NCBI RefSeq assembly: GCF_001886955.1
Contig: NZ_CP016804.1
Span: 62,001 to 126,000, forward strand
DNA from: Halodesulfurarchaeum formicicum
Lineage (GTDB): Archaea > Halobacteriota > Halobacteria > Halobacteriales > Halobacteriaceae
Length of the DNA stretch: 64,000 nucleotides
Direction: 5' to 3'
The notes below the pieces were generated by a model. It had not been told where the DNA came from, searched no databases, and saw only the letters and a list, made by a program, of their open reading frames with translations. The position numbers were made by a program, and so were the translations under genes. Shown one piece after another: positions 1 to 64,000 of the stretch. Positions within the stretch are counted from its first letter, which is position 1, and each line of letters begins with the position of its first letter.

Positions 1-624
1 CGGGCGGGTCTGCGTGCCGTAGATCGCGAGGTCGGTCCCACTCTCGATGACGCCGACAGCCTCCCCGTCGGCAGCGACGGCGGCGTTTGCCCCCACGAGT
101 TCGCCGTCGACGGTCTGGCGGTCCCCGACGGCTCCCACGACGGCCAGTGCCGCCAGCTCGCGTGGGTCCGGCTCGTCGACTCCAGCCCGATCCAGGACGG
201 TTCGGGCGAGGACATACGCCGTCCCGGCCCCGGCGAGTTCCCGCCCTCCGTCGAGCCCGACACAGTGCGGGTTGAGATGGTGTTCGATCGACCCGTCTGC
301 CGGCTCGTGGTGGTCGGCGACGACAGGCGTGAACGACCCCGTATCGGCGAGTTCGGCGAGTCGATCGAGTCCGCCGCTCCCCAGATCGGTGAACAGGACG
401 GTCCCACCAGTCGTGGCCAGATCGTCGATCGCCGCCTCGTCGAGCCCGTGTTTGATCTCGACGTCGACAGCCAGCCCGGCCCGTTCGAGGGCCGTCGCAG
501 CGATTGCCGCGCTCGTCAGGCCGTCGGCGTCGTCGTGAGAGACTACCCGGACTGACTCGGCCGCGAGCAGCCGATCGGCGGCGGCCACGGCCCGGTCGTG
601 GAGTGCTGGGACCGGCGGATCCAT
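1..624 (-). CDS. DHH/RecJ-like phosphoesterase, C-terminus cut by window edge
   Basis: The first 208 codons are visible, reading leftward out of the window with no stop. The N-terminal part carries the DHH-family signature: SHDDADG near residue 34 (metal-binding Asp cluster), TDLG near residue 82 and VADHHEP near residue 103, the DHH motif itself, followed by a GAGTAY segment. These are the metal-binding motifs of RecJ-type single-strand nucleases and related phosphoesterases. Archaeal members are called RecJ-like or GAN and act in DNA repair or replication, or on RNA. I chose ATG at 624; an in-frame ATG at 645 would add seven residues. The C-terminal DHHA1 or OB domains that would separate subfamilies are outside the window, so substrate is not assigned. 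Confidence 0.85.
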   Translation of the reverse strand, partial: MDPPVPALHDRAVAAADRLLAAESVRVVSHDDADGLTSAAIAATALERAGLAVDVEIKHGLDEAAIDDLATTGGTVLFTDLGSGGLDRLAELADTGSFTPVVADHHEPADGSIEHHLNPHCVGLDGGRELAGAGTAYVLARTVLDRAGVDEPDPRELAALAVVGAVGDRQTVDGELVGANAAVAADGEAVGVIESGTDLAIYGTQTRP

Positions 625-660
625 CACCCGAGAGTGGGTCGGCATCCGGGATAAACGTGA

Positions 661-1386
661 TCAGTCGAGTTCGGCGACGACCGCCCGGGCCAGCGCCTCG
701 AAGTCGGCGTCCGCCGGGACCACGTCCACGGAAAGATCCATTGACGCCGCCGTCTCGGCGGTTGGCGAGCCGATCGCGCCCACCGTCGCCTGGGCGAGTC
801 CCGTCCGGACCTCGGCCTCGATCCCTCGTTCCGACGCGATGGCGAGGAAGTGCTCGACGGTCAACGAGGAGGTGAAAAGCGCGGCATCCAGCTCGCCAGC
901 GGCAGCCAGTTCGACGGATTCGCCCGCGTCGTCTGGCGTGGTCAGTTCGTAGAGGATGGTCTCGTGCACGTAGGCGCCGGCTTCGTTCAGCCCGTCGGTG
1001 AGGACGGCACTGCCGTGGTCGCTCCGGGCCACCTCGACGCGTTCGCCGGCGACCGAGTCCGCGAGGGCCCCAACGAGCCCGGCCGAGGTATAGGCGTCGG
1101 GGATCAGATCGACCTCGTACCCCGCGTCTTCGGCGGCCTCGGCGGTCGAGGGCCCGATCGCGACCAGCCGTGTCTCGCCGGGGGTCCATCCCGCGGCGAG
1201 TTCGACCCCGGTCTTGCTCGTGAGAATCGTGACGCTCGCGTCCGTGCGTGGGGTGGCCCCAGTCGGTCGGATTTCGAGCATCGGGTCCGGGACTGGCGTT
1301 ACGTCCAGGGATTCGAGCATCTCGATCGCCTGGGCCATCCGCTCGTCGTCCGGACGGAACACCGCCACGCGAGGTCGCTCGCTCAT
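661..1386 (-). CDS. hemD: uroporphyrinogen-III synthase HemD
   Basis: A 241-residue protein starting MSERPRVAVF, with the two-lobed HemD pattern: an N-terminal RPDDER segment, TSKTGVELAA near residue 60, and FTSSLTVEHF and VGAIGSPTAE in the C-terminal lobe. HemD cyclises hydroxymethylbilane to uroporphyrinogen III, the branch point to siroheme, heme and cobalamin. Its ATG overlaps the stop of hemC (ATGA), which points to translational coupling. A much longer reading frame (to 2487) continues upstream in this frame through hemC. That extension is rich in Arg and Gly and is a shadow of hemC, so the start at 1386 is preferred. Sequence similarity between HemD proteins is always weak; the hemC neighbour makes the call firm. 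Confidence 0.9.
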   Translation of the reverse strand: MSERPRVAVFRPDDERMAQAIEMLESLDVTPVPDPMLEIRPTGATPRTDASVTILTSKTGVELAAGWTPGETRLVAIGPSTAEAAEDAGYEVDLIPDAYTSAGLVGALADSVAGERVEVARSDHGSAVLTDGLNEAGAYVHETILYELTTPDDAGESVELAAAGELDAALFTSSLTVEHFLAIASERGIEAEVRTGLAQATVGAIGSPTAETAASMDLSVDVVPADADFEALARAVVAELD

Positions 1387-2453
1387 TCGCGCTTCGCCTC
1401 CTGAATCAGGGTGTCGGCCCCGCGGTCGGCCAGATCGGCAGCGAACTCGCGGGCTGCCGCCGCGTATCGGTTCACCTCCAGCGCCCGCGTCTCGGCGATC
1501 GTCTCGCTCCCGTCGCGGCTGAGGACCTGTACCGTGGTCCTGACCACGTCGCCCTGCAGGGTCGCGTGGATGCCCAGCGGGGCGACACAGCCGGCGCCGA
1601 GTTCCTGCATGATTATCCGCTCGACCGTCGTGGCGATGCGGGCCGGCGCGTGGTCCAGCGCCTCGTGGATGGCCTCGGCGGCGGCCGAGCCGTCCTTTGC
1701 AGCGACCGCCAGCGCACCCTGTCCCGCGGCGGGGACGTGGGACTCCACGGGAAGATCGTGTGTCGGGACCGCATCGAGGAGGCCACTCCGGGAGAGCCCC
1801 GCTTTCGCGAGCACGATCCCGTCGTACTCGACCTCGACCTCCCGACCCAGGGCGGCCCGCTCGATCTCGGCCAGGGAGTCGAACCACTCCTCGACCGACA
1901 GTTCGTCCGGCGCGCTCACGTCCTCGTCTTCCTCGGCCGCCAGCCGCGCCTCGTGTTCGCTCTGCAGTGTGGGTGCGAGAACCTTCTCCAGTCGGGTGTC
2001 GACGTTCCCCCGGAGCGGCTCGATTTCCAGATCGGGCCGGCGGGCCTGCAACTGGGCCCCGCGCCGGAGACTCGACGTCCCGACGGTCGCGCCCGAGGGC
2101 AGTCCATCGAGTGTGTCCCCGTCGGGAGTGACCAGCACGTCGCCGACCGGCCCACGACCGGGCACGGCCGCGATGGTGATCTCCTCGGGCTCGTCGGTCG
2201 GCACGTCCTTCATGGAGTGAACGGCTCCGTCGACGGTCTCCTCGACGATCAGGCGGTCGAGTTCTCTGACGAACGCCCCGGTTTTCCCCAGATCCTGGAT
2301 CAACGCGTCCTCGATTCGATCGCCTCGGGTCTCGACCTCGTGAAGATCCGTTTCGATCCGGTGGTCCGCGAGCCAGGACTGGACCTGACTGGCCTGTCGA
2401 AGCGCCAGATCCGAGCCCCGCGTCGCGAGTTCGAGCGGGCCCTGTGTACTCAT
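1383..2453 (-). CDS. hemC: hydroxymethylbilane synthase (porphobilinogen deaminase) HemC
   Basis: This 356-residue enzyme polymerises four porphobilinogens into hydroxymethylbilane in the cytosol. Visible motifs are the N-terminal LATRGSDLALRQA, the VHSMKDVPT segment, TSSLRRGAQL, RGNVDTRL, and GAGCVAPLG, whose Cys (about residue 289) would carry the dipyrromethane cofactor. The protein is longer than the roughly 310 residues of bacterial HemC because of an acidic insertion near residues 170-215 (EEDEDVSAPDELSVEEW...), a common haloarchaeal feature. It is followed directly by hemD with a 4-base overlap and lies 58 bases downstream of hemL. A T-rich box about 29 bases upstream of the ATG (around 2482) suggests a leaderless start of its own. 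Confidence 0.97.
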   Translation of the reverse strand: MSTQGPLELATRGSDLALRQASQVQSWLADHRIETDLHEVETRGDRIEDALIQDLGKTGAFVRELDRLIVEETVDGAVHSMKDVPTDEPEEITIAAVPGRGPVGDVLVTPDGDTLDGLPSGATVGTSSLRRGAQLQARRPDLEIEPLRGNVDTRLEKVLAPTLQSEHEARLAAEEDEDVSAPDELSVEEWFDSLAEIERAALGREVEVEYDGIVLAKAGLSRSGLLDAVPTHDLPVESHVPAAGQGALAVAAKDGSAAAEAIHEALDHAPARIATTVERIIMQELGAGCVAPLGIHATLQGDVVRTTVQVLSRDGSETIAETRALEVNRYAAAAREFAADLADRGADTLIQEAKRE

Positions 2454-2511
2454 GTCCGCTGCTCGGGGCCCAGCGAGGGAAAACCATTCGTCTCGTGGCC
2501 GCTGGGGATGT

Positions 2512-3846
2512 CTACAGGACGGCCTTGTAGGCTTCCAACGTCTCCTCGATGTCCTCGGCGGTGTGAGCGGCGGTGAGGAACTCGGATTCGAACTGGTTGG
2601 GGGTGAGTAGGACTCCCTGCTCGCGCATCTGGTGATAGAAGACCCGCTCCCAGCGGTCGGTCGCCGCGGCGTTCACGTCGCCTGCGTTCTTCGGGCAGGC
2701 CTGGCTGTGCGGGCAGTCCGGATCCTGGCGACACCCGGCCGAACAGGCCCCCGTCTGGGCCGGCCCGTCCCGGGTGAAGATGACCTTGAACATGCTGTCG
2801 ATGCCCGTCACCGTGTAGGCGGGGGCCTGATCGGCCACGATGTCCACCAGCCCCGATCGGAGCTGTTCTCCCAGGTCGGACAGGTGCTCGTAGACGTTCT
2901 CCTCGGCGGCATAGCGCAGCGTCTCCAGTCCCGCGGTCATGGTGACCGGGTGTCCGGAGAAGGTCCCGGCCTCGAAGACGTCGCCGGCGGGGGTCAGGGA
3001 CTCCATGATCTCGGTTCGGCCCCCGATCGCCCCGATCGGGAACCCGCCGCCGATGACCTTCGCCAGCGTCGTCAGGTCGGGTTCGATCCCGAAGTGACTC
3101 TGGGCACAGCCCAGGCCGCCGACCCGGAACCCGGTCATGACCTCATCGAAGATCAGGAGTGCACCGTGTTCCCGGGTGAGTTCGCGAAGCGTCTCGTGAT
3201 ACCCCGGCTGGGGCATGACGATGCCCTGGTTGCCCAGCAGCGGCTCGGTGAGCACGGCGGCGATCTCCGAGCCGTGGTCCTCGAAGACCGCCTCGACCGC
3301 CCCCTCGTCGTTGAACGGGACGGGAATCGTGTTGGCGGCGAATTCGGCGGGGACGCCGGGACTGGACGGAGCGGCCTCGTGCTGGTCGCCCTCGATCAGC
3401 GTGCTCTCCTGGGCCCCGTGATAGCCGCCCTGCATGATCACGACCTTGTCCCGGCCCGTGTAGCCGCGGGCGAGTCGCACGGCGGCCGTCGTGGCCTCGG
3501 TGCCCGAGTTCACGAAGCGGACCATCTCGATGCTGGGCACGTGGCGTGTGATGAACTCCGCGAGTTCGACCTCGACCTCCGTGGGCGCGCCGTACATCGG
3601 CCCGTCGCTGACCTGGGACTGGATCGCCGCGATCACGCGATCCGGGAGCGAGTGGCCCAGGAGGACCGGGCCGTAGCCGGCCACGTAGTCGATGTAGCGG
3701 TTGCCGTCGGCGTCGATGACGTGGGCCCCGTCGCCGCGCTCGATGAACGCGGGGTAGGGATAGCTCGCCCGAACGGGGGAGTTCACCCCGCCAGGGAGGA
3801 CCGAAAGCGCGCGGTCGTACAGGTCACGTGAGGACTCCAGATTCAT
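2512..3846 (-). CDS. hemL: glutamate-1-semialdehyde 2,1-aminomutase HemL
   Basis: A PLP-dependent aminomutase of 444 residues that makes 5-aminolevulinate from glutamate-1-semialdehyde, the second step of the C5 pathway after HemA (found at the right end of this window). The family's N-terminus [21 protein letters not shown], the NSGTEA motif, the [10 protein letters not shown] segment and the [10 protein letters not shown] lysine region are all present. Near residues 360-385 there is a Cys-rich insertion ([18 protein letters not shown]) that bacterial HemL lacks; it could bind a metal or Fe-S centre, but that is inference. It lies upstream of hemC and hemD on the same strand, so a co-expressed tetrapyrrole unit is likely. 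Confidence 0.97.
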
Positions 3847-3951
3847 GCTACGGGTTTTGCCACCGGGGGCAATGAAGGTGGTGTTGGTCCGCTCGGCCGA
3901 ACTATTCGAGCGGGATCGTGTCGCGGCTCGAAAAGCCCAACCGGAGTGTAA

Positions 3952-4974
3952 TCAGTCACACAGCTCAATCTCGAACTTTGCCTCGATCGTTCCATTCGAG
4001 CCCATCACGTCCAAATGGGGGAATCGATCGTAAAATCGTCTGGCGCCTTCGATCTCGATTGGGGCCCCCATCGCCCGGATTCGCCCATTCTCATTCCAAC
4101 CTTCGATTGCTTCAGGGAGAATTCGGGGCGCGCCCACATCCGTTCCGGCGACATAGAAGTGAAGATCGTTATCTCCCTTCTCGGAATCGGTTATGACATT
4201 TGTCTCGCGCAACCGCTCTAACACGCGGGTTTGGGCGGCGGTCGAAAACGAAAAGAAAACCGTTAGCCCCCTTTCCAAATTCGGTGGGGATGTAATCGAG
4301 GACAAATCGGCAGTCGAAAACACTGTTTCCTCGCCGCCGTCCATTGGGACACGCCCCTGAATGAGATCCTCCCCGACGACATCGGTCATCTGGCTCACGC
4401 CATCGATCGTTGCAGTCGCTTCTATCGGCTCGGGGGGCTCGGGCCAACCAACCCTCGAAGTGGACTCCTCGTGGAGGGTTTGACTTTGTAGCCAGGCCGC
4501 TAGTTGGTCAAAGTACGCCGTGACTGATCTGATCGGTTGCCCTGCTCTAGCTGCAACAAACTCCGACGATTCGAAAAACTCCGCCCGGAGATCTCGGGCC
4601 GAACTCACATTCGGGGGCACTTTCACAACGAAAAACGTCGTGGATCCCGCCTCGAACTTCTCGATTTCGACGTTGACAGAGCTTTCACTCGCCGATTGGG
4701 AGACGTGTGATTTGATCTCTGCTGCGAGGTCCTCAGATTTGCTTATCGCATGTGTTCCGGTCGTTTCAAGCCTGAATATGCCATCAGTATCGTACGCTGT
4801 ACAGTCCACTGATTGCACGACCTCTCTTTGTGGTTCGACCGCCGCTTTGAGATCCGATGGGCTATCGCTTTCTTCGGTCGGTGATGTACGTTCCCCCGTG
4901 GTCGAACAACCAGCGGCCATCAGTAGCGACGCCGTCCCCACGGTCGAGAGGAACGCTCGCCGGTTTCTATCCAT
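3952..4974 (-). CDS. orphan Tat-type lipoprotein of unknown function
   Basis: A 340-residue protein with a signal peptide of the Tat lipoprotein kind: RNRRAFLSTVG, a short hydrophobic stretch, then the lipobox LMAAGC with the lipidated Cys at residue 23. A Ser/Thr/Glu-rich linker follows, so it should be anchored outside the membrane. I do not recognise a domain in the rest. Base composition is clearly lower in GC than in neighbours and codon use is more relaxed, and it sits alone between hemL and hemB, both core genes. This suggests late acquisition. A TATA-like ATATTA is centred about 31 bases upstream of the ATG. The 105-base gap to hemL holds nothing I can name. Confidence 0.75.
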   Translation of the reverse strand: MDRNRRAFLSTVGTASLLMAAGCSTTGERTSPTEESDSPSDLKAAVEPQREVVQSVDCTAYDTDGIFRLETTGTHAISKSEDLAAEIKSHVSQSASESSVNVEIEKFEAGSTTFFVVKVPPNVSSARDLRAEFFESSEFVAARAGQPIRSVTAYFDQLAAWLQSQTLHEESTSRVGWPEPPEPIEATATIDGVSQMTDVVGEDLIQGRVPMDGGEETVFSTADLSSITSPPNLERGLTVFFSFSTAAQTRVLERLRETNVITDSEKGDNDLHFYVAGTDVGAPRILPEAIEGWNENGRIRAMGAPIEIEGARRFYDRFPHLDVMGSNGTIEAKFEIELCD

Positions 4975-5181
4975 GATTCCAGGAGGACTGTCCCGATCAC
5001 TAATATTTGTCGCTTGGTATCTATTGACTCATACGCGATCCCCCTCGCGATCGCCAGCACAGCCGGGCAGCGGTCGGTTCGCCACACGATGCGATGGTTT
5101 TCGGGCCGGACCGCCTCGGTCGACCCGGGGCCATGTACCCGATTCTCCGCGGGCGTCCGAATCCCCCTCTCTGTTCGCGGA
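4975..5181. other. intergenic spacer between lipoprotein gene and hemB
   Basis: A 207-base gap. It holds the lipoprotein promoter (AT-rich stretch near 5001-5010, read leftward) and the 3' flank of hemB. Small open frames here are Arg/Pro-rich shadows. I see no RNA gene or repeat. Confidence 0.5.
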
Positions 5182-6162
5182 CTACAGCCGCCTGGCGACG
5201 TCCTCGGCGAAGTAGGTGAGGATCAGATCCGCGCCGGCCCGCTTGATCGACTGGAGGGATTCGAGGGCCGTCGCTTCGAGGTCGAGCCACCCCTTCTCCG
5301 CGGCCGCGTGGAGCATGGCGTACTCCCCGCTGACGTTGTAGGCCGCGACGGGGTACTCGAAGGACTGGTCGACCGCCCGGACGACGTCGAGGTAGGGCAA
5401 GGCGGGTTTGACCATCAGCACGTCGGCCCCCTGCTCGACGTCGAGGGCGACCTCGCGCATGGCTTCCTCGGCGTTCCCCGGGTCCATCTGGTAGTGGCGG
5501 CGATCCCCGAAACTCGGTGCGCCGTCGGCGGCGTCCCGGAAGGGCCCGTAGAACGCGGACTCGTACTTCGCCGCGTAGCTCATGATCGGGGTGTGCTCGA
5601 AGCCCGCCTCGTCGAGTGCCTCTCGCAGGGCCCCGACCATCCCGTCCATCATTCCGCTCGGGGCGACCATGTCTGCCCCTGCCTCGGCGTGGGAGACTGC
5701 GGTTCGGGCGATGTGTTCGAGGGTCGGGTCGTTGTCGACCGTGAGTGTCACGTCCTCGGGCGCGCCGGGCTCCAGTACGCCACAGTGGCCGTGGTCGGTG
5801 TACTCACAGAGACAGACGTCTGTGATGAGGTACGCCTCAGTCGCCTCGCTCACGCGACGGGTCGCTTCCTGGATGACGCCGTCCTCGGCCCAGGCCCGTG
5901 AGCCCTCGGCGTCTTTCTCCTGGGGTACCCCGAAGAGAATCACGGCCTCGATGCCGGTCGCGAGCACTTCCTCGACTCGCTCCGTGATCTGGTCCAGCGG
6001 GACCCGCTCGTGGCCGGGCATCGAGGGGATCTCGACCCGTTCGTCGATCGTCGCGTCCACGAACACGGGCGCGATCAGGTCCGACGGGGAGACTGTCGTC
6101 TCCCTGACCAGCTCGCGAATACCGTCCTGGCGCAGGCGTCTGGGGCGTCGGGTCTGTTCCAT
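5182..6162 (-). CDS. hemB: porphobilinogen synthase (ALA dehydratase) HemB
   Basis: A 326-residue enzyme that joins two 5-aminolevulinates into porphobilinogen. Family landmarks are [17 protein letters not shown] at the start, LFGVP near residue 84, the [14 protein letters not shown] metal-binding segment, the [18 protein letters not shown] region, [18 protein letters not shown] with the Schiff-base region, and [15 protein letters not shown]. The reading frame could begin at 6186, but ATG 6162 is preferred: a T-rich box lies 22-29 bases upstream, as expected for a leaderless haloarchaeal transcript, and MEQTRRPRR resembles the usual N-terminus. It is separated from the hemL-hemC-hemD group only by the orphan lipoprotein gene. 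Confidence 0.97.
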
Positions 6163-6183
6163 ACCCGTACTGACCGCCCCACC

Positions 6184-6191
6184 CAAAAAGA
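6184..6191 (-). promoter_or_regulatory. probable TATA box of hemB
   Basis: The minus strand reads TCTTTTTGGG here, centred about 26 bases upstream of the hemB ATG at 6162. This spacing fits a leaderless transcript and decides the start codon. Confidence 0.5.
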
Positions 6192-6202
6192 GACTCCGAC
6201 TC

Positions 6203-8308
6203 TCAGTCCGCGGCGACCGACTCGGCAGCGCCGTTTGCCTCGAGTGCGTCCCAGACCATCTCCGCGAGGTCGACGACCTCGATGTCGTCCTGGTAGCCGC
6301 CGGATTTGGCGCCGTCCTCGTACATGGTCATACACATCGGACAGGAGACGACGAACTGATCGACGTCCTCGCCGCCGTCGGTGTCCTCCAGGGCCTCCCG
6401 AATGCGCTCTTCGGCCGGCTTCTCGTCCTCGTCGGGGTCGAGCCAGAGGCCGCCGCCACCGCCACCACAGCAGTAGGAGTCGGACTTGTTCCGGGGCATC
6501 TCGTCGAGTTCGGCGCCCGTGGAGTCGAGCACCGCACGCGGGGCCTCGAACTCGTCGTTGTAGCGGCCGAGGTGACACGGGTCGTGGAAGGTGGCGCGGG
6601 TGTCCAGTTCCGTGCCCTCCAGGGGCAGCGCGCCGGACTCGACGAGGTCCTCGACGACCTGGGTGTAGTGAACCACGTCGTCACCGCGCTCCCAGCCGAA
6701 CTGCTCGTACTCGTTCTTGAAGGTGTTGTAGGCGTGGGGGTCCGTGGTGACCATCTGGTCGTAGTCCACGGACTCGAAGGTCTCGATGTTCTCCATCGCG
6801 AGCATCTCGAAGAGCCCTTCCTCGCCCACGCGGCGGATGTCGTTCCCGGCGTTCTTCTCGTCCTCGTAGAGGATGCCATAGGAGACGTCCGCGGCCTCGA
6901 AGATCCGGGCCAGCGAGCGGGCGACCTTCTGGTTCCGGTCGTCGAAACTCGGGTAGTCACCCACGTACCAGAGGTAATCGACCTCGGTCTCGCGGGCGTC
7001 CGGAATGTCGAACTCGAGTTCCTCGGTCCACTCCGCGCGCTGGGCTTCCGGCTCGCCGAAGGAGTTGCCCTGCTGGAAGAGGCCCATCATGGCCTCCTGG
7101 ACGTTCTCGTCCATCGCGCCGGACTCGGTGAGCCGACGGTTCATCTCCGTGAACTGCGTGACGTGCTCGATCTCGACCGGACAGGCATCGACACAGGCCA
7201 TGCAGGTCATACAGGACTCCATGGTCTCCGGGTCGATGACCGACTCCTCCTCGCCGGAGATGATCGGGATCTCCTCGGTCTCGCCGGCTTCGAGTTCCCG
7301 CCCGTACTTCCGCAGGTCGAGGATGACGTTTCGCGGGTCGAGCGGGCGACCGGACTGGTTGGCCGGACACACCGAGGTACACCGGCCACACTTCGTACAG
7401 GCGTCGTGATCGAGCAGTTGCTTCCAGGAGAAGTCCTCGATATCCGTGGTGCCGATCTCCTCGGGGCTGGCGTCCTCCGGAACGCCCGGCAGGCGAACGC
7501 CGGCCTTCGGATCGCGTGTCACCACGTTCGCGTAGCTCGTGAGCATGTGCACCGGCTTCGCGTAGGGCACCGTGGCGACAAAGCCCAGCGCGAGCAGGGC
7601 GTGGGACCACCAGAGCGGGCGGTAGAGGGTTGCGGCCATCTCGGGGTCCATGCCGAGGCCCGTGAAGACCGAGGCGAGCGCGTAGCCGACGACGCTCACG
7701 GTCTCGAACTCGGGCATGCCGGCACCGACGATGCGAATCGACTCCTGGAGGAACCCGCCGACGCCGAGCAGGAACAGTGCCCAGACGAAGAGGTCGTCCT
7801 CCAGTCGGGTGTGTTCACCCCAGAGCCGGTCCTTTCGGGTCACGTAGCGCTGGCTCAGGGCCATGGCCATCCCGACCACGAAGACAAAGCCCATGATGTC
7901 GGCCATCATCGAGACCGACTGGTAGAAGTCACCGACGAAAAAGCGATCCTGCTGGAGCAGTTTCACCCAGACGTCCATCTCGAAGGCGACGATCGTCGTC
8001 GTCATCAAAAGCGCCAGGAACCCCCAGAAGATGAAGGAGTGCATCAACCCCGCGAAGAAGTCCCTGTCGAACTGTTTTACGTTACTTCCGACGATCTTGG
8101 TCGCCTCCACGATTCGATCGACGAGGTCATCGAGCCGCTCGAAGGGATCCTCGTCCCCCTGCCGATAGCGCTCGACACGGCGGTAAAAGCCGTAGGCGAA
8201 CAGCAGGACCGCCACGATCGTGAGGTAGTAGAAGACCAGTTCCCCCGCGTGGCTGATCTGCCAGAACGCTTCACGCGTGATATCACTTGCCTGTGCGAGT
8301 AGCACCAT
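6203..8308 (-). CDS. membrane-bound heterodisulfide-reductase-like (HdrD/GlpC-type) Fe-S oxidoreductase
   Basis: A 701-residue fusion. The first 260 residues hold about five hydrophobic segments resembling a NarI/HdrE-type cytochrome b domain. Two 4Fe-4S ferredoxin clusters follow ([13 protein letters not shown] and [12 protein letters not shown]). The C-terminal half has two Cys-rich CCG domains, with [10 protein letters not shown] and [10 protein letters not shown] then [11 protein letters not shown]. Such proteins pass electrons between the quinone pool and a cytosolic dehydrogenase or thiol/disulfide couple; partner and substrate cannot be read here. It stands alone, 20 bases downstream of hemB's promoter side. 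I prefer ATG 8308 over longer frames because a TTTTAT box lies 24-34 bases upstream, which fits a leaderless start. Confidence 0.88.
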
Positions 8309-8331
8309 AGGGGATGCTCTCCCGACGCCGC

Positions 8332-8342
8332 GCATAAAACTT
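8332..8342 (-). promoter_or_regulatory. TATA box of the Fe-S oxidoreductase gene
   Basis: The minus strand reads AAGTTTTATG, centred 28-29 bases upstream of ATG 8308. It overlaps the alternative upstream ATG at 8335, which argues that the longer frames are not translated. Confidence 0.6.
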
Positions 8343-8559
8343 TCCAAGACCCCCGAATACCTGCGAAACTCGCCCCCTTCTGGGGGAAAAATTTGCGGGA
8401 AGTGTGGGACATGCACACGGAATGGACGCCCGATTCGAGCCCAATTTCGGGGTGCGCACGCCATGTTGGATGCGGCTCGACTCGCCGGAAGCGACCCGCG
8501 GCCGCGAGCGCGCGCCGGTCGACGACAGACCTATGCGGCTCGCCGGACCAAATTTTGGT

Positions 8560-9054
8560 ATGGGCGACCGGACGGCGGAACTTCGTGACCTCTTCGAATC
8601 GGTGACCGGGACCGAGACCGTCACCGAGCGCCAGCAGGACACGCGAGGGACCCTCCGGTCCGAGCAGGACGTCCGGGCGGCGTTGATCGAGGAGATCGAG
8701 GACATGCGCTCGGTGCTGGGCTTCGAGACGGAGCTCTCCACCGCGCAGTTGGCGACGATCGTCGAGGCCTACTACGCGGGCCAATCAGACGCCGAGATCG
8801 CCGCCGAACACGAGGATCTCTCCGAGGCGGCGGTGGCGACTGCTCGCCACGACCTGCACCTCCAGCGATCGAGTGATCCCGACGAGCGAAGCCAGGCAGT
8901 CAGGGCCGAACGCCGCCGGGTCGCCGATCGCTACCGACAGGCCTTCGAGTCGATCCTCGAAGACCGGGACATCGCGGACCGGCTCACGTCGAGTCTGGAG
9001 GCGACCGGGCTGGACGAGTCCCTGGCGGACCAGGAAGTCGACGTCGACATGTAA
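8560..9054 (+). CDS. conserved haloarchaeal protein (resembles 'conditioned medium-induced protein 4')
   Basis: A 164-residue acidic protein with no signal peptide or membrane segment. It begins MGDRTAELRDLFESVTG and is mostly helical. Residues about 62-95 (TAQLATIVEAYYAGQSDAEIAAEHE) look like a helix-turn-helix of the sigma/GcrA kind, so DNA binding is possible. From memory, haloarchaeal relatives with the start 'ELRDIF...VT' carry the name conditioned medium-induced protein 4; the role is unknown and I cannot verify the match. A CCTATGCG box at 8530-8537 is centred about 27 bases upstream of the ATG, supporting this start over the longer frame from 8404. It lies 11 bases upstream of the Cas4-like gene. 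Confidence 0.75.
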   Translation: MGDRTAELRDLFESVTGTETVTERQQDTRGTLRSEQDVRAALIEEIEDMRSVLGFETELSTAQLATIVEAYYAGQSDAEIAAEHEDLSEAAVATARHDLHLQRSSDPDERSQAVRAERRRVADRYRQAFESILEDRDIADRLTSSLEATGLDESLADQEVDVDM

Positions 9055-9065
9055 GCTTAGGGGCG

Positions 9066-9749
9066 ATGACCGGCCCACCCGGGTTCGTGTCCGAACGCCT
9101 CGCACTCTCCGATCTGGCCCTCGCGGCGTTCTGCCCGCGGAAACTCTACTACGCCAGGCAGGACGACCGCTCGCCGCCGCCCGAACACGCGGCGGCACTC
9201 GAATTGAGCCGCCAGTACGAAACACTCCTCGCCGATCCGGACTCGACGCCGGCGGCCGACCTCGCAGTCCCGAGGGGGACGTTTTACGAGCGGCTTCGAG
9301 CGCTCCGGTCGTCCCACCCTCGCTGGGCCGACCTGGTCGACCCCGATCGAACGGACGTGCTTCTCACGGGCAAAGACGTTCGCGGGCGCGTCGCGAAAGT
9401 GCTCGCCGACTCGCTCGCGCCGACGATCGTCTCCGCCGGCTCGCCCCCGCCGGAGGGGGTCTGGCAGCCACAGACGGTCAAAGCTGTCGGGGCGGCCAAG
9501 GCACTCGCCTGGACGGCATCGACCGAAGTCGAGACGGCCTACGTCGAGTACCCCCGGCACGGAATCGTTCGCTCGGTGCCGCTCACGACCCGTCGGAAGG
9601 CAACCTATCGGCGCACCCTTAGAGCCGTCCGGTCGATGGACGGCCCGCCACCCCGGATCGGCGACGACGCCAAGTGCGAGACCTGTCGCTTCGCTGGTGA
9701 GTGTGGGACACAGACCCGTTCGCTCGCCTCGCTCCTGCCCGGCGGCTAG
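9066..9749 (+). CDS. solo Cas4-like / RecB-fold protein with altered active site
   Basis: A 227-residue protein with the Cas4 cysteine layout: one Cys in AFCPRKLYYAR (C23) and three near the C-terminus in CETCRFAGEC (C204, C207, C213), which would hold a 4Fe-4S cluster. The Gly-Arg-Lys motif region (HGIVRSVPLTTRRKATYRR) also fits. The nuclease residues do not: where active Cas4 has GxxD, this has GRVAKV (107-112), and where it has E-x-K, this has EYP (161-163). No cas1, cas2 or CRISPR array is in the window. It may be a structural or DNA-binding derivative. It ends in a CTAG shared with the stop of the next, opposing gene. Confidence 0.75.
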   Translation: MTGPPGFVSERLALSDLALAAFCPRKLYYARQDDRSPPPEHAAALELSRQYETLLADPDSTPAADLAVPRGTFYERLRALRSSHPRWADLVDPDRTDVLLTGKDVRGRVAKVLADSLAPTIVSAGSPPPEGVWQPQTVKAVGAAKALAWTASTEVETAYVEYPRHGIVRSVPLTTRRKATYRRTLRAVRSMDGPPPRIGDDAKCETCRFAGECGTQTRSLASLLPGG

Positions 9750-10354
9750 TGGCTCGCGAGCCAGTCCCGGATGGCATCAGCCTCCGGGCCCTCCCTGAGC
9801 AACTCGTCGGTTGCCACGTCGACCACTGTGCTCCCGGCGCCACCGGTCCGGCCGGCTTCGAGGATCACGGCCACGGCCGCTTCGAGTTCGGGGTCGACGG
9901 CTTCGGGGCGGGTCGCGCTGGGTCGGCCGCTGACGTTGGCGCTGGTGGCGGTGATCGGTGCGAATTCCGCCAGCAACGCCTGGGCGACCGCGTGGTCAGG
10001 CACCCGGATGCCGACCGTCGCCCGACCGCCCGTGAGCACGTCCGGGACGATCGGCTTCCGTTCGAGGACCACCGTCACCGGGCCGGGCAGGAACGCAGCC
10101 ATGAACTCGGCTTCCCGCTCGCTCGGGGTGACGTAGTCCCGGGCCGCCGCGGCGCTGGGAACCGCGAGCGAGACCGGTTCGTCTCGGTCCCGGTGCTTCG
10201 CGTCGAACACCCGATCGATCGCCGCTGGGTCGAGGGCGTCGGCCCCCAGCCCGTAGACCGTCTCGGTGGGGTAGACGACGAGTTCGCCCCGACCGAGCGC
10301 CGCGGCCGCTCGCGTTATGGCGTCGTCCTGCCGTCCGTCGAGCCGTTCGGCCAT
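9746..10354 (-). CDS. L-threonylcarbamoyladenylate synthase (Sua5/YrdC family)
   Basis: A 202-residue YrdC-domain protein that activates threonine and bicarbonate with ATP for the t6A37 modification of ANN-decoding tRNAs. The nucleotide-binding start YPTETVYGLGADAL, the KHRDRDEPVSLAV segment (Lys-Arg motif), TSANVSGRPSAT and the STVVDV end are all seen. It is a single-domain YrdC/TsaC type without the C-terminal Sua5 domain. ATG 10354 is chosen; ATG 10363 would add three residues, and a T-rich box near 10381-10389 does not decide between them. Its stop overlaps the Cas4-like gene's stop in a shared CTAG. Confidence 0.92.
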   Translation of the reverse strand: MAERLDGRQDDAITRAAAALGRGELVVYPTETVYGLGADALDPAAIDRVFDAKHRDRDEPVSLAVPSAAAARDYVTPSEREAEFMAAFLPGPVTVVLERKPIVPDVLTGGRATVGIRVPDHAVAQALLAEFAPITATSANVSGRPSATRPEAVDPELEAAVAVILEAGRTGGAGSTVVDVATDELLREGPEADAIRDWLASH

Positions 10355-10431
10355 GGTTCCCATCTCGGTGGCGGGGGCAAAGAAATCCCGGATCGGCAAA
10401 CGACTACGGGGCTGGGCACCGAGGCAACGAT

Positions 10432-10872
10432 ATGCGAGTCAGTGTCATCGGTGGCAGTTCCGTGGACGCAGAAACCGACGAGCTGGCCGAAGAACTCGGC
10501 GAGCGACTCGGCGAGCGCGGCCACGACGTTGTCTGTGGCGGGCTCACGGGCGTGATGGAGGCGGTCGCTGCGGGGATGGCCGAAACGGGCGGCCGGACCA
10601 TCGGCATCCTTCCCGGGGACGACCGTGCGGCGGCCAACCCCCACATCGACGTGCCGATCGCGACCGGACTGGGAAACGCCAGGAACGTGCTGGTCGTCCG
10701 GAACGGCGACGCGGTGATCGCCATTGATGGGGGCTACGGCACGCTCTCGGAACTCGCTCACGCGCTGGATCTGGACCGGCCGGTGGCGGGGATCGAAACC
10801 CACGACGTGGCCGGCGTCGAAGCCGTCGATTCGCCGTCCGCGGCGATCGAATACGTCGAATCGGTCGTCTAG
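10432..10872 (+). CDS. SLOG-fold (TIGR00725/LOG-like) nucleotide-binding protein
   Basis: A 146-residue single-domain Rossmann-like protein of the lysine-decarboxylase-like/SLOG superfamily. Visible are the N-terminal VSVIGGSSV, VVCGGLTGVMEA and the key GGYGTLSELAHAL motif, which binds nucleotide phosphate in LOG proteins. The plant-type phosphoribohydrolase motif PGGxGTxxE is present as DGGYGTLSE, with Asp in place of Pro, which is the form typical of the TIGR00725 group. Substrate is unknown. It converges with the redoxin gene and shares a CTAG stop with it. Confidence 0.8.
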   Translation: MRVSVIGGSSVDAETDELAEELGERLGERGHDVVCGGLTGVMEAVAAGMAETGGRTIGILPGDDRAAANPHIDVPIATGLGNARNVLVVRNGDAVIAIDGGYGTLSELAHALDLDRPVAGIETHDVAGVEAVDSPSAAIEYVESVV

Positions 10873-11381
10873 AGTGCTTCGAGTGCGTCTTCGAGCGCGT
10901 CGTAATCCGGGAACTGCGGCCAGGCCTCCGCGACCCAGTCGAAGGCGACGGTCCGGTCGGGTTCGATGAGATAGAGCGCGAGGCGAGGCTCCTCGATCCC
11001 TTCCATGCCGTCCAGGTCGTGTGCGAGGCCGTACTCCGCGGCCACCTCGTTTTTCGGGTCCGAGTAGAGGCCGCGGATGGCCTCGATCCCACGGTCCTCG
11101 ATCGTGCGGGCGTGGTCGTAGGGCGTGGAAATCGTGATGCCGACTACCTGGGCCGGCCCCGAGAGGATCGACCGCTCTTTGAGCGCGTTGTAGACGTAGG
11201 TCGTCGGGAACGCCCGGTCCATCGGGTGGAAGATGAGCAGGACCGGCCCGTCCTCGAGGACGTCCGAAAGGGCCGTGTCCTCCCAGAACTCATCGTTGAC
11301 GAGTGGTCGGGTGAAATCGGGCGCTTTCTCGCCCGTCTCGACGTGGTCCGTGGCTTCGAGTTCGGTGACTTTCCGGCGCAT
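10869..11381 (-). CDS. peroxiredoxin-fold protein lacking all cysteines
   Basis: A 170-residue AhpC/TSA-like thioredoxin-fold protein (GEKAPDFTRPL near residue 17, GPVLLIFHPMD near 45, VVGITISTPYDH near 84, then a late strand LYLIEPDRTVAF). The peroxiredoxin motif PxxxTxxC reads PMDRAFPT here, so Thr stands where the peroxidatic Cys should be, and the whole protein contains no Cys. It therefore cannot be a classical peroxidase. It is translated right after a glutaredoxin, with the start and stop overlapping by one base (TGATG), so the two likely work together or are at least co-expressed. I recall similar haloarchaeal redoxins that keep the F-x-P-M-D segment. Confidence 0.75.
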   Translation of the reverse strand: MRRKVTELEATDHVETGEKAPDFTRPLVNDEFWEDTALSDVLEDGPVLLIFHPMDRAFPTTYVYNALKERSILSGPAQVVGITISTPYDHARTIEDRGIEAIRGLYSDPKNEVAAEYGLAHDLDGMEGIEEPRLALYLIEPDRTVAFDWVAEAWPQFPDYDALEDALEAL

Positions 11382-11674
11382 CAGTCCCCACCCCGATTCC
11401 GGTAGGTCTTGTAGAGGTATTTGACGATTCGGGGACTCTCGCCCATCGTCACGCCGGTGTTGTGGTCCACGATCACCGGCACTTCGCGGTTGCCGGAGAG
11501 GCGCTGGACGACGTTTCGCTCGGAGTGTTTTGCCTCGACGAAGCGGGAGTGATAGGACACGTCCAGGTCTTCGAGGGTCCGGACGACTCGTTCACAAAAG
11601 GGGCAGCCCTGGAGCCGATACAGCGTGAGGTCCGCATCCACGCTCGCGGGCTCATCGAGCGTCTGCTCTGCCAT
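11381..11674 (-). CDS. glutaredoxin
   Basis: A 97-residue cytosolic glutaredoxin with the redox motif CPFC at residues 24-27, the cis-Pro segment EVPVIVD near 65 and the glutathione/thiol-binding end MGESPRIVKYLYKTY. Haloarchaea use gamma-glutamylcysteine rather than glutathione, so the physiological thiol is probably that one (family knowledge, not visible here). It is the first gene of a two-gene unit with the Cys-less redoxin. A much longer upstream frame (to 12709) is a shadow of the opposite-strand transporter, and ATG 11674 gives the normal glutaredoxin length. Confidence 0.9.
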   Translation of the reverse strand: MAEQTLDEPASVDADLTLYRLQGCPFCERVVRTLEDLDVSYHSRFVEAKHSERNVVQRLSGNREVPVIVDHNTGVTMGESPRIVKYLYKTYRNRGGD

Positions 11675-11770
11675 ATCCGTGCTGAGGGATCGGCGGGGAA
11701 AACCTTGCCGAGTCCGGCCAATCGATCCGGGGGTGAAGAAATGCTTTAGGGGCCGCGCCCGGAATCTCGG

Positions 11771-13126
11771 GTGTTGATGGGTATACTTCCCGCTGCAATC
11801 GATGGGATCGGCGCCGGCTCGCCGGGGCTCTGGGTCTGGCTCGGCTTCGCCTCGATCCTCCTGCTCGTGGCACTCTCCGGCTTTTTCTCCTCCTCGGAGA
11901 TCGCGATGTTCTCGCTGGCTCGCCACCGCATCGAGGCGCTTTACGAGGAGGGTGTCCCGAACGCGGCGACGGTGATGGACCTCAAGGAGGACCCCCACCG
12001 GCTCCTGGTGACCATCCTCGTCGGGAACAACCTGGTGAACATCGCGATGTCCTCCATCGCGACGGCCCTGTTCGGGGTCTTTCTCACCCAGGGCCAGGCC
12101 GTCTTCGCCGCGACCTTCGGGATCACGGCACTGGTGTTGCTGTTCGGCGAGATCGCGCCGAAGTCCTACGCCGTCGAACACACCGAAGAGTGGTCCTTGC
12201 GAGTCTCCCGGCCGCTCGCGCTCACCGAACGCCTGCTCTATCCGCTGGTGGTGCTCTTCGATTACCTCTCCCGGGTCGTCATCAAGGTCACGGGCGGGCA
12301 CGCGGCCATCGAGTCCTCCTACGTGACCCGCGACGAGATCCAGAACCTCATCAAGACCGGCGAGCGCGAGGGAGTGATCGAGACCGACGAGCGCGAGATG
12401 CTCCAGCGTATCTTCCGCTTCGACCAGACCATCGCCAAGGAGGTCATGACCCCGCGACTGGACGTGACTGCGGTCGATGCCGACGACCCGATCGAGACGG
12501 CGATTCAGACCTGCACCCAGAGCGGCCACGAGCGGGTCCCGGTCTACGAGTCGGACCTGGACACCGTGCTGGGGATCGTCCAGCTGCGGGATCTGGTTCG
12601 TGAGTACCTTTACAGCGAGAACGGCGAGGCGACACTGCGCGATCTCATCCAGCCGACCCTGCATGTCCCCGAGTCCAAGAACGTCGACGAACTCCTCCAG
12701 GAGATGCAAGAAGAGCGAGTGGGCATGGTCATCGTCATCGACGAGTTCGGGACGACAGAGGGCCTGATCACCACCGAGGACATCATCGAGGAGATCACCG
12801 GCGAGATCCTCGAAGGCGAGGAGGAGCGCCCGATCGACCGCGTGGACGAGCAGACCGTGCTCGTCAGAGGCGAGGTCAACATCGAGGAAGTCAACGAGGC
12901 CCTGGCCATCGACCTCCCGGAAGGCGAGGAGTTCGAGACCATCGCCGGCTTCATCTTCAACCGGGCGGGCCGGCTGGTCGAGGAGGGCGAGGTCTTCACC
13001 TACGAGAACATCGAGTTACGGGCCGAGCAGGTCGAGGACACCCGGATCATGAAAGCCCGGGTGACCAGACACGAGGGCGACGACGCGCTTCCCGACGCGG
13101 AGCGCCCGAACGTCGAGGAACTCTGA
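11771..13126 (+). CDS. CNNM/CorC (HlyC)-family transporter with CBS domains
   Basis: A 451-residue membrane protein: a DUF21/CNNM domain with about four helices (residues 15-190, starting with LSGFFSSSEIAMFSL, a family hallmark), a tandem CBS pair (about 205-330, including VMTPRLDVTAVDADDP and a second FGTTEGLITTEDIIEEI), and a C-terminal CorC_HlyC domain (about 345-430). Relatives move or sense Mg2+ or other divalent cations; the hemolysin name is historical. The start is either GTG 11771 or ATG 11777. An ATGCTTTAG box at 11741-11749 is centred about 26 bases before the GTG. It abuts the opposing PiT gene with no gap (TGATCA). Confidence 0.92.
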   Translation: MLMGILPAAIDGIGAGSPGLWVWLGFASILLLVALSGFFSSSEIAMFSLARHRIEALYEEGVPNAATVMDLKEDPHRLLVTILVGNNLVNIAMSSIATALFGVFLTQGQAVFAATFGITALVLLFGEIAPKSYAVEHTEEWSLRVSRPLALTERLLYPLVVLFDYLSRVVIKVTGGHAAIESSYVTRDEIQNLIKTGEREGVIETDEREMLQRIFRFDQTIAKEVMTPRLDVTAVDADDPIETAIQTCTQSGHERVPVYESDLDTVLGIVQLRDLVREYLYSENGEATLRDLIQPTLHVPESKNVDELLQEMQEERVGMVIVIDEFGTTEGLITTEDIIEEITGEILEGEEERPIDRVDEQTVLVRGEVNIEEVNEALAIDLPEGEEFETIAGFIFNRAGRLVEEGEVFTYENIELRAEQVEDTRIMKARVTRHEGDDALPDAERPNVEEL

Positions 13127-14296
13127 TCAGAACAGCAGGGAGACGAGCCTGAACCCGCCATAACCCACGACGATCGCCAGCACGAGCGAGCCGACCCAGG
13201 CGAGGACCGTATACCCCATTTTCGCCGCACTCACCCCCTCCCGGCCCTCCACGGCCAGGCCGCTGCCCATAATCGCGCTGACGACGATCTCGTTGAACGA
13301 GACTGGCACGCCCAGCAGGACCGCCGTCTGGGCCAGCACGAAGGAGGGGATCAGCGCCGCGATGGAGCGTCGCGGGCCCAGCGAGGAGTAGTCCTGGGCG
13401 ATGGCCTTGATCATCCGCGGCGCACCGGTCCAGGAGCCCACGAGCAACCCGAGCCCGCCACCCACCAGCACCATCGAGAGCGGGATTGAATCGCCCAGCA
13501 GTGGGATGAGCGGGCCGACGGCCAGCCCGACCTGGCTCCCCCCGGCCGAGAACGCGACCAGCCCGCCCATGGCGACCAGGAAGTGTCGCATGCCGGCGAT
13601 CGGGTGTTTTCCCACGTCCCACCGAAGGACCAGGGCCACGAGGAGCCCCAGGCCGACGGTCGCCAGGCCGACGCCGGCCGAGCCGAACTCACCGAGTCCG
13701 GCGATGCTCTCGGCGATCGACTGGCCCCCGTCGCCCCCGAGGATGTCAAAACGAATGTTCGCGACGACGACCCCCACGAGCGCGCCGAGGGCCGGCACCG
13801 TCAGCTGATCACGATCGACCGACCGGAGAAGTCTCGCGGTCGCGAACGCGACCCCACCACCGACGAAGGGGACGGCGGCCCAGAGTCCGACGATCTCGTA
13901 GTAGGCCGCCCAGGCGGGCGCACCGCCCAGCGCGAGGCCGACCCCGACCACGGCTCCCGTGACGGTAAACGCCGTCGCGATCGGATAGCCCAGGAACACG
14001 CCCGCCGCCACCAGCGTGGCGGCGATGGCGAGCACGGTCACCACGGCAGCCGGTGTCAGTGTGACGCCCTGAATCAATCCCGTTCCGACCGTCTCGGAGA
14101 CGTTTGCGCCCTGGAGGGCTGCGCCGGCAAAGCCCAGAATCCCGACGAGGAACCCGGCCCGCATCACCGAGATGGCGTTTGCTCCGACTGCCGGGGCGAA
14201 GGGCGTGGAGCCGCTCGATCCGGCCCCGATAGCCCACGCCATGAAGAGACTCGCCAGCGAGGCGACCGCGAGGGTCAGGAGGGCGCCGCCACTCAT
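13127..14296 (-). CDS. PiT-family inorganic phosphate transporter
   Basis: A 389-residue integral membrane protein with about ten hydrophobic segments and two PHO4 halves. The N-terminal half has MAWAIGAGSSGSTPFAPAVGANAIS and LQGANVSETVG, and the C-terminal half has GVPVSFNEIVVSAIMGSGLA, matching the inverted-repeat layout of PiT transporters. These import phosphate, usually as a metal-phosphate or with H+ or Na+. No PhoU-like regulator is next to it, unlike in many archaea. Its stop abuts the stop of the CNNM gene. Confidence 0.9.
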   Translation of the reverse strand: MSGGALLTLAVASLASLFMAWAIGAGSSGSTPFAPAVGANAISVMRAGFLVGILGFAGAALQGANVSETVGTGLIQGVTLTPAAVVTVLAIAATLVAAGVFLGYPIATAFTVTGAVVGVGLALGGAPAWAAYYEIVGLWAAVPFVGGGVAFATARLLRSVDRDQLTVPALGALVGVVVANIRFDILGGDGGQSIAESIAGLGEFGSAGVGLATVGLGLLVALVLRWDVGKHPIAGMRHFLVAMGGLVAFSAGGSQVGLAVGPLIPLLGDSIPLSMVLVGGGLGLLVGSWTGAPRMIKAIAQDYSSLGPRRSIAALIPSFVLAQTAVLLGVPVSFNEIVVSAIMGSGLAVEGREGVSAAKMGYTVLAWVGSLVLAIVVGYGGFRLVSLLF

Positions 14297-14341
14297 TACG
14301 TTCGGATGGACGGGGCCGCGATAAGTGCTTGGCGGCTCGGC

Positions 14342-15040
14342 TCAGGTCGTATGCGAGTCCGGTGCCGTGTCGTCCGGGGTCTCTGTCCCCTCGGGAGTCT
14401 CGACGCCTTCGACTGCTTCGGCGATCTCTGTTGCTTTCTCGGTGTCCACGTGCCAGCGATCCAGGTCCTCGAAGGACTCCAGGTGCTCCCGGACCTCGTC
14501 TTTGAGCGTCTCGTCGTTCACGTTGACCTCGAAGACGAACTCCTCCTGGGAGCGCACCCGCTGGATGTTCGCGCTGATCAGGTCGTTGTCGAAGTAGTAG
14601 GGGGCGACCTGGGTCATCACGCGCTCGTAGACGGTGCTCTCGACCTTCCGGAGAGCCTTGCGACTGGCGGTGTCGGCCGCCCGGGCGACGTAATCGAGGG
14701 TGTCCTGCCACTTCTCGACCGCGCCGTCGGTGTCGTTCTCCTCGATCTTCTCGTAGGACTCGGTGAGGTGTTCGCCCGCGGACTGGAGGTCATCGTCGGC
14801 GGATTTGCCTTTGGCCTCTCCCTTCCCTTCGCCCACGCTCGCCTGGTCGGCGGTTTTCGCCGAGACGTCCTCCTCGATCTGCTCGTGGATCTTGGGCCGC
14901 CACTTGACCCAGTCCTCGAACGCGTCGGGGTATTTCTCGGTGGCCGAGGCCTCTCGGAGGGCGGTGGTGATTCGTTCGCCGTGTTCGACGATCTCACCCC
15001 AGGTTCCACGTTGTTTGAAACCCGAGATGCTCTCTTCCAT
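14342..15040 (-). CDS. conserved haloarchaeal coiled-coil protein, function unknown
   Basis: A 232-residue acidic protein starting MEESISGFKQRGTWGEIVEHG. It has a low-complexity charged linker (residues about 70-90), a long helical middle and an acidic Thr/Asp-rich tail. No catalytic motif, signal peptide or membrane segment is visible. I recall haloarchaeal proteins with the same start annotated only by a DUF number (possibly DUF5828). The longer frame to 15823 is a shadow of upp on the other strand. It lies between the PiT gene and upp with its promoter facing upp. Confidence 0.75.
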   Translation of the reverse strand: MEESISGFKQRGTWGEIVEHGERITTALREASATEKYPDAFEDWVKWRPKIHEQIEEDVSAKTADQASVGEGKGEAKGKSADDDLQSAGEHLTESYEKIEENDTDGAVEKWQDTLDYVARAADTASRKALRKVESTVYERVMTQVAPYYFDNDLISANIQRVRSQEEFVFEVNVNDETLKDEVREHLESFEDLDRWHVDTEKATEIAEAVEGVETPEGTETPDDTAPDSHTT

Positions 15041-15127
15041 TATGCCCCGTAACCCAGCGGCGAGTAAACACTTTTCCCCTTCCCCGGGATCGGTAGCGCT
15101 AACCCGCCGCCGCGATTTCACCCGTGC

Positions 15128-15805
15128 ATGCCGATTCGGGAACAGGAACACGGCGCGCTCATCGACCACGCACTCGCGACCCACACCCTCTCGCGGCTGC
15201 GGTCGGTCGAGACCGAACAGATCGGGTTCCGAAAGGGGCTGGTGAAACTGGGCCGTATCTGTGGCTACGAGATCATCGACGGCGCGATGGACACCGAGTA
15301 CGTCGAGATCGAGACACCACTGACCGACACGATGGGCCAGCAGGTCGGCGGCCTCGATGACGTGGTCATCATCAACGTCCTCCGGGCGGCGACGCCCTTC
15401 GTCGAGGGGCTGCTCAAGGCGTTCCCCTCCGCGCGTCAGGGAGTCATCAGCGCCGGCCGGAACGAGGGTGCCGGGATGACCGAGGACGGCACCTTCCCGA
15501 TCGACGTGGATTACGTGAAGCTTCCGGACATCTCCCCCGAGGATACGGTCATCGTCGCCGACCCGATGCTCGCGACGGGGTCGACGGCGACGACGGTACT
15601 TTCGCGGGTCGCCGAGGACGCCCCCGACGAGGCCGAGGTCATGCTGCTCGCCGCCGTGAGTGCGCCGGAGGGCGTCTGTCGCGTGGAGGACGAATTCCCC
15701 GATGTTTCCGTGCTCACCGTCGCGGTCGACGATCATCTCGACGAGGACGGCTACATCGTCCCCGGGCTGGGGGACGCCGGCGATCGAGCGTTCGGGACGG
15801 CCTGA
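15128..15805 (+). CDS. upp: uracil phosphoribosyltransferase Upp
   Basis: A 225-residue salvage enzyme that makes UMP from uracil and PRPP. It shows the [15 protein letters not shown] region near residue 36, the [15 protein letters not shown] flexible arm, the PRPP-binding loop [14 protein letters not shown] near residue 152, and the C-terminal uracil-binding [16 protein letters not shown]. The PRPP would come from prs, also encoded in this window. It starts 87 bases from the divergent coiled-coil gene. Confidence 0.97.
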
Positions 15806-15824
15806 CCGGACGACACGAAACAAG

Positions 15825-15831
15825 CTATATG
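15825..15831 (+). promoter_or_regulatory. TATA box of the small zinc-ribbon gene
   Basis: CTATATG, centred about 28 bases upstream of ATG 15856. It supports a leaderless start there rather than at the in-frame ATG 15829, which overlaps the box itself. Confidence 0.6.
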
Positions 15832-15855
15832 TCTCTCGCGGTCGGGACTTCGAGC

Positions 15856-16068
15856 ATGACAGACGCCGATCGCTGTGACGCGTGTGGGGAGCCGGTCACC
15901 GATGCGCTGGCCCGAACTGTTCGGCTGACGGTCGACCGCTCCCAGATCGACTCCCAGCGACTGTGTCCGGAGTGTTTCGCGGCGTGGATCGACCGCTACG
16001 AGACGGAGATGCAACACGAGGCCGCCTCGACGGTCGTCTCCGAGGACGACGAACTCATCGTCGACTAG
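15856..16068 (+). CDS. small zinc-ribbon protein, unknown function
   Basis: A 70-residue protein with two CxxC knuckles (CDACGE near residue 6 and CPECFAAW near residue 38), which would bind one zinc ion, and an acidic tail. Haloarchaea carry many such proteins below 100 residues, and some affect motility, biofilm or stress responses (family knowledge). Nothing here tells what this one does. The start is fixed by the TATA box at 15825-15831. Its stop shares CTAG with the stop of the opposing IMPACT gene. Confidence 0.75.
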   Translation: MTDADRCDACGEPVTDALARTVRLTVDRSQIDSQRLCPECFAAWIDRYETEMQHEAASTVVSEDDELIVD

Positions 16069-16676
16069 TCCGTGATGTCGGCCCGGCCGCTCGTGGCGCT
16101 TTGGAGTCGGTCTTTGAGCCCCGCGACCTCATCAACTGGCACGGTCACCCTGAACGAGACCGTCTCCTCGTAGTCGGCGTCGAACTCCACGTCGGCGGAC
16201 TCAAGAATCCCTCGCACCGTGCCCGAATCGTCGTAGACGACCTCCACGTCGAAGGTCGCTTCGGGCCGCCGCTCGGTGATGCCTGCATCCTCCACGGCCT
16301 CTTTCACGCCACGTCCGTAGGCTCTCGCCAGGCCGCCGATTCCCAGGTTGGTCCCACCGTAGTAGCGGGCCACGACGGCCACCACGTTCTCCAACTCCTG
16401 CTGGACGAGGACGTTTAGCGCCGGTTTACCGGCCGAGCCGGTCGGCTCGTGACTGTCACTCTGGTACTCACGGAGGATGTAGCCCGAGCCCGAATCGACC
16501 CGCACCCGGTAGGCCGGGATGATCGTCGCGCCGGAGAACTCGGCCCGCACCTCCTCGATGTACGCTTCGGCGGCGTCTTTGGATCGAACGGGAGCGACGT
16601 GGCCGGTGAACTCCGAGCCCCGGACCTCGAAGTACGCGCGGCCGACTTCGGCCACGGTGCGATAGGTGTCGGCCAT
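16065..16676 (-). CDS. IMPACT/YigZ-family protein
   Basis: A 203-residue two-domain protein: UPF0029/Impact N-terminal domain (SEFTGHVAPVRSKDAAEAYIEEV near residue 20, then the signature DSHEPTGSAGKPALNVL and VVARYYGGTNLGIGGLARAYG) and a C-terminal DUF1949-like ferredoxin-fold domain. Bacterial YigZ and eukaryotic IMPACT are linked to translation and stress signalling, but no biochemical role is settled. It lies 41 bases upstream of the ACT-domain regulator on the same strand. Confidence 0.9.
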   Translation of the reverse strand: MADTYRTVAEVGRAYFEVRGSEFTGHVAPVRSKDAAEAYIEEVRAEFSGATIIPAYRVRVDSGSGYILREYQSDSHEPTGSAGKPALNVLVQQELENVVAVVARYYGGTNLGIGGLARAYGRGVKEAVEDAGITERRPEATFDVEVVYDDSGTVRGILESADVEFDADYEETVSFRVTVPVDEVAGLKDRLQSATSGRADITD

Positions 16677-16717
16677 CGTCCTGAATCGTCGGTCGACCGC
16701 CTTCGGGGTTGCGGTTC

Positions 16718-17221
16718 TCAGGCGATCTCGACCGACCGAACGAACTCCAGGTCGGTGAGCGCCGTCAGCACGTCGCCGGGGACCTGCTCCTCGGTGATGA
16801 TGTGGAGACGCGGTTCGTCGGTGAAATCCGGATCCTCGCTGACGGCCTGCCGGATGGTGATGTCGTGCTCGGCGAGCAGGTTGGTCACTGCCCCGATAAT
16901 GCCGGACTCCCCGGCGGAGCGGACCGAGATCGTCAGGACGGTCAGGTCCAAAAGCGGGGCGAGATCCATCAGGCTCGGGATCTGGGAGATGTTACGGAAG
17001 ATGCGTTCGAGTTCCGGATCCTCGAGGATCGCGTCAGTCGTGGAGTCGACGACCCGACGATCGACGCCGGCCTCCTCGGCGACCTGGGTGTTGGGGATCT
17101 CGATGGAGCCCGAGACGACCCGGCCCGCCTCGTTGACGGAGAACCCGCGTTCGAGCAGGAGTTTGACCACGGCCTGCTGCCCGGGACTCCCCTCGAACTT
17201 CTCCATGATGGCCTTGAACAT
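16718..17221 (-). CDS. ACT-domain regulator of amino-acid metabolism, linked to hisB
   Basis: A 167-residue protein with an N-terminal helix-turn-helix-like part (residues 1-60: QQAVVKLLLERGFSVNE ... PNTQVAEEAGVDRRVVDST) and a C-terminal ACT domain (from LTVLTISVRSAGESGIIGAVTNLL to the end). ACT domains bind amino acids, so it could sense histidine or another product. It begins 6 bases after hisB on the same strand, so it is almost certainly co-transcribed. The target is not visible; autoregulation of the his genes is inference. Confidence 0.85.
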   Translation of the reverse strand: MFKAIMEKFEGSPGQQAVVKLLLERGFSVNEAGRVVSGSIEIPNTQVAEEAGVDRRVVDSTTDAILEDPELERIFRNISQIPSLMDLAPLLDLTVLTISVRSAGESGIIGAVTNLLAEHDITIRQAVSEDPDFTDEPRLHIITEEQVPGDVLTALTDLEFVRSVEIA

Positions 17222-17227
17222 CGACGA

Positions 17228-17815
17228 TCACAGGGTCCCTTTCGTGCTCGGGGTCCCGCCCCGGCGGTCGTCCAGTCGTGTCGCGTCGTCCAGGGCCCGA
17301 CCCACGCCTTTGAACAGCGCTTCGATCTCGTGGTGGGCGTTTTCGCCCTGGAACTCGACCTGGAGGGTGAGCCCCGCGTTCTCGGCCAGCGAGCGGAAGA
17401 AGTGGGTCGCCAGGACGCTCGTGAACTCGTTCACCCGCTCCTGGGAGAACTCGCCCTCGGCGCTGAAAAACGGGCGGCCGCTCACGTCCAGGACGACGGA
17501 CGCACTCGCTTCGTCCATGGGAACCCGGCGATCCGCGAAGCGCTCGATGGCCCGGCGCTCGCCGAGTGCCTCGTCGATGGCCTGCCCGAGGACCACGCCG
17601 ACGTCCTCGACGGTGTGGTGCTCGTCGACCCCGAGATCCCCGTCACACCGCACGGTCAGGTCGAAGTAGCCGTGGGTGCCAAAGGCCGTGAGCATGTGAT
17701 CGAGAAAGCCCACGCCGGTGTCAACCGTCGTCTCGCCGGTCCCGTCGAGGTCGATCGTGACCGAGACGTCCGTCTCTGCGGTCTCCCGGGTTCGGGCCGC
17801 GTGCCGTTCGCTCAT
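17228..17815 (-). CDS. hisB: imidazoleglycerol-phosphate dehydratase HisB
   Basis: A 195-residue enzyme that dehydrates imidazoleglycerol phosphate to imidazole-acetol phosphate in histidine biosynthesis. The Mn-binding duplicated motifs [14 protein letters not shown] and [16 protein letters not shown] in the first half, and [15 protein letters not shown] in the second, are all intact. It is a monofunctional HisB without the phosphatase domain of some bacteria. It sits between hisA (56 bases upstream) and the ACT regulator. Confidence 0.97.
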
Positions 17816-17871
17816 GGCTCAACTCTGCCGCGGGACGCATATGACCGTTGTGCTCACGCCACCGGGGTGTC

Positions 17872-18597
17872 TCAATTCACGGCGGCCTGGGCCTCGGCCA
17901 GCGTGAACGCGCCTTCGTAGAGGGCCGTACCGACGACGACCGCAGCGGCCCCGGCTTCCTGCAGTGCGTTGATGTCCTCGACGGTCGCGACGCCGCCGCT
18001 GGCGATTACCGGCACGTCCACGGCCTCGACGAGGGCTGCAACCGGTTCGGTGCGCACGCCCGCCTGTTTCCCCTCCACATCCACGTCGGTGAAGAGGATG
18101 CCCGCCGCTCCCATCTCCGCGTAGCGACTCGCGGCTTCGACCGGCGTGAGCCCGGTCCCTTCGGTCCAGCCGGAGACGACGACTTCGCCCTCCTTTGCAT
18201 CCAGGCTGACCAGCACGCTCTCCGGGTGGGTCTCGCTCACCGCTTCGACCAGCTCCGGATTCTCCAGGGCGGCCGTGCCCATGATGACCCGTTTGACCCC
18301 CGCATCGAGGAGCGCTCTGGCGTCCTCGGCCGTCCGGATGCCCCCGCCCAGCTGGACGGGGACCGTGACGGCGTCGAGGATCGCGTCGATCGCCGCGGCG
18401 TTCTGTCGCTCGCCCTCGAAGGCCCCGTCGAGGTCGACCAGGTGGAGCGTTTCCGCGCCCGCCTCGACCCACCGGGTCGCGGCCGTGACTGGATCGCCGT
18501 AGCTCGTCTCCGTGCCGCGTTCGCCCTGGACGAGTTGTACCACCTCGCCGTCTTTGAGATCGACCGCCGGGATCACCTCGAAGGATTCGAAGGCCAT
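17872..18597 (-). CDS. hisA: phosphoribosylformimino-AICAR-phosphate isomerase HisA
   Basis: A 241-residue TIM-barrel isomerase acting just after HisI in histidine synthesis. The active-site Asp lies in VIPAVDLKDGEVVQL (about residue 12), and the barrel motifs LGGGIRTAEDAR, VIMGTAALENPEL and IASGGVATVEDI, with the second Asp in FTDVDVEGK, are clear. It leads the hisA-hisB-ACT unit on the minus strand. hisI lies 1.7 kb away on the plus strand, so the pathway is scattered. Confidence 0.97.
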   Translation of the reverse strand: MAFESFEVIPAVDLKDGEVVQLVQGERGTETSYGDPVTAATRWVEAGAETLHLVDLDGAFEGERQNAAAIDAILDAVTVPVQLGGGIRTAEDARALLDAGVKRVIMGTAALENPELVEAVSETHPESVLVSLDAKEGEVVVSGWTEGTGLTPVEAASRYAEMGAAGILFTDVDVEGKQAGVRTEPVAALVEAVDVPVIASGGVATVEDINALQEAGAAAVVVGTALYEGAFTLAEAQAAVN

Positions 18598-18757
18598 TGC
18601 ATCGCGGCTATGACGGTTTCCCTTTTGAAGGTGCTGGCTGTCCGCGTCGTGAGGCGGGCTAATCGCCAGCCAGTGGCAGTTTGGCCCCGTTTGCCTTTCG
18701 GCACGAAACTGGGGTGATGGAAACGACTATCACGTTGGCCTGTGAACAGGTCCTCTG

Positions 18758-19147
18758 ATGCCCACGGTAGAATACATCAACTACGAGGTACTCGACGATC
18801 AGGGCTGGGATCTCGAAGACGGCGACCTCTTCGAGAAGGCTGCCGACGCGGGACTGGACGACCAGGACTATGGCACACTCGACGTCGGTGAGGGCGAGTA
18901 TATCCTGGAGGCCGCCGAGGCCGCGGGGTACGACTGGCCGTTCTCCTGCCGGGCCGGTGCCTGTGCGAACTGTGCGGGTGTCGTGAAGGAGGGCGACATC
19001 GAGATGGACATGCAGCAGATCCTCTCCGACGAGGAGATGGAGGAGGAGAACGTCCGCCTGACATGCATCGGCTCGCCCGCGACGGACGAGGTCCAGCTGG
19101 TCTACAACGCCAAGCACCTGGACTTCCTCCAGGACCGCGTCATCTGA
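18758..19147 (+). CDS. 2Fe-2S ferredoxin, halobacterial type
   Basis: A 129-residue plant-type ferredoxin. Cluster ligands lie in CRAGACANC (about residues 68-76) and C107 in LTCIG. The acidic N-terminal extension of about 30 residues ([20 protein letters not shown]) is the feature of halobacterial ferredoxins that adds surface acidity. It accepts electrons from 2-oxoacid oxidoreductases in these organisms (family knowledge). It starts 160 bases from the divergent hisA gene and is followed by a T-run terminator. Confidence 0.95.
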
Positions 19148-19171
19148 TCGGGTCGGCCCAACGTTCCCGTT

Positions 19172-19179
19172 GTTTTTTC
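19172..19179 (+). terminator. T-run terminator after the ferredoxin gene
   Basis: Six consecutive T residues (19173-19178), 26 bases after the ferredoxin stop. Oligo-T alone can terminate archaeal transcription. Confidence 0.5.
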
Positions 19180-19267
19180 GCACTCGTGAGCAGCCGCTCT
19201 GGAAACGCCCACTCGGGAGCAACCGCTCTAGAAACCTTCAAACCGCGGGCGGGCCCAGTCCCGACTC

Positions 19268-20254
19268 GTGGACGCCACCGTCCCCGACCTGCTTCGGCTG
19301 CTCGCCGTCCCCGTCTTTGCCTGGGCTGGGATTCAGGACCTCAGGACCCGCCGGGTACCGAATCGGACCTGGCTGCCCCTCGTGGGCCTCGGTGTGCTGC
19401 TCGTCGGCTGGGACCTCCTGGTGCTGGGCCCAGGAACCCCCGGATTCGGCCTCTATCTGCTTCGAGTCGGGCTCAGCGTGGGGCTGGTCGGGGGGCTCGC
19501 ACTCGGCTTCTGGATCATCGGTGGCTTTGGCGGGGCCGACGCGAAGGCGTTTCTGACCCTCGCCGTTCTCTTCCCGACCTACCCGGCCTACGAGGCGTTT
19601 GGTCTCACACTTCCCGTCGTCGAGACCACGATCGGGGTCTTCTCGCTCACGGTGCTGACGAACGCCGTCCTGATCGGGGCCGCCTACCCGCTCGCACTCG
19701 CAGTCTCGAATCTCCGGGGTGGAACGCTCTCCCCACTCTCCCTGGTCGCCCGGGAAGTCTCCGTCGCGAGTTTGCCGGCCAGACACGGCACCCTGCTCGA
19801 CACTGACGGCGGCTTCACTCGCTCGGGGCTGGATCTGGACGCCCTGCGGATGTATCTCCGATGGCGACGGATCGACCTGGCGACACTGCGTACCACGCCG
19901 GAACTCGTCGATCCTGCGACGCTTCCCGAGGAGCCCGGTGACCCGACGGACGGGGCTGTTGGGGTAGGAACGGCGGCGACCGACCCCTCGCTTCCGTGTG
20001 CTAGTGAGACGACCGAGGAATCGGCGGACCGCTGGGGCGCGGAAGCCTTCCTCGACGCCCTCGACGGTTCGGCCTACGGGACCAGCCCCGCGGATCTCCG
20101 GGCGGGCCTCGATCGAATCGTGGCAGCGGACCGGGTCTGGGTCTCGCCGGGAATTCCCTTCATCGTCCCGACGGTTTTGGGTCTGGTCCTCGCGCTCATC
20201 GCCGGGGACCTGCTGTTCTGGGTGCTCGAATTGCTCGGCCTGGCCGGTCCCTGA
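19268..20254 (+). CDS. pibD: archaeal prepilin/preflagellin peptidase, PibD type
   Basis: A 328-residue A24-family aspartic membrane peptidase. The two catalytic Asp residues are seen in [12 protein letters not shown] (D24) and [10 protein letters not shown] (D91), between hydrophobic segments. About six membrane segments are present, with a soluble loop of some 120 residues before the last one. PibD removes class III signal peptides from pilins and archaellins; the pilin encoded at 38102 is a likely substrate. The start is GTG 19268, supported by a CTTCAAA box about 27 bases upstream. The soluble C-terminal loop is longer than in small PibD proteins. Confidence 0.88.
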
Positions 20255-20297
20255 CCCCGGACGAAACGGCTATCCGGCGGCCACCCGTTCTCTGGGT

Positions 20298-20663
20298 ATG
20301 GATTCCTTCGAGGTCGAACTCGACTTCGATTCCGGGCTGATCCCCGTCATCACCCAGGACGTCGAAACTGAGGAGGTGCTCATGTTTGCCTACGCCACCC
20401 GCGAGGCCGTCGAGCAGACCGTCGAGACGGGGCGGGCACACTACTACTCTCGCAGCCGAGACGAACTCTGGGAGAAGGGACAAAGCTCCGGGCACACCCA
20501 GTCGGTCGAAGAGATCCGGGTGGACTGTGACGCCGACACCCTCCTCTACCGCGTCGAACAGGAGGGTGGGGCCTGTCACACGGGCCATCGCTCCTGTTTC
20601 TACCGCACCCTCGACGGAACTGACGTGGGCGAGGTCGTCTTCGACCCCGATGACGTCTACTGA
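20298..20663 (+). CDS. hisI: phosphoribosyl-AMP cyclohydrolase HisI
   Basis: A 121-residue monofunctional cyclohydrolase that opens the purine ring of phosphoribosyl-AMP in the third step of histidine synthesis. Visible are [14 protein letters not shown] near residue 28, [17 protein letters not shown], the Mg-binding [13 protein letters not shown], and the zinc ligands in [14 protein letters not shown]. No HisE (pyrophosphohydrolase) domain is fused. The reading frame begins 43 bases after the prepilin peptidase. Confidence 0.96.
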
Positions 20664-20670
20664 CGACCCG

Positions 20671-21789
20671 ATGACTGTGCCGGATCTGGTCGCGGACCTC
20701 AAAGCGGCCCGCGAGGCGCTCGCTCAGGCCGAGGCGCAGGTGGCGGAAATTGGGGAGTCCCGGCTCCGGCGGCTCGAATCGGCCCACGAGGAGTTCACCA
20801 CGCTGCTCTCGACCTACGAGGACCGGGCCACTGGCTCGGGGGACTTCCAGGCCTTCGTCGAGTTCCAGGACGAACTGGCTCACTTTCTGGATGATTACCC
20901 CGAGGACCTGCCCGAGCGCGAAACGTTCGAGGCGATCGACGAGACCCTCCAGAAGCGCCGCCTGACCGACGCGGATTTCGAGTGGGCCCGTGATCGACTC
21001 GGCCCGGTCGAGGATCTGTTGGACCGCCTGACCGAGCGTCACGAGGCCGAGCAACGCGTCCAAACCCTGGCGGGAGAGATACGAACGGCCATTCGCGAGA
21101 CTCGGGCACGCATCGATCGCCTTGAGACGGTCAAACGGTTGGGCACTGCTGACCTCGACGCCCCGGTCGAGGACCTTCGCGATCCGATCGAGCGGTACAA
21201 CGAGTCGGTTCGTGCTGCGATTCAGCGGGCCCGGTCCGAAATGCCGGCCCGGCAGGTTCTCTCGATCCTGGAGACGGCCGAGCGCTTCCCGCTGCTGTCG
21301 GTTCCCGCGCCGCCCGCGGAACTTCACTCGTATCTCGAATCGGCCGCCGTCGGGACCGAGACGATTCCGACGCTGCTGGAGTACGCCGATTACTCCCAGT
21401 CGAAACTCGCCCACTACGTCGACGCGCCGGCGACGTTTGCCCGGGTGGTCGGTGGCAACCGGACCTATCTGGACACCCTCGATGCGACGCCCTTCGAGAT
21501 CGAGTGGCCGCCGCCCGCGGCCGACCACCTTCGATTCCGCGGGCGGGAACTCGTCTCGGTCCTGAACCGGTTCGACGCGAGGGACTCGATCGCCGCGCTC
21601 AGGGACGTCCTCGACCTCGCTCGCGGGGAGCCTGCCCGATACGCGTCGCTCAGGAAGACCGCTCGCGCGCGGACGGAACTCACCGAATCCGAACGCCGAC
21701 AGGTCGCGGACGGTACGATCGAGGCGGAACTGGAAGCCGCTCGCGACCGGTTGGCGGCCCTGGAGACCGCCCTCGAGGCCGACCGGTAG
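20671..21789 (+). CDS. conserved haloarchaeal helical protein, unknown
   Basis: A 372-residue, strongly helical protein without signal peptide, membrane segments or a recognised enzyme motif. The first 40 residues (DLVADLKAAREALAQAEAQVAEIGESRL) and residues about 125-160 are coiled-coil-like, and the tail (EAARDRLAALETALEADR) is another one. The C-terminal half has SQSKLAHYVDAPATFARVV. The start is ATG 20671 or ATG 20650, the latter overlapping the end of hisI. It lies directly upstream of mcm and may act in replication or repair, but only its position suggests that. Confidence 0.7.
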   Translation: MTVPDLVADLKAAREALAQAEAQVAEIGESRLRRLESAHEEFTTLLSTYEDRATGSGDFQAFVEFQDELAHFLDDYPEDLPERETFEAIDETLQKRRLTDADFEWARDRLGPVEDLLDRLTERHEAEQRVQTLAGEIRTAIRETRARIDRLETVKRLGTADLDAPVEDLRDPIERYNESVRAAIQRARSEMPARQVLSILETAERFPLLSVPAPPAELHSYLESAAVGTETIPTLLEYADYSQSKLAHYVDAPATFARVVGGNRTYLDTLDATPFEIEWPPPAADHLRFRGRELVSVLNRFDARDSIAALRDVLDLARGEPARYASLRKTARARTELTESERRQVADGTIEAELEAARDRLAALETALEADR

Positions 21790-21798
21790 TACGAACCT

Positions 21799-21806
21799 TC
21801 TTATTC
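21799..21806 (+). promoter_or_regulatory. TATA box of mcm
   Basis: TCTTATTC, centred about 27 bases upstream of ATG 21830. It fixes that ATG as a leaderless start over GTG 21809, which is too close to the box. Confidence 0.6.
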
Positions 21807-21829
21807 GGGTGGAGAATATTGGACTTCGA

Positions 21830-24800
21830 ATGGCCTCGGCCCGGGATCAGGAACTCACGGACAGATTCGAGACGTTCTACCGGCAGCACGAGAGCGACGC
21901 GATCGCCGATCTGGCGCGGAAGTACCCCCGCGAGAACAAGTCCCTGGAGATCGACTGGCAGGACCTGTTTCGGTTCGATCCGGACTTCGCGGAGGACGTC
22001 ATTAACTCGCCGCGCACCCTGCTGGACGCCGCGGAGGAGGCGCTGGGTCGCTATGACTTGCCGGTCGACAAGGACCTCTCGGGCGCACACGTCCGGGTCG
22101 TCAACCTCCCGGAGGCGACGGAGATCCGGGCGATCCGGGCTGAACATCTGGGCACGCTCGTCTCGGTGCAGGGCATCGTTCGCAAGGCGACGAGTGTCAA
22201 ACCCAAGATCGAGCGGGCCGCCTTCGAGTGTCTCCGCTGTGGCACGATCACCGTCGTCCCGCAGGCTGATGGCGACTTCCAGGACCCCTACCAGTGTGAC
22301 GGCTGCGAGCGTGAGGGTCCCTTCCAGTTTCTCACCGATCACGGCGAGACCGAGTTCGTCGACGCCCAGAAGCTTCGTATCCAGGAGAGTCCCGAGGGGC
22401 TGGCCGGCGGCGAGACACCCGAGAGCATCGACATGCACATCGAGGACGACATCACCGGGGAGGTCAGCCCCGGGGACCACGTCACCGCGACCGGCATCCT
22501 CCGTCTGGACGACAGCGACATGGAGTCGACGGACAGCCGGGTCTTCGACATGTACCTGGAGGGCGTGGACGTGGTCGTCGAGGACGAGGAGTTCGAGGAG
22601 ATGGAGATCTCCGATGCCGAACGCGAGGAGATCATTCGGCTCTCCGAGCAGCCGGACATCTACGAACAGCTCGTGGACTCGGTCGCCCCGACCATCTACG
22701 GGTTCGACGTGGCGAAACTCGCGATCGGGCTCCAGCTGTTCTCCGGCGTGACAAAACACCTCCCCGACGGCGCGCGGATTCGCGGGGACGTGCACATTTT
22801 GCTGGTCGGGGACCCTGGCACTGGGAAGTGCGTGCGGGGCGATACGACCGTCACGCTCGCCGACGGAACCAGGCGGAACATCCGCGACCTGGTGGAATCG
22901 AATCTGGAGGACCCCCAGCCAGTCGACGATGGCGTGTTCGCCCGGACTGATATTCCAGTCCTCTCCATGACCGAGGAGGGCTCGATCGAACCGGCCAGCG
23001 CCACCAAAGTCTGGAAGCGCGAGGCCCCAGAGACGATGTACCGGGTCACGCTCTCGGATGGCTCCGAACTAGAGATCACGCCCTCGCACCCGCTTTTCAC
23101 CCTCGACAGTGGGTCACCTGCGGCAGTCACCGGCGAGGAACTGTCCGAAGGAGCGTTCGTCGCGGTTCCTCGAGACACAGATCGAGAGACGGATGTAATC
23201 CCCAATGTGAGCGAGGAACTCACCCGAATTCGAACGGCCCTGGCACTCTCTCAATCGGAGTGTGGGATTCCCCGAACAACCTTCCAGCACTACGAACGGG
23301 GCGACCGGAACCCGGGTCGTGAGTCGCTTCGCACGGTGCTCAAAACGTTCGAATCGCGGCTTGCCGACCTCCGGGCAGCAGCCCAGTCACTGGATGGGGC
23401 CGACTGGGATCAGGTGGAGCAGATCCGACAGGATCTCGGCCTCTCTCAGGCCGCGCTGGCCGACGAAATCGGTGTGGGTCAGACCACCGTTTCGCTGTAC
23501 ACTCGGGGCGAAGCGGTGCCGGACGGCGGTCGGGTCCAGGACGCACGCGAGGTGCTTCAGGAGCGTCTCGAAACCGCGCTCTCGGTGAGTGATTCGGTTC
23601 GGGCCCTCTCACAGCTCGTCGAGGGTGATCTGGCGTGGGCGGAGATCACCGACATCGAGGCGGTCGAGCCGAGCGAGGAGTGGGTCTACGACCTGGAAGT
23701 CGAGGGCACACACTCCTATCTCTCGAACAACGTCCTCTCGCACAACTCGCAGATATTACAATATATCCGACATATCGCCCCACGATCAGTGTACACCTCG
23801 GGGAAGGGAAGTTCTTCGGCCGGGCTGACGGCGGCGGCAGTGCGAGACGACTTCGGCGAGGGCCAGCAGTGGTCCCTCGAAGCGGGGGCGCTGGTGCTCG
23901 CGGACAAGGGCATCGCGGCGGTGGACGAACTCGACAAGATGGCCTGCGTGACCGGGGATACGCTGGTTTCACTCGGGGACGGCGAACTCGAACGCATCGG
24001 CGAACTCTCTCGGGAAGCAGCAGCCGAGGGGTCCATCGAAGAGCTGGAGAACGGCCGGAGGATCCGGTACGTTCCGGACCTCTCGGTGCGGACGATGACC
24101 GAAGACGGTTCGATCGAAAAGCGGCCAGTCACGGCGATCCACGAGTACGACGCGCCGAGCGAGCTCTGTGAAGTCCGACTCGAATCCGGCGAATCGTTGA
24201 TAGCGACGCCGGATCATCCGTTCTTCGTCTTTGAGGCGGGTGAGCGAAAAATTCGGGAGGCAGCCGAACTCGACGCCGGAACGGCTGTTTTCGTCCCACA
24301 AGCTTCGACAGTAGCTTCCGACGGCGGTGCTCGCACTCTCACGAATCCGACCGCTGAAACAGATCTACCTCTCCGCTCCGACGTTGAACTTGCGACAGTC
24401 AAGTCAGTAAGAGTCCGCCCCCGGGCCGATTTCCCTGAAACGCCTCAGCATGTCTATGATCTCACCGTTGAGGGAACCCACAATTTCGTCGCCAACGGGA
24501 TGGTCGTTCACAACTCGGACGATCGCTCGGCGATGCACGAAGCGCTGGAACAGCAGTCCTATCACCCGGATACGGAGATTCTGCTCGCCGACGGTCGGCG
24601 CGTCGAAATCGGCGATTTCGTCGACGAGCAGATGGCCGCTCGAGAGGACGAAATCGTGGACGGTGTCGACTGTGAAATCCTCCCAGTCGACGATCTTTCG
24701 GTCCACTCGACAGACATTGAGGAAGGTGAGACGACCAAACTGCCTGTTGATCGGGTTAGCAGACACGAAGCACCTGACGAATTCGTCCGCGTGACGTTCT

Positions 24801-25978
24801 CGAACGGTCGCGACGTTCTGGTCACCCCGGAGCATCCGATGTTCGTGGCCGAAGACGGGTCCATTGAGACCGTAGAGGCTGCACAGTTGGAGGCGGGATC
24901 GCCAGTTCCAGCACCCGTCGATTGGCCTTCCAGTGATCGTGAGGCTATGGTGGCAGCAGACGGTGGCGGGGAGTTGCCTGCAGGATTCAATTACCACCAG
25001 ATTTCAAACGTCGAAACCGTTCCCAACGAGGGCGAACACGCCACTGATTGGGTCTACGACGTGACCGTCGAACCGACGAACACGTTCGTCAGCAACGGTG
25101 TCATTCTCCACAATTCCATTTCGATCTCGAAGGCCGGCATCAACGCTACCCTGAAATCGCGGTGCTCGCTTCTGGGGGCCGCAAACCCCGAACTCGGGCG
25201 CTTTGACCGCTACGAGACCCCGGCCGAGCAGATCGACCTGGAGCCGGCGTTGATCTCCCGCTTTGACCTGATCTTCACCGTCACCGACGACCCGGACGAG
25301 GAGAAGGACGCGAATCTCGCCGAGCACATCCTCAACACCAACTACGCGGGCGAGTTGAACACCCACCGGACGAAGGTCAACGCCTCGAACGTTTCCGAAG
25401 CGGAGGTCGCGGGCGCAACCGAATCCGTCGCGCCGGCGATCGAACCGGAGCTCATGCGGAAGTACATCGCCTACGCCCGTTCGACGTGCTTCCCGACGAT
25501 GACCGAGGAGGCGGAGGAACGCATCCGGGAGTTCTACGTCAACCTTCGCTCCCAGGGGACCGGCGAGGACTCCCCGGTGCCGGTCACGGCCCGCAAACTG
25601 GAGGCGATCGTGCGACTGGCCGAGGCCTCCGCCCGGGTGCGACTCTCCGACACCGTCGAACTGGAGGACGCCGACCGCTCGCTTGAGATCGTCGAGAAGA
25701 CCCTCAAGGAGATCGGGATGGACCCCGAGACCGGCCAGTACGACGCCGACGTGATCGAGACCGGCCAGTCCAAATCCCAGCGGGATCGCATCCGGACGAT
25801 CAGAGAGCTCATCGCGGACATCGAGGCCGACTTCGACGAGGGCGCGCCGATCGACGAGGTGCTGGCCCGCGCGGAGGAGGTCGACATGGACCGCTCGAAG
25901 GCCGAACACGAGATCGAGAAGCTCAAACAGAAAGGCGAGGTCTACGAGCCGACGAACGAACACCTCCGGACCACCTGA
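21830..25978 (+). CDS. mcm: replicative DNA helicase MCM with three inteins
   Basis: A 1382-residue precursor; removing three inteins (306, 190 and 186 residues) leaves a 700-residue MCM, the usual haloarchaeal length. The host protein shows the N-terminal domain with a zinc finger (CLRCG ... CDGCE, residues about 134-160), the AAA+ Walker A GDPGTGK-S (split by intein 1), Walker B LADKGIAAVDELDKM, the arginine-finger SRFDLIF, and a C-terminal winged helix. As a homohexamer it unwinds DNA at replication forks. All three inteins sit in the ATPase core and each is followed by Ser. Splicing must be efficient for viability, so none can be a dead insertion. Confidence 0.97.
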   Translation: MASARDQELTDRFETFYRQHESDAIADLARKYPRENKSLEIDWQDLFRFDPDFAEDVINSPRTLLDAAEEALGRYDLPVDKDLSGAHVRVVNLPEATEIRAIRAEHLGTLVSVQGIVRKATSVKPKIERAAFECLRCGTITVVPQADGDFQDPYQCDGCEREGPFQFLTDHGETEFVDAQKLRIQESPEGLAGGETPESIDMHIEDDITGEVSPGDHVTATGILRLDDSDMESTDSRVFDMYLEGVDVVVEDEEFEEMEISDAEREEIIRLSEQPDIYEQLVDSVAPTIYGFDVAKLAIGLQLFSGVTKHLPDGARIRGDVHILLVGDPGTGKCVRGDTTVTLADGTRRNIRDLVESNLEDPQPVDDGVFARTDIPVLSMTEEGSIEPASATKVWKREAPETMYRVTLSDGSELEITPSHPLFTLDSGSPAAVTGEELSEGAFVAVPRDTDRETDVIPNVSEELTRIRTALALSQSECGIPRTTFQHYERGDRNPGRESLRTVLKTFESRLADLRAAAQSLDGADWDQVEQIRQDLGLSQAALADEIGVGQTTVSLYTRGEAVPDGGRVQDAREVLQERLETALSVSDSVRALSQLVEGDLAWAEITDIEAVEPSEEWVYDLEVEGTHSYLSNNVLSHNSQILQYIRHIAPRSVYTSGKGSSSAGLTAAAVRDDFGEGQQWSLEAGALVLADKGIAAVDELDKMACVTGDTLVSLGDGELERIGELSREAAAEGSIEELENGRRIRYVPDLSVRTMTEDGSIEKRPVTAIHEYDAPSELCEVRLESGESLIATPDHPFFVFEAGERKIREAAELDAGTAVFVPQASTVASDGGARTLTNPTAETDLPLRSDVELATVKSVRVRPRADFPETPQHVYDLTVEGTHNFVANGMVVHNSDDRSAMHEALEQQSYHPDTEILLADGRRVEIGDFVDEQMAAREDEIVDGVDCEILPVDDLSVHSTDIEEGETTKLPVDRVSRHEAPDEFVRVTFSNGRDVLVTPEHPMFVAEDGSIETVEAAQLEAGSPVPAPVDWPSSDREAMVAADGGGELPAGFNYHQISNVETVPNEGEHATDWVYDVTVEPTNTFVSNGVILHNSISISKAGINATLKSRCSLLGAANPELGRFDRYETPAEQIDLEPALISRFDLIFTVTDDPDEEKDANLAEHILNTNYAGELNTHRTKVNASNVSEAEVAGATESVAPAIEPELMRKYIAYARSTCFPTMTEEAEERIREFYVNLRSQGTGEDSPVPVTARKLEAIVRLAEASARVRLSDTVELEDADRSLEIVEKTLKEIGMDPETGQYDADVIETGQSKSQRDRIRTIRELIADIEADFDEGAPIDEVLARAEEVDMDRSKAEHEIEKLKQKGEVYEPTNEHLRTT
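22829..23746 (+). other. MCM intein 1 (306 aa) at Walker A, with two HTH modules, no endonuclease
   Basis: The intein splits GDPGTGK from SQILQYI. It starts with C334, has block B TPSHPLF (intein residues 84-90) and ends with block F VYDLEVEGTHSYLSNN and terminal SHN, with Ser at +1. So all splicing residues are present. Between blocks B and F no LAGLIDADG motif is visible. Instead intein residues about 130-175 and 193-245 each look like an XRE/Cro-type helix-turn-helix (LALSQSECGIPRTTFQHYERG; DLGLSQAALADEIGVGQTT). The insertion site is the known MCM-a site of archaea. Confidence 0.9.
23945..24514 (+). other. MCM intein 2 (190 aa), mini-intein after DKMA
   Basis: It begins CVTGDTLVSL (C706 of the precursor), has block B TPDHPFFVF and ends VYDLTVEGTHNFVANG then VVHN, with Ser at +1. 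There is no room for a homing endonuclease. It interrupts the host right after the Walker B helix (ELDKMA/SDDRSAMHEA). GC is lower than in the host exteins. Confidence 0.93.
24557..25114 (+). other. MCM intein 3 (186 aa), Ser-1 mini-intein
   Basis: Only 14 host residues (SDDRSAMHEALEQQ) separate it from intein 2. It starts with Ser (SYHPDTEILL, residue 910), has block B TPEHPMFV and ends VYDVTVEPTNTFVSNG then ILHN, with Ser at +1 (SISISKAG). The block F His that is GTHNF elsewhere is Asn here (PTNTF). Size leaves no endonuclease. GC is lower than in the host. Confidence 0.9.
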
Positions 25979-26021
25979 GCTGAATCCGAACCCTCATTGG
26001 ATCGCCGGCCGACGGACCGCT

Positions 26022-26300
26022 ATGGATCGCATCGCGGCACTTCGGACCGTCGAGGAGGCCCTGGCGGCCTTCGAGCAGGGCGAGATCGACCTCGACACGA
26101 TGGAAGCCCGGGTCCAGGGCACGCTGCGCACCTACGCCACCGAGTTCGACGACGGCCGCCTGGGAGCCTATCGAGCGACCGGCGAGCAGGCCGCCGAGGG
26201 ACTTATCGTCGTCGCCGAAACCCCGACGGAGGCCCGGGAGCGAGTCCTGGAACTCCTGGCCCCCGACGAGCCCGACTTCGAGGTCGAGCCCGTGGACTGA
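26022..26300 (+). CDS. small conserved haloarchaeal protein, unknown (92 aa)
   Basis: A 92-residue acidic protein, MDRIAALRTVEEALAAFEQG at the start, with predicted helix-helix-strand content and no cysteine, signal peptide or membrane segment. I do not recognise a family function. It starts 43 bases after mcm and opens a same-strand series of five genes ending in a MinD-like ATPase. A T-run (26310-26315) follows it; that stretch also sits about 27 bases upstream of the next start, so it may serve as terminator, TATA-like element or both. Confidence 0.65.
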   Translation: MDRIAALRTVEEALAAFEQGEIDLDTMEARVQGTLRTYATEFDDGRLGAYRATGEQAAEGLIVVAETPTEARERVLELLAPDEPDFEVEPVD

Positions 26301-26338
26301 TCGAATCCCTTTTTTGCCAGACGGCACCGGGTTGAGCT

Positions 26339-26677
26339 GTGTTGTTGGTCATCGCCTATTCGTCGGCCGCCCGCCAGCAACTCCGGAACACCGAGCGGGC
26401 GTTCGAAGACGTCTTTCACCGCCGTTTCGGTCGCGTGGGGCTGCTCGCGGAGACGGAACTGGGGGCACTGCTGGCGTTGCGACTCTGGGAACGACACGGC
26501 CCGGACGTGCAACTGGCCCGAACCGAGCCGCTCAACGAGTTCAGCGACGTCCCGGAGCCGGTTCGAAACGCGGCGGCTGCCTACGCCGATCGGGACTCGC
26601 CGCAGACGCCGTACGCGAAGTTCGCCGCCGGGACGGAACACCCGCCGCTCGAGCGGCTTCGCGATCGCGAGCTATGA
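26339..26677 (+). CDS. conserved haloarchaeal protein, unknown (112 aa)
   Basis: A 112-residue protein with GTG start (MLLVIAYSSAARQQLRNTERAFEDVFHRRFGRVGLL). It has no membrane segment and no recognised motif; the spacing of Arg and aromatic residues and the stretch QTPYAKFAAGTEHPPLERL suggest a compact basic patch. Its stop overlaps the start of the next gene (ATGA), so the two are translationally coupled. Function unknown. Confidence 0.65.
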   Translation: MLLVIAYSSAARQQLRNTERAFEDVFHRRFGRVGLLAETELGALLALRLWERHGPDVQLARTEPLNEFSDVPEPVRNAAAAYADRDSPQTPYAKFAAGTEHPPLERLRDREL

Positions 26678-27501
26678 GGGTCCGCGTGGCCGGCGACGAG
26701 CGAGTCGGCCAGGCGGTTGATTTGCGGTCGGCAGCCGTCGAACCCGGCCAGCTCTCGGCAGCCCTGGCGGATCCGAGCGCCGAGTGGATCGACGCCCCAG
26801 CCCCGACACCGCCCCACGACGCCGTCGGACTGCTGCAGCCAGGGATGGAGTTGGACCTGCGGACGGCACTGGCGGCTGCCGGTCGCTCGCTGGGACTGGT
26901 CGCGCCCCAGGCCGCGGAAATCGCCCGACTCGACCGAGAGATCGCGGCGATCGAGCCAGACTCGCCCGATCTCCGGGCCGCCCGCCATCGGGCAGCCGAA
27001 GCCGGGGCCGACGTGGCCGCGCTGGAGGAGCAAGTGGCCCGGACGAGTGGCCGGCTGGCCGCCCGTCGCGAGGCCGATCTCCCGACGGAGGCAGTCCAGG
27101 CGAAACTGGACGACCTCACCCGAAAACTCACCGAGGCCGAGACCGAGCAGATCGCGGCTCAGGAGGCCCTTGAACGGGCCGAGGCGGCGGCCCAGGCGGC
27201 CCGAGACGCCAGAGCCAGACGCTTATCGCTGGTCGACCGGCGGGAGAACCGGCGGCGCGAAGCCCGGGCCTGGTTTCTCGACGCGCTCGCCGAGCCGTTC
27301 GAGCGGGCCCTGGCGAGCCTGCCCGGGGACGCGGCGCCGACACCGCCAGCCAGCTTTGACGGCCCAACGCTCACCGGCGCGCTGGCCGTCGCCCGCATCG
27401 CCGACCTCTCGACGCCGGTCGTGCTGGTCGACGGCCCCTTCGAGACCGCCGTCGAGGCGCGGGCGGCACTCGACGCCCCGGTCGTGCTGGCGAGCGTTTA
27501 A
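26674..27501 (+). CDS. coiled-coil protein of unknown function
   Basis: A 275-residue protein. Residues about 80-215 form a long Ala/Glu/Arg-rich coiled coil (ARLDREIAAIE ... AALEEQVARTSGRLAARR ... KLTEAETEQIAAQEALERAEAA). The C-terminal part ends in two short hydrophobic strands, STPVVLVDGPF and APVVLASV, which suggests a small folded domain. The first 75 residues are a separate segment with LLQPGMELDLRTALAAAGRS. No enzymatic motif is seen. It overlaps the previous gene by 4 bases, and its TAA stop lies inside the next gene's TATA box. Confidence 0.7.
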   Translation: MRVRVAGDERVGQAVDLRSAAVEPGQLSAALADPSAEWIDAPAPTPPHDAVGLLQPGMELDLRTALAAAGRSLGLVAPQAAEIARLDREIAAIEPDSPDLRAARHRAAEAGADVAALEEQVARTSGRLAARREADLPTEAVQAKLDDLTRKLTEAETEQIAAQEALERAEAAAQAARDARARRLSLVDRRENRRREARAWFLDALAEPFERALASLPGDAAPTPPASFDGPTLTGALAVARIADLSTPVVLVDGPFETAVEARAALDAPVVLASV

Positions 27502-27527
27502 ATCCGACCACCCGCCCAGATGTGGCC

Positions 27528-27929
27528 ATGGAGTGTGACACCCAGGCCACCGCCGTCGACGGGACGGCACTCGTCACGGCGGTCATCGAAAACCCCCACG
27601 ACGAGCCGGCTCGGTTCCGGCTCCGGAACGAACTGGATGGCCCGGTCTGGCCACCCCGACGTCGCGGGCACCCGGAAGCTGGCTGGGACGAAAACGGCTA
27701 CGAGGGCGTCCTCGAACCGGGCGAACGCCGCGCGCTGGGGTATGCTGTACCGGCCGCCGCCCAAGCGGAGCCCGCGACCATCGCCTGGACCGAACCCGCC
27801 GAGGCGACCGATTCAGAGCCCACTGCGGAGACGGCGGCCCGCTCCTTTCGGGACCCGCGGCCGCCTCGAAGCGTCATTTCCCCGCCCGGGCGACGGCTCG
27901 ACGAGGGTACCACGGGGGAGCGGCCGTGA
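27528..27929 (+). CDS. small conserved haloarchaeal protein upstream of MinD-like gene
   Basis: A 133-residue protein starting MECDTQATAVDGTALVTAVIENPHDEPARFRLRNEL, a beta-rich start that resembles an immunoglobulin-like or arrestin-like sandwich. It then has an unstructured acidic and Pro-rich tail (EPAEATDSEPTAETAARSFRDPRP). No signal peptide. The sequence GTTTAAATCC centred 27 bases upstream of the ATG acts as a probable promoter inside the operon. Its stop overlaps the GTG start of the MinD-like ATPase. Confidence 0.65.
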   Translation: MECDTQATAVDGTALVTAVIENPHDEPARFRLRNELDGPVWPPRRRGHPEAGWDENGYEGVLEPGERRALGYAVPAAAQAEPATIAWTEPAEATDSEPTAETAARSFRDPRPPRSVISPPGRRLDEGTTGERP

Positions 27930-28597
27930 TCGTCACCGTCTGCGGGGGCAAAGGCGGCGTCGGCACTAGTACGGTTGCGCTCAACCTGGCCGCCGAACTC
28001 GACGCGGTACTGGTCGATGCCGACCTGGGGATGGCCGACCAGCCGACGGACGGTGGGCCAACGCTTTTCGACGTGCTCGCGGGTCGAGTCGACCCGCTGG
28101 CGGCCGTCCGGACGGAGTGGGCGGTCGGGGTGCTGCCGGCCGGTCGGTCCCTGGCCGGCGCTCGGTCAGTCGAGCCCAAAGCGCTCGCCTCGGTGCTGGA
28201 GACTCTCGCGGAGACCTACGAGCACGTGATCGTCGACGCCCCGGCCGGGTTCGCGGCCGATACCGCGCTGCCGATCGTGGCGGCTGATTGCTGTGTGCTG
28301 GTGACGACTCCCGATCCGGCGACGCTGGCGGATACGGTCCGAACTCGGTCGCTGGCCCGTGAACTCGGCACCGACCTGGGCGCGATCGTGCTCAATCGGG
28401 CCGACCGCACGCGGGAGTCGGTGACCGAGACCCTCGGCGGGCCGCAGTTTGCCGTTCCCGAGACGGCCGCCATTCACGAGGCTCAGGCCGCCGGGCTCCC
28501 CGTTTCGCTGCACGACGACCAGAACGCCGGTCACTTCGAGCCGCTGGCTGGGCACGTGCGAACGCTGGCTCGTGATCGGCGACAAACAGAAACGTAG
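27926..28597 (+). CDS. MinD/CpaE-like deviant Walker A ATPase
   Basis: A 223-residue SIMIBI-class ATPase. The P-loop reads GGKGGVGTST: the signature Lys before GG is kept, but the second Lys (GK[T/S]) is Thr, as in the CpaE/TadZ subgroup. LVDADLGMADQP is the switch I/Walker A' region and VIVDAPAGF the Walker B/switch II. It lacks the C-terminal amphipathic helix of MinD. It is the last gene of a five-gene unit, translationally coupled to the one before (GTGA), and converges with tfb with one base between stops. Such ATPases place structures at membranes or cell poles; the client is unknown. Confidence 0.85.
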   Translation: MIVTVCGGKGGVGTSTVALNLAAELDAVLVDADLGMADQPTDGGPTLFDVLAGRVDPLAAVRTEWAVGVLPAGRSLAGARSVEPKALASVLETLAETYEHVIVDAPAGFAADTALPIVAADCCVLVTTPDPATLADTVRTRSLARELGTDLGAIVLNRADRTRESVTETLGGPQFAVPETAAIHEAQAAGLPVSLHDDQNAGHFEPLAGHVRTLARDRRQTET

Positions 28598-28598
28598 C

Positions 28599-29459
28599 TC
28601 AGTCGACCAGGACGCGAGCGGCGGAGCGGAGGGTGACCGGGGTTACACCGGCCAGTTCGGCGGCTTCGACCTGCGTGGGGCCGCCTTCGTCCACGTCGGT
28701 GACGGCATAGAGGGCGGCCGCGGCGACGCCACTCGGATTGCGGCCGCCGATCTCGGCTTGCGGGGTCGAATCGAGGAGCGACCGGGCCGCCGCCTCCACG
28801 TCCGAGCCCAGGCCCAGTTCCGTCGCGAACCGGGGGAGATACTCGCCGGGATCGATCGGGCCGGTCGGGAGCTCGAGCTCGCGGTTCATCGCGTCGTAGG
28901 CCGCCTGGAACTCCTCGGGACTGGCCTTTGCGGTCCCGGTGATCTCCTCGGTCGTGCGGGCGAGCCCGTTCGTGCGACACACTGCGTACACCGCCGCTGC
29001 GGCGAATCCCTCCAGGGAGCGACCCGGGAACAGCGACTCGTCCTGGGCCGTCTCGAAGAGCACGCAAGCTTGATCGCGAATGTCGGTCGGCAGCGAGAGC
29101 GCGGCGGTGACTCGACGAATCTCGGTGAACCCGTAGATCTGGTTGCGCTCGGCCGTCGAGCGCACTTTCGACCGATCGTGCTGGGTGCGCATCCGGCTGA
29201 GCCGGCGGCGTTTCCGGCCAGTCACCCGGTTCGAGTGCCCGATTTCCGTGGAGAGGCCCCGATCGTGCCGCGAGCGGGAGAGCGGCGCGCCAGTCCGCCG
29301 GCGGTCGGGGCCGTCCTCGAAGTTTCGCCACTCCGGCCCGCGGTCGATCCGGTCCTCGTCCACGACGAGGCCACACTCGGTACAGATCGTCTCGGTGCCG
29401 TCCACGCGAAGGGCGCCTGCACATTCGGGGCAAGTCCGTACCGTCTCGGTTGCGCTCAT
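28599..29459 (-). CDS. tfb: transcription initiation factor TFB
   Basis: A 286-residue TFB. It has an N-terminal zinc ribbon (CPECAGALRV ... CTECG, residues about 10-30), the B-finger/linker (WRNFEDGPDRRRTGAPLSRSRHDRGLSTEIG) and two cyclin-fold repeats (about 95-185 and 195-286), the second with the recognition-type helix TQVEAAELAGVTPVTLRSAA. It recruits RNA polymerase to TATA-bound TBP. Haloarchaea have many TFB paralogs; this one is shorter than the general TFBs of about 320 residues and sits in a MinD/unknown block, so it may be a specialised one. The start is ATG 29459; GTG 29462 is possible. Confidence 0.93.
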   Translation of the reverse strand: MSATETVRTCPECAGALRVDGTETICTECGLVVDEDRIDRGPEWRNFEDGPDRRRTGAPLSRSRHDRGLSTEIGHSNRVTGRKRRRLSRMRTQHDRSKVRSTAERNQIYGFTEIRRVTAALSLPTDIRDQACVLFETAQDESLFPGRSLEGFAAAAVYAVCRTNGLARTTEEITGTAKASPEEFQAAYDAMNRELELPTGPIDPGEYLPRFATELGLGSDVEAAARSLLDSTPQAEIGGRNPSGVAAAALYAVTDVDEGGPTQVEAAELAGVTPVTLRSAARVLVD

Positions 29460-29486
29460 CACATCTGAAAATTGACGCCGAAAGGG

Positions 29487-29494
29487 TATTTAAG
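29487..29494 (-). promoter_or_regulatory. TATA box of tfb
   Basis: The minus strand reads CTTAAATA, centred about 31 bases upstream of ATG 29459. The rest of the 166-base divergent gap holds a GGGGGTTCGAACCGGGGG-like palindrome near 29507-29526 of unknown role. Confidence 0.5.
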
Positions 29495-29625
29495 ATAAGG
29501 CTGAGTCGGGGGTTCGAACCGGGGGACGGCAGCGCTAAACCGAACGGTTACCGGTAGGTTCCCCGTCGAAGCTCTCAGCGAACTAACTACGAAGGTTTTT
29601 GCCGTCGGCCCGCCGAGTTTCGGCC

Positions 29626-30141
29626 ATGGCACTTTCGGACATCGCCGAGGGGGTGACCGCCACCCACGCCCAGGAGGACCGGGGCGTCGCGGTCGTGGAT
29701 CGGACGGACGCCTCGCTTTCGACCGTCCTCGCGCCCTACGCCGAGTCCCTTCCCTGTGGGGCCGAGACCGCGGCGACGGTAGTCTCCACGTACGTCAGTG
29801 GAACTAGCGTGGGCGAGGCGGCCACGGCCGCGGGTGTCGCGCCGATCACGGCCGCAAAGACCCTCCACCGCCTGGGATTCGAGGGGCTCTCGCCGCTGTC
29901 GCCCCTGCAGCGGGAGATCTGTGAGGACTGGCTCTCGGGCTCGCTCACTCGAATCGAGGCCCAGGAACTCGCCGACGTGGGCGATCGGGCCTTCGCGCTC
30001 GGGGCCTACATCGAGACTCACGACCCGATTCCGGGCGCGAACGAGACCCTTCAGGACACACTCTCGACCGACGGTGACGCCATGGTCGAGAAACGCGACG
30101 CCCTCGCGGATACGATGACTGCCGCGAGTGATCTGCTCTAG
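29626..30141 (+). CDS. haloarchaeal HTH-like protein of unknown function
   Basis: A 171-residue protein starting MALSDIAEGVTATHAQEDRG. Residues about 50-75 (ATVVSTYVSGTSVGEAATAAGV followed by APITAAKTLHRLGF) are a good helix-turn-helix, which suggests a DNA-binding regulator. No ligand domain is recognised; the C-terminal helices could dimerise. It is divergent from tfb and shares a promoter region with it, and it converges with the second MinD-like gene, sharing CTAG. Confidence 0.7.
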   Translation: MALSDIAEGVTATHAQEDRGVAVVDRTDASLSTVLAPYAESLPCGAETAATVVSTYVSGTSVGEAATAAGVAPITAAKTLHRLGFEGLSPLSPLQREICEDWLSGSLTRIEAQELADVGDRAFALGAYIETHDPIPGANETLQDTLSTDGDAMVEKRDALADTMTAASDLL

Positions 30142-30890
30142 TTTCGCAGTTTCTCGCCGAGCGTGCCGAGTCGCCCGATCGGCGAGTCGCCACTCGAAGT
30201 GTCGACATCCAGATCAAACAGCGTCGCGGCCGCCGTTCTCGCGGCGCGGACGAAGCGGCCGCTCGATTCGAGTGTCGCCGGTCGATGGGCCGGCGCGCCG
30301 TCGGGGCGTGCCGGGAGCGAAGCGGTCGCGTCGGCCGGCGGCTCACCGTCGCCGACCGCGAGGACCGAATCGAAGGCAGTCCCGACGTCCGCGAGTCGCC
30401 CCCGCTCGCGCTGGAGGGCGTCGACGCCCCGTTCGCTCGGGGGCATTACGGCGACGACTCGATCGGCGGCGGTGGCGGCCCCGATGGCCTGGTTCGAGAC
30501 GACCGGCGGCACGTCGAGCAGCACCCAGTCGGCCCGCTCGGTCCCCGTCTCGATTCGCTCGGCCACCCGCTCGCCGGCCGCTTCGGACTTTGCCGCGGCG
30601 ATCTGGACGAACGGGGCCAGTGCCGGGACCACCTCGAACCGGCCCTCGCCGTCGGTCGGCCACTCGTGGACGGCGTCCGCGAGTTCGGTACTGGGATCGG
30701 CGAGCAGTTCGGTCGCGTCGACCGGGACGGTGCCGTCCACGTGCCGGCCCAGGCCCTGGGTCGCGAAGTCCAGGTCCAAAACGAGGACATCCTGGCCCTC
30801 GCGGGCGAGAACCCCGCCGAGTTCGAGGACCGACCAGGTGGTTCCAACCCCGCCGACGGTACCGACGAATCCAACACTCTCGGGCTGCAT
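30138..30890 (-). CDS. second MinD/CpaE-like ATPase with strongly altered P-loop
   Basis: A 250-residue ParA/MinD-fold protein. The P-loop reads GTVGGVGTTW: Val stands where the signature Lys should be and Thr where the Walker A Lys should be, so both catalytic Lys residues are missing. LVLDLDFATQGLG is the A' segment and VLLDVPPVVSNQ the Walker B region. Nucleotide may still bind, but ordinary hydrolysis is doubtful. The Pro/Ala-rich stretch near residues 195-215 looks unstructured. It lies 44 bases from the HIT gene on the same strand, and is the second of two such ATPases within 3 kb. Confidence 0.8.
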   Translation of the reverse strand: MQPESVGFVGTVGGVGTTWSVLELGGVLAREGQDVLVLDLDFATQGLGRHVDGTVPVDATELLADPSTELADAVHEWPTDGEGRFEVVPALAPFVQIAAAKSEAAGERVAERIETGTERADWVLLDVPPVVSNQAIGAATAADRVVAVMPPSERGVDALQRERGRLADVGTAFDSVLAVGDGEPPADATASLPARPDGAPAHRPATLESSGRFVRAARTAAATLFDLDVDTSSGDSPIGRLGTLGEKLRN

Positions 30891-30934
30891 AACTCACCGC
30901 AAGCGTGGGGGCGGGAAAAGCGCCCGCACTTCGG

Positions 30935-31363
30935 TCAGTCCTGAAGGTGGTCGGTGATCGCCCGCGCGATCGCTTCGGGGTCGCCCGCGTCCCGATCGGG
31001 CCCTCGCGGCAGCACGGCGTGAATCGGGCCGCCACCGTCGCCGTCGAAGCGAGGGATGATGTGCCCGTGCACGTGCGGGACTTCCTGCCCGGCCGCCCGG
31101 CCGTTGTTGAACCCGATGGTGGTGGCATCGGCATCGACGGCCGCCTCGATCGCCGGCGCGAGTTCGCGAAGTCGGTCCATGATCGCGTGGGCCGTCTCCG
31201 GGTCGAGGTCTTCGAGTCGTTCGGCGTGGGTTGTCGGAATCACGAGCGTGTGGCCCGGAGCGAGCGGGTTCGCGTCGAGAAAGGCCATCGTCCGGTCGTC
31301 CTTGCGGATCGTCGTGGCCGGGGCGTCGCCGGTGGCAATCGCACAGAAGATGCACTCGGTCAT
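30935..31363 (-). CDS. HIT-family nucleotide hydrolase/transferase
   Basis: A 142-residue HIT protein: CIFC near the N-terminus (C4, C7, probable zinc ligands), the fold segment NPLAPGHTLVIPTTHAERL and the catalytic triad HVHGHIIP (H97, H99, H101). HIT proteins cleave AMP-linked substrates such as adenosine phosphoramidates or dinucleoside polyphosphates. Physiological substrate is not known in haloarchaea. It is divergent from ileS, and its product could process aminoacyl-AMP by-products, though that is only suggested by position. Confidence 0.93.
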   Translation of the reverse strand: MTECIFCAIATGDAPATTIRKDDRTMAFLDANPLAPGHTLVIPTTHAERLEDLDPETAHAIMDRLRELAPAIEAAVDADATTIGFNNGRAAGQEVPHVHGHIIPRFDGDGGGPIHAVLPRGPDRDAGDPEAIARAITDHLQD

Positions 31364-31445
31364 AGGGGGCCTTTTGCGTGCCAGCAGTTAAGATTGGGGC
31401 GAGCGGACCGATTATCATTTTACCCGGGAGCGATAGGCTCTCCGT

Positions 31446-34400
31446 ATGACACACTTCGACGGGGACGTCCCCGACCAGTACGACCCGCAGGCCGTCGAAC
31501 AGCGGGTCTTCGAGTACTGGGAGGACGTGGACGCCTACGAGGCGACCAAGGACTATCGGGCCGACGGGGAGGATTTCTTCTTCGTCGACGGGCCGCCCTA
31601 CACCTCCGGGGCCGCCCACATGGGCACGACCTGGAACAAGACCCTGAAGGACGCCCATATCCGCTTCCGGCGGATGCAGGGCTATGACGTGACCGACCGG
31701 CCGGGCTATGACATGCACGGCCTGCCCATCGAGACGAAAGTCGAGGAGAAACTGGGCTTCGAGAACAAACAGGACATCCAGGACTTCGGCGAGCAGCGGT
31801 TCATCGAGGAGTGCAAGGCTTTCGCCGAGGAGCAACTCGAGGGGCTTCAGTCTGACTTCCAGTCCTTCGGGGTCTGGATGGACTGGGAGAACCCCTACAA
31901 GACGGTGAACCCCGAGTACATGGAGTCGGCCTGGTGGGCCTTCGAGCAGGCCCACGAGCGGGGGCTCGTCGAGCAGGGCCAGCGCTCGATCAACCAGTGT
32001 CCGCGGTGTGAGACCGCCATCGCCAACAACGAGGTCGAGTACGAGGAGGTCGCGGACCCCTCGATCTACGTGAAATTCCCGCTCTCGGATCGGGACGGCT
32101 CCCTGGTCATCTGGACGACCACGCCCTGGACGATCCCCGCGAACACTTTCATCGCCGTCTCGCCCGACCTCACGTACGCCGAAGTCGCCGCCACCAAAGA
32201 CGGGGACAGCGAGATCCTCTACGTCGAGGAGTCCCTCGTCGAGTCCGTCCTGGAGGCCGGTCGCTACACCGACTACGAGATCCGGGCGACCTACGAGGGC
32301 GAGGAACTGGTCGGCTGGGAGTACGACCACCCGCTGCGCGAGGAAGTCCCGGCGGCTCCGGACTTCGAGGGGGCCGGACAGGTCTATACCGCGGATTACG
32401 TCGAAGCCGAGGACACCGGGCTGGTTCACTCCGCGCCCGGACACGGGGAGGTCGACTTCGAACGCGGCCAGGAACTCGGGCTGGCGGTGTTCTGTCCGGT
32501 CGGCGAGGACGGGGTCTTCACGGCGCAGGCCGGAACCTACGCCGGCGAGTACGTCAAGGACGCCGACGAGCAGATCATCGCCGACCTGGACCGGCGGGGC
32601 CACCTGCTCGCCCGGGAGACCGAACACCACTCCTACGGGCACTGCTGGCGGTGTGACACCCCGATCATCCAGATCGTGACCGACCAGTGGTACATCACGA
32701 TCACCGACGTGAAGGAAGACCTGCTCGCGAACATCGAGGAGACCGAGTGGCACCCCGACTGGGCCCGCGACAGCCGGTTCCGTGATTTCGTCGCGGAGGC
32801 TCCGGACTGGAACGTCTCCCGACAGCGCTACTGGGGAATTCCGATCCCGATCTGGACGCCGGCAGACTGGGACGGCGATATGGACGACGTGCTGGTGATC
32901 GGCACGCGCGAGGAGCTGGCCCGGCGGGTCGATCAGGCGGTCGATCCCGACTCGGTCGACCTGCACAAGGGCACGGTCGATGATCTCACCATCACGGAAG
33001 ACGGGCGGACCTACACCCGTGTCCCGGACGTCTTCGACGTGTGGCTGGACTCCTCTGTGGCCTCCTGGGGCACGCTCTCCTACCCCTCCGAAACCGAGGC
33101 CTTCGAGGACCTCTGGCCGGCGGATCTCATCATGGAGGCCCACGACCAGACCCGGGGCTGGTTCTGGTCGCAACTCGGGATGGGCACCGCCGCGATGGAC
33201 CAGGTCCCCTACGAGGAGGTGCTGATGCATGGCCACGCGCTGATGCCCGACGGCCGGGCGATGTCCAAGTCCAAGAACATCACCGTCGAGCCGGGCGAGG
33301 TCATGGACGAGTACGGCGCGGACCCGATGCGGATGTTCCTGCTCTCGGTCACCCCACAGGGCGAGGACATGCGATTCTCCTGGGAGGCGACCGAGACGAT
33401 GCAGCGGGACCTCAACATCCTCTGGAACGCCTTCCGCTTCCCGCTGCCGTACATGGAGATGGACGGCATCGACCCGATGGATCTCTCCCCGGCCGAGGAG
33501 TCCCTGGAGCGCATCGACCGGTGGCTGCTCTCCCGCCTGCAGGCCGTCGAAGAAACCGCCGACGCGGCCTGGGCGGACTTCGAGCAACACCGGGCCCTCG
33601 ATGCGATTCTCGACTTCGTCGTCGAGGACGTCTCGCGGTACTACATTCAGGTGGTCCGCGAGCGCATGTGGGAGACCGAGGACACCGCCTCCAAGCGGGC
33701 GGCTTACGCGACCCTGGCGGCGGTCCTTCGGGAGTCCATCGCCCTGCTCGCGCCCTACGCCCCGTTCATCACCGAGGAGCTCTACCAGCGGCTGACCGGT
33801 GCTGCTGGCCTCACCTCCGTCCACATGCTCGACTGGCCCGAACCCGACCCCGACCTGCGCGATGAATCTCTGGAAGCGGCCATCGAGCACGTCCGACAGA
33901 TCGAGGAGGCCGGCTCCCGGGCGCGCCAGGACGCGGGGCGAAAGCTCCGGTGGCCGGTCACCAGGATCGTCGTCGACGCCACCGAGGACGCCGTCGTGGA
34001 CACCCTCGCCGACTACGACGACCTGCTCGCCGAGCGGCTGAACGCCCGCCGGATCGAGGTCGTCGAACCCGGGGCGGACTGGGACGAACTCGCCTACACC
34101 GCGACTGCGGACATGAGCGAACTCGGGCCGGCCTTCGGCGATCAGGCCCACGCGGTGATGGAGGCACTGAACGCGGCCCGGGTCGACGAACCCGACATTT
34201 CGGCCCTGGAAGCGGCCGTCGAGGCCGAGTTGGGCGAGTCGGTCTCGCTCACCGAGTCGATGGTCACCTTCGAGGAAGTCCCGCCGGAGTCGGTCGCCGG
34301 AACCGACTTCGAGGGCGGCCGGGTGTACGTCGACGCCACGCTCACCGAGGACGTCGAGAGCGAGGGGTATGCCCGCGAGATCATCCGTCGCGCACAGGAG

Positions 34401-34610
34401 ATGCGCAAGGACCTCGACCTGGCGATGGACGCCGAAGTGGCCCTGGAAATCGTGATTTACGACGAACGGGTCGGTCAACTCGTCGCTCGTCACGAGGACC
34501 TGATCGCAGACGAGGTCAGGGCCGTCGAAATCGATGACATCGAGGACGGCCACCGGGAGACCTGGGAGGTCGAAGGCATCCAGATCGAACTGGCGATCGA
34601 CCCGGTCTAG
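31446..34610 (+). CDS. ileS: isoleucyl-tRNA synthetase IleS
   Basis: A 1054-residue class I synthetase charging tRNA-Ile. HIGH is present as HMGT (H58-T61) after PPYTSGAA, KMSKS as MSKSK (606-610), the CP1 editing domain spans about residues 190-400 (with WTTTPWTIPANTFIAV), and the anticodon-binding domain follows residue 690. A CATTTTACC box is centred about 32 bases upstream of ATG 31446. Its stop shares CTAG with prs on the other strand. A 1219-codon antisense frame covers it entirely; that frame has a composition typical of GC shadows. Confidence 0.98.
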   Translation: MTHFDGDVPDQYDPQAVEQRVFEYWEDVDAYEATKDYRADGEDFFFVDGPPYTSGAAHMGTTWNKTLKDAHIRFRRMQGYDVTDRPGYDMHGLPIETKVEEKLGFENKQDIQDFGEQRFIEECKAFAEEQLEGLQSDFQSFGVWMDWENPYKTVNPEYMESAWWAFEQAHERGLVEQGQRSINQCPRCETAIANNEVEYEEVADPSIYVKFPLSDRDGSLVIWTTTPWTIPANTFIAVSPDLTYAEVAATKDGDSEILYVEESLVESVLEAGRYTDYEIRATYEGEELVGWEYDHPLREEVPAAPDFEGAGQVYTADYVEAEDTGLVHSAPGHGEVDFERGQELGLAVFCPVGEDGVFTAQAGTYAGEYVKDADEQIIADLDRRGHLLARETEHHSYGHCWRCDTPIIQIVTDQWYITITDVKEDLLANIEETEWHPDWARDSRFRDFVAEAPDWNVSRQRYWGIPIPIWTPADWDGDMDDVLVIGTREELARRVDQAVDPDSVDLHKGTVDDLTITEDGRTYTRVPDVFDVWLDSSVASWGTLSYPSETEAFEDLWPADLIMEAHDQTRGWFWSQLGMGTAAMDQVPYEEVLMHGHALMPDGRAMSKSKNITVEPGEVMDEYGADPMRMFLLSVTPQGEDMRFSWEATETMQRDLNILWNAFRFPLPYMEMDGIDPMDLSPAEESLERIDRWLLSRLQAVEETADAAWADFEQHRALDAILDFVVEDVSRYYIQVVRERMWETEDTASKRAAYATLAAVLRESIALLAPYAPFITEELYQRLTGAAGLTSVHMLDWPEPDPDLRDESLEAAIEHVRQIEEAGSRARQDAGRKLRWPVTRIVVDATEDAVVDTLADYDDLLAERLNARRIEVVEPGADWDELAYTATADMSELGPAFGDQAHAVMEALNAARVDEPDISALEAAVEAELGESVSLTESMVTFEEVPPESVAGTDFEGGRVYVDATLTEDVESEGYAREIIRRAQEMRKDLDLAMDAEVALEIVIYDERVGQLVARHEDLIADEVRAVEIDDIEDGHRETWEVEGIQIELAIDPV

Positions 34611-35449
34611 AGCTCTTCGGCAATCGCCGGCGCAACACTGACTGCGGTGACTGCTCGTTCGATCGTGTCGGTGCCATACACTGCTTTTACGCCCGCGTTT
34701 GCGAGTTTCGTCCGTGCGCTGTCGGCCAGCAGGGGATGGACGGTCGCGACGAACACCCGGTCCGGTTCCGCACCGAGTGCGCCGATGGCCGCGCTCATCG
34801 TCCCCCCGGTGGCGACGATGTCGTCGACGACGACCAGATCGCGATCCGCCACGTCGAGGTTGGCGGGCTGGATCTCGACCGCTCCGGTCTCCCGGTCGCG
34901 GTGTTTCTCGAAGGCGTCGGTCTCACCCCGGCCGTAGGCGTCCCTCACAGTCGCCGCGAGGTCGATCGCGCCCTGGTCGGGGGCGAGGAAGATCGGGTCG
35001 TTGAGGTCCGGCAGCGGTTCGGCCAGCCGGCCCGCGGCGTCGATGACCGTCGTCGGCACGGTGAAGAACTCCTGAATCGCGGGTTCGTGCGGGCAGACGG
35101 TCAGGACCCGGTCGGTACCGGTGCTGATCGCGCGGGCCATCGCGCGGGCCGAGACGGGCTGGCCGGTCTCGAAGGCCTCGTCCTGGCGGGCATAGCCCAT
35201 GTAGGGGATGACGGTGATGACCTCCGTCGCCCCGGCCTCCCGGACGGCGTCCTGGAGCTGGAGCAACTGGATGTGTGCGTCGCTGGTCTCCGTGGCCGCG
35301 ACCACGATAGCTCGCCCGTCCAGTTCGGGGACCTGTACGAGCTGTTCGCCGTCCGGGAACCGTCGATACTCGACCTCGGCCAGTTGTTCGCCGAGGGCGG
35401 CGGCGAGTTCGGTGGCGACTTCCTGGGAACTGCTGCCGGGAACGATCAT
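34607..35449 (-). CDS. prs: ribose-phosphate pyrophosphokinase (PRPP synthase)
   Basis: A 280-residue enzyme that makes PRPP from ribose-5-phosphate and ATP, feeding the upp and histidine pathways in this window. Visible are RRFPDGEQLVQV near residue 32, the IPYMGYARQDEAF loop, the PRPP-binding motif LVVVDDIVATGGTMSAAI and the ATP-site HEPAIQEFF. Length is below bacterial class I enzymes (about 315 residues) and fits the archaeal class. I chose ATG 35449 (MIVPGSSSQEV, a typical archaeal start); ATG 35476 would add nine residues. Confidence 0.95.
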   Translation of the reverse strand: MIVPGSSSQEVATELAAALGEQLAEVEYRRFPDGEQLVQVPELDGRAIVVAATETSDAHIQLLQLQDAVREAGATEVITVIPYMGYARQDEAFETGQPVSARAMARAISTGTDRVLTVCPHEPAIQEFFTVPTTVIDAAGRLAEPLPDLNDPIFLAPDQGAIDLAATVRDAYGRGETDAFEKHRDRETGAVEIQPANLDVADRDLVVVDDIVATGGTMSAAIGALGAEPDRVFVATVHPLLADSARTKLANAGVKAVYGTDTIERAVTAVSVAPAIAEEL

Positions 35450-35532
35450 GTTCGAGCGGTCGGGGCCGGTCGGCATACGCGTTTCTCTCCGGGTTTCACA
35501 ACCGCTTTGGTCGCTCGCCGCCACGAGCCGGT

Positions 35533-36894
35533 ATGCAGGTATTCGGGTCGAGTGGCACCCGTGGGCGGGTGACAGAGGAGCTGACTCCCGAGTTCGTGCT
35601 CCGGGTGGCGGCCGCGGCGGGCACCGTCTGGGGGGCCGACCGCATCGCGCTCGGCCGGGACACGCGACTGACCGGGCCGATGCTTGCAAACGCCGCCGCG
35701 AGCGGGCTCGCAAGTGTGGGCGCGGACGTGGACCGTCTCGGCGTGGTTCCCACACCGGCGCTCCAGGCCTACGCCGCGGCCGAAGGGATCCCGGCAGTCA
35801 TGGTGACGGCCTCGCACAACCCGGCGCCGTACAACGGGATCAAACTCGTCGGCGCGGACGGCGTCGAACTCTCGATCGAACGGCTCGAAGCCATCGAATC
35901 GGTGCTGCTCGACGGCAGCCAGACCCATGCCGCCTGGGATCGAACGGGCACGGATCGACGGATCGAGGGCGCCCGGCGTCGCTATCGCGAGGAACTACTC
36001 GCGGCGGTCGATCGGGAGGCCATCGCTGGGGCCGATCTCACGGTGGCGCTGGATCCGGGCCACGGGGCCGGCGCGCTCACGAGCCCCGATTTCTTCCGTG
36101 AACTGGGCTGCTCGGTCCGGACGGTCAACGCCCACCCGGACGGTCACTTCCCCGGTCGTGATCCCGAACCGGTCGCGAAGAACCTGGGCGATCTGGGTGA
36201 CCTTGTCAGGGCCACCGACGCCGACGTGGGCATCGCCCACGACGGGGACGCCGATCGAGCCATCTTCTTCGACGAGCACGGGGAGTACATCGAGGGTGAT
36301 GCGACCCTCGCGGCGCTCGCCGATGCGGCCCTCGGACCGGGAGATACCACCGTTTCGGCGGTCAACGTCTCTCAGCGCCTGGTCGACGTGGCCCAGTCTT
36401 CGGGGGCGGACCTCGAACTCACACCCATCGGAAGCACCCAGATCATGACCCGTATCCGCGAGTTGCAGTCCGCCGGCGAGACGGTTCCGGTCGCGGGCGA
36501 GGGCAACGGCGGCGTGATCTTCCCGGCGTATCGCATCAACCGGGACGGCGCCTACACGGCGGCTCGCTTTCTCTCACTGCTGGTCGATCGCCCCGCGAGC
36601 GAGGTCGTCGAGCCCTACGACGGCTACGCGAACGTCCGGGAGAACGTCCACTACGCGGACGAGGCCGAGCGGGCGACCCTCGTGGAGGCCGCAGGCGAGT
36701 GGGCCCGCAACGCCGACGGCGAGGTGAGCACGATCGATGGCTATCGCGTTGACTTCGGCGACGCGTGGGTGCTGGCCCGACCCAGCGGAACCGAACCGGT
36801 GGTCCGGGTCTACGCGGAGGCCAGGGAAGCGTCTCGGGCGCGTGAGTTGGCCGACCGGCTCGTCGCGGTCCTCGAAGCCGCGGCCGGTGAGTAA
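35533..36894 (+). CDS. glmM: phosphoglucosamine/phosphohexose mutase (GlmM type)
   Basis: A 453-residue alpha-D-phosphohexomutase. The phosphoserine loop is TASHNPAPYNG (Ser about 99), the Mg-binding loop is DGDADRAIF (about 237-245), the sugar loop is GEGNGGVIFP (about 320) and the phosphate-binding loop near the end is RPSGTEPVVRVY. It probably converts glucosamine-6-phosphate to glucosamine-1-phosphate for UDP-GlcNAc and S-layer or pilin glycans; phosphomannomutase activity cannot be excluded. A CGCTTTGG box lies about 27 bases upstream of the ATG. Confidence 0.93.
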   Translation: MQVFGSSGTRGRVTEELTPEFVLRVAAAAGTVWGADRIALGRDTRLTGPMLANAAASGLASVGADVDRLGVVPTPALQAYAAAEGIPAVMVTASHNPAPYNGIKLVGADGVELSIERLEAIESVLLDGSQTHAAWDRTGTDRRIEGARRRYREELLAAVDREAIAGADLTVALDPGHGAGALTSPDFFRELGCSVRTVNAHPDGHFPGRDPEPVAKNLGDLGDLVRATDADVGIAHDGDADRAIFFDEHGEYIEGDATLAALADAALGPGDTTVSAVNVSQRLVDVAQSSGADLELTPIGSTQIMTRIRELQSAGETVPVAGEGNGGVIFPAYRINRDGAYTAARFLSLLVDRPASEVVEPYDGYANVRENVHYADEAERATLVEAAGEWARNADGEVSTIDGYRVDFGDAWVLARPSGTEPVVRVYAEAREASRARELADRLVAVLEAAAGE

Positions 36895-36904
36895 AAGGGT
36901 CCGC

Positions 36905-36921
36905 ACCTCGAACATCGAGGT
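36905..36921. promoter_or_regulatory. 17-bp perfect palindrome upstream of the DtxR-family gene
   Basis: ACCTCGA-ACA-TCGAGGT is a perfect inverted repeat. It lies 36-52 bases before the DtxR-family ATG and just after a TAAAAGG stretch (36894-36899) that could be a TATA box. It may be an operator for autoregulation or a hairpin in the leader. It does not resemble the TTTAGG iron boxes at 54.2 kb. Confidence 0.45.
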
Positions 36922-36956
36922 GATCCGCCCGAGAGTCGGCCGATCCAGTGATCCAC

Positions 36957-37397
36957 ATGAGCCACGAATCCGAGAAGACCTACAGCGAGAGCGTGGAGAT
37001 GTACCTCAAGGAGATCTATCTCTTGTCCCGGGACGGCGATCCGGCCTCGACGGGAGCCATCGCCGACCGACTGGGCGTCTCGCCGCCCAGCGTGACCGAC
37101 CGACTCAACCACCTCACAGAACTGGGGCTGGTGACCTACGAGAAACACCGGGGGGCCTCGCTCACGGAGCGGGGGACCGAGGAGGCGGTGGCGCTGCTGC
37201 GCAAGCACTGTCGCATCGAGCGCTTTCTCGTCCAGGAGCTGGGGGTCACCGAGGGCTTCCACGAGGAGGCCTGCCGGCTTGAGCACGCCCTGAGCGACGA
37301 GGTCGCGGCTCGCCTGGATCGGTTCGTCGACCTCCCCGATGACTGTCCGGACTGTTATGACCCCGAGGCCCAGCACTGCACGCACCTCTCGCCCTGA
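36957..37397 (+). CDS. DtxR/MntR-family metal-dependent transcriptional regulator
   Basis: A 146-residue regulator: winged helix (residues 8-70, with STGAIADRLGVSPPSVTDRLNHL as the recognition region), then the dimerisation/metal-binding domain with ERFLVQELGVTEGFHEEACRLEHALS, which supplies the Glu, Cys and His ligands of DtxR proteins. The short Cys-rich tail (CPDCYDPEAQHC) is an extra possible metal site. It lacks the SH3-like third domain of DtxR. Halobacterium relatives (Idr1, Idr2, SirR, TroR) control iron and manganese genes. The iron transporter operon 17 kb away has matching operators. The start is ATG 36957; GTG 36948 is possible. Confidence 0.92.
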   Translation: MSHESEKTYSESVEMYLKEIYLLSRDGDPASTGAIADRLGVSPPSVTDRLNHLTELGLVTYEKHRGASLTERGTEEAVALLRKHCRIERFLVQELGVTEGFHEEACRLEHALSDEVAARLDRFVDLPDDCPDCYDPEAQHCTHLSP

Positions 37398-37437
37398 GAA
37401 TGCCAAGGGCTATCACGGTCGACCCCCAGAATCGGGT

Positions 37438-37641
37438 ATGAGTCCCACACTTCCCTCCCGGAAGATGACGATCGTCCTCCTGGGAATCCTCGCGGTCGGA
37501 TTCGTCGTCACGACGACGCGACTGGGCACGATGGCCGAGAACCTGCTCTATGTCGGGTACATGGCTACCATGCCGGTCCTGTTCGGGGCCGTCGTTCTCG
37601 GGGGTGTGTACTTCGGCGTGCGACATCTTTTGGCCTCCTGA
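37438..37641 (+). CDS. small membrane protein, two predicted helices
   Basis: A 67-residue protein with hydrophobic segments at about residues 11-27 (TIVLLGILAVGFVVTTT) and 38-62 (VGYMATMPVLFGAVVLGGVYFG). No charged catalytic residues are seen. It follows the DtxR-family gene by 40 bases on the same strand. Function unknown; a role with the metal regulator is not supported by anything but position. Confidence 0.6.
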   Translation: MSPTLPSRKMTIVLLGILAVGFVVTTTRLGTMAENLLYVGYMATMPVLFGAVVLGGVYFGVRHLLAS

Positions 37642-37680
37642 GGCCAGAAGACCCAAGCAGGTGGCCCCCGATGAGGGGGT

Positions 37681-37878
37681 ATGGACTGGGACGCGATCCG
37701 ACAACTCTTGCCCCACTACCTGGCGCTCATCGTCATCCTGACGGTCCTGTTGACTGCCCTGCAGATGGTCTGGCCCGGTGCGAGTATCTGGGTCCAGATC
37801 GGCGTGGCGGTCCTGCTGGGATTGGCCTACCCCACGGCCGTTCGCTATTTCGGGCTGGCACCTGACCCCTGGCAATAG
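37681..37878 (+). CDS. small membrane protein, two predicted helices
   Basis: A 65-residue protein, MDWDAIRQLLPHYLALIVIL at the start, with hydrophobic segments about 12-31 and 37-53. It is 39 bases downstream of the previous small membrane gene and probably in the same transcript. No family is recognised. Confidence 0.6.
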   Translation: MDWDAIRQLLPHYLALIVILTVLLTALQMVWPGASIWVQIGVAVLLGLAYPTAVRYFGLAPDPWQ

Positions 37879-38101
37879 TGATTTGCTGACCCACTTCGAA
37901 CTTTTCACCTAGTATTTGACAGGTAACGAACCCGAAGTCGAGGACAGCCGTCCGACGCACGTGCGCCAAGTTAGGGCTGCACTTACCCGCATTCTTAAGT
38001 TAATTCCCGGTTAATGTAGTGGTAAGCGTCGGTCTATCCGGCCCATCCTTCGGGTATCTTCGATCGGCACCCAGGGGGGTCGTCGCCGACGTACACAAAC
38101 C
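37879..38101. promoter_or_regulatory. leader/promoter region of the pilin gene
   Basis: A 223-base gap. AT-rich CTTAAGTTAA (37994-38003) is the best TATA candidate, which would leave a leader of roughly 75 bases before the pilin ATG, unusually long for this genome. A short palindromic segment GACGCACGTGCGCC near 37953-37966 also stands out. No RNA gene is recognised. Confidence 0.35.
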
Positions 38102-38512
38102 ATGATGGACACAATTCGTAACAAACTGGACGACCGGGGCGTGTCGCCAGTGATCGGCGTCATTCTGATGGTGGCGATCACGGTGATCCTGGCCGCGGTT
38201 ATCGGGAGTTTCGTGCTGGGAATCGGTGGGGACATTCAGGAGACGCCGCAGGCGAGCCTTTCAATGTCTGATAACGGCTCTGGAGGAATCACAGTAGCCC
38301 ACCAAGGTGGGGATACGTTGACAAACTCTGACATTAAAGTCACTGTTGATGGTAATCTTAGCGATTCACCGAGCACCGATATCGGCCCAGGGGACACGTG
38401 GACACTCGATACCAACGTAAGTGAAGGAAGTGATAATACTGTTCGAGTAGTCCACGAGCCTACTGGTGGGCTTATTGGCCAGTCAACAGTTTCTGTTGAC
38501 TCAACAACATAA
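38102..38512 (+). CDS. archaeal type IV pilin (PilA-type)
   Basis: A 136-residue secreted pilin precursor. The class III signal peptide is short and charged ([13 protein letters not shown]) and is followed by the conserved haloarchaeal hydrophobic domain [20 protein letters not shown], so PibD should cut next to the RG/VSP junction. The mature C-terminal part (after about residue 45) is Asp/Ser/Thr/Gly-rich with several N-x-S/T sites that could be glycosylated. The signal part has normal GC but the C-terminal half is clearly AT-richer, as if the variable half had a different history. ATG 38105 is an equal alternative start. It heads the accessory island. Confidence 0.92.
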
Positions 38513-38628
38513 TTCCAAATTGCATCTCCAAATACCTTAAAGGAATGAGGATGCTATGATATTTTTAATTTAGTACAATCATTCGAAATTAAAATTGTAT
38601 ATCTATTAAAATCGCAAAAATCTGATAA
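38513..38628. other. AT-rich spacer after the pilin gene
   Basis: A 116-base stretch of very low GC, the lowest in the window, with many runs of A and T that would terminate transcription from both sides. It is the only long gap between convergent genes in the window and no feature is recognised in it. Confidence 0.55.
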
Positions 38629-38967
38629 TTATAAACTAATGCCAACAACCACCAAATTCCACCCCGTAACTCCTACCCCAACGATCGCGAACCCCACTGG
38701 AATCGCGATTGCCTGTTCGTCCGGGAGCGCGCGCCAGACGAGATAACTCCCGCTCAGTAACACCACCTTCAACAGCAGCATCGCGCCAACGCCGTGACTC
38801 GCGATCTGGGTCGCCAGAAAGGCGTTCACCTCCGTGACGCCCGTGGTGGAAATCCCGATGGCCGTCGTGATGACGTCCCCGACGAGGAAAAAGCAGAGCG
38901 TGAGGACCCAGGCCCACCGGTGGACGGCCGGGTTCGCGGCCGAGAGGGCTGTGGGCCAGCGGAGCAT
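38629..38967 (-). CDS. DUF5658-like small membrane protein
   Basis: A 112-residue protein with three to four hydrophobic segments. The pattern GDVITTAIGISTTGVTEVNAFLA (Asp-Thr-Thr then Gly-x-x-Glu-x-Asn) resembles the haloarchaeal DUF5658 family from memory. I chose ATG 38967 because a TAAATA box (38991-38997) is centred 27 bases upstream; ATG 38976 and the frame to 39042 would place the start inside or beyond the box. Function unknown. Confidence 0.7.
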   Translation of the reverse strand: MLRWPTALSAANPAVHRWAWVLTLCFFLVGDVITTAIGISTTGVTEVNAFLATQIASHGVGAMLLLKVVLLSGSYLVWRALPDEQAIAIPVGFAIVGVGVTGWNLVVVGISL

Positions 38968-39076
38968 GGTCCGCATTTCGAGTGGCCTGGTATTTAGTTC
39001 TCCACGGCTTTTCAGACGTGGCTGTGAAATTTGCGGTGCCACTTAACGAGGGGTGAAACCGAGCCAATCCGCGAAG

Positions 39077-39484
39077 TCACCGATACGTTTCGTGAGTAAC
39101 TCCCGGTATTTTCCCGAAGTGATCGTCGCCAGCGAGGACTGGCTCGTCCCGCTCCACCGCTGTGGCAGCGATCACTGCATCTCCCTTGCCGATTCCTGGT
39201 CCTTCCCCCTGGTTGGTGGCGGCCATTCGCTCTCCGAGAAGGCGGCCAGCGCGCCGCGAGATGCTTGGCGTCTGATCAACCAACGGATAGGATTCGAGGA
39301 TCGCTTCGACTCGTTGCCGTTCCTCGTTTGTATTCGCTACCTTCCCGACACCGATGTAAAGTTCCAGGACGGTCATCGTCGGGATCACCAGCGGGACGCT
39401 TTCGGCTTCGAGCGTGCGCGCCTTCTCGACAGCGGCCGCTTCGTCGTCGATGATATCGAGGATGAAGCTGGTATCGACGATCAT
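39077..39484 (-). CDS. vapC: VapC-type PIN-domain toxin
   Basis: A 135-residue PIN-domain protein. The acidic residues that bind Mg are D4 (MIVDTSFILD), E41 (TVLELYIG), D102 (KGDAVIAATA) and D120 (LAGDDHFGKI), all in the expected spots, so it should be an active RNase. It overlaps vapB by 4 bases (ATGA) as toxin-antitoxin pairs often do. VapC toxins cut specific tRNAs or rRNA. Lying within 1 kb of tRNA-Pro and its repeat array, it marks an accessory island. Confidence 0.92.
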   Translation of the reverse strand: MIVDTSFILDIIDDEAAAVEKARTLEAESVPLVIPTMTVLELYIGVGKVANTNEERQRVEAILESYPLVDQTPSISRRAGRLLGERMAATNQGEGPGIGKGDAVIAATAVERDEPVLAGDDHFGKIPGVTHETYR

Positions 39485-39711
39485 TCGAACCGGTCTGTGA
39501 TGTTTCGAACCTCGTCGCGGTCTTCCTGGTCGGCGGCCTCGACGGCGTCGCGCATTTCGTTCACCTCCTCCGTGTCGAAGATGCCACGGAGATCTCGAAG
39601 CGATCGACCACCGATTAGGCGTTCGACGGCGTCACTGAACGACTCATCGGCGCGTTTGTTTGCCTTGATGTGTTCGTACACGTCATCGGCAAGGCGGATC
39701 TGGTGTGACAT
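39481..39711 (-). CDS. vapB: VapB-type antitoxin
   Basis: A 76-residue protein of the VapB/CopG-like kind: MSHQIRLADDVYEHIKANKRADESFSDAVERLIGG forms a DNA-binding strand-helix-helix, with an acidic tail (DTEEVNEMRDAVEAADQEDRDEVRN) that would block the VapC active site. It is first in the pair and would repress its own operon together with VapC. Confidence 0.88.
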   Translation of the reverse strand: MSHQIRLADDVYEHIKANKRADESFSDAVERLIGGRSLRDLRGIFDTEEVNEMRDAVEAADQEDRDEVRNITDRFE

Positions 39712-39887
39712 CTCTTTGTTGACAGCGTTGACGCCAAGGAGTAATCAAGGTTTGGACGAGATATCAGTCTCAAAGCCTGCTACTGTTTCACTCGTGGTCT
39801 TTCCTCAACACGGGCGTTGGAAGAGGTCCGTTGCGAGGGATTTCAACAGCGCCTTCTCGCCAACGGATCAAATTTTACTCCCAGTTA

Positions 39888-40021
39888 GCATCCGCCGAGC
39901 GAAGCGAGGCGGTTCACTCGTCGCGAACGGAGTGAGCGACGAGAACGTTTTGGTGCAGATTTTACAAGGAGCGGTGCGCCAACGGCGCACCCGACGCAGT
40001 AAAAGGTGCAGTGGGACCGCC
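39888..40021. repeat. direct repeat A, copy 1
   Basis: It starts GCATCCGCCGAGCGAAGCG and ends in TGGGACCGCC, which is the complement of the tRNA-Pro 3' end. Copy 2 lies at 40306-40434 and runs into tRNA-Pro itself. The copies differ by point changes and small indels. Inside each is a GGTGCGC...GCGCACC hairpin. Confidence 0.85.
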
Positions 40022-40083
40022 GTCGTTCCGCTTCGCTCCACGACGAGGCCCCTGTTTCTCCTCACTGCGTTCGTCGAAACGGG
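40011..40083. repeat. direct repeat B, copy 1
   Basis: Hairpin TGGGACCGCCGTCGT ... ACGACGAGGCCCC (40012-40026 / 40040-40052), followed by the module TCTCCTCACTGCGTTCGTCG. Copy 2 is at 40225-40297. Confidence 0.85.
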
Positions 40084-40161
40084 GGCCGCCCGGATTTGAA
40101 CCAGCGCAAACCTCGCTCGTCCCTCGCTCGGTTTCCTGGGTTCAAATCCGGGATGGTCCCA
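40081..40161. repeat. palindrome containing two opposed copies of the tRNA-Pro 3' end
   Basis: The 17 bases 40086-40102 (CCGCCCGGATTTGAACC) are identical to tRNA-Pro bases 40430-40446. Their inverted copy is at 40139-40155, with a perfect 14-base stem (40089-40102 / 40139-40152), and it continues to GGTCCCA, the tRNA acceptor end. The 36-base loop is itself self-complementary (CGAGCGAGGGACGAGCGAG on the minus strand). Confidence 0.85.
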
Positions 40162-40224
40162 CCACGACCGCGAATCCACGACTTCGGACACGCTACGCGG
40201 TCCTCGTCGGTGGCTGTCCGAAAA

Positions 40225-40297
40225 GTGGGACCGCCGTCGTTTCGCTTCGCTCCACGACGTGGTCCCATTTCTCCTCACTTTGTTCGTCGAAAAGTGG
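40225..40297. repeat. direct repeat B, copy 2
   Basis: Hairpin TGGGACCGCCGTCGT / ACGACGTGGTCCCA (40226-40240 / 40254-40267), then the module TCTCCTCACTTTGTTCGTCG bounded by CCATTT and AAAGTGG. It differs from copy 1 at a few positions. Confidence 0.85.
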
Positions 40298-40305
40298 GTG
40301 GAGTT

Positions 40306-40434
40306 GCATCCGCCGAGCGAAGCGAGGCGGTTCACTCGGAGCGAACGCAGTGAGCGACGAGCTTTTTGGTGGAGATTTTTCGAGGAGTGGTGCGCGAAGC
40401 GCACCCGACGATGAAAAAGGTCCATGGGACCGCC
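40306..40434. repeat. direct repeat A, copy 2, running into tRNA-Pro
   Basis: Second copy of the 130-base unit; its last 10 bases are the 3' end of tRNA-Pro. This suggests the unit was copied from, or inserted at, the tRNA 3' flank. Confidence 0.85.
40413..40419 (-). terminator. T-run terminator of tRNA-Pro
   Basis: Five T residues on the minus strand, 7 bases after the tRNA 3' end and before a GGTGCGCTTCGCGCACC-type hairpin. Confidence 0.5.
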
Positions 40435-40497
40435 CGGATTTGAACCGGGGTCACGAGCACCCAAAGCTCGAAGGATACCAAGCTACCCTACGGTCCC
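40425..40497 (-). tRNA. tRNA-Pro (anticodon TGG)
   Basis: A 73-base cloverleaf on the minus strand. Acceptor GGGACCG pairs with CGGTCCC, discriminator A; anticodon arm CGAGC-TTTGGGT-GCTCG gives TGG; T arm CCCGG-TTCAAAT-CCGGG. No CCA is encoded and no intron is seen. Its 3' end is copied in the neighbouring repeat array. Confidence 0.97.
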
Positions 40498-40621
40498 TTG
40501 CCCGCATTACTCCGGGTGGCCAAAAGAGGGTTTCGCTCCAGCCGGGCAAAATCGGCCAAAGTCGGCGCCAATCGCCCAAACCGACGATAGACACTTTCCC
40601 ACGGCCCACCTTGACTGGGCC

Positions 40622-40900
40622 ATGGCGACACCCATCGAACTCGGTTTGCTGCTCGCGGTCGCGGTCGCCGTGATCGTGGCCTACCTGGTGCTCCGCGCGC
40701 TGAAACCGTTCATCATCAACGCCGTCCTGGGACTGTTGGTCCTGGCGGTCGCGGGCGTTCTCGGCTTCGAGGTGGCAATCACACCGATCGTCGTCCTGGT
40801 CGTGGCCATCGGCGGGATTCCCGGGGCAATCTTGGTGCTGCTGCTCGCGTACTTCGGGATCCTGTTCGGCCCTGCTGCGGCCGGGCTTGCGGTCCTCTAA
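40622..40900 (+). CDS. BofA-like (pro-sigma-K inhibitor family) small membrane protein
   Basis: A 92-residue hydrophobic protein with about three membrane segments (ELGLLLAVAVAVIVAYLVLR, FIINAVLGLLVLAVAGVLGF, PIVVLVVAIGGIPGAILVLL). The NAVLGLLVL...GIPGA pattern is that of the BofA family. In Bacillus this controls sigma-K processing by an S2P protease; archaea lack sigma-K, but an S2P protease is encoded 2.5 kb away. A link between the two is only suggestive. It overlaps the helicase stop by CTAA. Confidence 0.8.
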   Translation: MATPIELGLLLAVAVAVIVAYLVLRALKPFIINAVLGLLVLAVAGVLGFEVAITPIVVLVVAIGGIPGAILVLLLAYFGILFGPAAAGLAVL

Positions 40901-42942
40901 TTCTCCTCGTCGAGCAGTTCGAGATCCGCGACGATGTCGTAGGGGTCAGTTCCCGTCCGGACGTGATCGAGGATCGTGAACGCCGCGTCGGGCTGGAGGA
41001 AGTGGGTGGTGACCGCCCGACCCAGCGGGGTCGGCTCCAGGCCGTCGATGAACCCGTACTCGATGAGCTTCGAGAGGGCCTGCTTCGTGGGAATCTCCCC
41101 GAGCATCCGGTCGTTGAGTCGCTTCGCGGCCGACCCGCCGACCGTGACGTTCGCCAGCGTCTCCGCGATGGCGGCGTCAGCGTCGTAGTGGGCCACCACG
41201 TCCTCCATTTCGCCCTTGAGGAGGGTAAACGCGACCTCGTCCTCCGTGCGCTCCATCGAGCCGTGATACACCGCATCGGGTTCGACGAGGAGATAGACCC
41301 GGCCGCGGTCGTGGTAGTCGGGGCGGCCCGCCCGCCCGAGCATCTGCTCGAACTCCTGGACCGAGAGCCACTCGATGCCCATCGCCAGCGAGTCGAAGAT
41401 CACCTGGGAGGCCGGGAAGTCCACCCCCGCGGCCAGGGCGGCGGTGGTCACGACGGCCGCCAGATCCTGATCGGCGAACTCCCGCTCGACCTGCTTGCGC
41501 TTGCCGTAATCCAGACCCGCGTGGTAGGGTGCCGAGGCGTAATCCAGCCGGCGGCTGATCTCGTGACACCGCCGCCGGGAGTTGGTGAAGATGATCGTCT
41601 GGCCGTGATAGCCCATCGAGGAGGTGTGATCGAACTCCCGCCGGACGAGTTTGTTCTCGATCCGGGGTTTCTCCTGGTTGTCGGCGAAGGTGACGTGGCG
41701 CTCGATCGGGACCGGGCGCTCCTCGAACTCGATCGGGGTCGCTTCCAGTACCTCGCCCAGTTTGCCCACGTTCCCGACCGTCGCCGAGAGGTAGATCCAC
41801 TGGGTATCCCCCGCGCCCCGCGCTCGAGTCTCGGTGTAGTGTTTGAGCCGCGAGATGAGGCCGTCGAGGCGGTGGCCTCGTTCGGGGTCCTGGAGCATGT
41901 GGACCTCGTCGATGACGACGGTGCCGATGTTGCCCAGATCACGCCCCGTTCGCAGGGCGTGGTCGATGCCCTCGTAGGTGCCGACGATGATGTCCGCGTC
42001 TGGTTCGAAGGCGATGCCGTCCTCGCGAATCCGACTCGCGCCGACCCGGATCGTCACGTCGGCCAGGTGGCCGTAGTCGGCCTCGAAGTCCTCCTCCTTC
42101 TGGTTGGCCAGGGCCACGAGCGGCACCAGAAAGAGCATCTTTCCCTTCCCTTTGAGATGTCGGTCAACACCGGCCAGCTCGCCCACGAGTGTCTTCCCCG
42201 TCGCGGTCGCCGAGACCACCAGCTGGTCCTCGCCGTCGAGTAACCCGTTTTTGACGGCCAGGCTCTGTACCGGCAGCAGCGTGTCGAACCGTCCTTCGAG
42301 AATGCTCTGGAGGTCGGGATGCAGATCCAGGTCTGTGACGGGGACGTCCTCGATGTCCTCGGTCGTCGCCGAGATCTCGTCGAACTTCGTCAGGTCGGGA
42401 TCGAGCTCCCCCTGGAGGAGATCGACGATCCGATCGAGGTCTCCGACCTCGAAGAGGAGTTCTTCGAGCCGGGCTTCGGCGGCGCCGGAGAACCCCCCGG
42501 AGAAGGAGAGTTCACGCTCCAGTTCGCGGACCGCACACTCCCGGCAGATGTACTCGCTCCCGGATTTGACCGCGGTGTCGGTGGTGATCGGGGAGTAGCG
42601 CCACTGGTTCGAACAGAGCCGGCAGGTTCGGACGGCCTTGGCGTCCAGTTGATAGCCGCCCAGCATCTCCTCCAGTTCCGCCCGTCCGCGGGCGGAGGTC
42701 TGTTGGGAGATGCGAATGCGCTCTGCGCGCCGGGCGATCTCGACGAACTCCTCTGGGGCCCGGGGCTCCTCGTCGTGGTCGCCCTTGATACGAAAGCGGG
42801 CTGGGCGGGGGCCGGCGGCGGTCTCCTTCAGATCGAGTGTCGCCCGAAACAGCCGCTCGCCGTCCCGCTGGGCGACCACGAGGTAGTCACCCTGGCGCTC
42901 GTGGAGGAACAGCGTCTCGACGCGTGTTGCCTGCCGGGACAC
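40897..42942 (-). CDS. Ski2-like DEAD/DEAH-box helicase with N-terminal zinc-ribbon domain
   Basis: A 681-residue SF2 helicase. Residues about 1-190 are a lineage-specific domain with CRLCSNQW ... CRECAV, a probable zinc site. The core has the Q-like PVQSLAVKNGLL, Walker A SATATGKT (about 245), DEVH box (VIDEVHMLQ, about 345), SATVGNV motif III, and QMLGRAGRPDYHDRG motif VI. A C-terminal winged-helix part follows. Relatives unwind RNA or branched DNA (Hel308, Ski2/Mtr4 kin). Substrate is not determined here. Confidence 0.9.
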   Translation of the reverse strand: MSRQATRVETLFLHERQGDYLVVAQRDGERLFRATLDLKETAAGPRPARFRIKGDHDEEPRAPEEFVEIARRAERIRISQQTSARGRAELEEMLGGYQLDAKAVRTCRLCSNQWRYSPITTDTAVKSGSEYICRECAVRELERELSFSGGFSGAAEARLEELLFEVGDLDRIVDLLQGELDPDLTKFDEISATTEDIEDVPVTDLDLHPDLQSILEGRFDTLLPVQSLAVKNGLLDGEDQLVVSATATGKTLVGELAGVDRHLKGKGKMLFLVPLVALANQKEEDFEADYGHLADVTIRVGASRIREDGIAFEPDADIIVGTYEGIDHALRTGRDLGNIGTVVIDEVHMLQDPERGHRLDGLISRLKHYTETRARGAGDTQWIYLSATVGNVGKLGEVLEATPIEFEERPVPIERHVTFADNQEKPRIENKLVRREFDHTSSMGYHGQTIIFTNSRRRCHEISRRLDYASAPYHAGLDYGKRKQVEREFADQDLAAVVTTAALAAGVDFPASQVIFDSLAMGIEWLSVQEFEQMLGRAGRPDYHDRGRVYLLVEPDAVYHGSMERTEDEVAFTLLKGEMEDVVAHYDADAAIAETLANVTVGGSAAKRLNDRMLGEIPTKQALSKLIEYGFIDGLEPTPLGRAVTTHFLQPDAAFTILDHVRTGTDPYDIVADLELLDEEN

Positions 42943-42983
42943 GGCCCGGCCTACGGAGTCGGGGGTATTTCAGCACCTCGGCT

Positions 42984-43361
42984 CTACTCGACCAGTTGAA
43001 TCTCGTCCTCGCCGTTCGGCACGGCACAGATGAACGCGGCCTGGGTGTCCCCGGTGTTTCGGTACCAGTGGACCGTGCCGGCGGGGATCAGCAGTGAATC
43101 GCCGGGCCCGATCTCGTACTCGGTGTCGGTGCCGTCCTCGCGCAGGCCGACGACGTACTCGCCCTCGAGGACGTACTGCTCGTGTTCGACCGCGTTCGTG
43201 TGCTTCGGGACCGTCTCGCCCGGGTCGAGGGTGAACCGTCGCATGCGGAAGTTGGGGGCGTCCTGGGCTTTCCCGATCAACACCCCCTTCTTGAGGCCCT
43301 CGGCGGCGGACTGGGGTTCGTACTCGATCTCTTCGGGGTGTCTGATGACTGGTTCCGGCAT
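42984..43361 (-). CDS. cupin-domain protein
   Basis: A 125-residue single cupin. Motif 1 is HTNAVEHEQYVLEGEYVVG (metal ligands His and Glu) and motif 2 is GDSLLIPAGTVHWYRN. The small barrel may bind a metal and a sugar or carboxylate ligand. No substrate can be named. It lies divergent from the S2P protease gene, and its start ATG 43361 gives a normal cupin length; longer frames upstream are shadows. Confidence 0.88.
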   Translation of the reverse strand: MPEPVIRHPEEIEYEPQSAAEGLKKGVLIGKAQDAPNFRMRRFTLDPGETVPKHTNAVEHEQYVLEGEYVVGLREDGTDTEYEIGPGDSLLIPAGTVHWYRNTGDTQAAFICAVPNGEDEIQLVE

Positions 43362-43399
43362 AGCCCTGCTTTTGGCGGCGAGGACTATACCAGCATTGG

Positions 43400-43406
43400 T
43401 ATTTAA
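43400..43406 (+). promoter_or_regulatory. TATA box of the site-2 protease gene
   Basis: TATTTAA, centred about 29 bases upstream of ATG 43432, the standard leaderless spacing. Confidence 0.6.
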
Positions 43407-43431
43407 CCGCACGCGTCGTGAATACTGGAGT

Positions 43432-44631
43432 ATGCGCAGCTTCAAGATTGGGAGTGCCTTCGGCATCCCGGTCAAACTGAACATCACGTTTCTCCTCGTG
43501 CTGCCGATTTTCGCGTGGCTCATCGGCTCGCAGGTTGGCGAGCTGGTCGCGCTCCTCAACCAGCTCTGGGGGTTGGAACTCGACGCGGCGATCCTCACGG
43601 CGGGCTCCATGCCCGCAATCGTCGGCATGGCAGCCGCCATCGGGCTCTTTGCGGGCGTGCTCCTCCACGAGTTCGGCCACGCGCTCGTGGCGATGCATTA
43701 TGGCTTCCCGATCGAGTCGATCACGCTCTGGTTTCTGGGCGGCATCGCCCAGCTCTCCGAGCAGCCCGAGGACTGGCGAACCGAACTGCTGATCGCCATC
43801 GCCGGCCCGATCGTAAGTGTCGGGCTGGGTGTGGGCCTCTGGATCGTGCTCGTGTTGCTCCCGATGGGCCCGGACGTGCTCCTCTTCCTGTTGGCCTACC
43901 TGGCGCTGATCAACATCGCGCTGGCGGTCTTCAACATGCTCCCGGGCTTCCCGATGGACGGGGGTCGGGTCCTCCGAGCGCTTTTGGCCCGCAAGCGTTC
44001 GTTTGCTCGGGCGACTCAGCTGGCCGCTGAAGTCGGCAAGGGCGTGGCGATCCTCATGGGAATCGCCGGACTGTTCGGTGGGAACATCATTCTCATCGGC
44101 ATCGCCTTTTTCATCTACATCGGTGCGGCCGGGGAGTCCCAGCAGACCACGCTCAAGGCGGCGTTCGAGGGCGTGACGGTGGCGGACATCATGACTCCTG
44201 CCGAATCGGTCTCGACGGTGGAACCCGAAACGACGGTGGCCGACCTCGTCGAGAAGATGTTCCGCGAGCGTCATACTGGCTTCCCGGTCGAACGGGGCGA
44301 GGAGATCGTCGGCGTGGTGACTCTTTCGGACGCTCGACAGATCGATCCCGTCGAACGCGACGCCCATCGGGTCGCGGACGTGATGACGACCGACCTCCAC
44401 TCGGTCGAGGTACACGCGAACGCGGCGACGGCCCTCGAACGCATGCAGCAGGAGAAGATCGGGCGGCTGCTGGTCGTCGACGAGCACAACGAACTGGCCG
44501 GCCTCATCTCGCGGACCGACCTGATGACGGCCTTCGAGATCATCAAGTCGAGCGGCGGAAACCCGAGTCAACGCGGCGCGGCGGTCAAAGATCGCTTCGC
44601 CGAAGAGTCTCCAGAGGCCCCCCGCTGGTAA
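43432..44631 (+). CDS. site-2 (M50) intramembrane metalloprotease with CBS pair
   Basis: A 399-residue membrane protease. The zinc motif is HEFGH (H79-H83) and the second zinc ligand is in NMLPGFPMDGGRVLRAL (about 167-183); about six membrane segments span residues 15-235. Two CBS domains (about 245-365: VADIMTPAESVSTVEPETT ... VADVMTTDLHSVEVHANAA) form the cytosolic C-terminus and probably sense adenine nucleotides. S2P enzymes cut membrane-anchored regulators; substrate unknown. It converges with the histidine kinase gene with four bases between stops. Confidence 0.94.
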   Translation: MRSFKIGSAFGIPVKLNITFLLVLPIFAWLIGSQVGELVALLNQLWGLELDAAILTAGSMPAIVGMAAAIGLFAGVLLHEFGHALVAMHYGFPIESITLWFLGGIAQLSEQPEDWRTELLIAIAGPIVSVGLGVGLWIVLVLLPMGPDVLLFLLAYLALINIALAVFNMLPGFPMDGGRVLRALLARKRSFARATQLAAEVGKGVAILMGIAGLFGGNIILIGIAFFIYIGAAGESQQTTLKAAFEGVTVADIMTPAESVSTVEPETTVADLVEKMFRERHTGFPVERGEEIVGVVTLSDARQIDPVERDAHRVADVMTTDLHSVEVHANAATALERMQQEKIGRLLVVDEHNELAGLISRTDLMTAFEIIKSSGGNPSQRGAAVKDRFAEESPEAPRW

Positions 44632-44635
44632 CCGA

Positions 44636-46897
44636 TCACTCCGCGCCCGGGAGGGTGATTTCGACGATGCTCCCGCGCGGGGTTCGTTCCTGGAAGTTGA
44701 GTGTCCCCTGGGACTCGCTGACGACGTGGTTCACCAACCAGAGCCCCAGTCCGCTCCCGTGTATGAGGGGCGTGATCTCCGCACCTTCGAGCACCTGCCG
44801 GTCCATCTCGGGAATGCCGGGACCGTTGTCCGCGACCCGCAGCGTCACGCGCTCCCCCTCCCGAACCCCCCGGACCTCGATTTCTGGCGTTCGGTCCGTC
44901 GTGTGGAGGATGGCGTTCTCGATGACCTCGTGGATGGCGTCCTCGATACAGGGAGTCGTAACCGCGTACAGTTGGGCTGGCACATCGAGGTCGATCCGGG
45001 CCGTGGGATGGGTGGCTCGCAAGTCCTCGACGACGGTCTCGACGATTTGGCCGATGTCGGTGATCCGCCGTGGTTCCCGACGTTCGAGGAGTTCGACGAT
45101 CTGCCGTTCCTTGTCGGCGAGTTCGACCAGCGTCTCCCCGGCGGCTTCGATCCGACGGGCGGCGGCCGCGATCTCGCCTTCGGCCGTGTTCGCGATGGTT
45201 TCGGCGTGACCGAGGACGACGTTCATCTCGTTGTGCAGGTTGTGTCGGAGCACTCGGTCGAATACCTGGAGCTGTCGCTCCCGCTCTCGGATGTCTGTCA
45301 CGTCCCGACAGATCGCGACCGTGCCGTCGATCTCACCGTCCTCGTCGTAGTGTGGGTAGCGGGTCGTCCGGAAGGTCCGGTTCCCACGGTTCGGAAAGCT
45401 CGGCTCGACCTCGTAGGTCCGTGGTTCGTTGCCGTGGATCACTTCGGCTTTGTGGCGTGCGATCTCGGTGGCCGTCTGCTCGTCCATGAACGCGAACTCG
45501 TCCTGTCCATAGAGGGCCTCGGGGGACATGTTGGCGTACTCGGTCAGCGTCTCGTTGATGACCTGGAAGTTCCCGGCCCGGTCCTGGAGCATGATCGGGT
45601 CCTCGATGCGCTGGACGATCTCCTCGAAGGTCGCCAGATCCGTCTCCAACTCCTGATCGTGGAGGGCCAGGCCGATGTCTCCGGCCAGCTCTTCGAGCAG
45701 GTCGACCTCGCGGTCGGCGGGTGGCTGGCCTGGCGGAAAGTGCACGGTGAGGATCCCATACCGTCGGTCGTCGTGGCTGATCGCGATCGCCACGCCGCTG
45801 TGGGATTCCGTGTCCGGCTCGTGTTGCTGGAAGGGCGACTGTGTGACGTCGTCCATCCGGAGCGTTCCGGCCTCGAAGACGGCCTCGATGTAGGATTCGG
45901 TGTGCAGGCGTTCTATCTCGGGGGTGGCAATATCGCTGCCCTCCTGGCAGAGGAACTCGACCTCGTTCCCCTCGACGAGCGCGAGAAACGTACAGCCGAA
46001 CAGGTCGCTGGTGGCCAGCACGTCGACGATTTCGGGCAGAATCTCCCCGTCCGGCCCGGCCCTGACCAGTTCGTGGTTGACCGACGAGACGACCCGCCGG
46101 TACTCGGAGAGTCGCTTGATCTCATCCAGATTCGCCTGCCGTTCGGTCACGTCTCGGATGGCCGAGACGACCCCGACGATCTCGCCTGCCGGGTTCTCCA
46201 TGGGCGACATCGAGGACTCGATCGCCCGGCGCTCACCGTCGGCTCGGACCCGCTGCATCTCGTACTGGACCCGTTCGCCCTGGAGGACGCGATCGAACCG
46301 TGGCTGCAGGTCCGTGTAGTCCGATTCGTCGAGGAGCGACTGGAGTGTGGTCCCCGCGACGTCCCCACGATCCAGGCCGTGAAAGTCCCGATACTGGGCG
46401 TTGGCGAACAGGAGCCGCCCGTCGGTGTCGGCCGCTGCCAGCATGTCCGTCGCCCCTTCGACGGCGTACTCGTACTGCCGGCCCTGACGAAGTTCGTCTC
46501 GCTCTCGTCGATCTCGGGTCGCGGCCGACTGGGTGAGACTCTCGAGTCGCCAGGCGAGTTCGTCCGGCTCGATCGGGCCCACCAGCAGGTCGTCGATCGG
46601 CTCGGAACCTGGCTCGGGAATGTCTGGTGTGCCGGATTGGGACTCGGAGACGAGCAAGAGCGTCGGTCGGGATTCGGAGCCTGCGGCTTCGCGTTTTGCA
46701 ACGAGTTCCGACCGGTGGTTCTCCAGGCCCCTCTCGTCGACCACCAGCAGATCGAACGCCCCCTCCAGCCCCGATTCGGGTTCGACGAGGCGAAACCGAT
46801 CCGTCGATCCGACTGCCGCTTCGAAGGCTGTCCGCACTTCCTCGTCCCCGACCAGCGGATAGATTCGTGTCCCGGTTCCCCCTCCCGGTTGATTCAT
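44636..46897 (-). CDS. PAS/GAF sensor histidine kinase
   Basis: A 753-residue cytosolic kinase with no membrane segment. Order: a degenerate receiver-like domain (1-125, phospho-Asp not obvious), PAS (about 140-265), GAF (about 285-420, with Cys-containing FGCTFLAL and FLCQEGSD), PAS (about 430-550), HisKA-type dimerisation with the phospho-His in LRHNLHNEMNVV, and HATPase with N box ENAILHTTD, G1 DNGPGIPEMD and G2 GSGLGLWLVNH. This is the haloarchaeal bat/htr-like layout, and likely reads redox, light or gases. No response regulator is next to it. Confidence 0.93.
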   Translation of the reverse strand: MNQPGGGTGTRIYPLVGDEEVRTAFEAAVGSTDRFRLVEPESGLEGAFDLLVVDERGLENHRSELVAKREAAGSESRPTLLLVSESQSGTPDIPEPGSEPIDDLLVGPIEPDELAWRLESLTQSAATRDRRERDELRQGRQYEYAVEGATDMLAAADTDGRLLFANAQYRDFHGLDRGDVAGTTLQSLLDESDYTDLQPRFDRVLQGERVQYEMQRVRADGERRAIESSMSPMENPAGEIVGVVSAIRDVTERQANLDEIKRLSEYRRVVSSVNHELVRAGPDGEILPEIVDVLATSDLFGCTFLALVEGNEVEFLCQEGSDIATPEIERLHTESYIEAVFEAGTLRMDDVTQSPFQQHEPDTESHSGVAIAISHDDRRYGILTVHFPPGQPPADREVDLLEELAGDIGLALHDQELETDLATFEEIVQRIEDPIMLQDRAGNFQVINETLTEYANMSPEALYGQDEFAFMDEQTATEIARHKAEVIHGNEPRTYEVEPSFPNRGNRTFRTTRYPHYDEDGEIDGTVAICRDVTDIRERERQLQVFDRVLRHNLHNEMNVVLGHAETIANTAEGEIAAAARRIEAAGETLVELADKERQIVELLERREPRRITDIGQIVETVVEDLRATHPTARIDLDVPAQLYAVTTPCIEDAIHEVIENAILHTTDRTPEIEVRGVREGERVTLRVADNGPGIPEMDRQVLEGAEITPLIHGSGLGLWLVNHVVSESQGTLNFQERTPRGSIVEITLPGAE

Positions 46898-47110
46898 GTG
46901 GCTCCTCCCTCGGCCGTTCTGTGGCGGTTCTGCTGTCCCCCGCCAGGATCTCCTGGCCCGGGAGTGTGGCCCCGTTCGTCGCGGCATCGGCGACGTAGCT
47001 CGTGATCCATGGCAGCCAATGTCCCTCTACCCTTGGCTGGTTGTTTAAATAAGGGTTCCGCGACAGGCCGGAAATCGCCTACCAGCGGCAGATTCTGTTC
47101 CTGGTGGCTG

Positions 47111-47162
47111 TTCCACTCCTCGCTTTGCTCGTCGGGAACCGTCCGGGTGCGAGAATTGAACC
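47111..47162. repeat. direct repeat C, copy 1 (module plus tRNA-His 3' end)
   Basis: 28-base module TTCCACTCCTCGCTTTGCTC-GTCGGGAA (47111-47138) followed by a copy of the tRNA-His 3' end (47141-47163), identical to tRNA bases 47410-47432. Copy 2 at 47220-47271 differs at two bases. Confidence 0.9.
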
Positions 47163-47217
47163 CGATGGCGAGACTCGCTGCTGCTCGTCTCGCGTGATTC
47201 AATTCTCGCCTTCCGGT
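47141..47217. repeat. palindrome of the tRNA-His 3' end, first
   Basis: Stem core GCGAGAATTGAA (47149-47160) pairs with 47198-47209. Inside is a second stem GCGAGAC / GTCTCGC (47168-47174 / 47187-47193). Confidence 0.85.
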
Positions 47218-47219
47218 TT

Positions 47220-47271
47220 TTCCACTCCTCGCTTTGCTCGTCGGGAAAAGTCCGGGTGCGAGAATTGAACC
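47220..47271. repeat. direct repeat C, copy 2
   Basis: Same 28-base module (47220-47247, identical) plus the tRNA-His 3' end (47250-47271). The offset from copy 1 is exactly 109 bases. Confidence 0.9.
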
Positions 47272-47340
47272 GAATGTAGGCGTGCTCGCTCGCATTCGCT
47301 CGCTGTGCGCGCCTTCCAGGGTTCAATTCTCTCCCAGGAC
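47250..47340. repeat. palindrome of the tRNA-His 3' end, second
   Basis: Stem core GAGAATTGAACC (47260-47271) pairs with 47320-47331; the inverted arm runs on to CCCAGGAC, a changed copy of the acceptor end. The loop is a GCTCGCTCG-rich stretch. Confidence 0.85.
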
Positions 47341-47409
47341 GCTCTCACCGCTCACGCACTCGCCCGGCTCCTGACGGAGCACGGGCTCGTGTATTGTTCG
47401 CGAAAGAAG

Positions 47410-47483
47410 GTCCGGGTGCGAGAATTGAACCCGCGTCTCAGCCTCCACAAGGCTGAAGGATAGTCCACTACCCTAACCCGGAC
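47410..47483 (-). tRNA. tRNA-His (anticodon GTG)
   Basis: A 74-base cloverleaf on the minus strand with the extra G at position -1 paired with C73, typical of tRNA-His. Anticodon arm CAGCC-TTGTGGA-GGCTG gives GTG; T arm GCGGG-TTCAATT-CTCGC. No CCA and no intron. Its 3' end is copied in the repeats that follow. hisS, its synthetase, is encoded at 55.9 kb. Confidence 0.97.
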
Positions 47484-47579
47484 ACGGCTGAACGCAAGGG
47501 GTTCGCGCCCAAATACGTTACGAAAGGTCGGGGGCTCCCGACACGCTTTTGGCCCGCTCTCGGCTACGGCGAACTACGC

Positions 47580-48029
47580 GTGGCCATCACGGACAAGATC
47601 TACGTGAAAAACCATCGACAACTGGCCTCCCAGCTCGAGGTCTCCTTCCCGAAATCGGCCTTCTCGGGGGCGACCCTCGACCTGCTCTTCCAGGGCGAAC
47701 TGGAGAAACTCGACGAGGCAAACCGGGAGCGAGTGCTCGACTTCGCCGAGGACTTTCTTGACTGTTCCTGTCAGTCAAACCCCTACTGTGGGCACCCCGA
47801 GCGGAAGTTCATCCGCTATCTCCTCGATCTGCGGGCGCGAAACCTCGACCCCGAATCGATCGTCGACGTCATGACCGATGACTACATGCTCTATGCGTAT
47901 CCGGGAGACATCTACTCGTTTCTCGACGACGCGGTCCGGAACCTCGAAGCCGTCGAGGAGATCGCCCGGGTCGACGGACGGGAGAAACAGGCTCAACTGG
48001 CGGCCCAGCGAAAACACGAACTGCTCTGA
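47580..48029 (+). CDS. conserved haloarchaeal protein of unknown function (149 aa)
   Basis: A 149-residue protein starting (GTG) MAITDKIYVKNHRQLASQLEVSFP. It has a small Cys cluster, DCSCQSNPYCGHPERKF (about 61-77), which looks like a metal-binding loop, and a helical C-terminus. No membrane segment. I recall close haloarchaeal relatives named only by a DUF number (perhaps DUF5814). A CGCTTTTGG box (47544-47552) is centred about 31 bases upstream of the GTG. It abuts the opposing RHH gene. Confidence 0.75.
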   Translation: MAITDKIYVKNHRQLASQLEVSFPKSAFSGATLDLLFQGELEKLDEANRERVLDFAEDFLDCSCQSNPYCGHPERKFIRYLLDLRARNLDPESIVDVMTDDYMLYAYPGDIYSFLDDAVRNLEAVEEIARVDGREKQAQLAAQRKHELL

Positions 48030-48446
48030 CTATCCGATCTGATAGCGGTCGGGTTCCTGCTCCGACCCGAACTCCTCGTCGAGGTCCTCTAGCTGGACGA
48101 CCTCCTCGACTGCATCGCCCTCCTCGACCCGCTTCTGGAGGCGGGTGATGTACTCCTTGTGTTCCTGGAGCTGATCGCGAAGGTGCTGGGCCTCCAGCTC
48201 CAGGCGCTCGTGTTCCCGAACGAAGCTCTTGGGGACCTCCACCCGTGGGGGAAACTCCTCGGCGTCGGTCTCCCGGACCTCGTTCTCCGGGACGACCCGC
48301 ACTTTCCCCTCGTGGGCGACGAGTTGATCGACGTAGTCCCGAAAGACCGCAGAGAGGGAGATGTCACGCTCCTCCGCGATGTCTCTGAGGGCCTGGAAGG
48401 CCTCCTCGCTGACCCGGAAGGAGATCGTCTTGTTCTTCTTCCCCAT
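48030..48446 (-). CDS. ribbon-helix-helix protein with coiled-coil tail
   Basis: A 138-residue protein. Residues 5-48 (NKTISFRVSEEAFQALRDIAEERDISLSAVFRDYVDQL) form a ribbon-helix-helix DNA-binding fold. Residues about 75-115 (PKSFVREHERLELEAQHLRDQLQEHKEYITRLQKRVEEG) are a coiled coil, so dimers or tetramers are expected. Target unknown. It lies 49 bases downstream of rpap3 on the same strand, so it may be part of the RPA transcript. Confidence 0.8.
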   Translation of the reverse strand: MGKKNKTISFRVSEEAFQALRDIAEERDISLSAVFRDYVDQLVAHEGKVRVVPENEVRETDAEEFPPRVEVPKSFVREHERLELEAQHLRDQLQEHKEYITRLQKRVEEGDAVEEVVQLEDLDEEFGSEQEPDRYQIG

Positions 48447-48495
48447 GTGGGTGACTATCGTGCCCGGCTCCTTAAGGGTTCGTCAGACGCCCCGA

Positions 48496-49098
48496 CTACG
48501 CGTCCGGGGCCTCGGCCGCCGCGTCGGTCTCGTCCAGGCCCTCCAGGGCCTCGACGACGGCCGATCGGTAGCGATCGGGCCCGTCTTCGTACTCCTCGCG
48601 AGCCCGAACCCCGTACTCGTTCGTCTCCGCGTCCAGGTTTTCGAGCCGGTCGAGGGTCCGCTCGGCGGTCTCAAGCACCCAGCGGTCCCGGGTGGCCTGA
48701 TCGACGACCGTGATCGACTCGGGGCGGATGGAGACGTTCACCGTGCCGTCGTCGGTCTCGTAGGTGCGCGGTTTTCCGACCACGGCCACGTAGGTCGGCG
48801 TTTCGAGTTCCCGGAGTGCCCCTGCGGCCTCGGGCTGGTACTGACCGGCGTAGACAAATACCGTCCCCGTCGGGTCGACGACCCGGCCCTGCCAGTACTC
48901 CTGCTCGTTGCCCACGTCCTCGGTCTCGGTCAGCGTCCCGACGACGAGCACCCGGTTGGCCTGCTCACCAGTCGGCAGCAGGACGTACACCGGCGCTCGC
49001 TCGTCGTCACTCTCCTTGAACGTGAACGTCGAGTCGTTGAGTTCCGTCGCGAAGACCCGGCGTGCTGGCTCCCGGGTCGGGGTCGTGGTTTCGGCCAT
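48496..49098 (-). CDS. rpap3: RPA3-associated protein RPAP3
   Basis: A 200-residue protein with an N-terminal OB-fold-like part (VYVLLPTGEQANRVLVVGTLTETEDVG ... WQGRVVDPTGTVFVYAGQYQPEAAGAL) and an acidic C-terminal tail. It corresponds to COG3390, the RPA-associated proteins of haloarchaea, which bind their partner RPA specifically. It starts right after the stop of rpa3 with no gap, the known rpa3-rpap3 arrangement. Confidence 0.9.
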   Translation of the reverse strand: MAETTTPTREPARRVFATELNDSTFTFKESDDERAPVYVLLPTGEQANRVLVVGTLTETEDVGNEQEYWQGRVVDPTGTVFVYAGQYQPEAAGALRELETPTYVAVVGKPRTYETDDGTVNVSIRPESITVVDQATRDRWVLETAERTLDRLENLDAETNEYGVRAREEYEDGPDRYRSAVVEALEGLDETDAAAEAPDA

Positions 49099-50028
49099 CT
49101 ACATCGACCTCGCCCGGATGAGGACGTCGTCCGGATCGACTGGTTCTTTGAGTTCTTCGACTTCGTTCGCGAGCAGATAGCGACCCATAACCGGGCCAGT
49201 GACGCTGTAATACCGGCCGAGGAGGGTATCCTCCATCTCGTCGACGACGACGGTGGTGTCCAACGCGTCCTGGGCCATCTGCTTTGCCTCGTCCAGGTCG
49301 ATCCCGGTGAGTGATTCGGTCATCTCCCGGTCGAAGATCACGTCCTGGACCTCCCGGCCGTCGTCGAGGACCCCTTTGATGCGCAGGTCGAACTCGCCTT
49401 CGACGTCGCCGTGCTCCGAACAGCGGCCGTTCTGGAGCACTCGGGTGCAGTCCTCGACGGGACAGCGCTTGATGAGCCCGCTCCCGGACTGGATGTCCAC
49501 CAGCGCGCCCTCCATGGTGGTGTCGTTGTTCCCGACCTCGATCTCCTCCTCGAGGTGGGTGATCTCGGTCGTCTTGTTGAGTTTGACCGAGTATCGGCCC
49601 TGGTACTCGTCGGTGACGACGTTGTCCAGGCGATAGACCTCCCCCTCCTCGAGAGATTCGAGGTCGGACTTGGCCCAGGCGGTGAACTTGATGGTCCCAC
49701 TCGCATCGCCGAGCAGGCCAACCTGCCCGACTGCATCGCTGCGGGGCTCCCAGAGTTCGACGACCTGGGCGGTCAGACTGACCCACTCTTCGGGCTGGTC
49801 GATGTCCGCGACCGAGACCTCGGTCTCGCTGCCGGCCGAGAGGTCCTCCCGTTCGAGGCCCGCCTCTTCCAGGTAGTGATTCTCCACGCTGCGACGGGCC
49901 TCGGAGAGTGGGACCTTGTACTCGGTGACGAGTCGGTCCAGCCGGTTGGCCACGTCCTCGATCTGGATGTCCAGGTGTTCGGTGAATTCCTCGTGAATGT
50001 CTTCGGCCGCGGATTGTATGTCGCTCAT
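49099..50028 (-). CDS. rpa3: replication protein A, RPA3 type
   Basis: A 309-residue single-stranded-DNA-binding protein. It has an N-terminal helical part (1-70), an OB fold (about 80-160: VSLTAQVVELWEPRSDAVGQVGLLGDASG), a zinc finger (C189, C194, C203, H206: CPVEDC ... CSEH) and a second OB-like domain. It works in replication and repair together with RPAP3. Length matches haloarchaeal RPA3 rather than RPA1 or RPA2. The start is ATG 50028, preceded by CTTAAAC (50078-50084) on the plus strand as part of a divergent promoter. Confidence 0.92.
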   Translation of the reverse strand: MSDIQSAAEDIHEEFTEHLDIQIEDVANRLDRLVTEYKVPLSEARRSVENHYLEEAGLEREDLSAGSETEVSVADIDQPEEWVSLTAQVVELWEPRSDAVGQVGLLGDASGTIKFTAWAKSDLESLEEGEVYRLDNVVTDEYQGRYSVKLNKTTEITHLEEEIEVGNNDTTMEGALVDIQSGSGLIKRCPVEDCTRVLQNGRCSEHGDVEGEFDLRIKGVLDDGREVQDVIFDREMTESLTGIDLDEAKQMAQDALDTTVVVDEMEDTLLGRYYSVTGPVMGRYLLANEVEELKEPVDPDDVLIRARSM

Positions 50029-50133
50029 GATGGATCGGTCCCCAGTGGGTGACGATGCAAGATAGTCCGCGTTCGTTCTTAAACCTGGGTACCTGGGCGG
50101 GAGGTTGAAAGCCCTCGATCCGGTAGGTGTCCC

Positions 50134-50400
50134 ATGGCGGATCTCGGCACGCTGTTCAAACAGGCGGCTCGCCGGGTGGGCCGCACCGTCGGCGCGGCGT
50201 CGTCGGAGTTCTCGGGCGGGCGCATCGAGGGCACGCTCCCACGCGAGGAAGACGGGCGCGCTCGGATCGTGTGCCGAAAACACGCAGAACGGCGGGCTGT
50301 GCAAATCGACTCGGGACGACCCACTTGCTTCGAGCCCGAGGATCCGGACTGTGAGTCCTGTCTGGCCGATATCGAGGACGGAACCGTCGAAACCTGGTGA
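50134..50400 (+). CDS. small Cys-containing haloarchaeal protein, unknown
   Basis: An 88-residue protein, MADLGTLFKQAARRVGRTVGAASSEFSGG at the start. It has CRKH near residue 47 and CFEPEDPDCESC near 65, so a zinc site is likely. It is divergent from rpa3 and shares a 105-base promoter region with it, which holds a tandem CCTGGGTA/CCTGGGC element (50083-50098). It could act with RPA in DNA repair, but only position suggests that. Confidence 0.7.
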   Translation: MADLGTLFKQAARRVGRTVGAASSEFSGGRIEGTLPREEDGRARIVCRKHAERRAVQIDSGRPTCFEPEDPDCESCLADIEDGTVETW

Positions 50401-50401
50401 G

Positions 50402-50872
50402 TCAGTCCTCGGGTTGGACCCGAACGCGCATCGTGCCGTCGCTTGTGACCCCGACGAGAATGTGCTGTTTCACTTCGCGGCCGGCGATGGCGTCCCCGGC
50501 GGCTTCGCTCACCAGTTTCATCACCTCGGGCGCGGAGTACGGAACTTTCACCCCGGCGTCGTCACAGCCGTCGTAGACCAGGTCCGGCACCTCGTAGAGA
50601 TCCGTCCCGGGATCCACGTCGATCCGGACCGGTGCCTGGAGGGTTTCGGCGAAGGCGACGGTCTCTCTGGCCTTCTCGATGTTGTCCCGGGCGCTGGTCT
50701 CGACTTTCGAGACGTTGGCCCGCGAGGTGCCGAGTTCGTCGGCGATGGCCGCCTGTGGCAGTCCTCGTTCGCGGAGCGCGAGGACCTCTGCCTGTCGTCG
50801 GGTCAACACGCTTTCGGACGGGTCGAAACCGGCCCGGGCCAGGATCGCAGTGACGTCTGGGACCTCGGTCAT
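50402..50872 (-). CDS. Tfx-family DNA-binding protein
   Basis: A 156-residue regulator: N-terminal helix-turn-helix (LTRRQAEVLALRERGLPQAAIADELGTSRANVSKVE, about 22-58) and a C-terminal Tfx domain (LQAPVRIDVDPGTDLYEVPDLVYDGCDDAGVKVPYSAPEVMKLV). In Methanothermobacter Tfx binds the fmdECB promoter; in halophiles its target is unknown. The start ATG 50872 fits; ATG 50881 is possible. Confidence 0.9.
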   Translation of the reverse strand: MTEVPDVTAILARAGFDPSESVLTRRQAEVLALRERGLPQAAIADELGTSRANVSKVETSARDNIEKARETVAFAETLQAPVRIDVDPGTDLYEVPDLVYDGCDDAGVKVPYSAPEVMKLVSEAAGDAIAGREVKQHILVGVTSDGTMRVRVQPED

Positions 50873-50913
50873 TGCCAGCACTTGATCGCCCGGCCCAAAA
50901 AGGCAACCGACGC

Positions 50914-51414
50914 TTAGCTTCCCCAGAAGTTCTCCCGACTGCCCAGTCGCGGATCGTCTTTCGCGCGCGTTTTCCGTTCCTCGGTCGCGTCCTCGGCTTC
51001 CGTCTCGTCATCACTCGTTTCGGCCGTCTCCGCGGTGTCCTCCCCTTCCACCTCCGTGTCTCCATCGTCGCCTGGGGGGCCGTCTAGTTTCTGTTCGAGG
51101 CTCGCACGGGCGTAATTCGATTTTACGGTGTCGACCGTGGCCTCGACCCAGGCTTCGGGCAGCACGCCGTCGACCATGATGACAAAACCGGTCTCCTGGT
51201 GGTGGCCCACACCGGCCCCACTCTCGTGCATGTCGGTGACCTCGACGATTACTTCCTCGCCGGGGACCACCGGGGCGGTCTTCAGGTCCTCGATGGGCTG
51301 GTTGTAGTGTTTGCACCACTCCATCCCGCCCCGGTCCCCGAAGTGCTGACATCCCATGCCGTCGATCTGCTCTGAGAAGTGGGGACAGTCGTCCGCGAGT
51401 GGGCACATCGCCAT
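50914..51414 (-). CDS. TRAM-domain protein with N-terminal Cys/His cluster
   Basis: A 166-residue protein. The first 36 residues hold CPLADDCPHF ... GMGCQHFGDRGGMEWCKHY, a probable zinc or Fe-S site. A TRAM domain follows (about 52-110: GEEVIVEVTDMHESGAGVGHHQETGFVIMV ... GVLPEAWVEATVDTVKSNYARASL), which binds RNA, and then a long acidic tail. Solo TRAM proteins act as RNA chaperones in archaea. A TTTAATGG box (51440-51447) lies about 29 bases upstream of ATG 51414, supporting the start. Confidence 0.85.
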   Translation of the reverse strand: MAMCPLADDCPHFSEQIDGMGCQHFGDRGGMEWCKHYNQPIEDLKTAPVVPGEEVIVEVTDMHESGAGVGHHQETGFVIMVDGVLPEAWVEATVDTVKSNYARASLEQKLDGPPGDDGDTEVEGEDTAETAETSDDETEAEDATEERKTRAKDDPRLGSRENFWGS

Positions 51415-51460
51415 TACAGGCGCATAGCGGCTCAGCCCATTAAACTCCACCGTCCTGGGC

Positions 51461-53065
51461 TCAGATCCCGCTTTCGTCCTGGGCGAGCAGGACGAGCATC
51501 GAGACCCCCGAGACGACGATGAGCACCAGTGCGGGGACCGCCGCATACCGGTAGTAAAGACTCCCGTGGGCGGCCCAGATCATGGTCGCCAGGGTGTCAC
51601 GCCCGATCGGCTGGAGCATGAGCGTCGCCGGGAGCTCCTTCATCGTCGTGAGAAAGACCAGGGCGGCACCCGCGAGTACCCCCGGTGCGATCTCCGGAAA
51701 GACCACTTTCCTGAACGTCCGCCAGGGGCCGGCGTTCAGGGTGCGAGCGGCTTCGGCGATTTGGTCGTCGAACCCTTCCAGGGCCGATCGGGTCGTCCCG
51801 ACCGCCTGGGGGAGAAATCGCACGACGTAGGCGAACACCAACAGCGGGGCCGTCCGGTAGAGCCACGGAGCGGTTGAGGAGCCCAGAAAGACGAGGGCCA
51901 GACCGATGACGACTCCGGGGACGGCAAAGCCCACGTAGGTCCCCCGTTCGAGGAGTCGGCCCAGCCGACTCCGGCCGCTGACTCCGAGATACGCCACGGG
52001 GAGGGCCATCACGCTCGCGACCAGGGCGGCCGCGAGCGAGAACCCGACCGAGTTCAGGGCGTGCTGGGGCTGGAAGGCGAGTGAGGGGACCGCTCCGCCG
52101 GTCCCGCGCACCATCCAGGAGAGGAAAAGGCCCACCGGGAGCAGGATCGTCACCGCACCGAGCAGCCCCACGAGCGCCATCGCCGGGTACCGCAGCCACC
52201 CGAGTTCGATCGGACTCCCTCGTCGGCGGGCGGTCTGCCCGGTGGCGCGACCCGTCCTGGATTCGACGAGGAGGATGACGCCCGCCAGGGTCAGCAACTG
52301 CAGGGAGAGCAACGCCGCATATCCCACGTTGAACGCCTCGCTCTCCATGTAGATGGCACTCGTGAACACGGAGACGCCCATGAACGCCGGCGTGCCGAAA
52401 TCGGACAGCGCATAGAGGGCCACGAGCAGCGCGCCGGCGGAAATCGCGGGCCGGATCTGGGGGAGGGTCACGCGCCGGAAGGCCTCGACGGGGCCGGCGT
52501 CCAGGCTCCGTGCAGCCTCGACCAGCGAGGCGTCCATCGATCGAAGCGCGGCCCGCGTTCCGAGGAACACGTAGGGATAGGTGTACAGCGTGATGACCAG
52601 CACCGCCCCCGCGAACCCGTCGATGCGGGGCAAATTCAGGCCCAGCAGGGAGCCGACCTCACCGTGGCGACCGAACGCCGAGACGAAAGCGAAGGCCCCG
52701 ATGTAACTGGGAATCACCAGTGGCAGGGCGATGACGACGGAGAACAGACGCTGGGCGGGCAGGTCGGTCCGGGTCGTGAGTACGGCCAGTGGCACCCCGA
52801 GCAGCACAGACGCGACTGTCGTCCCCAACACGAGCGCGATACTTCGGGCCCCGATCAGGACGCTGCGGCGGGAACTCAGTAGCTCGATCGCCCGTGCGGG
52901 CTCGACCGTGCCGGCCCGGAGGACGAGCCAGAAAAGCGGGGCGACCACGAGGACGGCGACGAATCCACCGAGCAGGAGCGCCGCCAGATAGAACGGCGAG
53001 TGCGTCTCGCGGAGCTGATCGAGCCTCTGGAACCGTTCGAACAGTCGATCGGGGAGTCGCGGCAT
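51461..53065 (-). CDS. iron(III) ABC transporter permease, FbpB type
   Basis: A 534-residue membrane protein made of two permease halves (about twelve membrane segments). Each half has an EAA loop (VEAARSLDAGPVEAFRRVTLPQIRPA near 185 and AEAARTLNAGPWRTFRKVVFPEIAP near 450), where the ATPase docks. It belongs to the FbpB/SfuB group that carries ferric ions from a binding protein. Its start lies 5 bases from the stop of the binding-protein gene, so the two form one operon; the ATPase is encoded divergently. Confidence 0.93.
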   Translation of the reverse strand: MPRLPDRLFERFQRLDQLRETHSPFYLAALLLGGFVAVLVVAPLFWLVLRAGTVEPARAIELLSSRRSVLIGARSIALVLGTTVASVLLGVPLAVLTTRTDLPAQRLFSVVIALPLVIPSYIGAFAFVSAFGRHGEVGSLLGLNLPRIDGFAGAVLVITLYTYPYVFLGTRAALRSMDASLVEAARSLDAGPVEAFRRVTLPQIRPAISAGALLVALYALSDFGTPAFMGVSVFTSAIYMESEAFNVGYAALLSLQLLTLAGVILLVESRTGRATGQTARRRGSPIELGWLRYPAMALVGLLGAVTILLPVGLFLSWMVRGTGGAVPSLAFQPQHALNSVGFSLAAALVASVMALPVAYLGVSGRSRLGRLLERGTYVGFAVPGVVIGLALVFLGSSTAPWLYRTAPLLVFAYVVRFLPQAVGTTRSALEGFDDQIAEAARTLNAGPWRTFRKVVFPEIAPGVLAGAALVFLTTMKELPATLMLQPIGRDTLATMIWAAHGSLYYRYAAVPALVLIVVSGVSMLVLLAQDESGI

Positions 53066-53070
53066 CGAGT

Positions 53071-54228
53071 TTAGACGGTCATCCCTTCCTCGCGCAGGAG
53101 GTCGATGGCCGGCTCCAGGTCGCCCAGTTCGTTGAGGTCGAAGGTGGGCGGTTCGAGGGCCTCGAGGCTCGGGAGCGGGCCGTCGTACGCCACCCCGTCG
53201 ACGACCGGGTACTCGCCGTTCGTGTCGACGAAGAACTGCTGGCCCTCCACGGCGAGGACGTGGCGGACGAACTCGGCGGCGAGATTCGGCTTTTGGGCTC
53301 CCGAGAGCACTGCGACCCCGGAGACGTTGAACAGGCTCCCCGGGTCGTTCCGGGTGAAGGTCACGTCCAGGGAGATCTCGGGCTGGCTCTCGATGACGCG
53401 GGCGGCGTAGTACTGGTTACCAAGGCCCACGGAGACCTCGCCGTTCGCGACGGCTTCGGCCTGCTGTGTGCCGCTCGAATAAAGGGTGACGTCCTGGTCT
53501 TCGAGGAGGCCCCGAATCCACTCCCGGGTTCGCTCTTCGCCCTCCAGTTCGAGCATGGCGACGATGAACGAGCGGAAGGTGCCGGAGTTCGGGCGGGTGG
53601 AGATCTCGCCGGCAAAGCGCTCGTCCGTGGCGTAGGCGAAGATGTCGGTCGGCAACTCGGACCGACTCCAGGTGTCGCTGTTGAACTGGACCGCTCGCAC
53701 GCGCCCGGAGGCCCCCGTCCACTGGCCGTCGGGATCGCGCTTGTTCTCCGGGACGGCATCCTGAACGTCGGTCGGGAGTGTTCGGGCCAGCCCCTCGGAT
53801 TTCAGTGCCGCGAGCGCGCCCGAGGACTGGGTGTAGAACAGGTCGGCCGGCGTGGACTCCCCCTCCTCCACGAGGCTGTTGAGCTGGGCCTCGTTGCTGT
53901 CGTAGTCCCGGGCGATCGAGAAATCCGGGTAGAACTCCTCGAGCTTCGTGAACAGCGGATCGATCTGATCGCGAGTCCGCCCGGAGTAGACGGTCAACTC
54001 GCCCTCCAGATCACCCAGATCGTCCCAGGTTACTCCCTCCCCGTCGACCGGTTCGCCCTGGGGCTCGTCGGTTTCGAAGGGGTCCGATCCGCCCGAACCG
54101 AGACAGCCGGCCAGCCCGACACTCATCGTGAGGGCGGCCCCGGCGGTCCCGAGCAACCGGCGTCGGCTCCAGGTCCGATCCCGACTCCCCGATTGTGCTG
54201 TCGTATCCGTGTGATCTGTGTCGCTCAT
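53071..54228 (-). CDS. iron(III) ABC transporter substrate-binding lipoprotein, FbpA type
   Basis: A 385-residue secreted protein. The signal peptide is of Tat-lipoprotein kind (SRRRLLGTAGAALTMSVGLAGC, lipidated Cys at residue 42). The mature part is a periplasmic-binding-protein fold with ELTVYSGRTRDQIDPLFTKLEE near 80, DLFYTQSSGALAAL near 140, GLGNQYYAARVI near 265 and EFVRHVLAVEGQQFFVDTNGEYPVV, as in FbpA/FutA proteins that bind ferric iron through Tyr residues. The first iron box lies 8 bases upstream of the ATG. Confidence 0.93.
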   Translation of the reverse strand: MSDTDHTDTTAQSGSRDRTWSRRRLLGTAGAALTMSVGLAGCLGSGGSDPFETDEPQGEPVDGEGVTWDDLGDLEGELTVYSGRTRDQIDPLFTKLEEFYPDFSIARDYDSNEAQLNSLVEEGESTPADLFYTQSSGALAALKSEGLARTLPTDVQDAVPENKRDPDGQWTGASGRVRAVQFNSDTWSRSELPTDIFAYATDERFAGEISTRPNSGTFRSFIVAMLELEGEERTREWIRGLLEDQDVTLYSSGTQQAEAVANGEVSVGLGNQYYAARVIESQPEISLDVTFTRNDPGSLFNVSGVAVLSGAQKPNLAAEFVRHVLAVEGQQFFVDTNGEYPVVDGVAYDGPLPSLEALEPPTFDLNELGDLEPAIDLLREEGMTV

Positions 54229-54235
54229 TCCAGGT

Positions 54236-54251
54236 TTTAGGTCGCCCTAAA
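54236..54251. promoter_or_regulatory. iron-box operator 1 (TTTAGG-TCGC-CCTAAA)
   Basis: A perfect 6-4-6 palindrome of DtxR/IdeR type. It lies between the FbpA-type gene's TATA box (minus strand AAGTATG near 54253-54259) and its ATG at 54228, so a bound repressor would block initiation. Confidence 0.8.
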
Positions 54252-54271
54252 ACATACTTAGGCGTGGCGGT

Positions 54272-54287
54272 TTTAGGCGAACCAAAA
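54272..54287. promoter_or_regulatory. iron-box operator 2, imperfect (TTTAGG-CGAA-CCAAAA)
   Basis: The same layout with one mismatch in the right arm. It lies in the middle of the divergent promoter region, 20 bases from operator 1. Confidence 0.6.
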
Positions 54288-54315
54288 AACGGCGCCGTGC
54301 CCGTATCGGGACGTT

Positions 54316-54331
54316 TTTAGGGCTACCTAAA
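54316..54331. promoter_or_regulatory. iron-box operator 3 (TTTAGG-GCTA-CCTAAA)
   Basis: A perfect 6-4-6 palindrome on the side of the ATPase gene, 47 bases before its ATG, probably over its TATA/BRE region. Spacing from operator 1 is 80 bases centre to centre. Confidence 0.8.
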
Positions 54332-54377
54332 CAAGTGTGGCCAACGACGAACCGAATCCGGCTGCGGATCTCCACCT

Positions 54378-55511
54378 ATGGCAACACACACCTCCTCGCC
54401 CGCCGTCGAACACAGCCACGCGGAACAGGCGGGCACGGAAGCGGCGGCCCGCACGGTTCTCGAACTGGATTCGGTGACGACGGCCTTCGAGGGTGAGCCC
54501 GCCATCGAGGACGTCTCGCTGGCCGTACGCGACGGCGAGTTGCTCTCGATTTTGGGGCCCTCGGGGTGTGGGAAGACCACGGCACTCCGGACGATCGCTG
54601 GGCTCGAAGCCCCCGACTCCGGCCAGGTCGCTATCGGCGGGGAACGGGTCGCGGACGGGACCCGCTCGACGCCGCCAGAGGACCGGGACGTGGGCCTGGT
54701 CTTCCAGGACTTCGCGCTGTTCTCGCATCTCTCGGTGGCCGAGAACGTCGGGTTCGGGATCGAGGACTGGCCGGCGGCCGAACGGACGGCCCGGATCGAG
54801 GAGCTCCTCGATCTCGTCGGCCTGGCCGGGGCCGAGGATCGCTCGCCGACGGACCTCTCCGGCGGACAACAGCAGCGAGTGGCGCTCGCTCGCGCACTCG
54901 CGCCCGAACCGGAACTGTTGCTCCTGGACGAACCCTTCTCCAGCCTGGATCGGGACCTTCGCGAGCGGATGCGCGAGGAAGTGCGGGACATCCTCGACAC
55001 CGCCGGCGTGACCACGGTCTTTGTCACACACGATCAGACTGAGGCCCTCTCCATCTCGGATCGGGTCGCCGTGCTCCACGACGGCCGCCTCGAACAGGTC
55101 GGTCACCCCGAAGCGGTGTTCTCGAACCCGGCGACTCGCTTTGTCGCGAACTTCCTCGGGAACCCGACCTTCCTGGCTGGACAGGTCGAAGACGGGGCCG
55201 TCTCGACGTCGATCGGGCCCATTCCACTGGGACAACTCCCGGGGCTCTCGGCGGCTGATGCCGGCCGGCCGGTCGACGTGATCCTCAGGCCCGACGACGT
55301 GAACGCGGTCGCTGCTCCACCGGACAGCGCCCACGGGACCGTCCACCGTCGCAGTTACGAGGGGTCGACGGTTCGCTACCGCGTGCAGCTGGGTGATGGA
55401 ACCGCCGTCGAAGTGCGACACAACCACACGGCGGGACTGACCCAGGGCGATCCCGTCAGGATCGACCTGATCGCGGACCACGAGTTCGCCTGGTTCCCGG
55501 CCGAGCGTTGA
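54378..55511 (+). CDS. iron(III) ABC transporter ATP-binding protein, FbpC type
   Basis: A 377-residue ATPase. Walker A is GPSGCGKTT (about 59), the signature [15 protein letters not shown] (about 160), Walker [13 protein letters not shown] and the switch His VTHDQTEAL. The C-terminal TOBE/OB regulatory domain (about 255-370) includes VILRPDDV and [17 protein letters not shown], as in FbpC/CysA ATPases. It is divergent from the binding-protein and permease genes, with the three iron boxes between. Note that a 533-codon antisense frame overlaps it and is a shadow. Confidence 0.93.
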
Positions 55512-55554
55512 CCGGTGCGTAACGGTTTTGAGCGTTTGTCGACAATCCCACACC

Positions 55555-55911
55555 ATGAGCCAGGACCCCGATGACGACCGTCTGGAGGAGCTTCGCGAGC
55601 AGAAACTACAGGAGCTACAGGAACAGCAGGGCGGCGGCGACGGTGGCCGCGAGGAGGCCATGGAGGCCCAGCGCGAGCAGGCCGAGGCCCAGCGGAAGGC
55701 GGTGCTCCGCCAGCATCTCACCGACGGGGCTCGCAAGCGACTCAACACGGTCAAGATGAGCCGCGAGAGCTTCGGCGAGCAGGTCGAACAGCAGATCGTC
55801 GCGCTGGCCCAGTCCGGCCGACTGCGCGAGAAGATCGACGAGGAAAAGATGAAAGAGTTGCTGCGCGAGATGAAACCCGACTCGAAGAGCTTCAACATCT
55901 CGCGGCGGTAG
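55555..55911 (+). CDS. PDCD5-family DNA-binding protein
   Basis: A 118-residue protein: a charged N-terminal helix rich in Glu/Gln ([21 protein letters not shown]), then a three-helix core with [42 protein letters not shown], and the C-terminal [12 protein letters not shown], the PDCD5/TFAR19 signature. Archaeal members bind DNA and are abundant; a link to translation has also been reported. It lies 43 bases after the ATPase and 42 bases before hisS. Confidence 0.93.
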
Positions 55912-55953
55912 GCAAGGGACAGGTACAAGCGCCGGGTGGCCCAACTCGGCTCT

Positions 55954-57252
55954 ATGTACGACCGGCTGAAGGGATTTCGTGATTTTTACCCCGAGGAGAT
56001 GGCCGCCCGTCGGGCGATGATCGACACGCTGGAGGCCACCGCGTCCCAGTACGGGTTCCGGGAGGTCGGCACCCCGGCACTGGAGCGGACCCAGATGTAC
56101 GTCGACAAGAGCGGCGAGGAGATCGTCGAGGAACTGTACGCCTTTACCGACGACGGGGGCCGCGAGGTCGCCATGACCCCGGAACTGACCCCCACCGTGG
56201 CCCGCATGGTCGTGGCGAAACAGCAGGCACTCACGAAGCCGATCAAGTGGTACTCGACCCGCCCCTTCTGGCGCTACGAGGAGCCCCAGCAGGGTCGATT
56301 CCGCGAGTTCTACCAGCTCAACGCCGACATCTTCGGCTCCACGGCCCCCACGGCAGACGCCGAGATTCTCGCCTTCGCGGCCGACGCCATGACCGCGCTG
56401 GGCCTGACCGCCGCGGACTTCGAGTTCCGCATCTCCCACCGGGACATTTTGGGTGGCCTGCTCGAATCGATGGGCGGTGACGTGGACACCCGGGCCGCGA
56501 TCAGGGCCGTCGACAAAAGCGAGAAGATCGAGCGGGCCGCATACCACGATCTGCTCGTCGACGCCGGCCTCTCCCGGGAGCAGGCCGTCGAGTTCGAGGC
56601 CCTCCTTGAAAATGGGGACCTCGACGAACTAATCGAGTTCGCCGGCACCGACCGCGTCGAGGCGGCTGTCGAGAACCTCAGAGCGGTCCTCGCGGCCGCG
56701 GAGGATTTCGGTGTCCGGGAATACATCACCCTCTCGCTGGAGACGGCCCGCGGTCTGGACTACTACACGGGGGTCGTCTTCGAGTGCTTCGACTCGACCG
56801 GGGACGTCTCCCGGGCGGTCTTCGGGGGTGGGCGCTACGATGACCTGATCGAGAGCGTCGGTGGCCAGCCCACCCCCGCGGTGGGTGTCGCGCCCGGACT
56901 GGCACCGCTCTCGCTGCTCCTCCAGCGGGCCGGCGTCTGGCCCGAGGAGGCCCTCTCGACGGACTATTACGTCCTCCAGATCGGGGACACGCGGTCCGAG
57001 GCGGCCCGGATCGTCAGGGCCCTTCGCGAGCGGGGCCACGTCGTCGAGACCGACGTCTCGGAGCGCTCGTTCGGCGCGCAACTGGAGTACGCGGACTCGA
57101 TCAACGCCGAGACGGTCGTCATCGTCGGCGAGCAGGACCTCACCGAGGGGATGGTCACGGTCAAGGACATGGCCTCGGGTGATCAGGCCCAGGTCCCGAT
57201 CGAAGCGTTCCCCGGCGACCACGAGGCCCCGCGCCTCGCGGACTTCGAGTAG
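55954..57252 (+). CDS. hisS: histidyl-tRNA synthetase HisS
   Basis: A 432-residue class II synthetase charging tRNA-His (tRNA at 47.4 kb). Motif 1 is near EVGTPALERTQMY, motif 2 is STRPFWRYEEPQQGRFREFYQLNADIF, the His-specific loop is GLDYYTGVVFECFD and motif 3 is GVAPGLAPLSLLLQ. A C-terminal anticodon-binding domain follows (TDYYVLQIGDTRSEAARIVRAL). GTG 55936 would add six residues; a GTACAAG stretch 27 bases before ATG 55954 favours the latter. Confidence 0.97.
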   Translation: MYDRLKGFRDFYPEEMAARRAMIDTLEATASQYGFREVGTPALERTQMYVDKSGEEIVEELYAFTDDGGREVAMTPELTPTVARMVVAKQQALTKPIKWYSTRPFWRYEEPQQGRFREFYQLNADIFGSTAPTADAEILAFAADAMTALGLTAADFEFRISHRDILGGLLESMGGDVDTRAAIRAVDKSEKIERAAYHDLLVDAGLSREQAVEFEALLENGDLDELIEFAGTDRVEAAVENLRAVLAAAEDFGVREYITLSLETARGLDYYTGVVFECFDSTGDVSRAVFGGGRYDDLIESVGGQPTPAVGVAPGLAPLSLLLQRAGVWPEEALSTDYYVLQIGDTRSEAARIVRALRERGHVVETDVSERSFGAQLEYADSINAETVVIVGEQDLTEGMVTVKDMASGDQAQVPIEAFPGDHEAPRLADFE

Positions 57253-57258
57253 GAGCGC

Positions 57259-58074
57259 ATGCGGGCCTACCGGGTTGCCTACGACGGCCGGGCCTACCAC
57301 GGCTTTCAGCGCCAGCCGTCGCTTCCAACCGTCGAGGGCGCACTCTTCGACGCCCTCGCGGACCACGGCATCGAATTCGAGGGCGCCCCGTCGAAATATG
57401 CGGCGGCCGGCCGGACCGATGCTGGGGTCTCGGCATTGGCCCAGACGATCGCCTTCGACGCACCCGCGTGGCTCTCGGCCCAAGCGTTCACCGCCTACTT
57501 GCCCGAGGACGTGCACGTCTGGGCCAGCACGCCGGTCCCGGCTGACTTTCACGCGACCCACCACGCCCGGTGGCGGGAGTACACCTACCTGCTACACGCC
57601 CCCAGCGACGATCCGGAGCGCCGGGCCGAAATCGAGGCCAGGCTCGCCGGCGAGCACGACTTCCACAACCTCGCGGCGGCGGATGCGGGCACGGTTCGAG
57701 ACCTCTCGGTCCGAAGTGATCGGACGGGCGATTACCTCCGGGTCCGGGTCCGGGCGGGTGGGTTCCCGCGACAACTCGTCAGACGGCTGCTCGCGCTCTA
57801 CGACCGGGTGCTCCGTGGCGAGCGCGATCTCGCTTTCATCGATCGCGTGCTCGCCCCTGAACCATTGCCCGGGCCCGAGGGCTTCCCGCCTGCGCCAGCC
57901 TATCCCCTCGTTCTGACCGGGGTGGACTACGACCAGTCTTTCGACACCGACCCGGATGCGGTCGAGGCGGCCCGGACTGTGTTCGAGCGGCGCGCTCGTG
58001 CGGACCGAACCCGGGCCGCCGTCGGTCGAACCCTCCAGCAGGGGATCGGCGGGTCGACTGGCGACAACCCTTAA
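57259..58074 (+). CDS. truA: tRNA pseudouridine synthase TruA
   Basis: A 271-residue enzyme making pseudouridine at positions 38-40 of tRNA. The catalytic Asp is in AAGRTDAGVSALAQ (about D58), with the N-terminal YDGRAYHGFQRQP and the C-terminal FPRQLVRRLLAL. It starts 6 bases after hisS, so the two are co-transcribed: a tRNA-centred pair. Archaeal TruA proteins are the same length. Confidence 0.95.
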   Translation: MRAYRVAYDGRAYHGFQRQPSLPTVEGALFDALADHGIEFEGAPSKYAAAGRTDAGVSALAQTIAFDAPAWLSAQAFTAYLPEDVHVWASTPVPADFHATHHARWREYTYLLHAPSDDPERRAEIEARLAGEHDFHNLAAADAGTVRDLSVRSDRTGDYLRVRVRAGGFPRQLVRRLLALYDRVLRGERDLAFIDRVLAPEPLPGPEGFPPAPAYPLVLTGVDYDQSFDTDPDAVEAARTVFERRARADRTRAAVGRTLQQGIGGSTGDNP

Positions 58075-58098
58075 CCCCGCGCCCGTACCACGGCGGGT

Positions 58099-59886
58099 AT
58101 GGACAGCGTCCCCGAGCGAGCGGCGATCCCGACCGAGTACACCTGGGATCTGGAAGCGATCTACGAGTCGACTGCGGACTGGGAGGCCGCGTTCGAAGCC
58201 GTCTCGGAGCGGATCGACGAGATCCGGGCCTACGAGGGTCGGCTGGGCGAGGACGGCGAGACGTTGCTCGCGGCGCTGCAGACCCGTGACGAACTCGCCC
58301 GCGAACTCGATCAGGTCGCGGCCTACGCCCGGATGCGCTCCGACGAGGACACCCGCGATCAGGCGGCCCAGGGGCGGGCGACCCGGGCCCGGACCCTCGC
58401 CGCGGAATTCAACAGTGCGAACTCCTTCATCGGGCCGGAAATTCAGCAACTGCCCGAATCGCGGGTGACCGAACTGCTCGACTCCACCCCGGAACTAGCA
58501 ACCTACGAGCACTACCTCGATGACGTCCTCCGGCTCAAACCCCACACCCGCTCGGCCGAAGTCGAGGGGGTCCTCTCCGAACTCGGGGAGGTTCTCTCCG
58601 CTCCCTCGGAGGTGTTCGGGAAGCTCACGAACGCCGATCTGACCTTCCCGACCGTCGAGGGAAAAGAGGGAGAGGTCGAGATCACCCAGTCGAATTTCAC
58701 CTCCCTGTTGCAGCGTCCCGACCGAGAATTCCGAGAGCGCGTCCACGAGGCCTTCTACGGGGAACTCGCCACGGTTCGGAACACGCTGGGGACGTCGCTG
58801 AACCATCAGGTCCGCAAACACGTCAAGACCGCGGACATCCGCGATTACGAGTCGGCTCGCGAGGCAGCGCTCGACGGCTCGAACGTCCCCGTGTCGGTTT
58901 ATGACGCGCTCGTCGAGACTGTCGAGGGGAACCTGGAGACGCTGCACCGCCACCTGGACCTGAAGGCCACGGCGCTGGGTGTCGACGAACTCGAAATGTA
59001 CGACGTGTACGCGCCCGCCGCGCCCGGGGAGAGCCCGGAGATTTCCTACGAGGCGGCCACCGAGATGGTGATCGAGGCGCTGTCCCCGCTGGGCGAGGCC
59101 TACCAGGACCGGGTCGAAGCGGGCATCGAGTCCCGGTGGATCGACGTCCACGAGAACCGGGGCAAGCGTTCGGGCGCCTACTCGGGTGGGACCTACGACA
59201 CCCACCCCTACATCCTCATGAACTGGCAGGACGACGTCACCTCGCTGTATACCTTGGCCCACGAACTCGGCCATTCGATGCACTCCGAACTGGCCAGCGA
59301 GGCCCAGCCCTACGTCGATGCCGACTACGAGATCTTCGTCGCCGAGGTGGCCTCGACGGTCAACGAGACGCTGTTGACCCATCACCTCCTGGAGACAGTC
59401 GAGGACGAACACTTCCGCGCGCACGTCCTGGATCAGTTCCTGGAGCGGTTCCGCTCGACCCTGTACCGCCAAACTCTCTTTGCCGCCTTCGAGGCCGAGA
59501 TCCACGAGCGCTCGGCCGCGGGCGAACCCCTGACGCCCGACCGACTCGACGAACTGTACGGTGAGCGCAAGGCGCGGTACTACGCCCCGGCCCACCTCGA
59601 CGAGCACATCCGGACGGAGTGGATGCGTATTCCCCACTTCTACTACAACTTCTATGTCTACCAGTACGCGACGGGGCTGAGTGCGGCCGTCGCTATCGTC
59701 GACCGCATCGAATCCGATTCGGCCGCCGCGACGGACTACCTCGATGCCCTCCGACTGGGCGGCAGCGAGTACCCTCTCGATGTGCTCCAGACGGCGGGGG
59801 TCGACATGGCCGACTCCGAACCCATCGAGACGGCGATCGGGGAGTACGAACGGCGTATCGAGGAGATGGCCGACCTGCTCGCCTGA
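58099..59886 (+). CDS. pepF: oligoendopeptidase F (M3B)
   Basis: A 595-residue zinc peptidase. The zinc motif HELGH is at H388-H392, with the third ligand Glu in EIFVAEVASTVNETL some 24 residues on. The N-terminal helical part and the C-terminal SAVFAVAIV-like closing region (YNFYVYQYATGLSAAVAIVDRI) match the family. It degrades peptides in the cytosol. It follows truA by 24 bases and abuts the opposing GNAT gene. Confidence 0.96.
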   Translation: MDSVPERAAIPTEYTWDLEAIYESTADWEAAFEAVSERIDEIRAYEGRLGEDGETLLAALQTRDELARELDQVAAYARMRSDEDTRDQAAQGRATRARTLAAEFNSANSFIGPEIQQLPESRVTELLDSTPELATYEHYLDDVLRLKPHTRSAEVEGVLSELGEVLSAPSEVFGKLTNADLTFPTVEGKEGEVEITQSNFTSLLQRPDREFRERVHEAFYGELATVRNTLGTSLNHQVRKHVKTADIRDYESAREAALDGSNVPVSVYDALVETVEGNLETLHRHLDLKATALGVDELEMYDVYAPAAPGESPEISYEAATEMVIEALSPLGEAYQDRVEAGIESRWIDVHENRGKRSGAYSGGTYDTHPYILMNWQDDVTSLYTLAHELGHSMHSELASEAQPYVDADYEIFVAEVASTVNETLLTHHLLETVEDEHFRAHVLDQFLERFRSTLYRQTLFAAFEAEIHERSAAGEPLTPDRLDELYGERKARYYAPAHLDEHIRTEWMRIPHFYYNFYVYQYATGLSAAVAIVDRIESDSAAATDYLDALRLGGSEYPLDVLQTAGVDMADSEPIETAIGEYERRIEEMADLLA

Positions 59887-60354
59887 TCAGCGTCGCTTTT
59901 CCATCGGCTGGAATTTGCTTTCGGATCCGGCGACCTCCGCTTGGCTGTATCCCTGGGCTTCGAAGAACGGTACCGTGTCCGCAGGCGTCAGGAGTCCGAG
60001 CGCCTCCAGGCCGGACTCGACGGCCCGGGTCTCGATGGCCTCGACGAGGAGCGTCCCGATCCCGGATCGGGCGGCGTGTGGATGGACGAAGACACCGCCC
60101 AGTTGGCCGTCCACGGGTGGCTCGAACCGTTGGGCGGCCCCGGCTTCGAGCCAGCCAAAGCCCGCGATCGATCCGTGGTCTTCGACGACGAAGACGGCCG
60201 TGTCCGGACTCGCCAGTGCCGCTCGAACTGGCTCGTCCGCCTCGATCCAGGCCTGCTCGGCCGCACTCTCCGTCAGGCCGCTGATCGCGGCCCGGCGAAC
60301 GGCGAGTAACTGGTCCCGATCGTGCTCCTGGGCCCGGCGGATCGATCGGGTCAC
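59887..60354 (-). CDS. GNAT-family N-acetyltransferase
   Basis: A 155-residue acetyltransferase with the acetyl-CoA-binding pattern: LGGVFVHPHAARSGIGTLLVEAI (R/Q-x-x-G-x-G/A loop as ARSGIGT) and VPFFEAQGYSQAEV. Substrate cannot be assigned; nothing ties it to heme synthesis except co-transcription. Its GTG start overlaps the stop of the PPOX-like gene (GTGA), so it is translationally coupled to it. Confidence 0.88.
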   Translation of the reverse strand: MTRSIRRAQEHDRDQLLAVRRAAISGLTESAAEQAWIEADEPVRAALASPDTAVFVVEDHGSIAGFGWLEAGAAQRFEPPVDGQLGGVFVHPHAARSGIGTLLVEAIETRAVESGLEALGLLTPADTVPFFEAQGYSQAEVAGSESKFQPMEKRR

Positions 60355-61649
60355 GGTTCGGCCAGTCGCTCGGCCGTCCGTTTCGCGTCGGCGATCCGGC
60401 CGATGATCCCCGCTCGTTCGGTGTAGTTGGTGACAAAGTCGATCCCGGTTGGTGGATCGAGCCGGTCCAGTGCGGTCCAGGACTGGTCGTAGGCGGGCAT
60501 GCCGGGCTCCCAGCGGTTCACGGAGAGGACGTCGGCCGGTTCGCCGTGCAGGTCCTCGAACTCCCGGGCCGCGATCGCCCCGATCTCCTCGTCCGAGCGG
60601 TCGAGCAGCTGTCGCCGCTCGCTCCCGCCCAGGTAGGCGGTGTAGACGCCGTCCCGGTCGAGCATGCTGGCGTTCCAGGTCATTCCGAGGGTGGTATACC
60701 CCGCCTCGGGGAGGATCTGACAGCCGTGACCGGTCAACTCGGCTGCGGAGTGCAGGTGGGCCATCACGATCGGGTTGTAGTTGAACTCGCGGAGGGTCCC
60801 GGCGAGGGTCTCTTCCAGCGGTTCGAGGATGTCCGCTGCGACCGGGGCCGGTGTGGTGAGCGCGACCGCGTCCACGGCGGTGGGGCCGTCTGGCGTGTGG
60901 ATCTCGTACCCGTCGCCGGCGGACTCGATCGCCTCGACCGGGGTGTCGAAGTGAATCCGGTCGGCATAGCGGTTCGCCATGGCCACCGGCAACCGTGCCA
61001 GGCCGTCCTCGAAGGTCACGATCGGGGGCGGGTCCCGTCCCTGCAACACGTAGCGGATGACGGCTGCGAGGATCGAGCCCTCGATGCCATGGCGCTTTAG
61101 GGCCTTGCCGAGTGAGTACTCGACCAGCATCTCGTCCGCCGAGGAGCCATAGAGGCCGGTGTAGAGCGGTTCGAACACGCGGTGGGCGGCCTCGTGACCG
61201 AACTTCCGGGTGAGGAAGGCCTCGACGGACTCACCGGGCTGTGGGCCCCTGGTCAGGGGTTCGGCCAGGACCCGGAGTTTGCCGCGCCAGGAGAGCAGAT
61301 CGGTGGTGACCGCGGCCCGAACCGAGAGCGGGGCCTCCCTGAACGCGCCGTCGTGGTAGATATAGAGTGGCTGGTCGGTGTGCCCCTCGCGAAGTTCGTC
61401 CGTGAGGCCCAGCTCGGAGACGAGGGCTTTGACCGGGCCCGCGAGCCGGAGTCGCTGGGGACCGAGTTCGAGCACCCGGCCGTCGACGGTCCGGGATTGA
61501 ATCATGCCGCCTGGACGGTCCGTCGCCTCGAAGGTCACCGTCTCGATGCCCTGTTGCTGGAGGTAATGTGTCAGTGCGAGCCCGGAGATGCCGGCCCCGA
61601 CGACGCCGACAGTCACGGGCGATCCGCCTCCATTGTGGTGTGAGCCCAC
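60351..61649 (-). CDS. protoporphyrinogen oxidase-like FAD flavoprotein
   Basis: A 432-residue FAD oxidase of the HemY/PPOX/amine-oxidase fold. The dinucleotide motif is VGVVGAGISGLALTHYLQQQG and the FAD-binding follow-up is RPGGMIQSRTVDGRVLELGPQRL; the GDGYEIHTPDG region and the C-terminal GTYERAGIIGRIADAK-like end fit. Archaea make heme through siroheme (Ahb enzymes), which needs no classical PPOX, so the role is unclear; a coproporphyrin-type or non-heme flavin reaction is possible. It lies 3 bases after the radical SAM gene and overlaps the GNAT gene. Confidence 0.8.
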   Translation of the reverse strand: MGSHHNGGGSPVTVGVVGAGISGLALTHYLQQQGIETVTFEATDRPGGMIQSRTVDGRVLELGPQRLRLAGPVKALVSELGLTDELREGHTDQPLYIYHDGAFREAPLSVRAAVTTDLLSWRGKLRVLAEPLTRGPQPGESVEAFLTRKFGHEAAHRVFEPLYTGLYGSSADEMLVEYSLGKALKRHGIEGSILAAVIRYVLQGRDPPPIVTFEDGLARLPVAMANRYADRIHFDTPVEAIESAGDGYEIHTPDGPTAVDAVALTTPAPVAADILEPLEETLAGTLREFNYNPIVMAHLHSAAELTGHGCQILPEAGYTTLGMTWNASMLDRDGVYTAYLGGSERRQLLDRSDEEIGAIAAREFEDLHGEPADVLSVNRWEPGMPAYDQSWTALDRLDPPTGIDFVTNYTERAGIIGRIADAKRTAERLAEP

Positions 61650-61652
61650 ATC

Positions 61653-62750
61653 TCAGGCTTCGGGTGGGTCTTCGGAGATCAGTTCCTCGACGTAGGGACA
61701 GAGTGGATCACTCGCCATCGGATTCCCCGTGACGGCGTAGGCCCGTGAGCGGCTGCCGCCACAGAGCTCGCGGTGCTCGCAGGTGCGACAGGTGCCGGTG
61801 AGCTGGGAATCGTCCCGGAGCATCTCGAAGAGGTCCGCGTCCCGATAGATGTCCACGAGGGAGGTCTCGGTTACGTTGCCCCCGGTGAGTGGCAAGAAGC
61901 CGGAGGGGAACACGTCGCCCTCGTGGCTGACGAAGACAAAGCCCTTCCCGGCCCGCGTCGAGCCGACCCGGACGTCGTTGCCCGTCGCGGCCTGTTCGAC
62001 TTCCTTTGCCACCACGCGGTAGTGGGGCGCTTCGACGGTGATGGTTCGGAACGGGGCCGATTTTTGGCGCTCGTAGAGGAACTCCATCACGTCACGGGTC
62101 GCCTCGGGTTCGAGCTGGTCGAGTTCGGTGCCCCGACCGATGGGGACCAGGAAGAACACCTCCCACATCGCCGCCCCCAGCTCTTCGACCAGATCCGCGA
62201 TTTCGGGGAGTTCGTCGGCGGTGTTCGCGGTGACGGTCGTGTTGATCTGAATGCCCAGGCCGGCTTCTTTTGCCATCTCGGCCCGGTCCATGATCAGCTC
62301 GAAGGACCCCTCCTCGCCGCGGAAGGTGTCGTGGCTCTCCGGGGTGGCTCCATCGAGGGAGAGCGCGATGCGTTTGACCCCCAGGTCCGCGAAGGTCTCT
62401 AGCACGTCGCGGTCCAGAAGCGAGGTCGGGGCCGGGGTCACCGCCGTGGGGAGTCCCTGGTCGGTGGCATGCTCGATGAGTTCGTAGAGATCCGGGCGCT
62501 TGAGCGGGTCGCCACCGGAGATGACAAAGACCGGGGGCGGGTGCCCGAAGTCCGCGATCTGGTCGATCAGGGCCTTCCCCTCGGCGGTCGAGAGCTCGTT
62601 CGGGTCGCGATCGGGCTGGGCGTCCGCTCGGCAGTGATCACACTCCAGATCACAGGCCTGTGTTACCTCCCAGGTCGCGATGAGCGGGGTTTGCGCGTAG
62701 TTCCGCCCACCGCCGCCACCGGGGTGGCCACCCGGATGTCCGTGTGCCAT
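61653..62750 (-). CDS. radical SAM/SPASM protein, candidate heme-pathway (AhbC/AhbD-related) enzyme
   Basis: A 365-residue radical SAM protein. The cluster motif is CDLECDHC (C33, C37, C40), SAM motifs VISGGDPLKRPDL and ALSLDGATPESHD follow, and a C-terminal SPASM region has CRTCEHRELCGGSRSRAYA ... DPLCPYVEEL for extra Fe-S clusters. The His/Gly-rich start (MAHGHPGGHPGG) is notable. Siroheme-to-heme enzymes AhbC and AhbD are of this kind, and the neighbours hemA and the PPOX-like gene support a tetrapyrrole role; a different TIGR04053-type activity cannot be excluded. The start ATG 62750 is backed by a TTTTATCC box 27 bases upstream. Confidence 0.8.
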   Translation of the reverse strand: MAHGHPGGHPGGGGGRNYAQTPLIATWEVTQACDLECDHCRADAQPDRDPNELSTAEGKALIDQIADFGHPPPVFVISGGDPLKRPDLYELIEHATDQGLPTAVTPAPTSLLDRDVLETFADLGVKRIALSLDGATPESHDTFRGEEGSFELIMDRAEMAKEAGLGIQINTTVTANTADELPEIADLVEELGAAMWEVFFLVPIGRGTELDQLEPEATRDVMEFLYERQKSAPFRTITVEAPHYRVVAKEVEQAATGNDVRVGSTRAGKGFVFVSHEGDVFPSGFLPLTGGNVTETSLVDIYRDADLFEMLRDDSQLTGTCRTCEHRELCGGSRSRAYAVTGNPMASDPLCPYVEELISEDPPEA

Positions 62751-62772
62751 TGGCGGGGGTAGGGGAGCAACG

Positions 62773-62817
62773 GATAAAAGCCCAGTTCTCCGCGGACCAA
62801 GAGCCGCGAATTTATAT
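62773..62817. promoter_or_regulatory. divergent promoters of the radical SAM gene and hemA
   Basis: CTTTTATC on the minus strand (62773-62780) is 27 bases upstream of ATG 62750. TTTATAT on the plus strand (62811-62817) would start hemA transcription near 62841, about 14 bases before its ATG. The shared 104-base gap suggests common control. Confidence 0.6.
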
Positions 62818-62854
62818 CGCCCCGCCCGACTAGGACTACACAGAATCAGTGACG

Positions 62855-64000
62855 ATGAACGATCTTCACGCCCTGATCGTCTCGCACAAACGGGCTTCCG
62901 TCGACCAGATCCGGCGGTTGACGGAACGAGACGTGGGGCAACTCCGCTATCGGCTGGCAAACGCCGGGGCGGAGGAAGTCTACGTGTTGCATACCTGCAA
63001 CCGGGCCGAGTACTACGTCACGGGATCCAGCACGGCCCGCGAGGCGGTCGTCGAGGACATCGAGTTGCCCGCCGACACTATCCAGCGGCTCTCGGGCCCG
63101 GCGGCCGCCCGGCACCTCCTGCGGGTCGCGGCTGGCCTGGAGAGCATGGTCGTCGGCGAGGACGAGATCCTCGGCCAGGTTTCCCGGGCCCAGGAGGAGG
63201 GGCTCTCCCAGTTGAACGGCACGCTCGGCCCCATCGTCGAGAAGGCGATCCGGGTAGGTAAACGGGTCCGCTCGGAGACCCGGATCAACGAGGGCAACCC
63301 CTCGATGGGGACCGCGGCCGCGGAACTCGCCAGCCGCCAGCTCGGCGATCTCTCCGACGTGCGGGCGATCGTGATCGGGGCCGGCGAGATGGGCAAACTC
63401 GTCGCCAAACCGCTTGCGGACCGCGGGGCCGAACTGTTGATCACGAATCGGACCTACGACTCCGCGAAGGAACTCGCCCAGCGGGTGGCTGGCACGCCCA
63501 TCTGTTTCGAGGCGATTCACGGCAGTCTCTCGGAGGTCGACCTCGTGGTGACCGCGACCGACGCCCCCCACCCGATCCTCGATGCGGCGACCTTCGACGA
63601 GACGAACGTGACCGTGCTGGACCTGGCGAATCCCCCCGACGTTGCCGACCCGGCCCGGGATCTGGACTCGGTGACGCTCTTTGACATCGACGACATCGGT
63701 TCGATCGTCGACAGCGCGATGGCGACCCGGACCGAGGCGGCCACCGAGGCCGAGCGGATCGTCGACACCGAGATGGAGGCCCTCGAACGCGACCTGAAGA
63801 AACGCGAGGCCGACGAGATGCTCTCGACGATCTACGATCGGGCCGAGGAGTTGCGGCAGGCGGAGGTCAATCGGGCACAGAATCGACTGAACCAGAACGG
63901 CGGGCTCACGGAGCGAGAACGGGAGATCCTGGACGACCTGGGCTCGGCGCTGGTCAACAAGCTGCTCTCGACGCCGACCCGGTCGATCAAGCAGGCGGCG
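62855..64000 (+). CDS. hemA: glutamyl-tRNA reductase HemA, C-terminus cut by window edge
   Basis: The first 382 codons are visible with no stop. The enzyme reduces Glu-tRNA to glutamate-1-semialdehyde, the first step of the C5 pathway; HemL, at the left end of the window, takes the next step. Marks are the catalytic Cys in LHTCNRAEYY (C48), AAGLESMVVGEDEILGQV (about 92-109), the NADPH-binding IVIGAGEMGKLVAKPL, and the C-terminal dimerisation helices. ATG 62855 is chosen; GTG 62849 is in frame. The usual haloarchaeal length is about 440 residues, so some 60 are missing. Confidence 0.96.
   Translation, partial: MNDLHALIVSHKRASVDQIRRLTERDVGQLRYRLANAGAEEVYVLHTCNRAEYYVTGSSTAREAVVEDIELPADTIQRLSGPAAARHLLRVAAGLESMVVGEDEILGQVSRAQEEGLSQLNGTLGPIVEKAIRVGKRVRSETRINEGNPSMGTAAAELASRQLGDLSDVRAIVIGAGEMGKLVAKPLADRGAELLITNRTYDSAKELAQRVAGTPICFEAIHGSLSEVDLVVTATDAPHPILDAATFDETNVTVLDLANPPDVADPARDLDSVTLFDIDDIGSIVDSAMATRTEAATEAERIVDTEMEALERDLKKREADEMLSTIYDRAEELRQAEVNRAQNRLNQNGGLTEREREILDDLGSALVNKLLSTPTRSIKQAA

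Follow-up and report, generated by a model that had tools for sequence, protein, structure and literature searches.

Non-coding arrays built from tRNA 3' ends lie downstream of tRNA genes across the Halobacteriales

Genes for tRNA are a classic landing site of mobile DNA, for reasons that are still debated. The closest precedent for tandem units that carry tRNA ends is provided by the rttR (rtT) repeats of the E. coli tyrT/tyrV locus, in which every downstream unit contains a copy of the adjacent tRNA's end. In E. coli K-12, for example, three repeats of the final 19 nt of tRNA-Tyr are found behind tyrV at a spacing of 178 bp, with no inverted copy (best match 12/22). Haloarchaeal genomes also contain short elements termed MITEs, PATEs and SMRs, which are described as targeting other mobile elements and for which the portion of the source drawn on here reports no tRNA-specific target and no tRNA copies (PMC3119063). 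A description of the tRNA-tail arrays reported below was not found in the open-access literature, though subscription journals mostly lie outside it and an earlier description is possible.

The tRNA-Pro(UGG) gene of Halodesulfurarchaeum formicicum lies in a window of 64,000 nucleotides, the whole stretch of DNA analysed (positions 62001-126000 of the single-contig, 2,085,946-bp host genome, here G000). As the gene is on the minus strand, the array of hairpins and direct repeats beside it is 3' of the tRNA (Table 1). The window contains exactly two copies of the 17-mer CCGCCCGGATTTGAACC, one inside tRNA-Pro (40430-40446) and one at 40086-40102. Its inverted T-arm partner (GGTTCAAATCC) is at 40139-40149, and the perfect 14-bp arms span 40089-40102 and 40139-40152. 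Further copies of the tRNA-Pro acceptor end (TGGGACCGCC) are found at 40012-40021 and 40226-40235 and inverted GGTCCCA at 40155-40161 and 40261-40267, while long (39888-40021 versus 40302-40434) and shorter (40010-40085 versus 40224-40298) direct repeats share 86% and 88% identity, respectively. The initial annotation of this locus had described the 17-base copy with its inverted partner, two further hairpins seeded by the acceptor end and the paired direct repeats, all of which are present. On the minus strand, the hairpin at 40082-40161 is predicted to fold at -43.7 kcal/mol as RNA (z -5.6 versus shuffles) and at -23.8 as DNA (z -4.7), the acceptor-end hairpins reach z -4.0 (40224-40298) and z -2.9 (40010-40085) as RNA, and the whole 610-nt region has a fold z of -5.7.

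Table 1 Features of the tRNA-Pro array, with positions in the window.
Feature	Position	Strand	Remarks
tRNA-Pro(UGG)	40425-40497	minus	ARAGORN; Rfam RF00005, 56.4 bits
T segment of tRNA-Pro (last ~22 nt)	40425-40446	minus	source of array copies
Type-C element, tRNA-proximal copy, GGACCTTTTTCATC-hairpin-CTCGAAAAATCTCCACCAAAAAG...	40306-40424	minus	direct repeat, 86% identity
Acceptor-end-only hairpin, GGCGGTCCCA at 40226-40235, inverted partner 40261-40267	40224-40298	minus	repeat of 40010-40085
Hairpin A of full unit, TTTTCGGACAGCC...GTGTCCGAAGTCGTGG	40162-40223	minus	limits set by inspection, tRNA-sense reading
T', inverted copy of tRNA-Pro 3' end, TGGGACCATCCCGGATTTGAACC in tRNA sense	40139-40161	minus	
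Hairpin B cassette	40103-40138	minus	with both T-arms, the 58-bp cassette 40092-40149
T, direct copy of tRNA-Pro 3' end, GGTTCAAATCCGGGCGGCCCC	40082-40102	minus	20/21 identical to tRNA
Second acceptor-end hairpin, GGCGGTCCCA at 40012-40021	40010-40085	minus	88% repeat of 40224-40298
Type-C element, distal copy, array end	39888-40009	minus	pairs with 40306-40424

The 130-base repeats represent a second, longer element (type C), which was found with arrays at Pro, Phe, Leu, Gly and Val tRNAs and whose relatives adjoin other tRNAs both in G000 and in other genomes. Beside type-C elements at tRNA-Phe (L044) and tRNA-Leu(CAA) (L051), longer copies of the tRNA 3' half that include the anticodon region accompany the 22-nt copies (for example, GACTGAAGATCGAACTGTCCCCG behind tRNA-Phe). 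As had been noted initially, no integrase lies near the tRNA-Pro array: its units measure ~70-150 bp, only spurious ORFs overlap it and the nearest PF00589 matches are elsewhere in the genome. The genome has one Y1 transposase. One long spurious ORF reads through 39868-40464 (198 aa, with GSNPGG/GFEP-like peptides), and the same is seen at related loci. A PIN-domain (PF01850) toxin-like gene and a VapB antitoxin (PF02697), both on the minus strand at 39077-39711, directly adjoin the array. VapC-type PIN toxins often cut tRNAs, and this neighbourhood may or may not be accidental.

Read in the tRNA sense, a full unit has the order T - hairpin A - T' - hairpin B - T, where T comprises tRNA positions 52 to 73 (T-loop to 3' end) with a few flanking bases, the arms of hairpin A continue the tRNA flank and T' repeats the end of the local tRNA in inverted, degenerate form. 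T' follows unusual T-arms, such as those of His (GAGAATTGAACC), Pro-CGG (GGGAATTTGAATC) and Gly-CCC (GGAATTGAGCC), and the agreement of its acceptor part is better with the local tRNA (4.31) than with permuted tRNAs (3.71; highest value in 300 permutations, 3.96), a clear but modest difference. The B hairpins are common to different tRNAs, genera and families and fall into classes whose internal loops are fixed and whose inner stems vary, of the forms AGGGA...GACCGT, CCTGGAAG...CTTCCTCC, CCTATCAG...CTGATTCC, CACGGCAG...CTGGCATCG and CACGCGAG...CTCGCCATCG; apical parts such as CGCGCGCAGCGAAGCGAGCACG recur in several of them. Among 34 distinct sequences of one B class, the inner stem covaries (166 of 170 cells paired; column shuffles gave a mean of 136 and a maximum of 146), two GA dinucleotides are invariant in all 34 and the T'/T arms mostly covary (CG/TA). 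A k-turn reading of the tandem GA is ruled out, as there is no 3-nt bulge. The 58-bp Pro cassette (40092-40149) is 100% identical to a cassette behind tRNA-Ser(UGA) (G000:705881-705938), with the identity ending exactly at both T-arms.

The tRNA-Pro array is one case of a wider pattern, with the same anatomy lying 3' of about half of the tRNA genes in G000 and the two relatives in which copies were counted; a feature peculiar to tRNA-Pro is ruled out by the many tRNAs that carry arrays. When 1-2 kb was read per tRNA, T-arm motif copies were seen behind most G000 tRNAs, in tRNA orientation and typically 70-250 bp apart. An own copy was then counted where at least 18 of a tRNA's final 22 nt were matched within the 800 bp downstream, and the counts were compared with those after random reassignment of tRNA ends (2000 trials for G000). 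Own copies were found for 24 of 47 predicted tRNAs in G000 (42 downstream copies, all direct, and 1 upstream; permuted mean 3.6, maximum 18), 19 of 46 in a species of the same genus, G002 (27 copies; permuted mean 2.6, maximum 11), and 19 of 43 in G028, from another family (26 copies; permuted mean 2.2, maximum 10), where the permutation figures overstate independence because the sequences are phylogenetically related and the tRNA fractions are slightly conservative because some counted ARAGORN 'tRNAs' are array units (for example, 'Ser-CGA' at G000:690749-690842). ARAGORN also misses some intron-bearing tRNAs. When all retrieved loci are taken together, the own tRNA type is the best match for 217 of 226 T copies, and two of the three clear exceptions are a Met array behind the preceding Asn gene. 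Movement of T together with units between tRNA types was rejected as the usual route, with one convincing case (L219) in the 226 copies. In G028, a dense one-strand cluster of at least 15 tRNA genes (C1 2635124-2637763; L327), unlike the scattered tRNA genes elsewhere, is possibly viral- or plasmid-derived.

Pieces of the tRNA-Pro region recur across the order, as judged by a search against 59 genomes, with copies behind other tRNAs. A palindrome pattern on the T-arm (GGNTTNGAACC-gap-GGTTCNAANCC) matched 8 sites in G000 and none when reversed. Of 81 Halobacteriales genomes, 74 contained T'-B-T palindromes, compared with 0 of 312 genomes that represent the phylum's other orders; the reversed control gave 0, and the patterns detect units with near-consensus T-arms only. 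One B class was also scanned over 84,980 prokaryote species genomes and matched at least 120 loci; 79 of the 80 loci listed by title were named haloarchaea and the other was an unclassified 'Euryarchaeota' MAG. The possibility that the same sequence occurs far from tRNAs, which would have spoken against a link to the tRNA end, was not borne out by this genome-wide search: 116 of 125 among the matches listed are located downstream of a tRNA on the same strand (at a median of 47 bp; 32 tRNA types), and among these listed matches the T copy is identical to the adjoining tRNA at 22/22 positions in 77 and agrees at no fewer than 19/22 in 101. Six of the nine other matches listed fall at contig or locus edges, and two of the remaining three (L187, L225) are preceded by a tRNA-Arg-like end. 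Similarly, a tRNA stands beside the unit in all of 20 further loci from three families. Chance similarity to tRNA ends is ruled out by the permuted tRNA ends, the reversed-pattern controls (0 matches) and the fold z-scores. Viral contigs were also considered as carriers and rejected: 27 matched a loose form of the palindrome, of which only L242 (tRNA-Glu with a B unit) looks haloarchaeal, the other matches being tRNA clusters, chance or an unrelated bacterial palindrome. Seven viral contigs (L248, L252, L253, L256, L257, L264 and L266; GC 0.58-0.65, bacterial-looking) carry near-perfect palindromes with tRNA-3'-end arms (GGTTCAAATCCATGCCCCGCTA) and no tRNA gene predicted beside them, apparently an independent occurrence of inverted tRNA ends.

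Alignment of orthologous tRNA tails between the congeners G000 and G002 revealed whole-unit differences, mostly at the tRNA-proximal end, where the downstream flank begins at the tRNA end in one congener and at an inner T copy in the other. Additional units are present in G002 at Glu(CUC) (+101 bp, where there is a 23-bp direct repeat) and Met (+93), and in G000 at Arg(CCU) (+96), Ser(UGA) (+374) and Val(GAC) (+118). At Ile the distal part is conserved and the first units differ, while at Leu(UAA) the difference is internal rather than proximal. Tandem duplication is visible at Met and Ser, and the new Glu(CUC) unit resembles the unit at Glu(UUC). The T-arm and acceptor end of tRNA-Arg(UCU) differ between the congeners (G000:C1 2054983-2055088, L076, versus L093); the G000 tRNA end has changed (GGTTCAAATCCCGTCGTGCCCG) and the G000 array copies keep the G002 tRNA end (GGTTCGAATCCCACCGTGCCCG), such that the arrays record former tRNA ends. 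In arrays with at least two copies, the first copy is closer to the tRNA sequence than the second in 29 and the reverse holds in 6, distal copies being more diverged. The tRNA-Pro array is one member of an order-wide family of non-coding tRNA-tail arrays, for which the anatomy, the specificity for the own tRNA, the range across the order, the polymorphism of units, the sharing of cassettes and the decay away from the tRNA are shown.

These tRNAs are also used by integrases. In G002, tRNA-Arg(UCG) and its array are adjacent, but in G000 a ~55-kb island (C1 1166485-1221425; L062, L063) lies between the tRNA (1166485) and the array (1221366). The island carries a tyrosine recombinase (PF00589, PF02899) at its array end (L063:4188-5303) and a weaker integrase-like ORF (51-1337 of L063). 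Together with the common use of tRNA genes by archaeal integrases (PMC8371274), this island argues for the arrays being scars of ordinary tRNA-targeted integrases, with att duplicates left by islands that integrated serially and were then deleted. However, the duplicated core of the island is CCTGCAACGCCCA, only 13 bp of acceptor strand and not the T-loop-to-end segment, indicating that integrases work here with a different, shorter core, and such scars would leave T', the conserved A and B hairpins and the use of nearly every tRNA type unexplained; plain integrase scars are therefore disfavoured and very unlikely to be the answer. The initial annotation, which had weighed repeated att-site recombination against a palindromic element that captures tRNA ends, is supported in its latter part, which extends far beyond tRNA-Pro, while plain repeated att recombination becomes less likely because almost all tRNA types are used, the T copy follows the local tRNA, an inverted local copy is also present and the units lack an integrase. 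The arrays could instead act as a selected RNA, in which the tRNA primary transcript would enter the array and the hairpins and T/T' pairing would control 3' processing, decoy tRNA enzymes or yield stable small RNAs. All T copies are in tRNA sense, the folds are strong and covary, T' is kept complementary to the local T, and the GA-RC-NNN-GY-GA (GA-GNA-GA) motif lies mostly on the tRNA-sense strand (173 versus 42 on the other strand within 500 bp 3' of tRNAs; 13 and 11 upstream). However, about half of the tRNAs have no array, presence varies between congeners at the same tRNA, and GNRA tetraloops are usual in stable RNA, whereas the loops here favour GNA triloops (121 of the 173 apical triloops; loop length peak at 3). 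At gathering thresholds, Rfam 15 matches were confined to tRNA and an unrelated ribosomal leader, and at E<=1 the window likewise gave no array RNA family, so that a known RNA family is rejected. A selected RNA role appears unlikely. GNA (and GNNA) loops on GC stems form extraordinarily stable DNA mini-hairpins (PMC4686876), and the GNA loops hint at a single-stranded DNA stage, although this falls short of proof and a transcript would account for the strand bias just as well.

The reading we favour, and to which we would give an even chance, is that the units are non-autonomous hairpin elements made of DNA, which use a presumed enzyme to insert at the 3' ends of tRNA genes and duplicate the T-loop-to-end segment. 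Such small elements would be mobilised, or spread by recombination, as hairpin-forming DNA, possibly through the single-stranded stage suggested by the GNA loops and tandem G.A pairs, with the enzyme supplied in trans. Insertion at the tRNA 3' end would duplicate a ~22-bp T segment, keeping the tRNA gene intact and shifting the former end outward, and later tandem duplication and conversion between arrays would homogenise them. Against this, no enzyme is linked to the units, the hairpins, covariation and sense-strand bias would also be expected of transcribed RNA, several unit additions could be tandem duplications (Met, Ser) or isoacceptor conversion (Glu(CUC) from a Glu(UUC)-like unit), and the Leu(UAA) difference does not lie next to the tRNA. 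The weak point is T', since its match to the local tRNA means that simple insertion with target duplication falls short as an explanation; some copying from the local tRNA, or correction towards it, is required, which template switching or conversion may supply, within the insertion mechanism or in place of it. In an enzyme-free form, forks stalled at tRNA genes would switch template onto the nascent T segment to give T' and T copies, and unequal exchange or conversion bounded by the 11-bp T-arm consensus would spread the cassettes. This would account for the agreement of T and T' with the local tRNA and for shared cassettes ending at T-arms, and is consistent with the tandem duplication at Met and Ser and with the repeat-mediated deletion at short repeats described for Haloquadratum (PMC3119063). 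However, every cell replicates past its tRNA genes and the arrays are restricted to one order, while an undirected process would not predict B classes with conserved internal loops (GA/GA in 34/34) across families, and we find the enzyme-free route rather doubtful. A bolder form of the insertion reading, which we put forward tentatively, is a new class of mobile DNA in which ~60-bp hairpin cassettes would travel in single-stranded form, use the conserved T-arm of whichever tRNA gene they meet for priming or recombination and, during insertion, copy the tRNA end on both sides, such that every tRNA gene would anchor its own growing array with fossil former 3' ends.

With arrays made from each tRNA's own end throughout an archaeal order, and insertion polymorphism between close relatives, sequence comparison is by itself enough to study landing, growth order and local copying. 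In haloarchaeal genomes the arrays also give rise to spurious predictions of tRNAs and proteins and, if transcribed, would constitute a large unstudied set of structured RNA tails.

The arrays fit no known RNA or mobile DNA family that we found. As in rtT, the tRNA's own 3' end is repeated in downstream tandem units; however, the rttR units are long, include a small gene (tpr) and an sRNA, occur at a single locus and do not extend across many tRNA types, and Rfam gave no rtT match to the haloarchaeal arrays. The attL and attR sites of tRNA-targeted tyrosine integrases (such as SNJ2-type and SSV-type) likewise arise by duplication of a tRNA 3' segment without disruption of the tRNA gene, and the landing site is the same, as seen for the island at tRNA-Arg(UCG). 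In contrast, tyrosine-integrase elements are long, carry their own integrase and a tRNA-specific core, and lack an inverted copy or hairpin cassettes, and their att sites do not form ~100-bp tandem units at dozens of tRNA types. Set against att scars, the arrays share the direct duplication of the tRNA 3' segment, but have no integrase in or beside the unit and no fixed tRNA specificity, one B class standing beside 32 tRNA types among the matches listed. By analogy only, integron cassette and CRISPR arrays show ordered growth at a fixed anchor with the repeat regenerated at each addition, and integrons also use folded palindromic sites, though the arms resemble attC GTT/AAC boxes only superficially; unlike either, the tRNA-tail arrays have no integrase or Cas1 nearby and no cassette genes or spacers, and their repeats vary with the tRNA. 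The MITEs, PATEs and SMRs of haloarchaea (PMC3119063) are similarly short (~100 bp), hairpin-rich, transposase-free, dispersed and non-coding, whereas the terminal repeats of tRNA-tail units are the local tRNA sequence itself.
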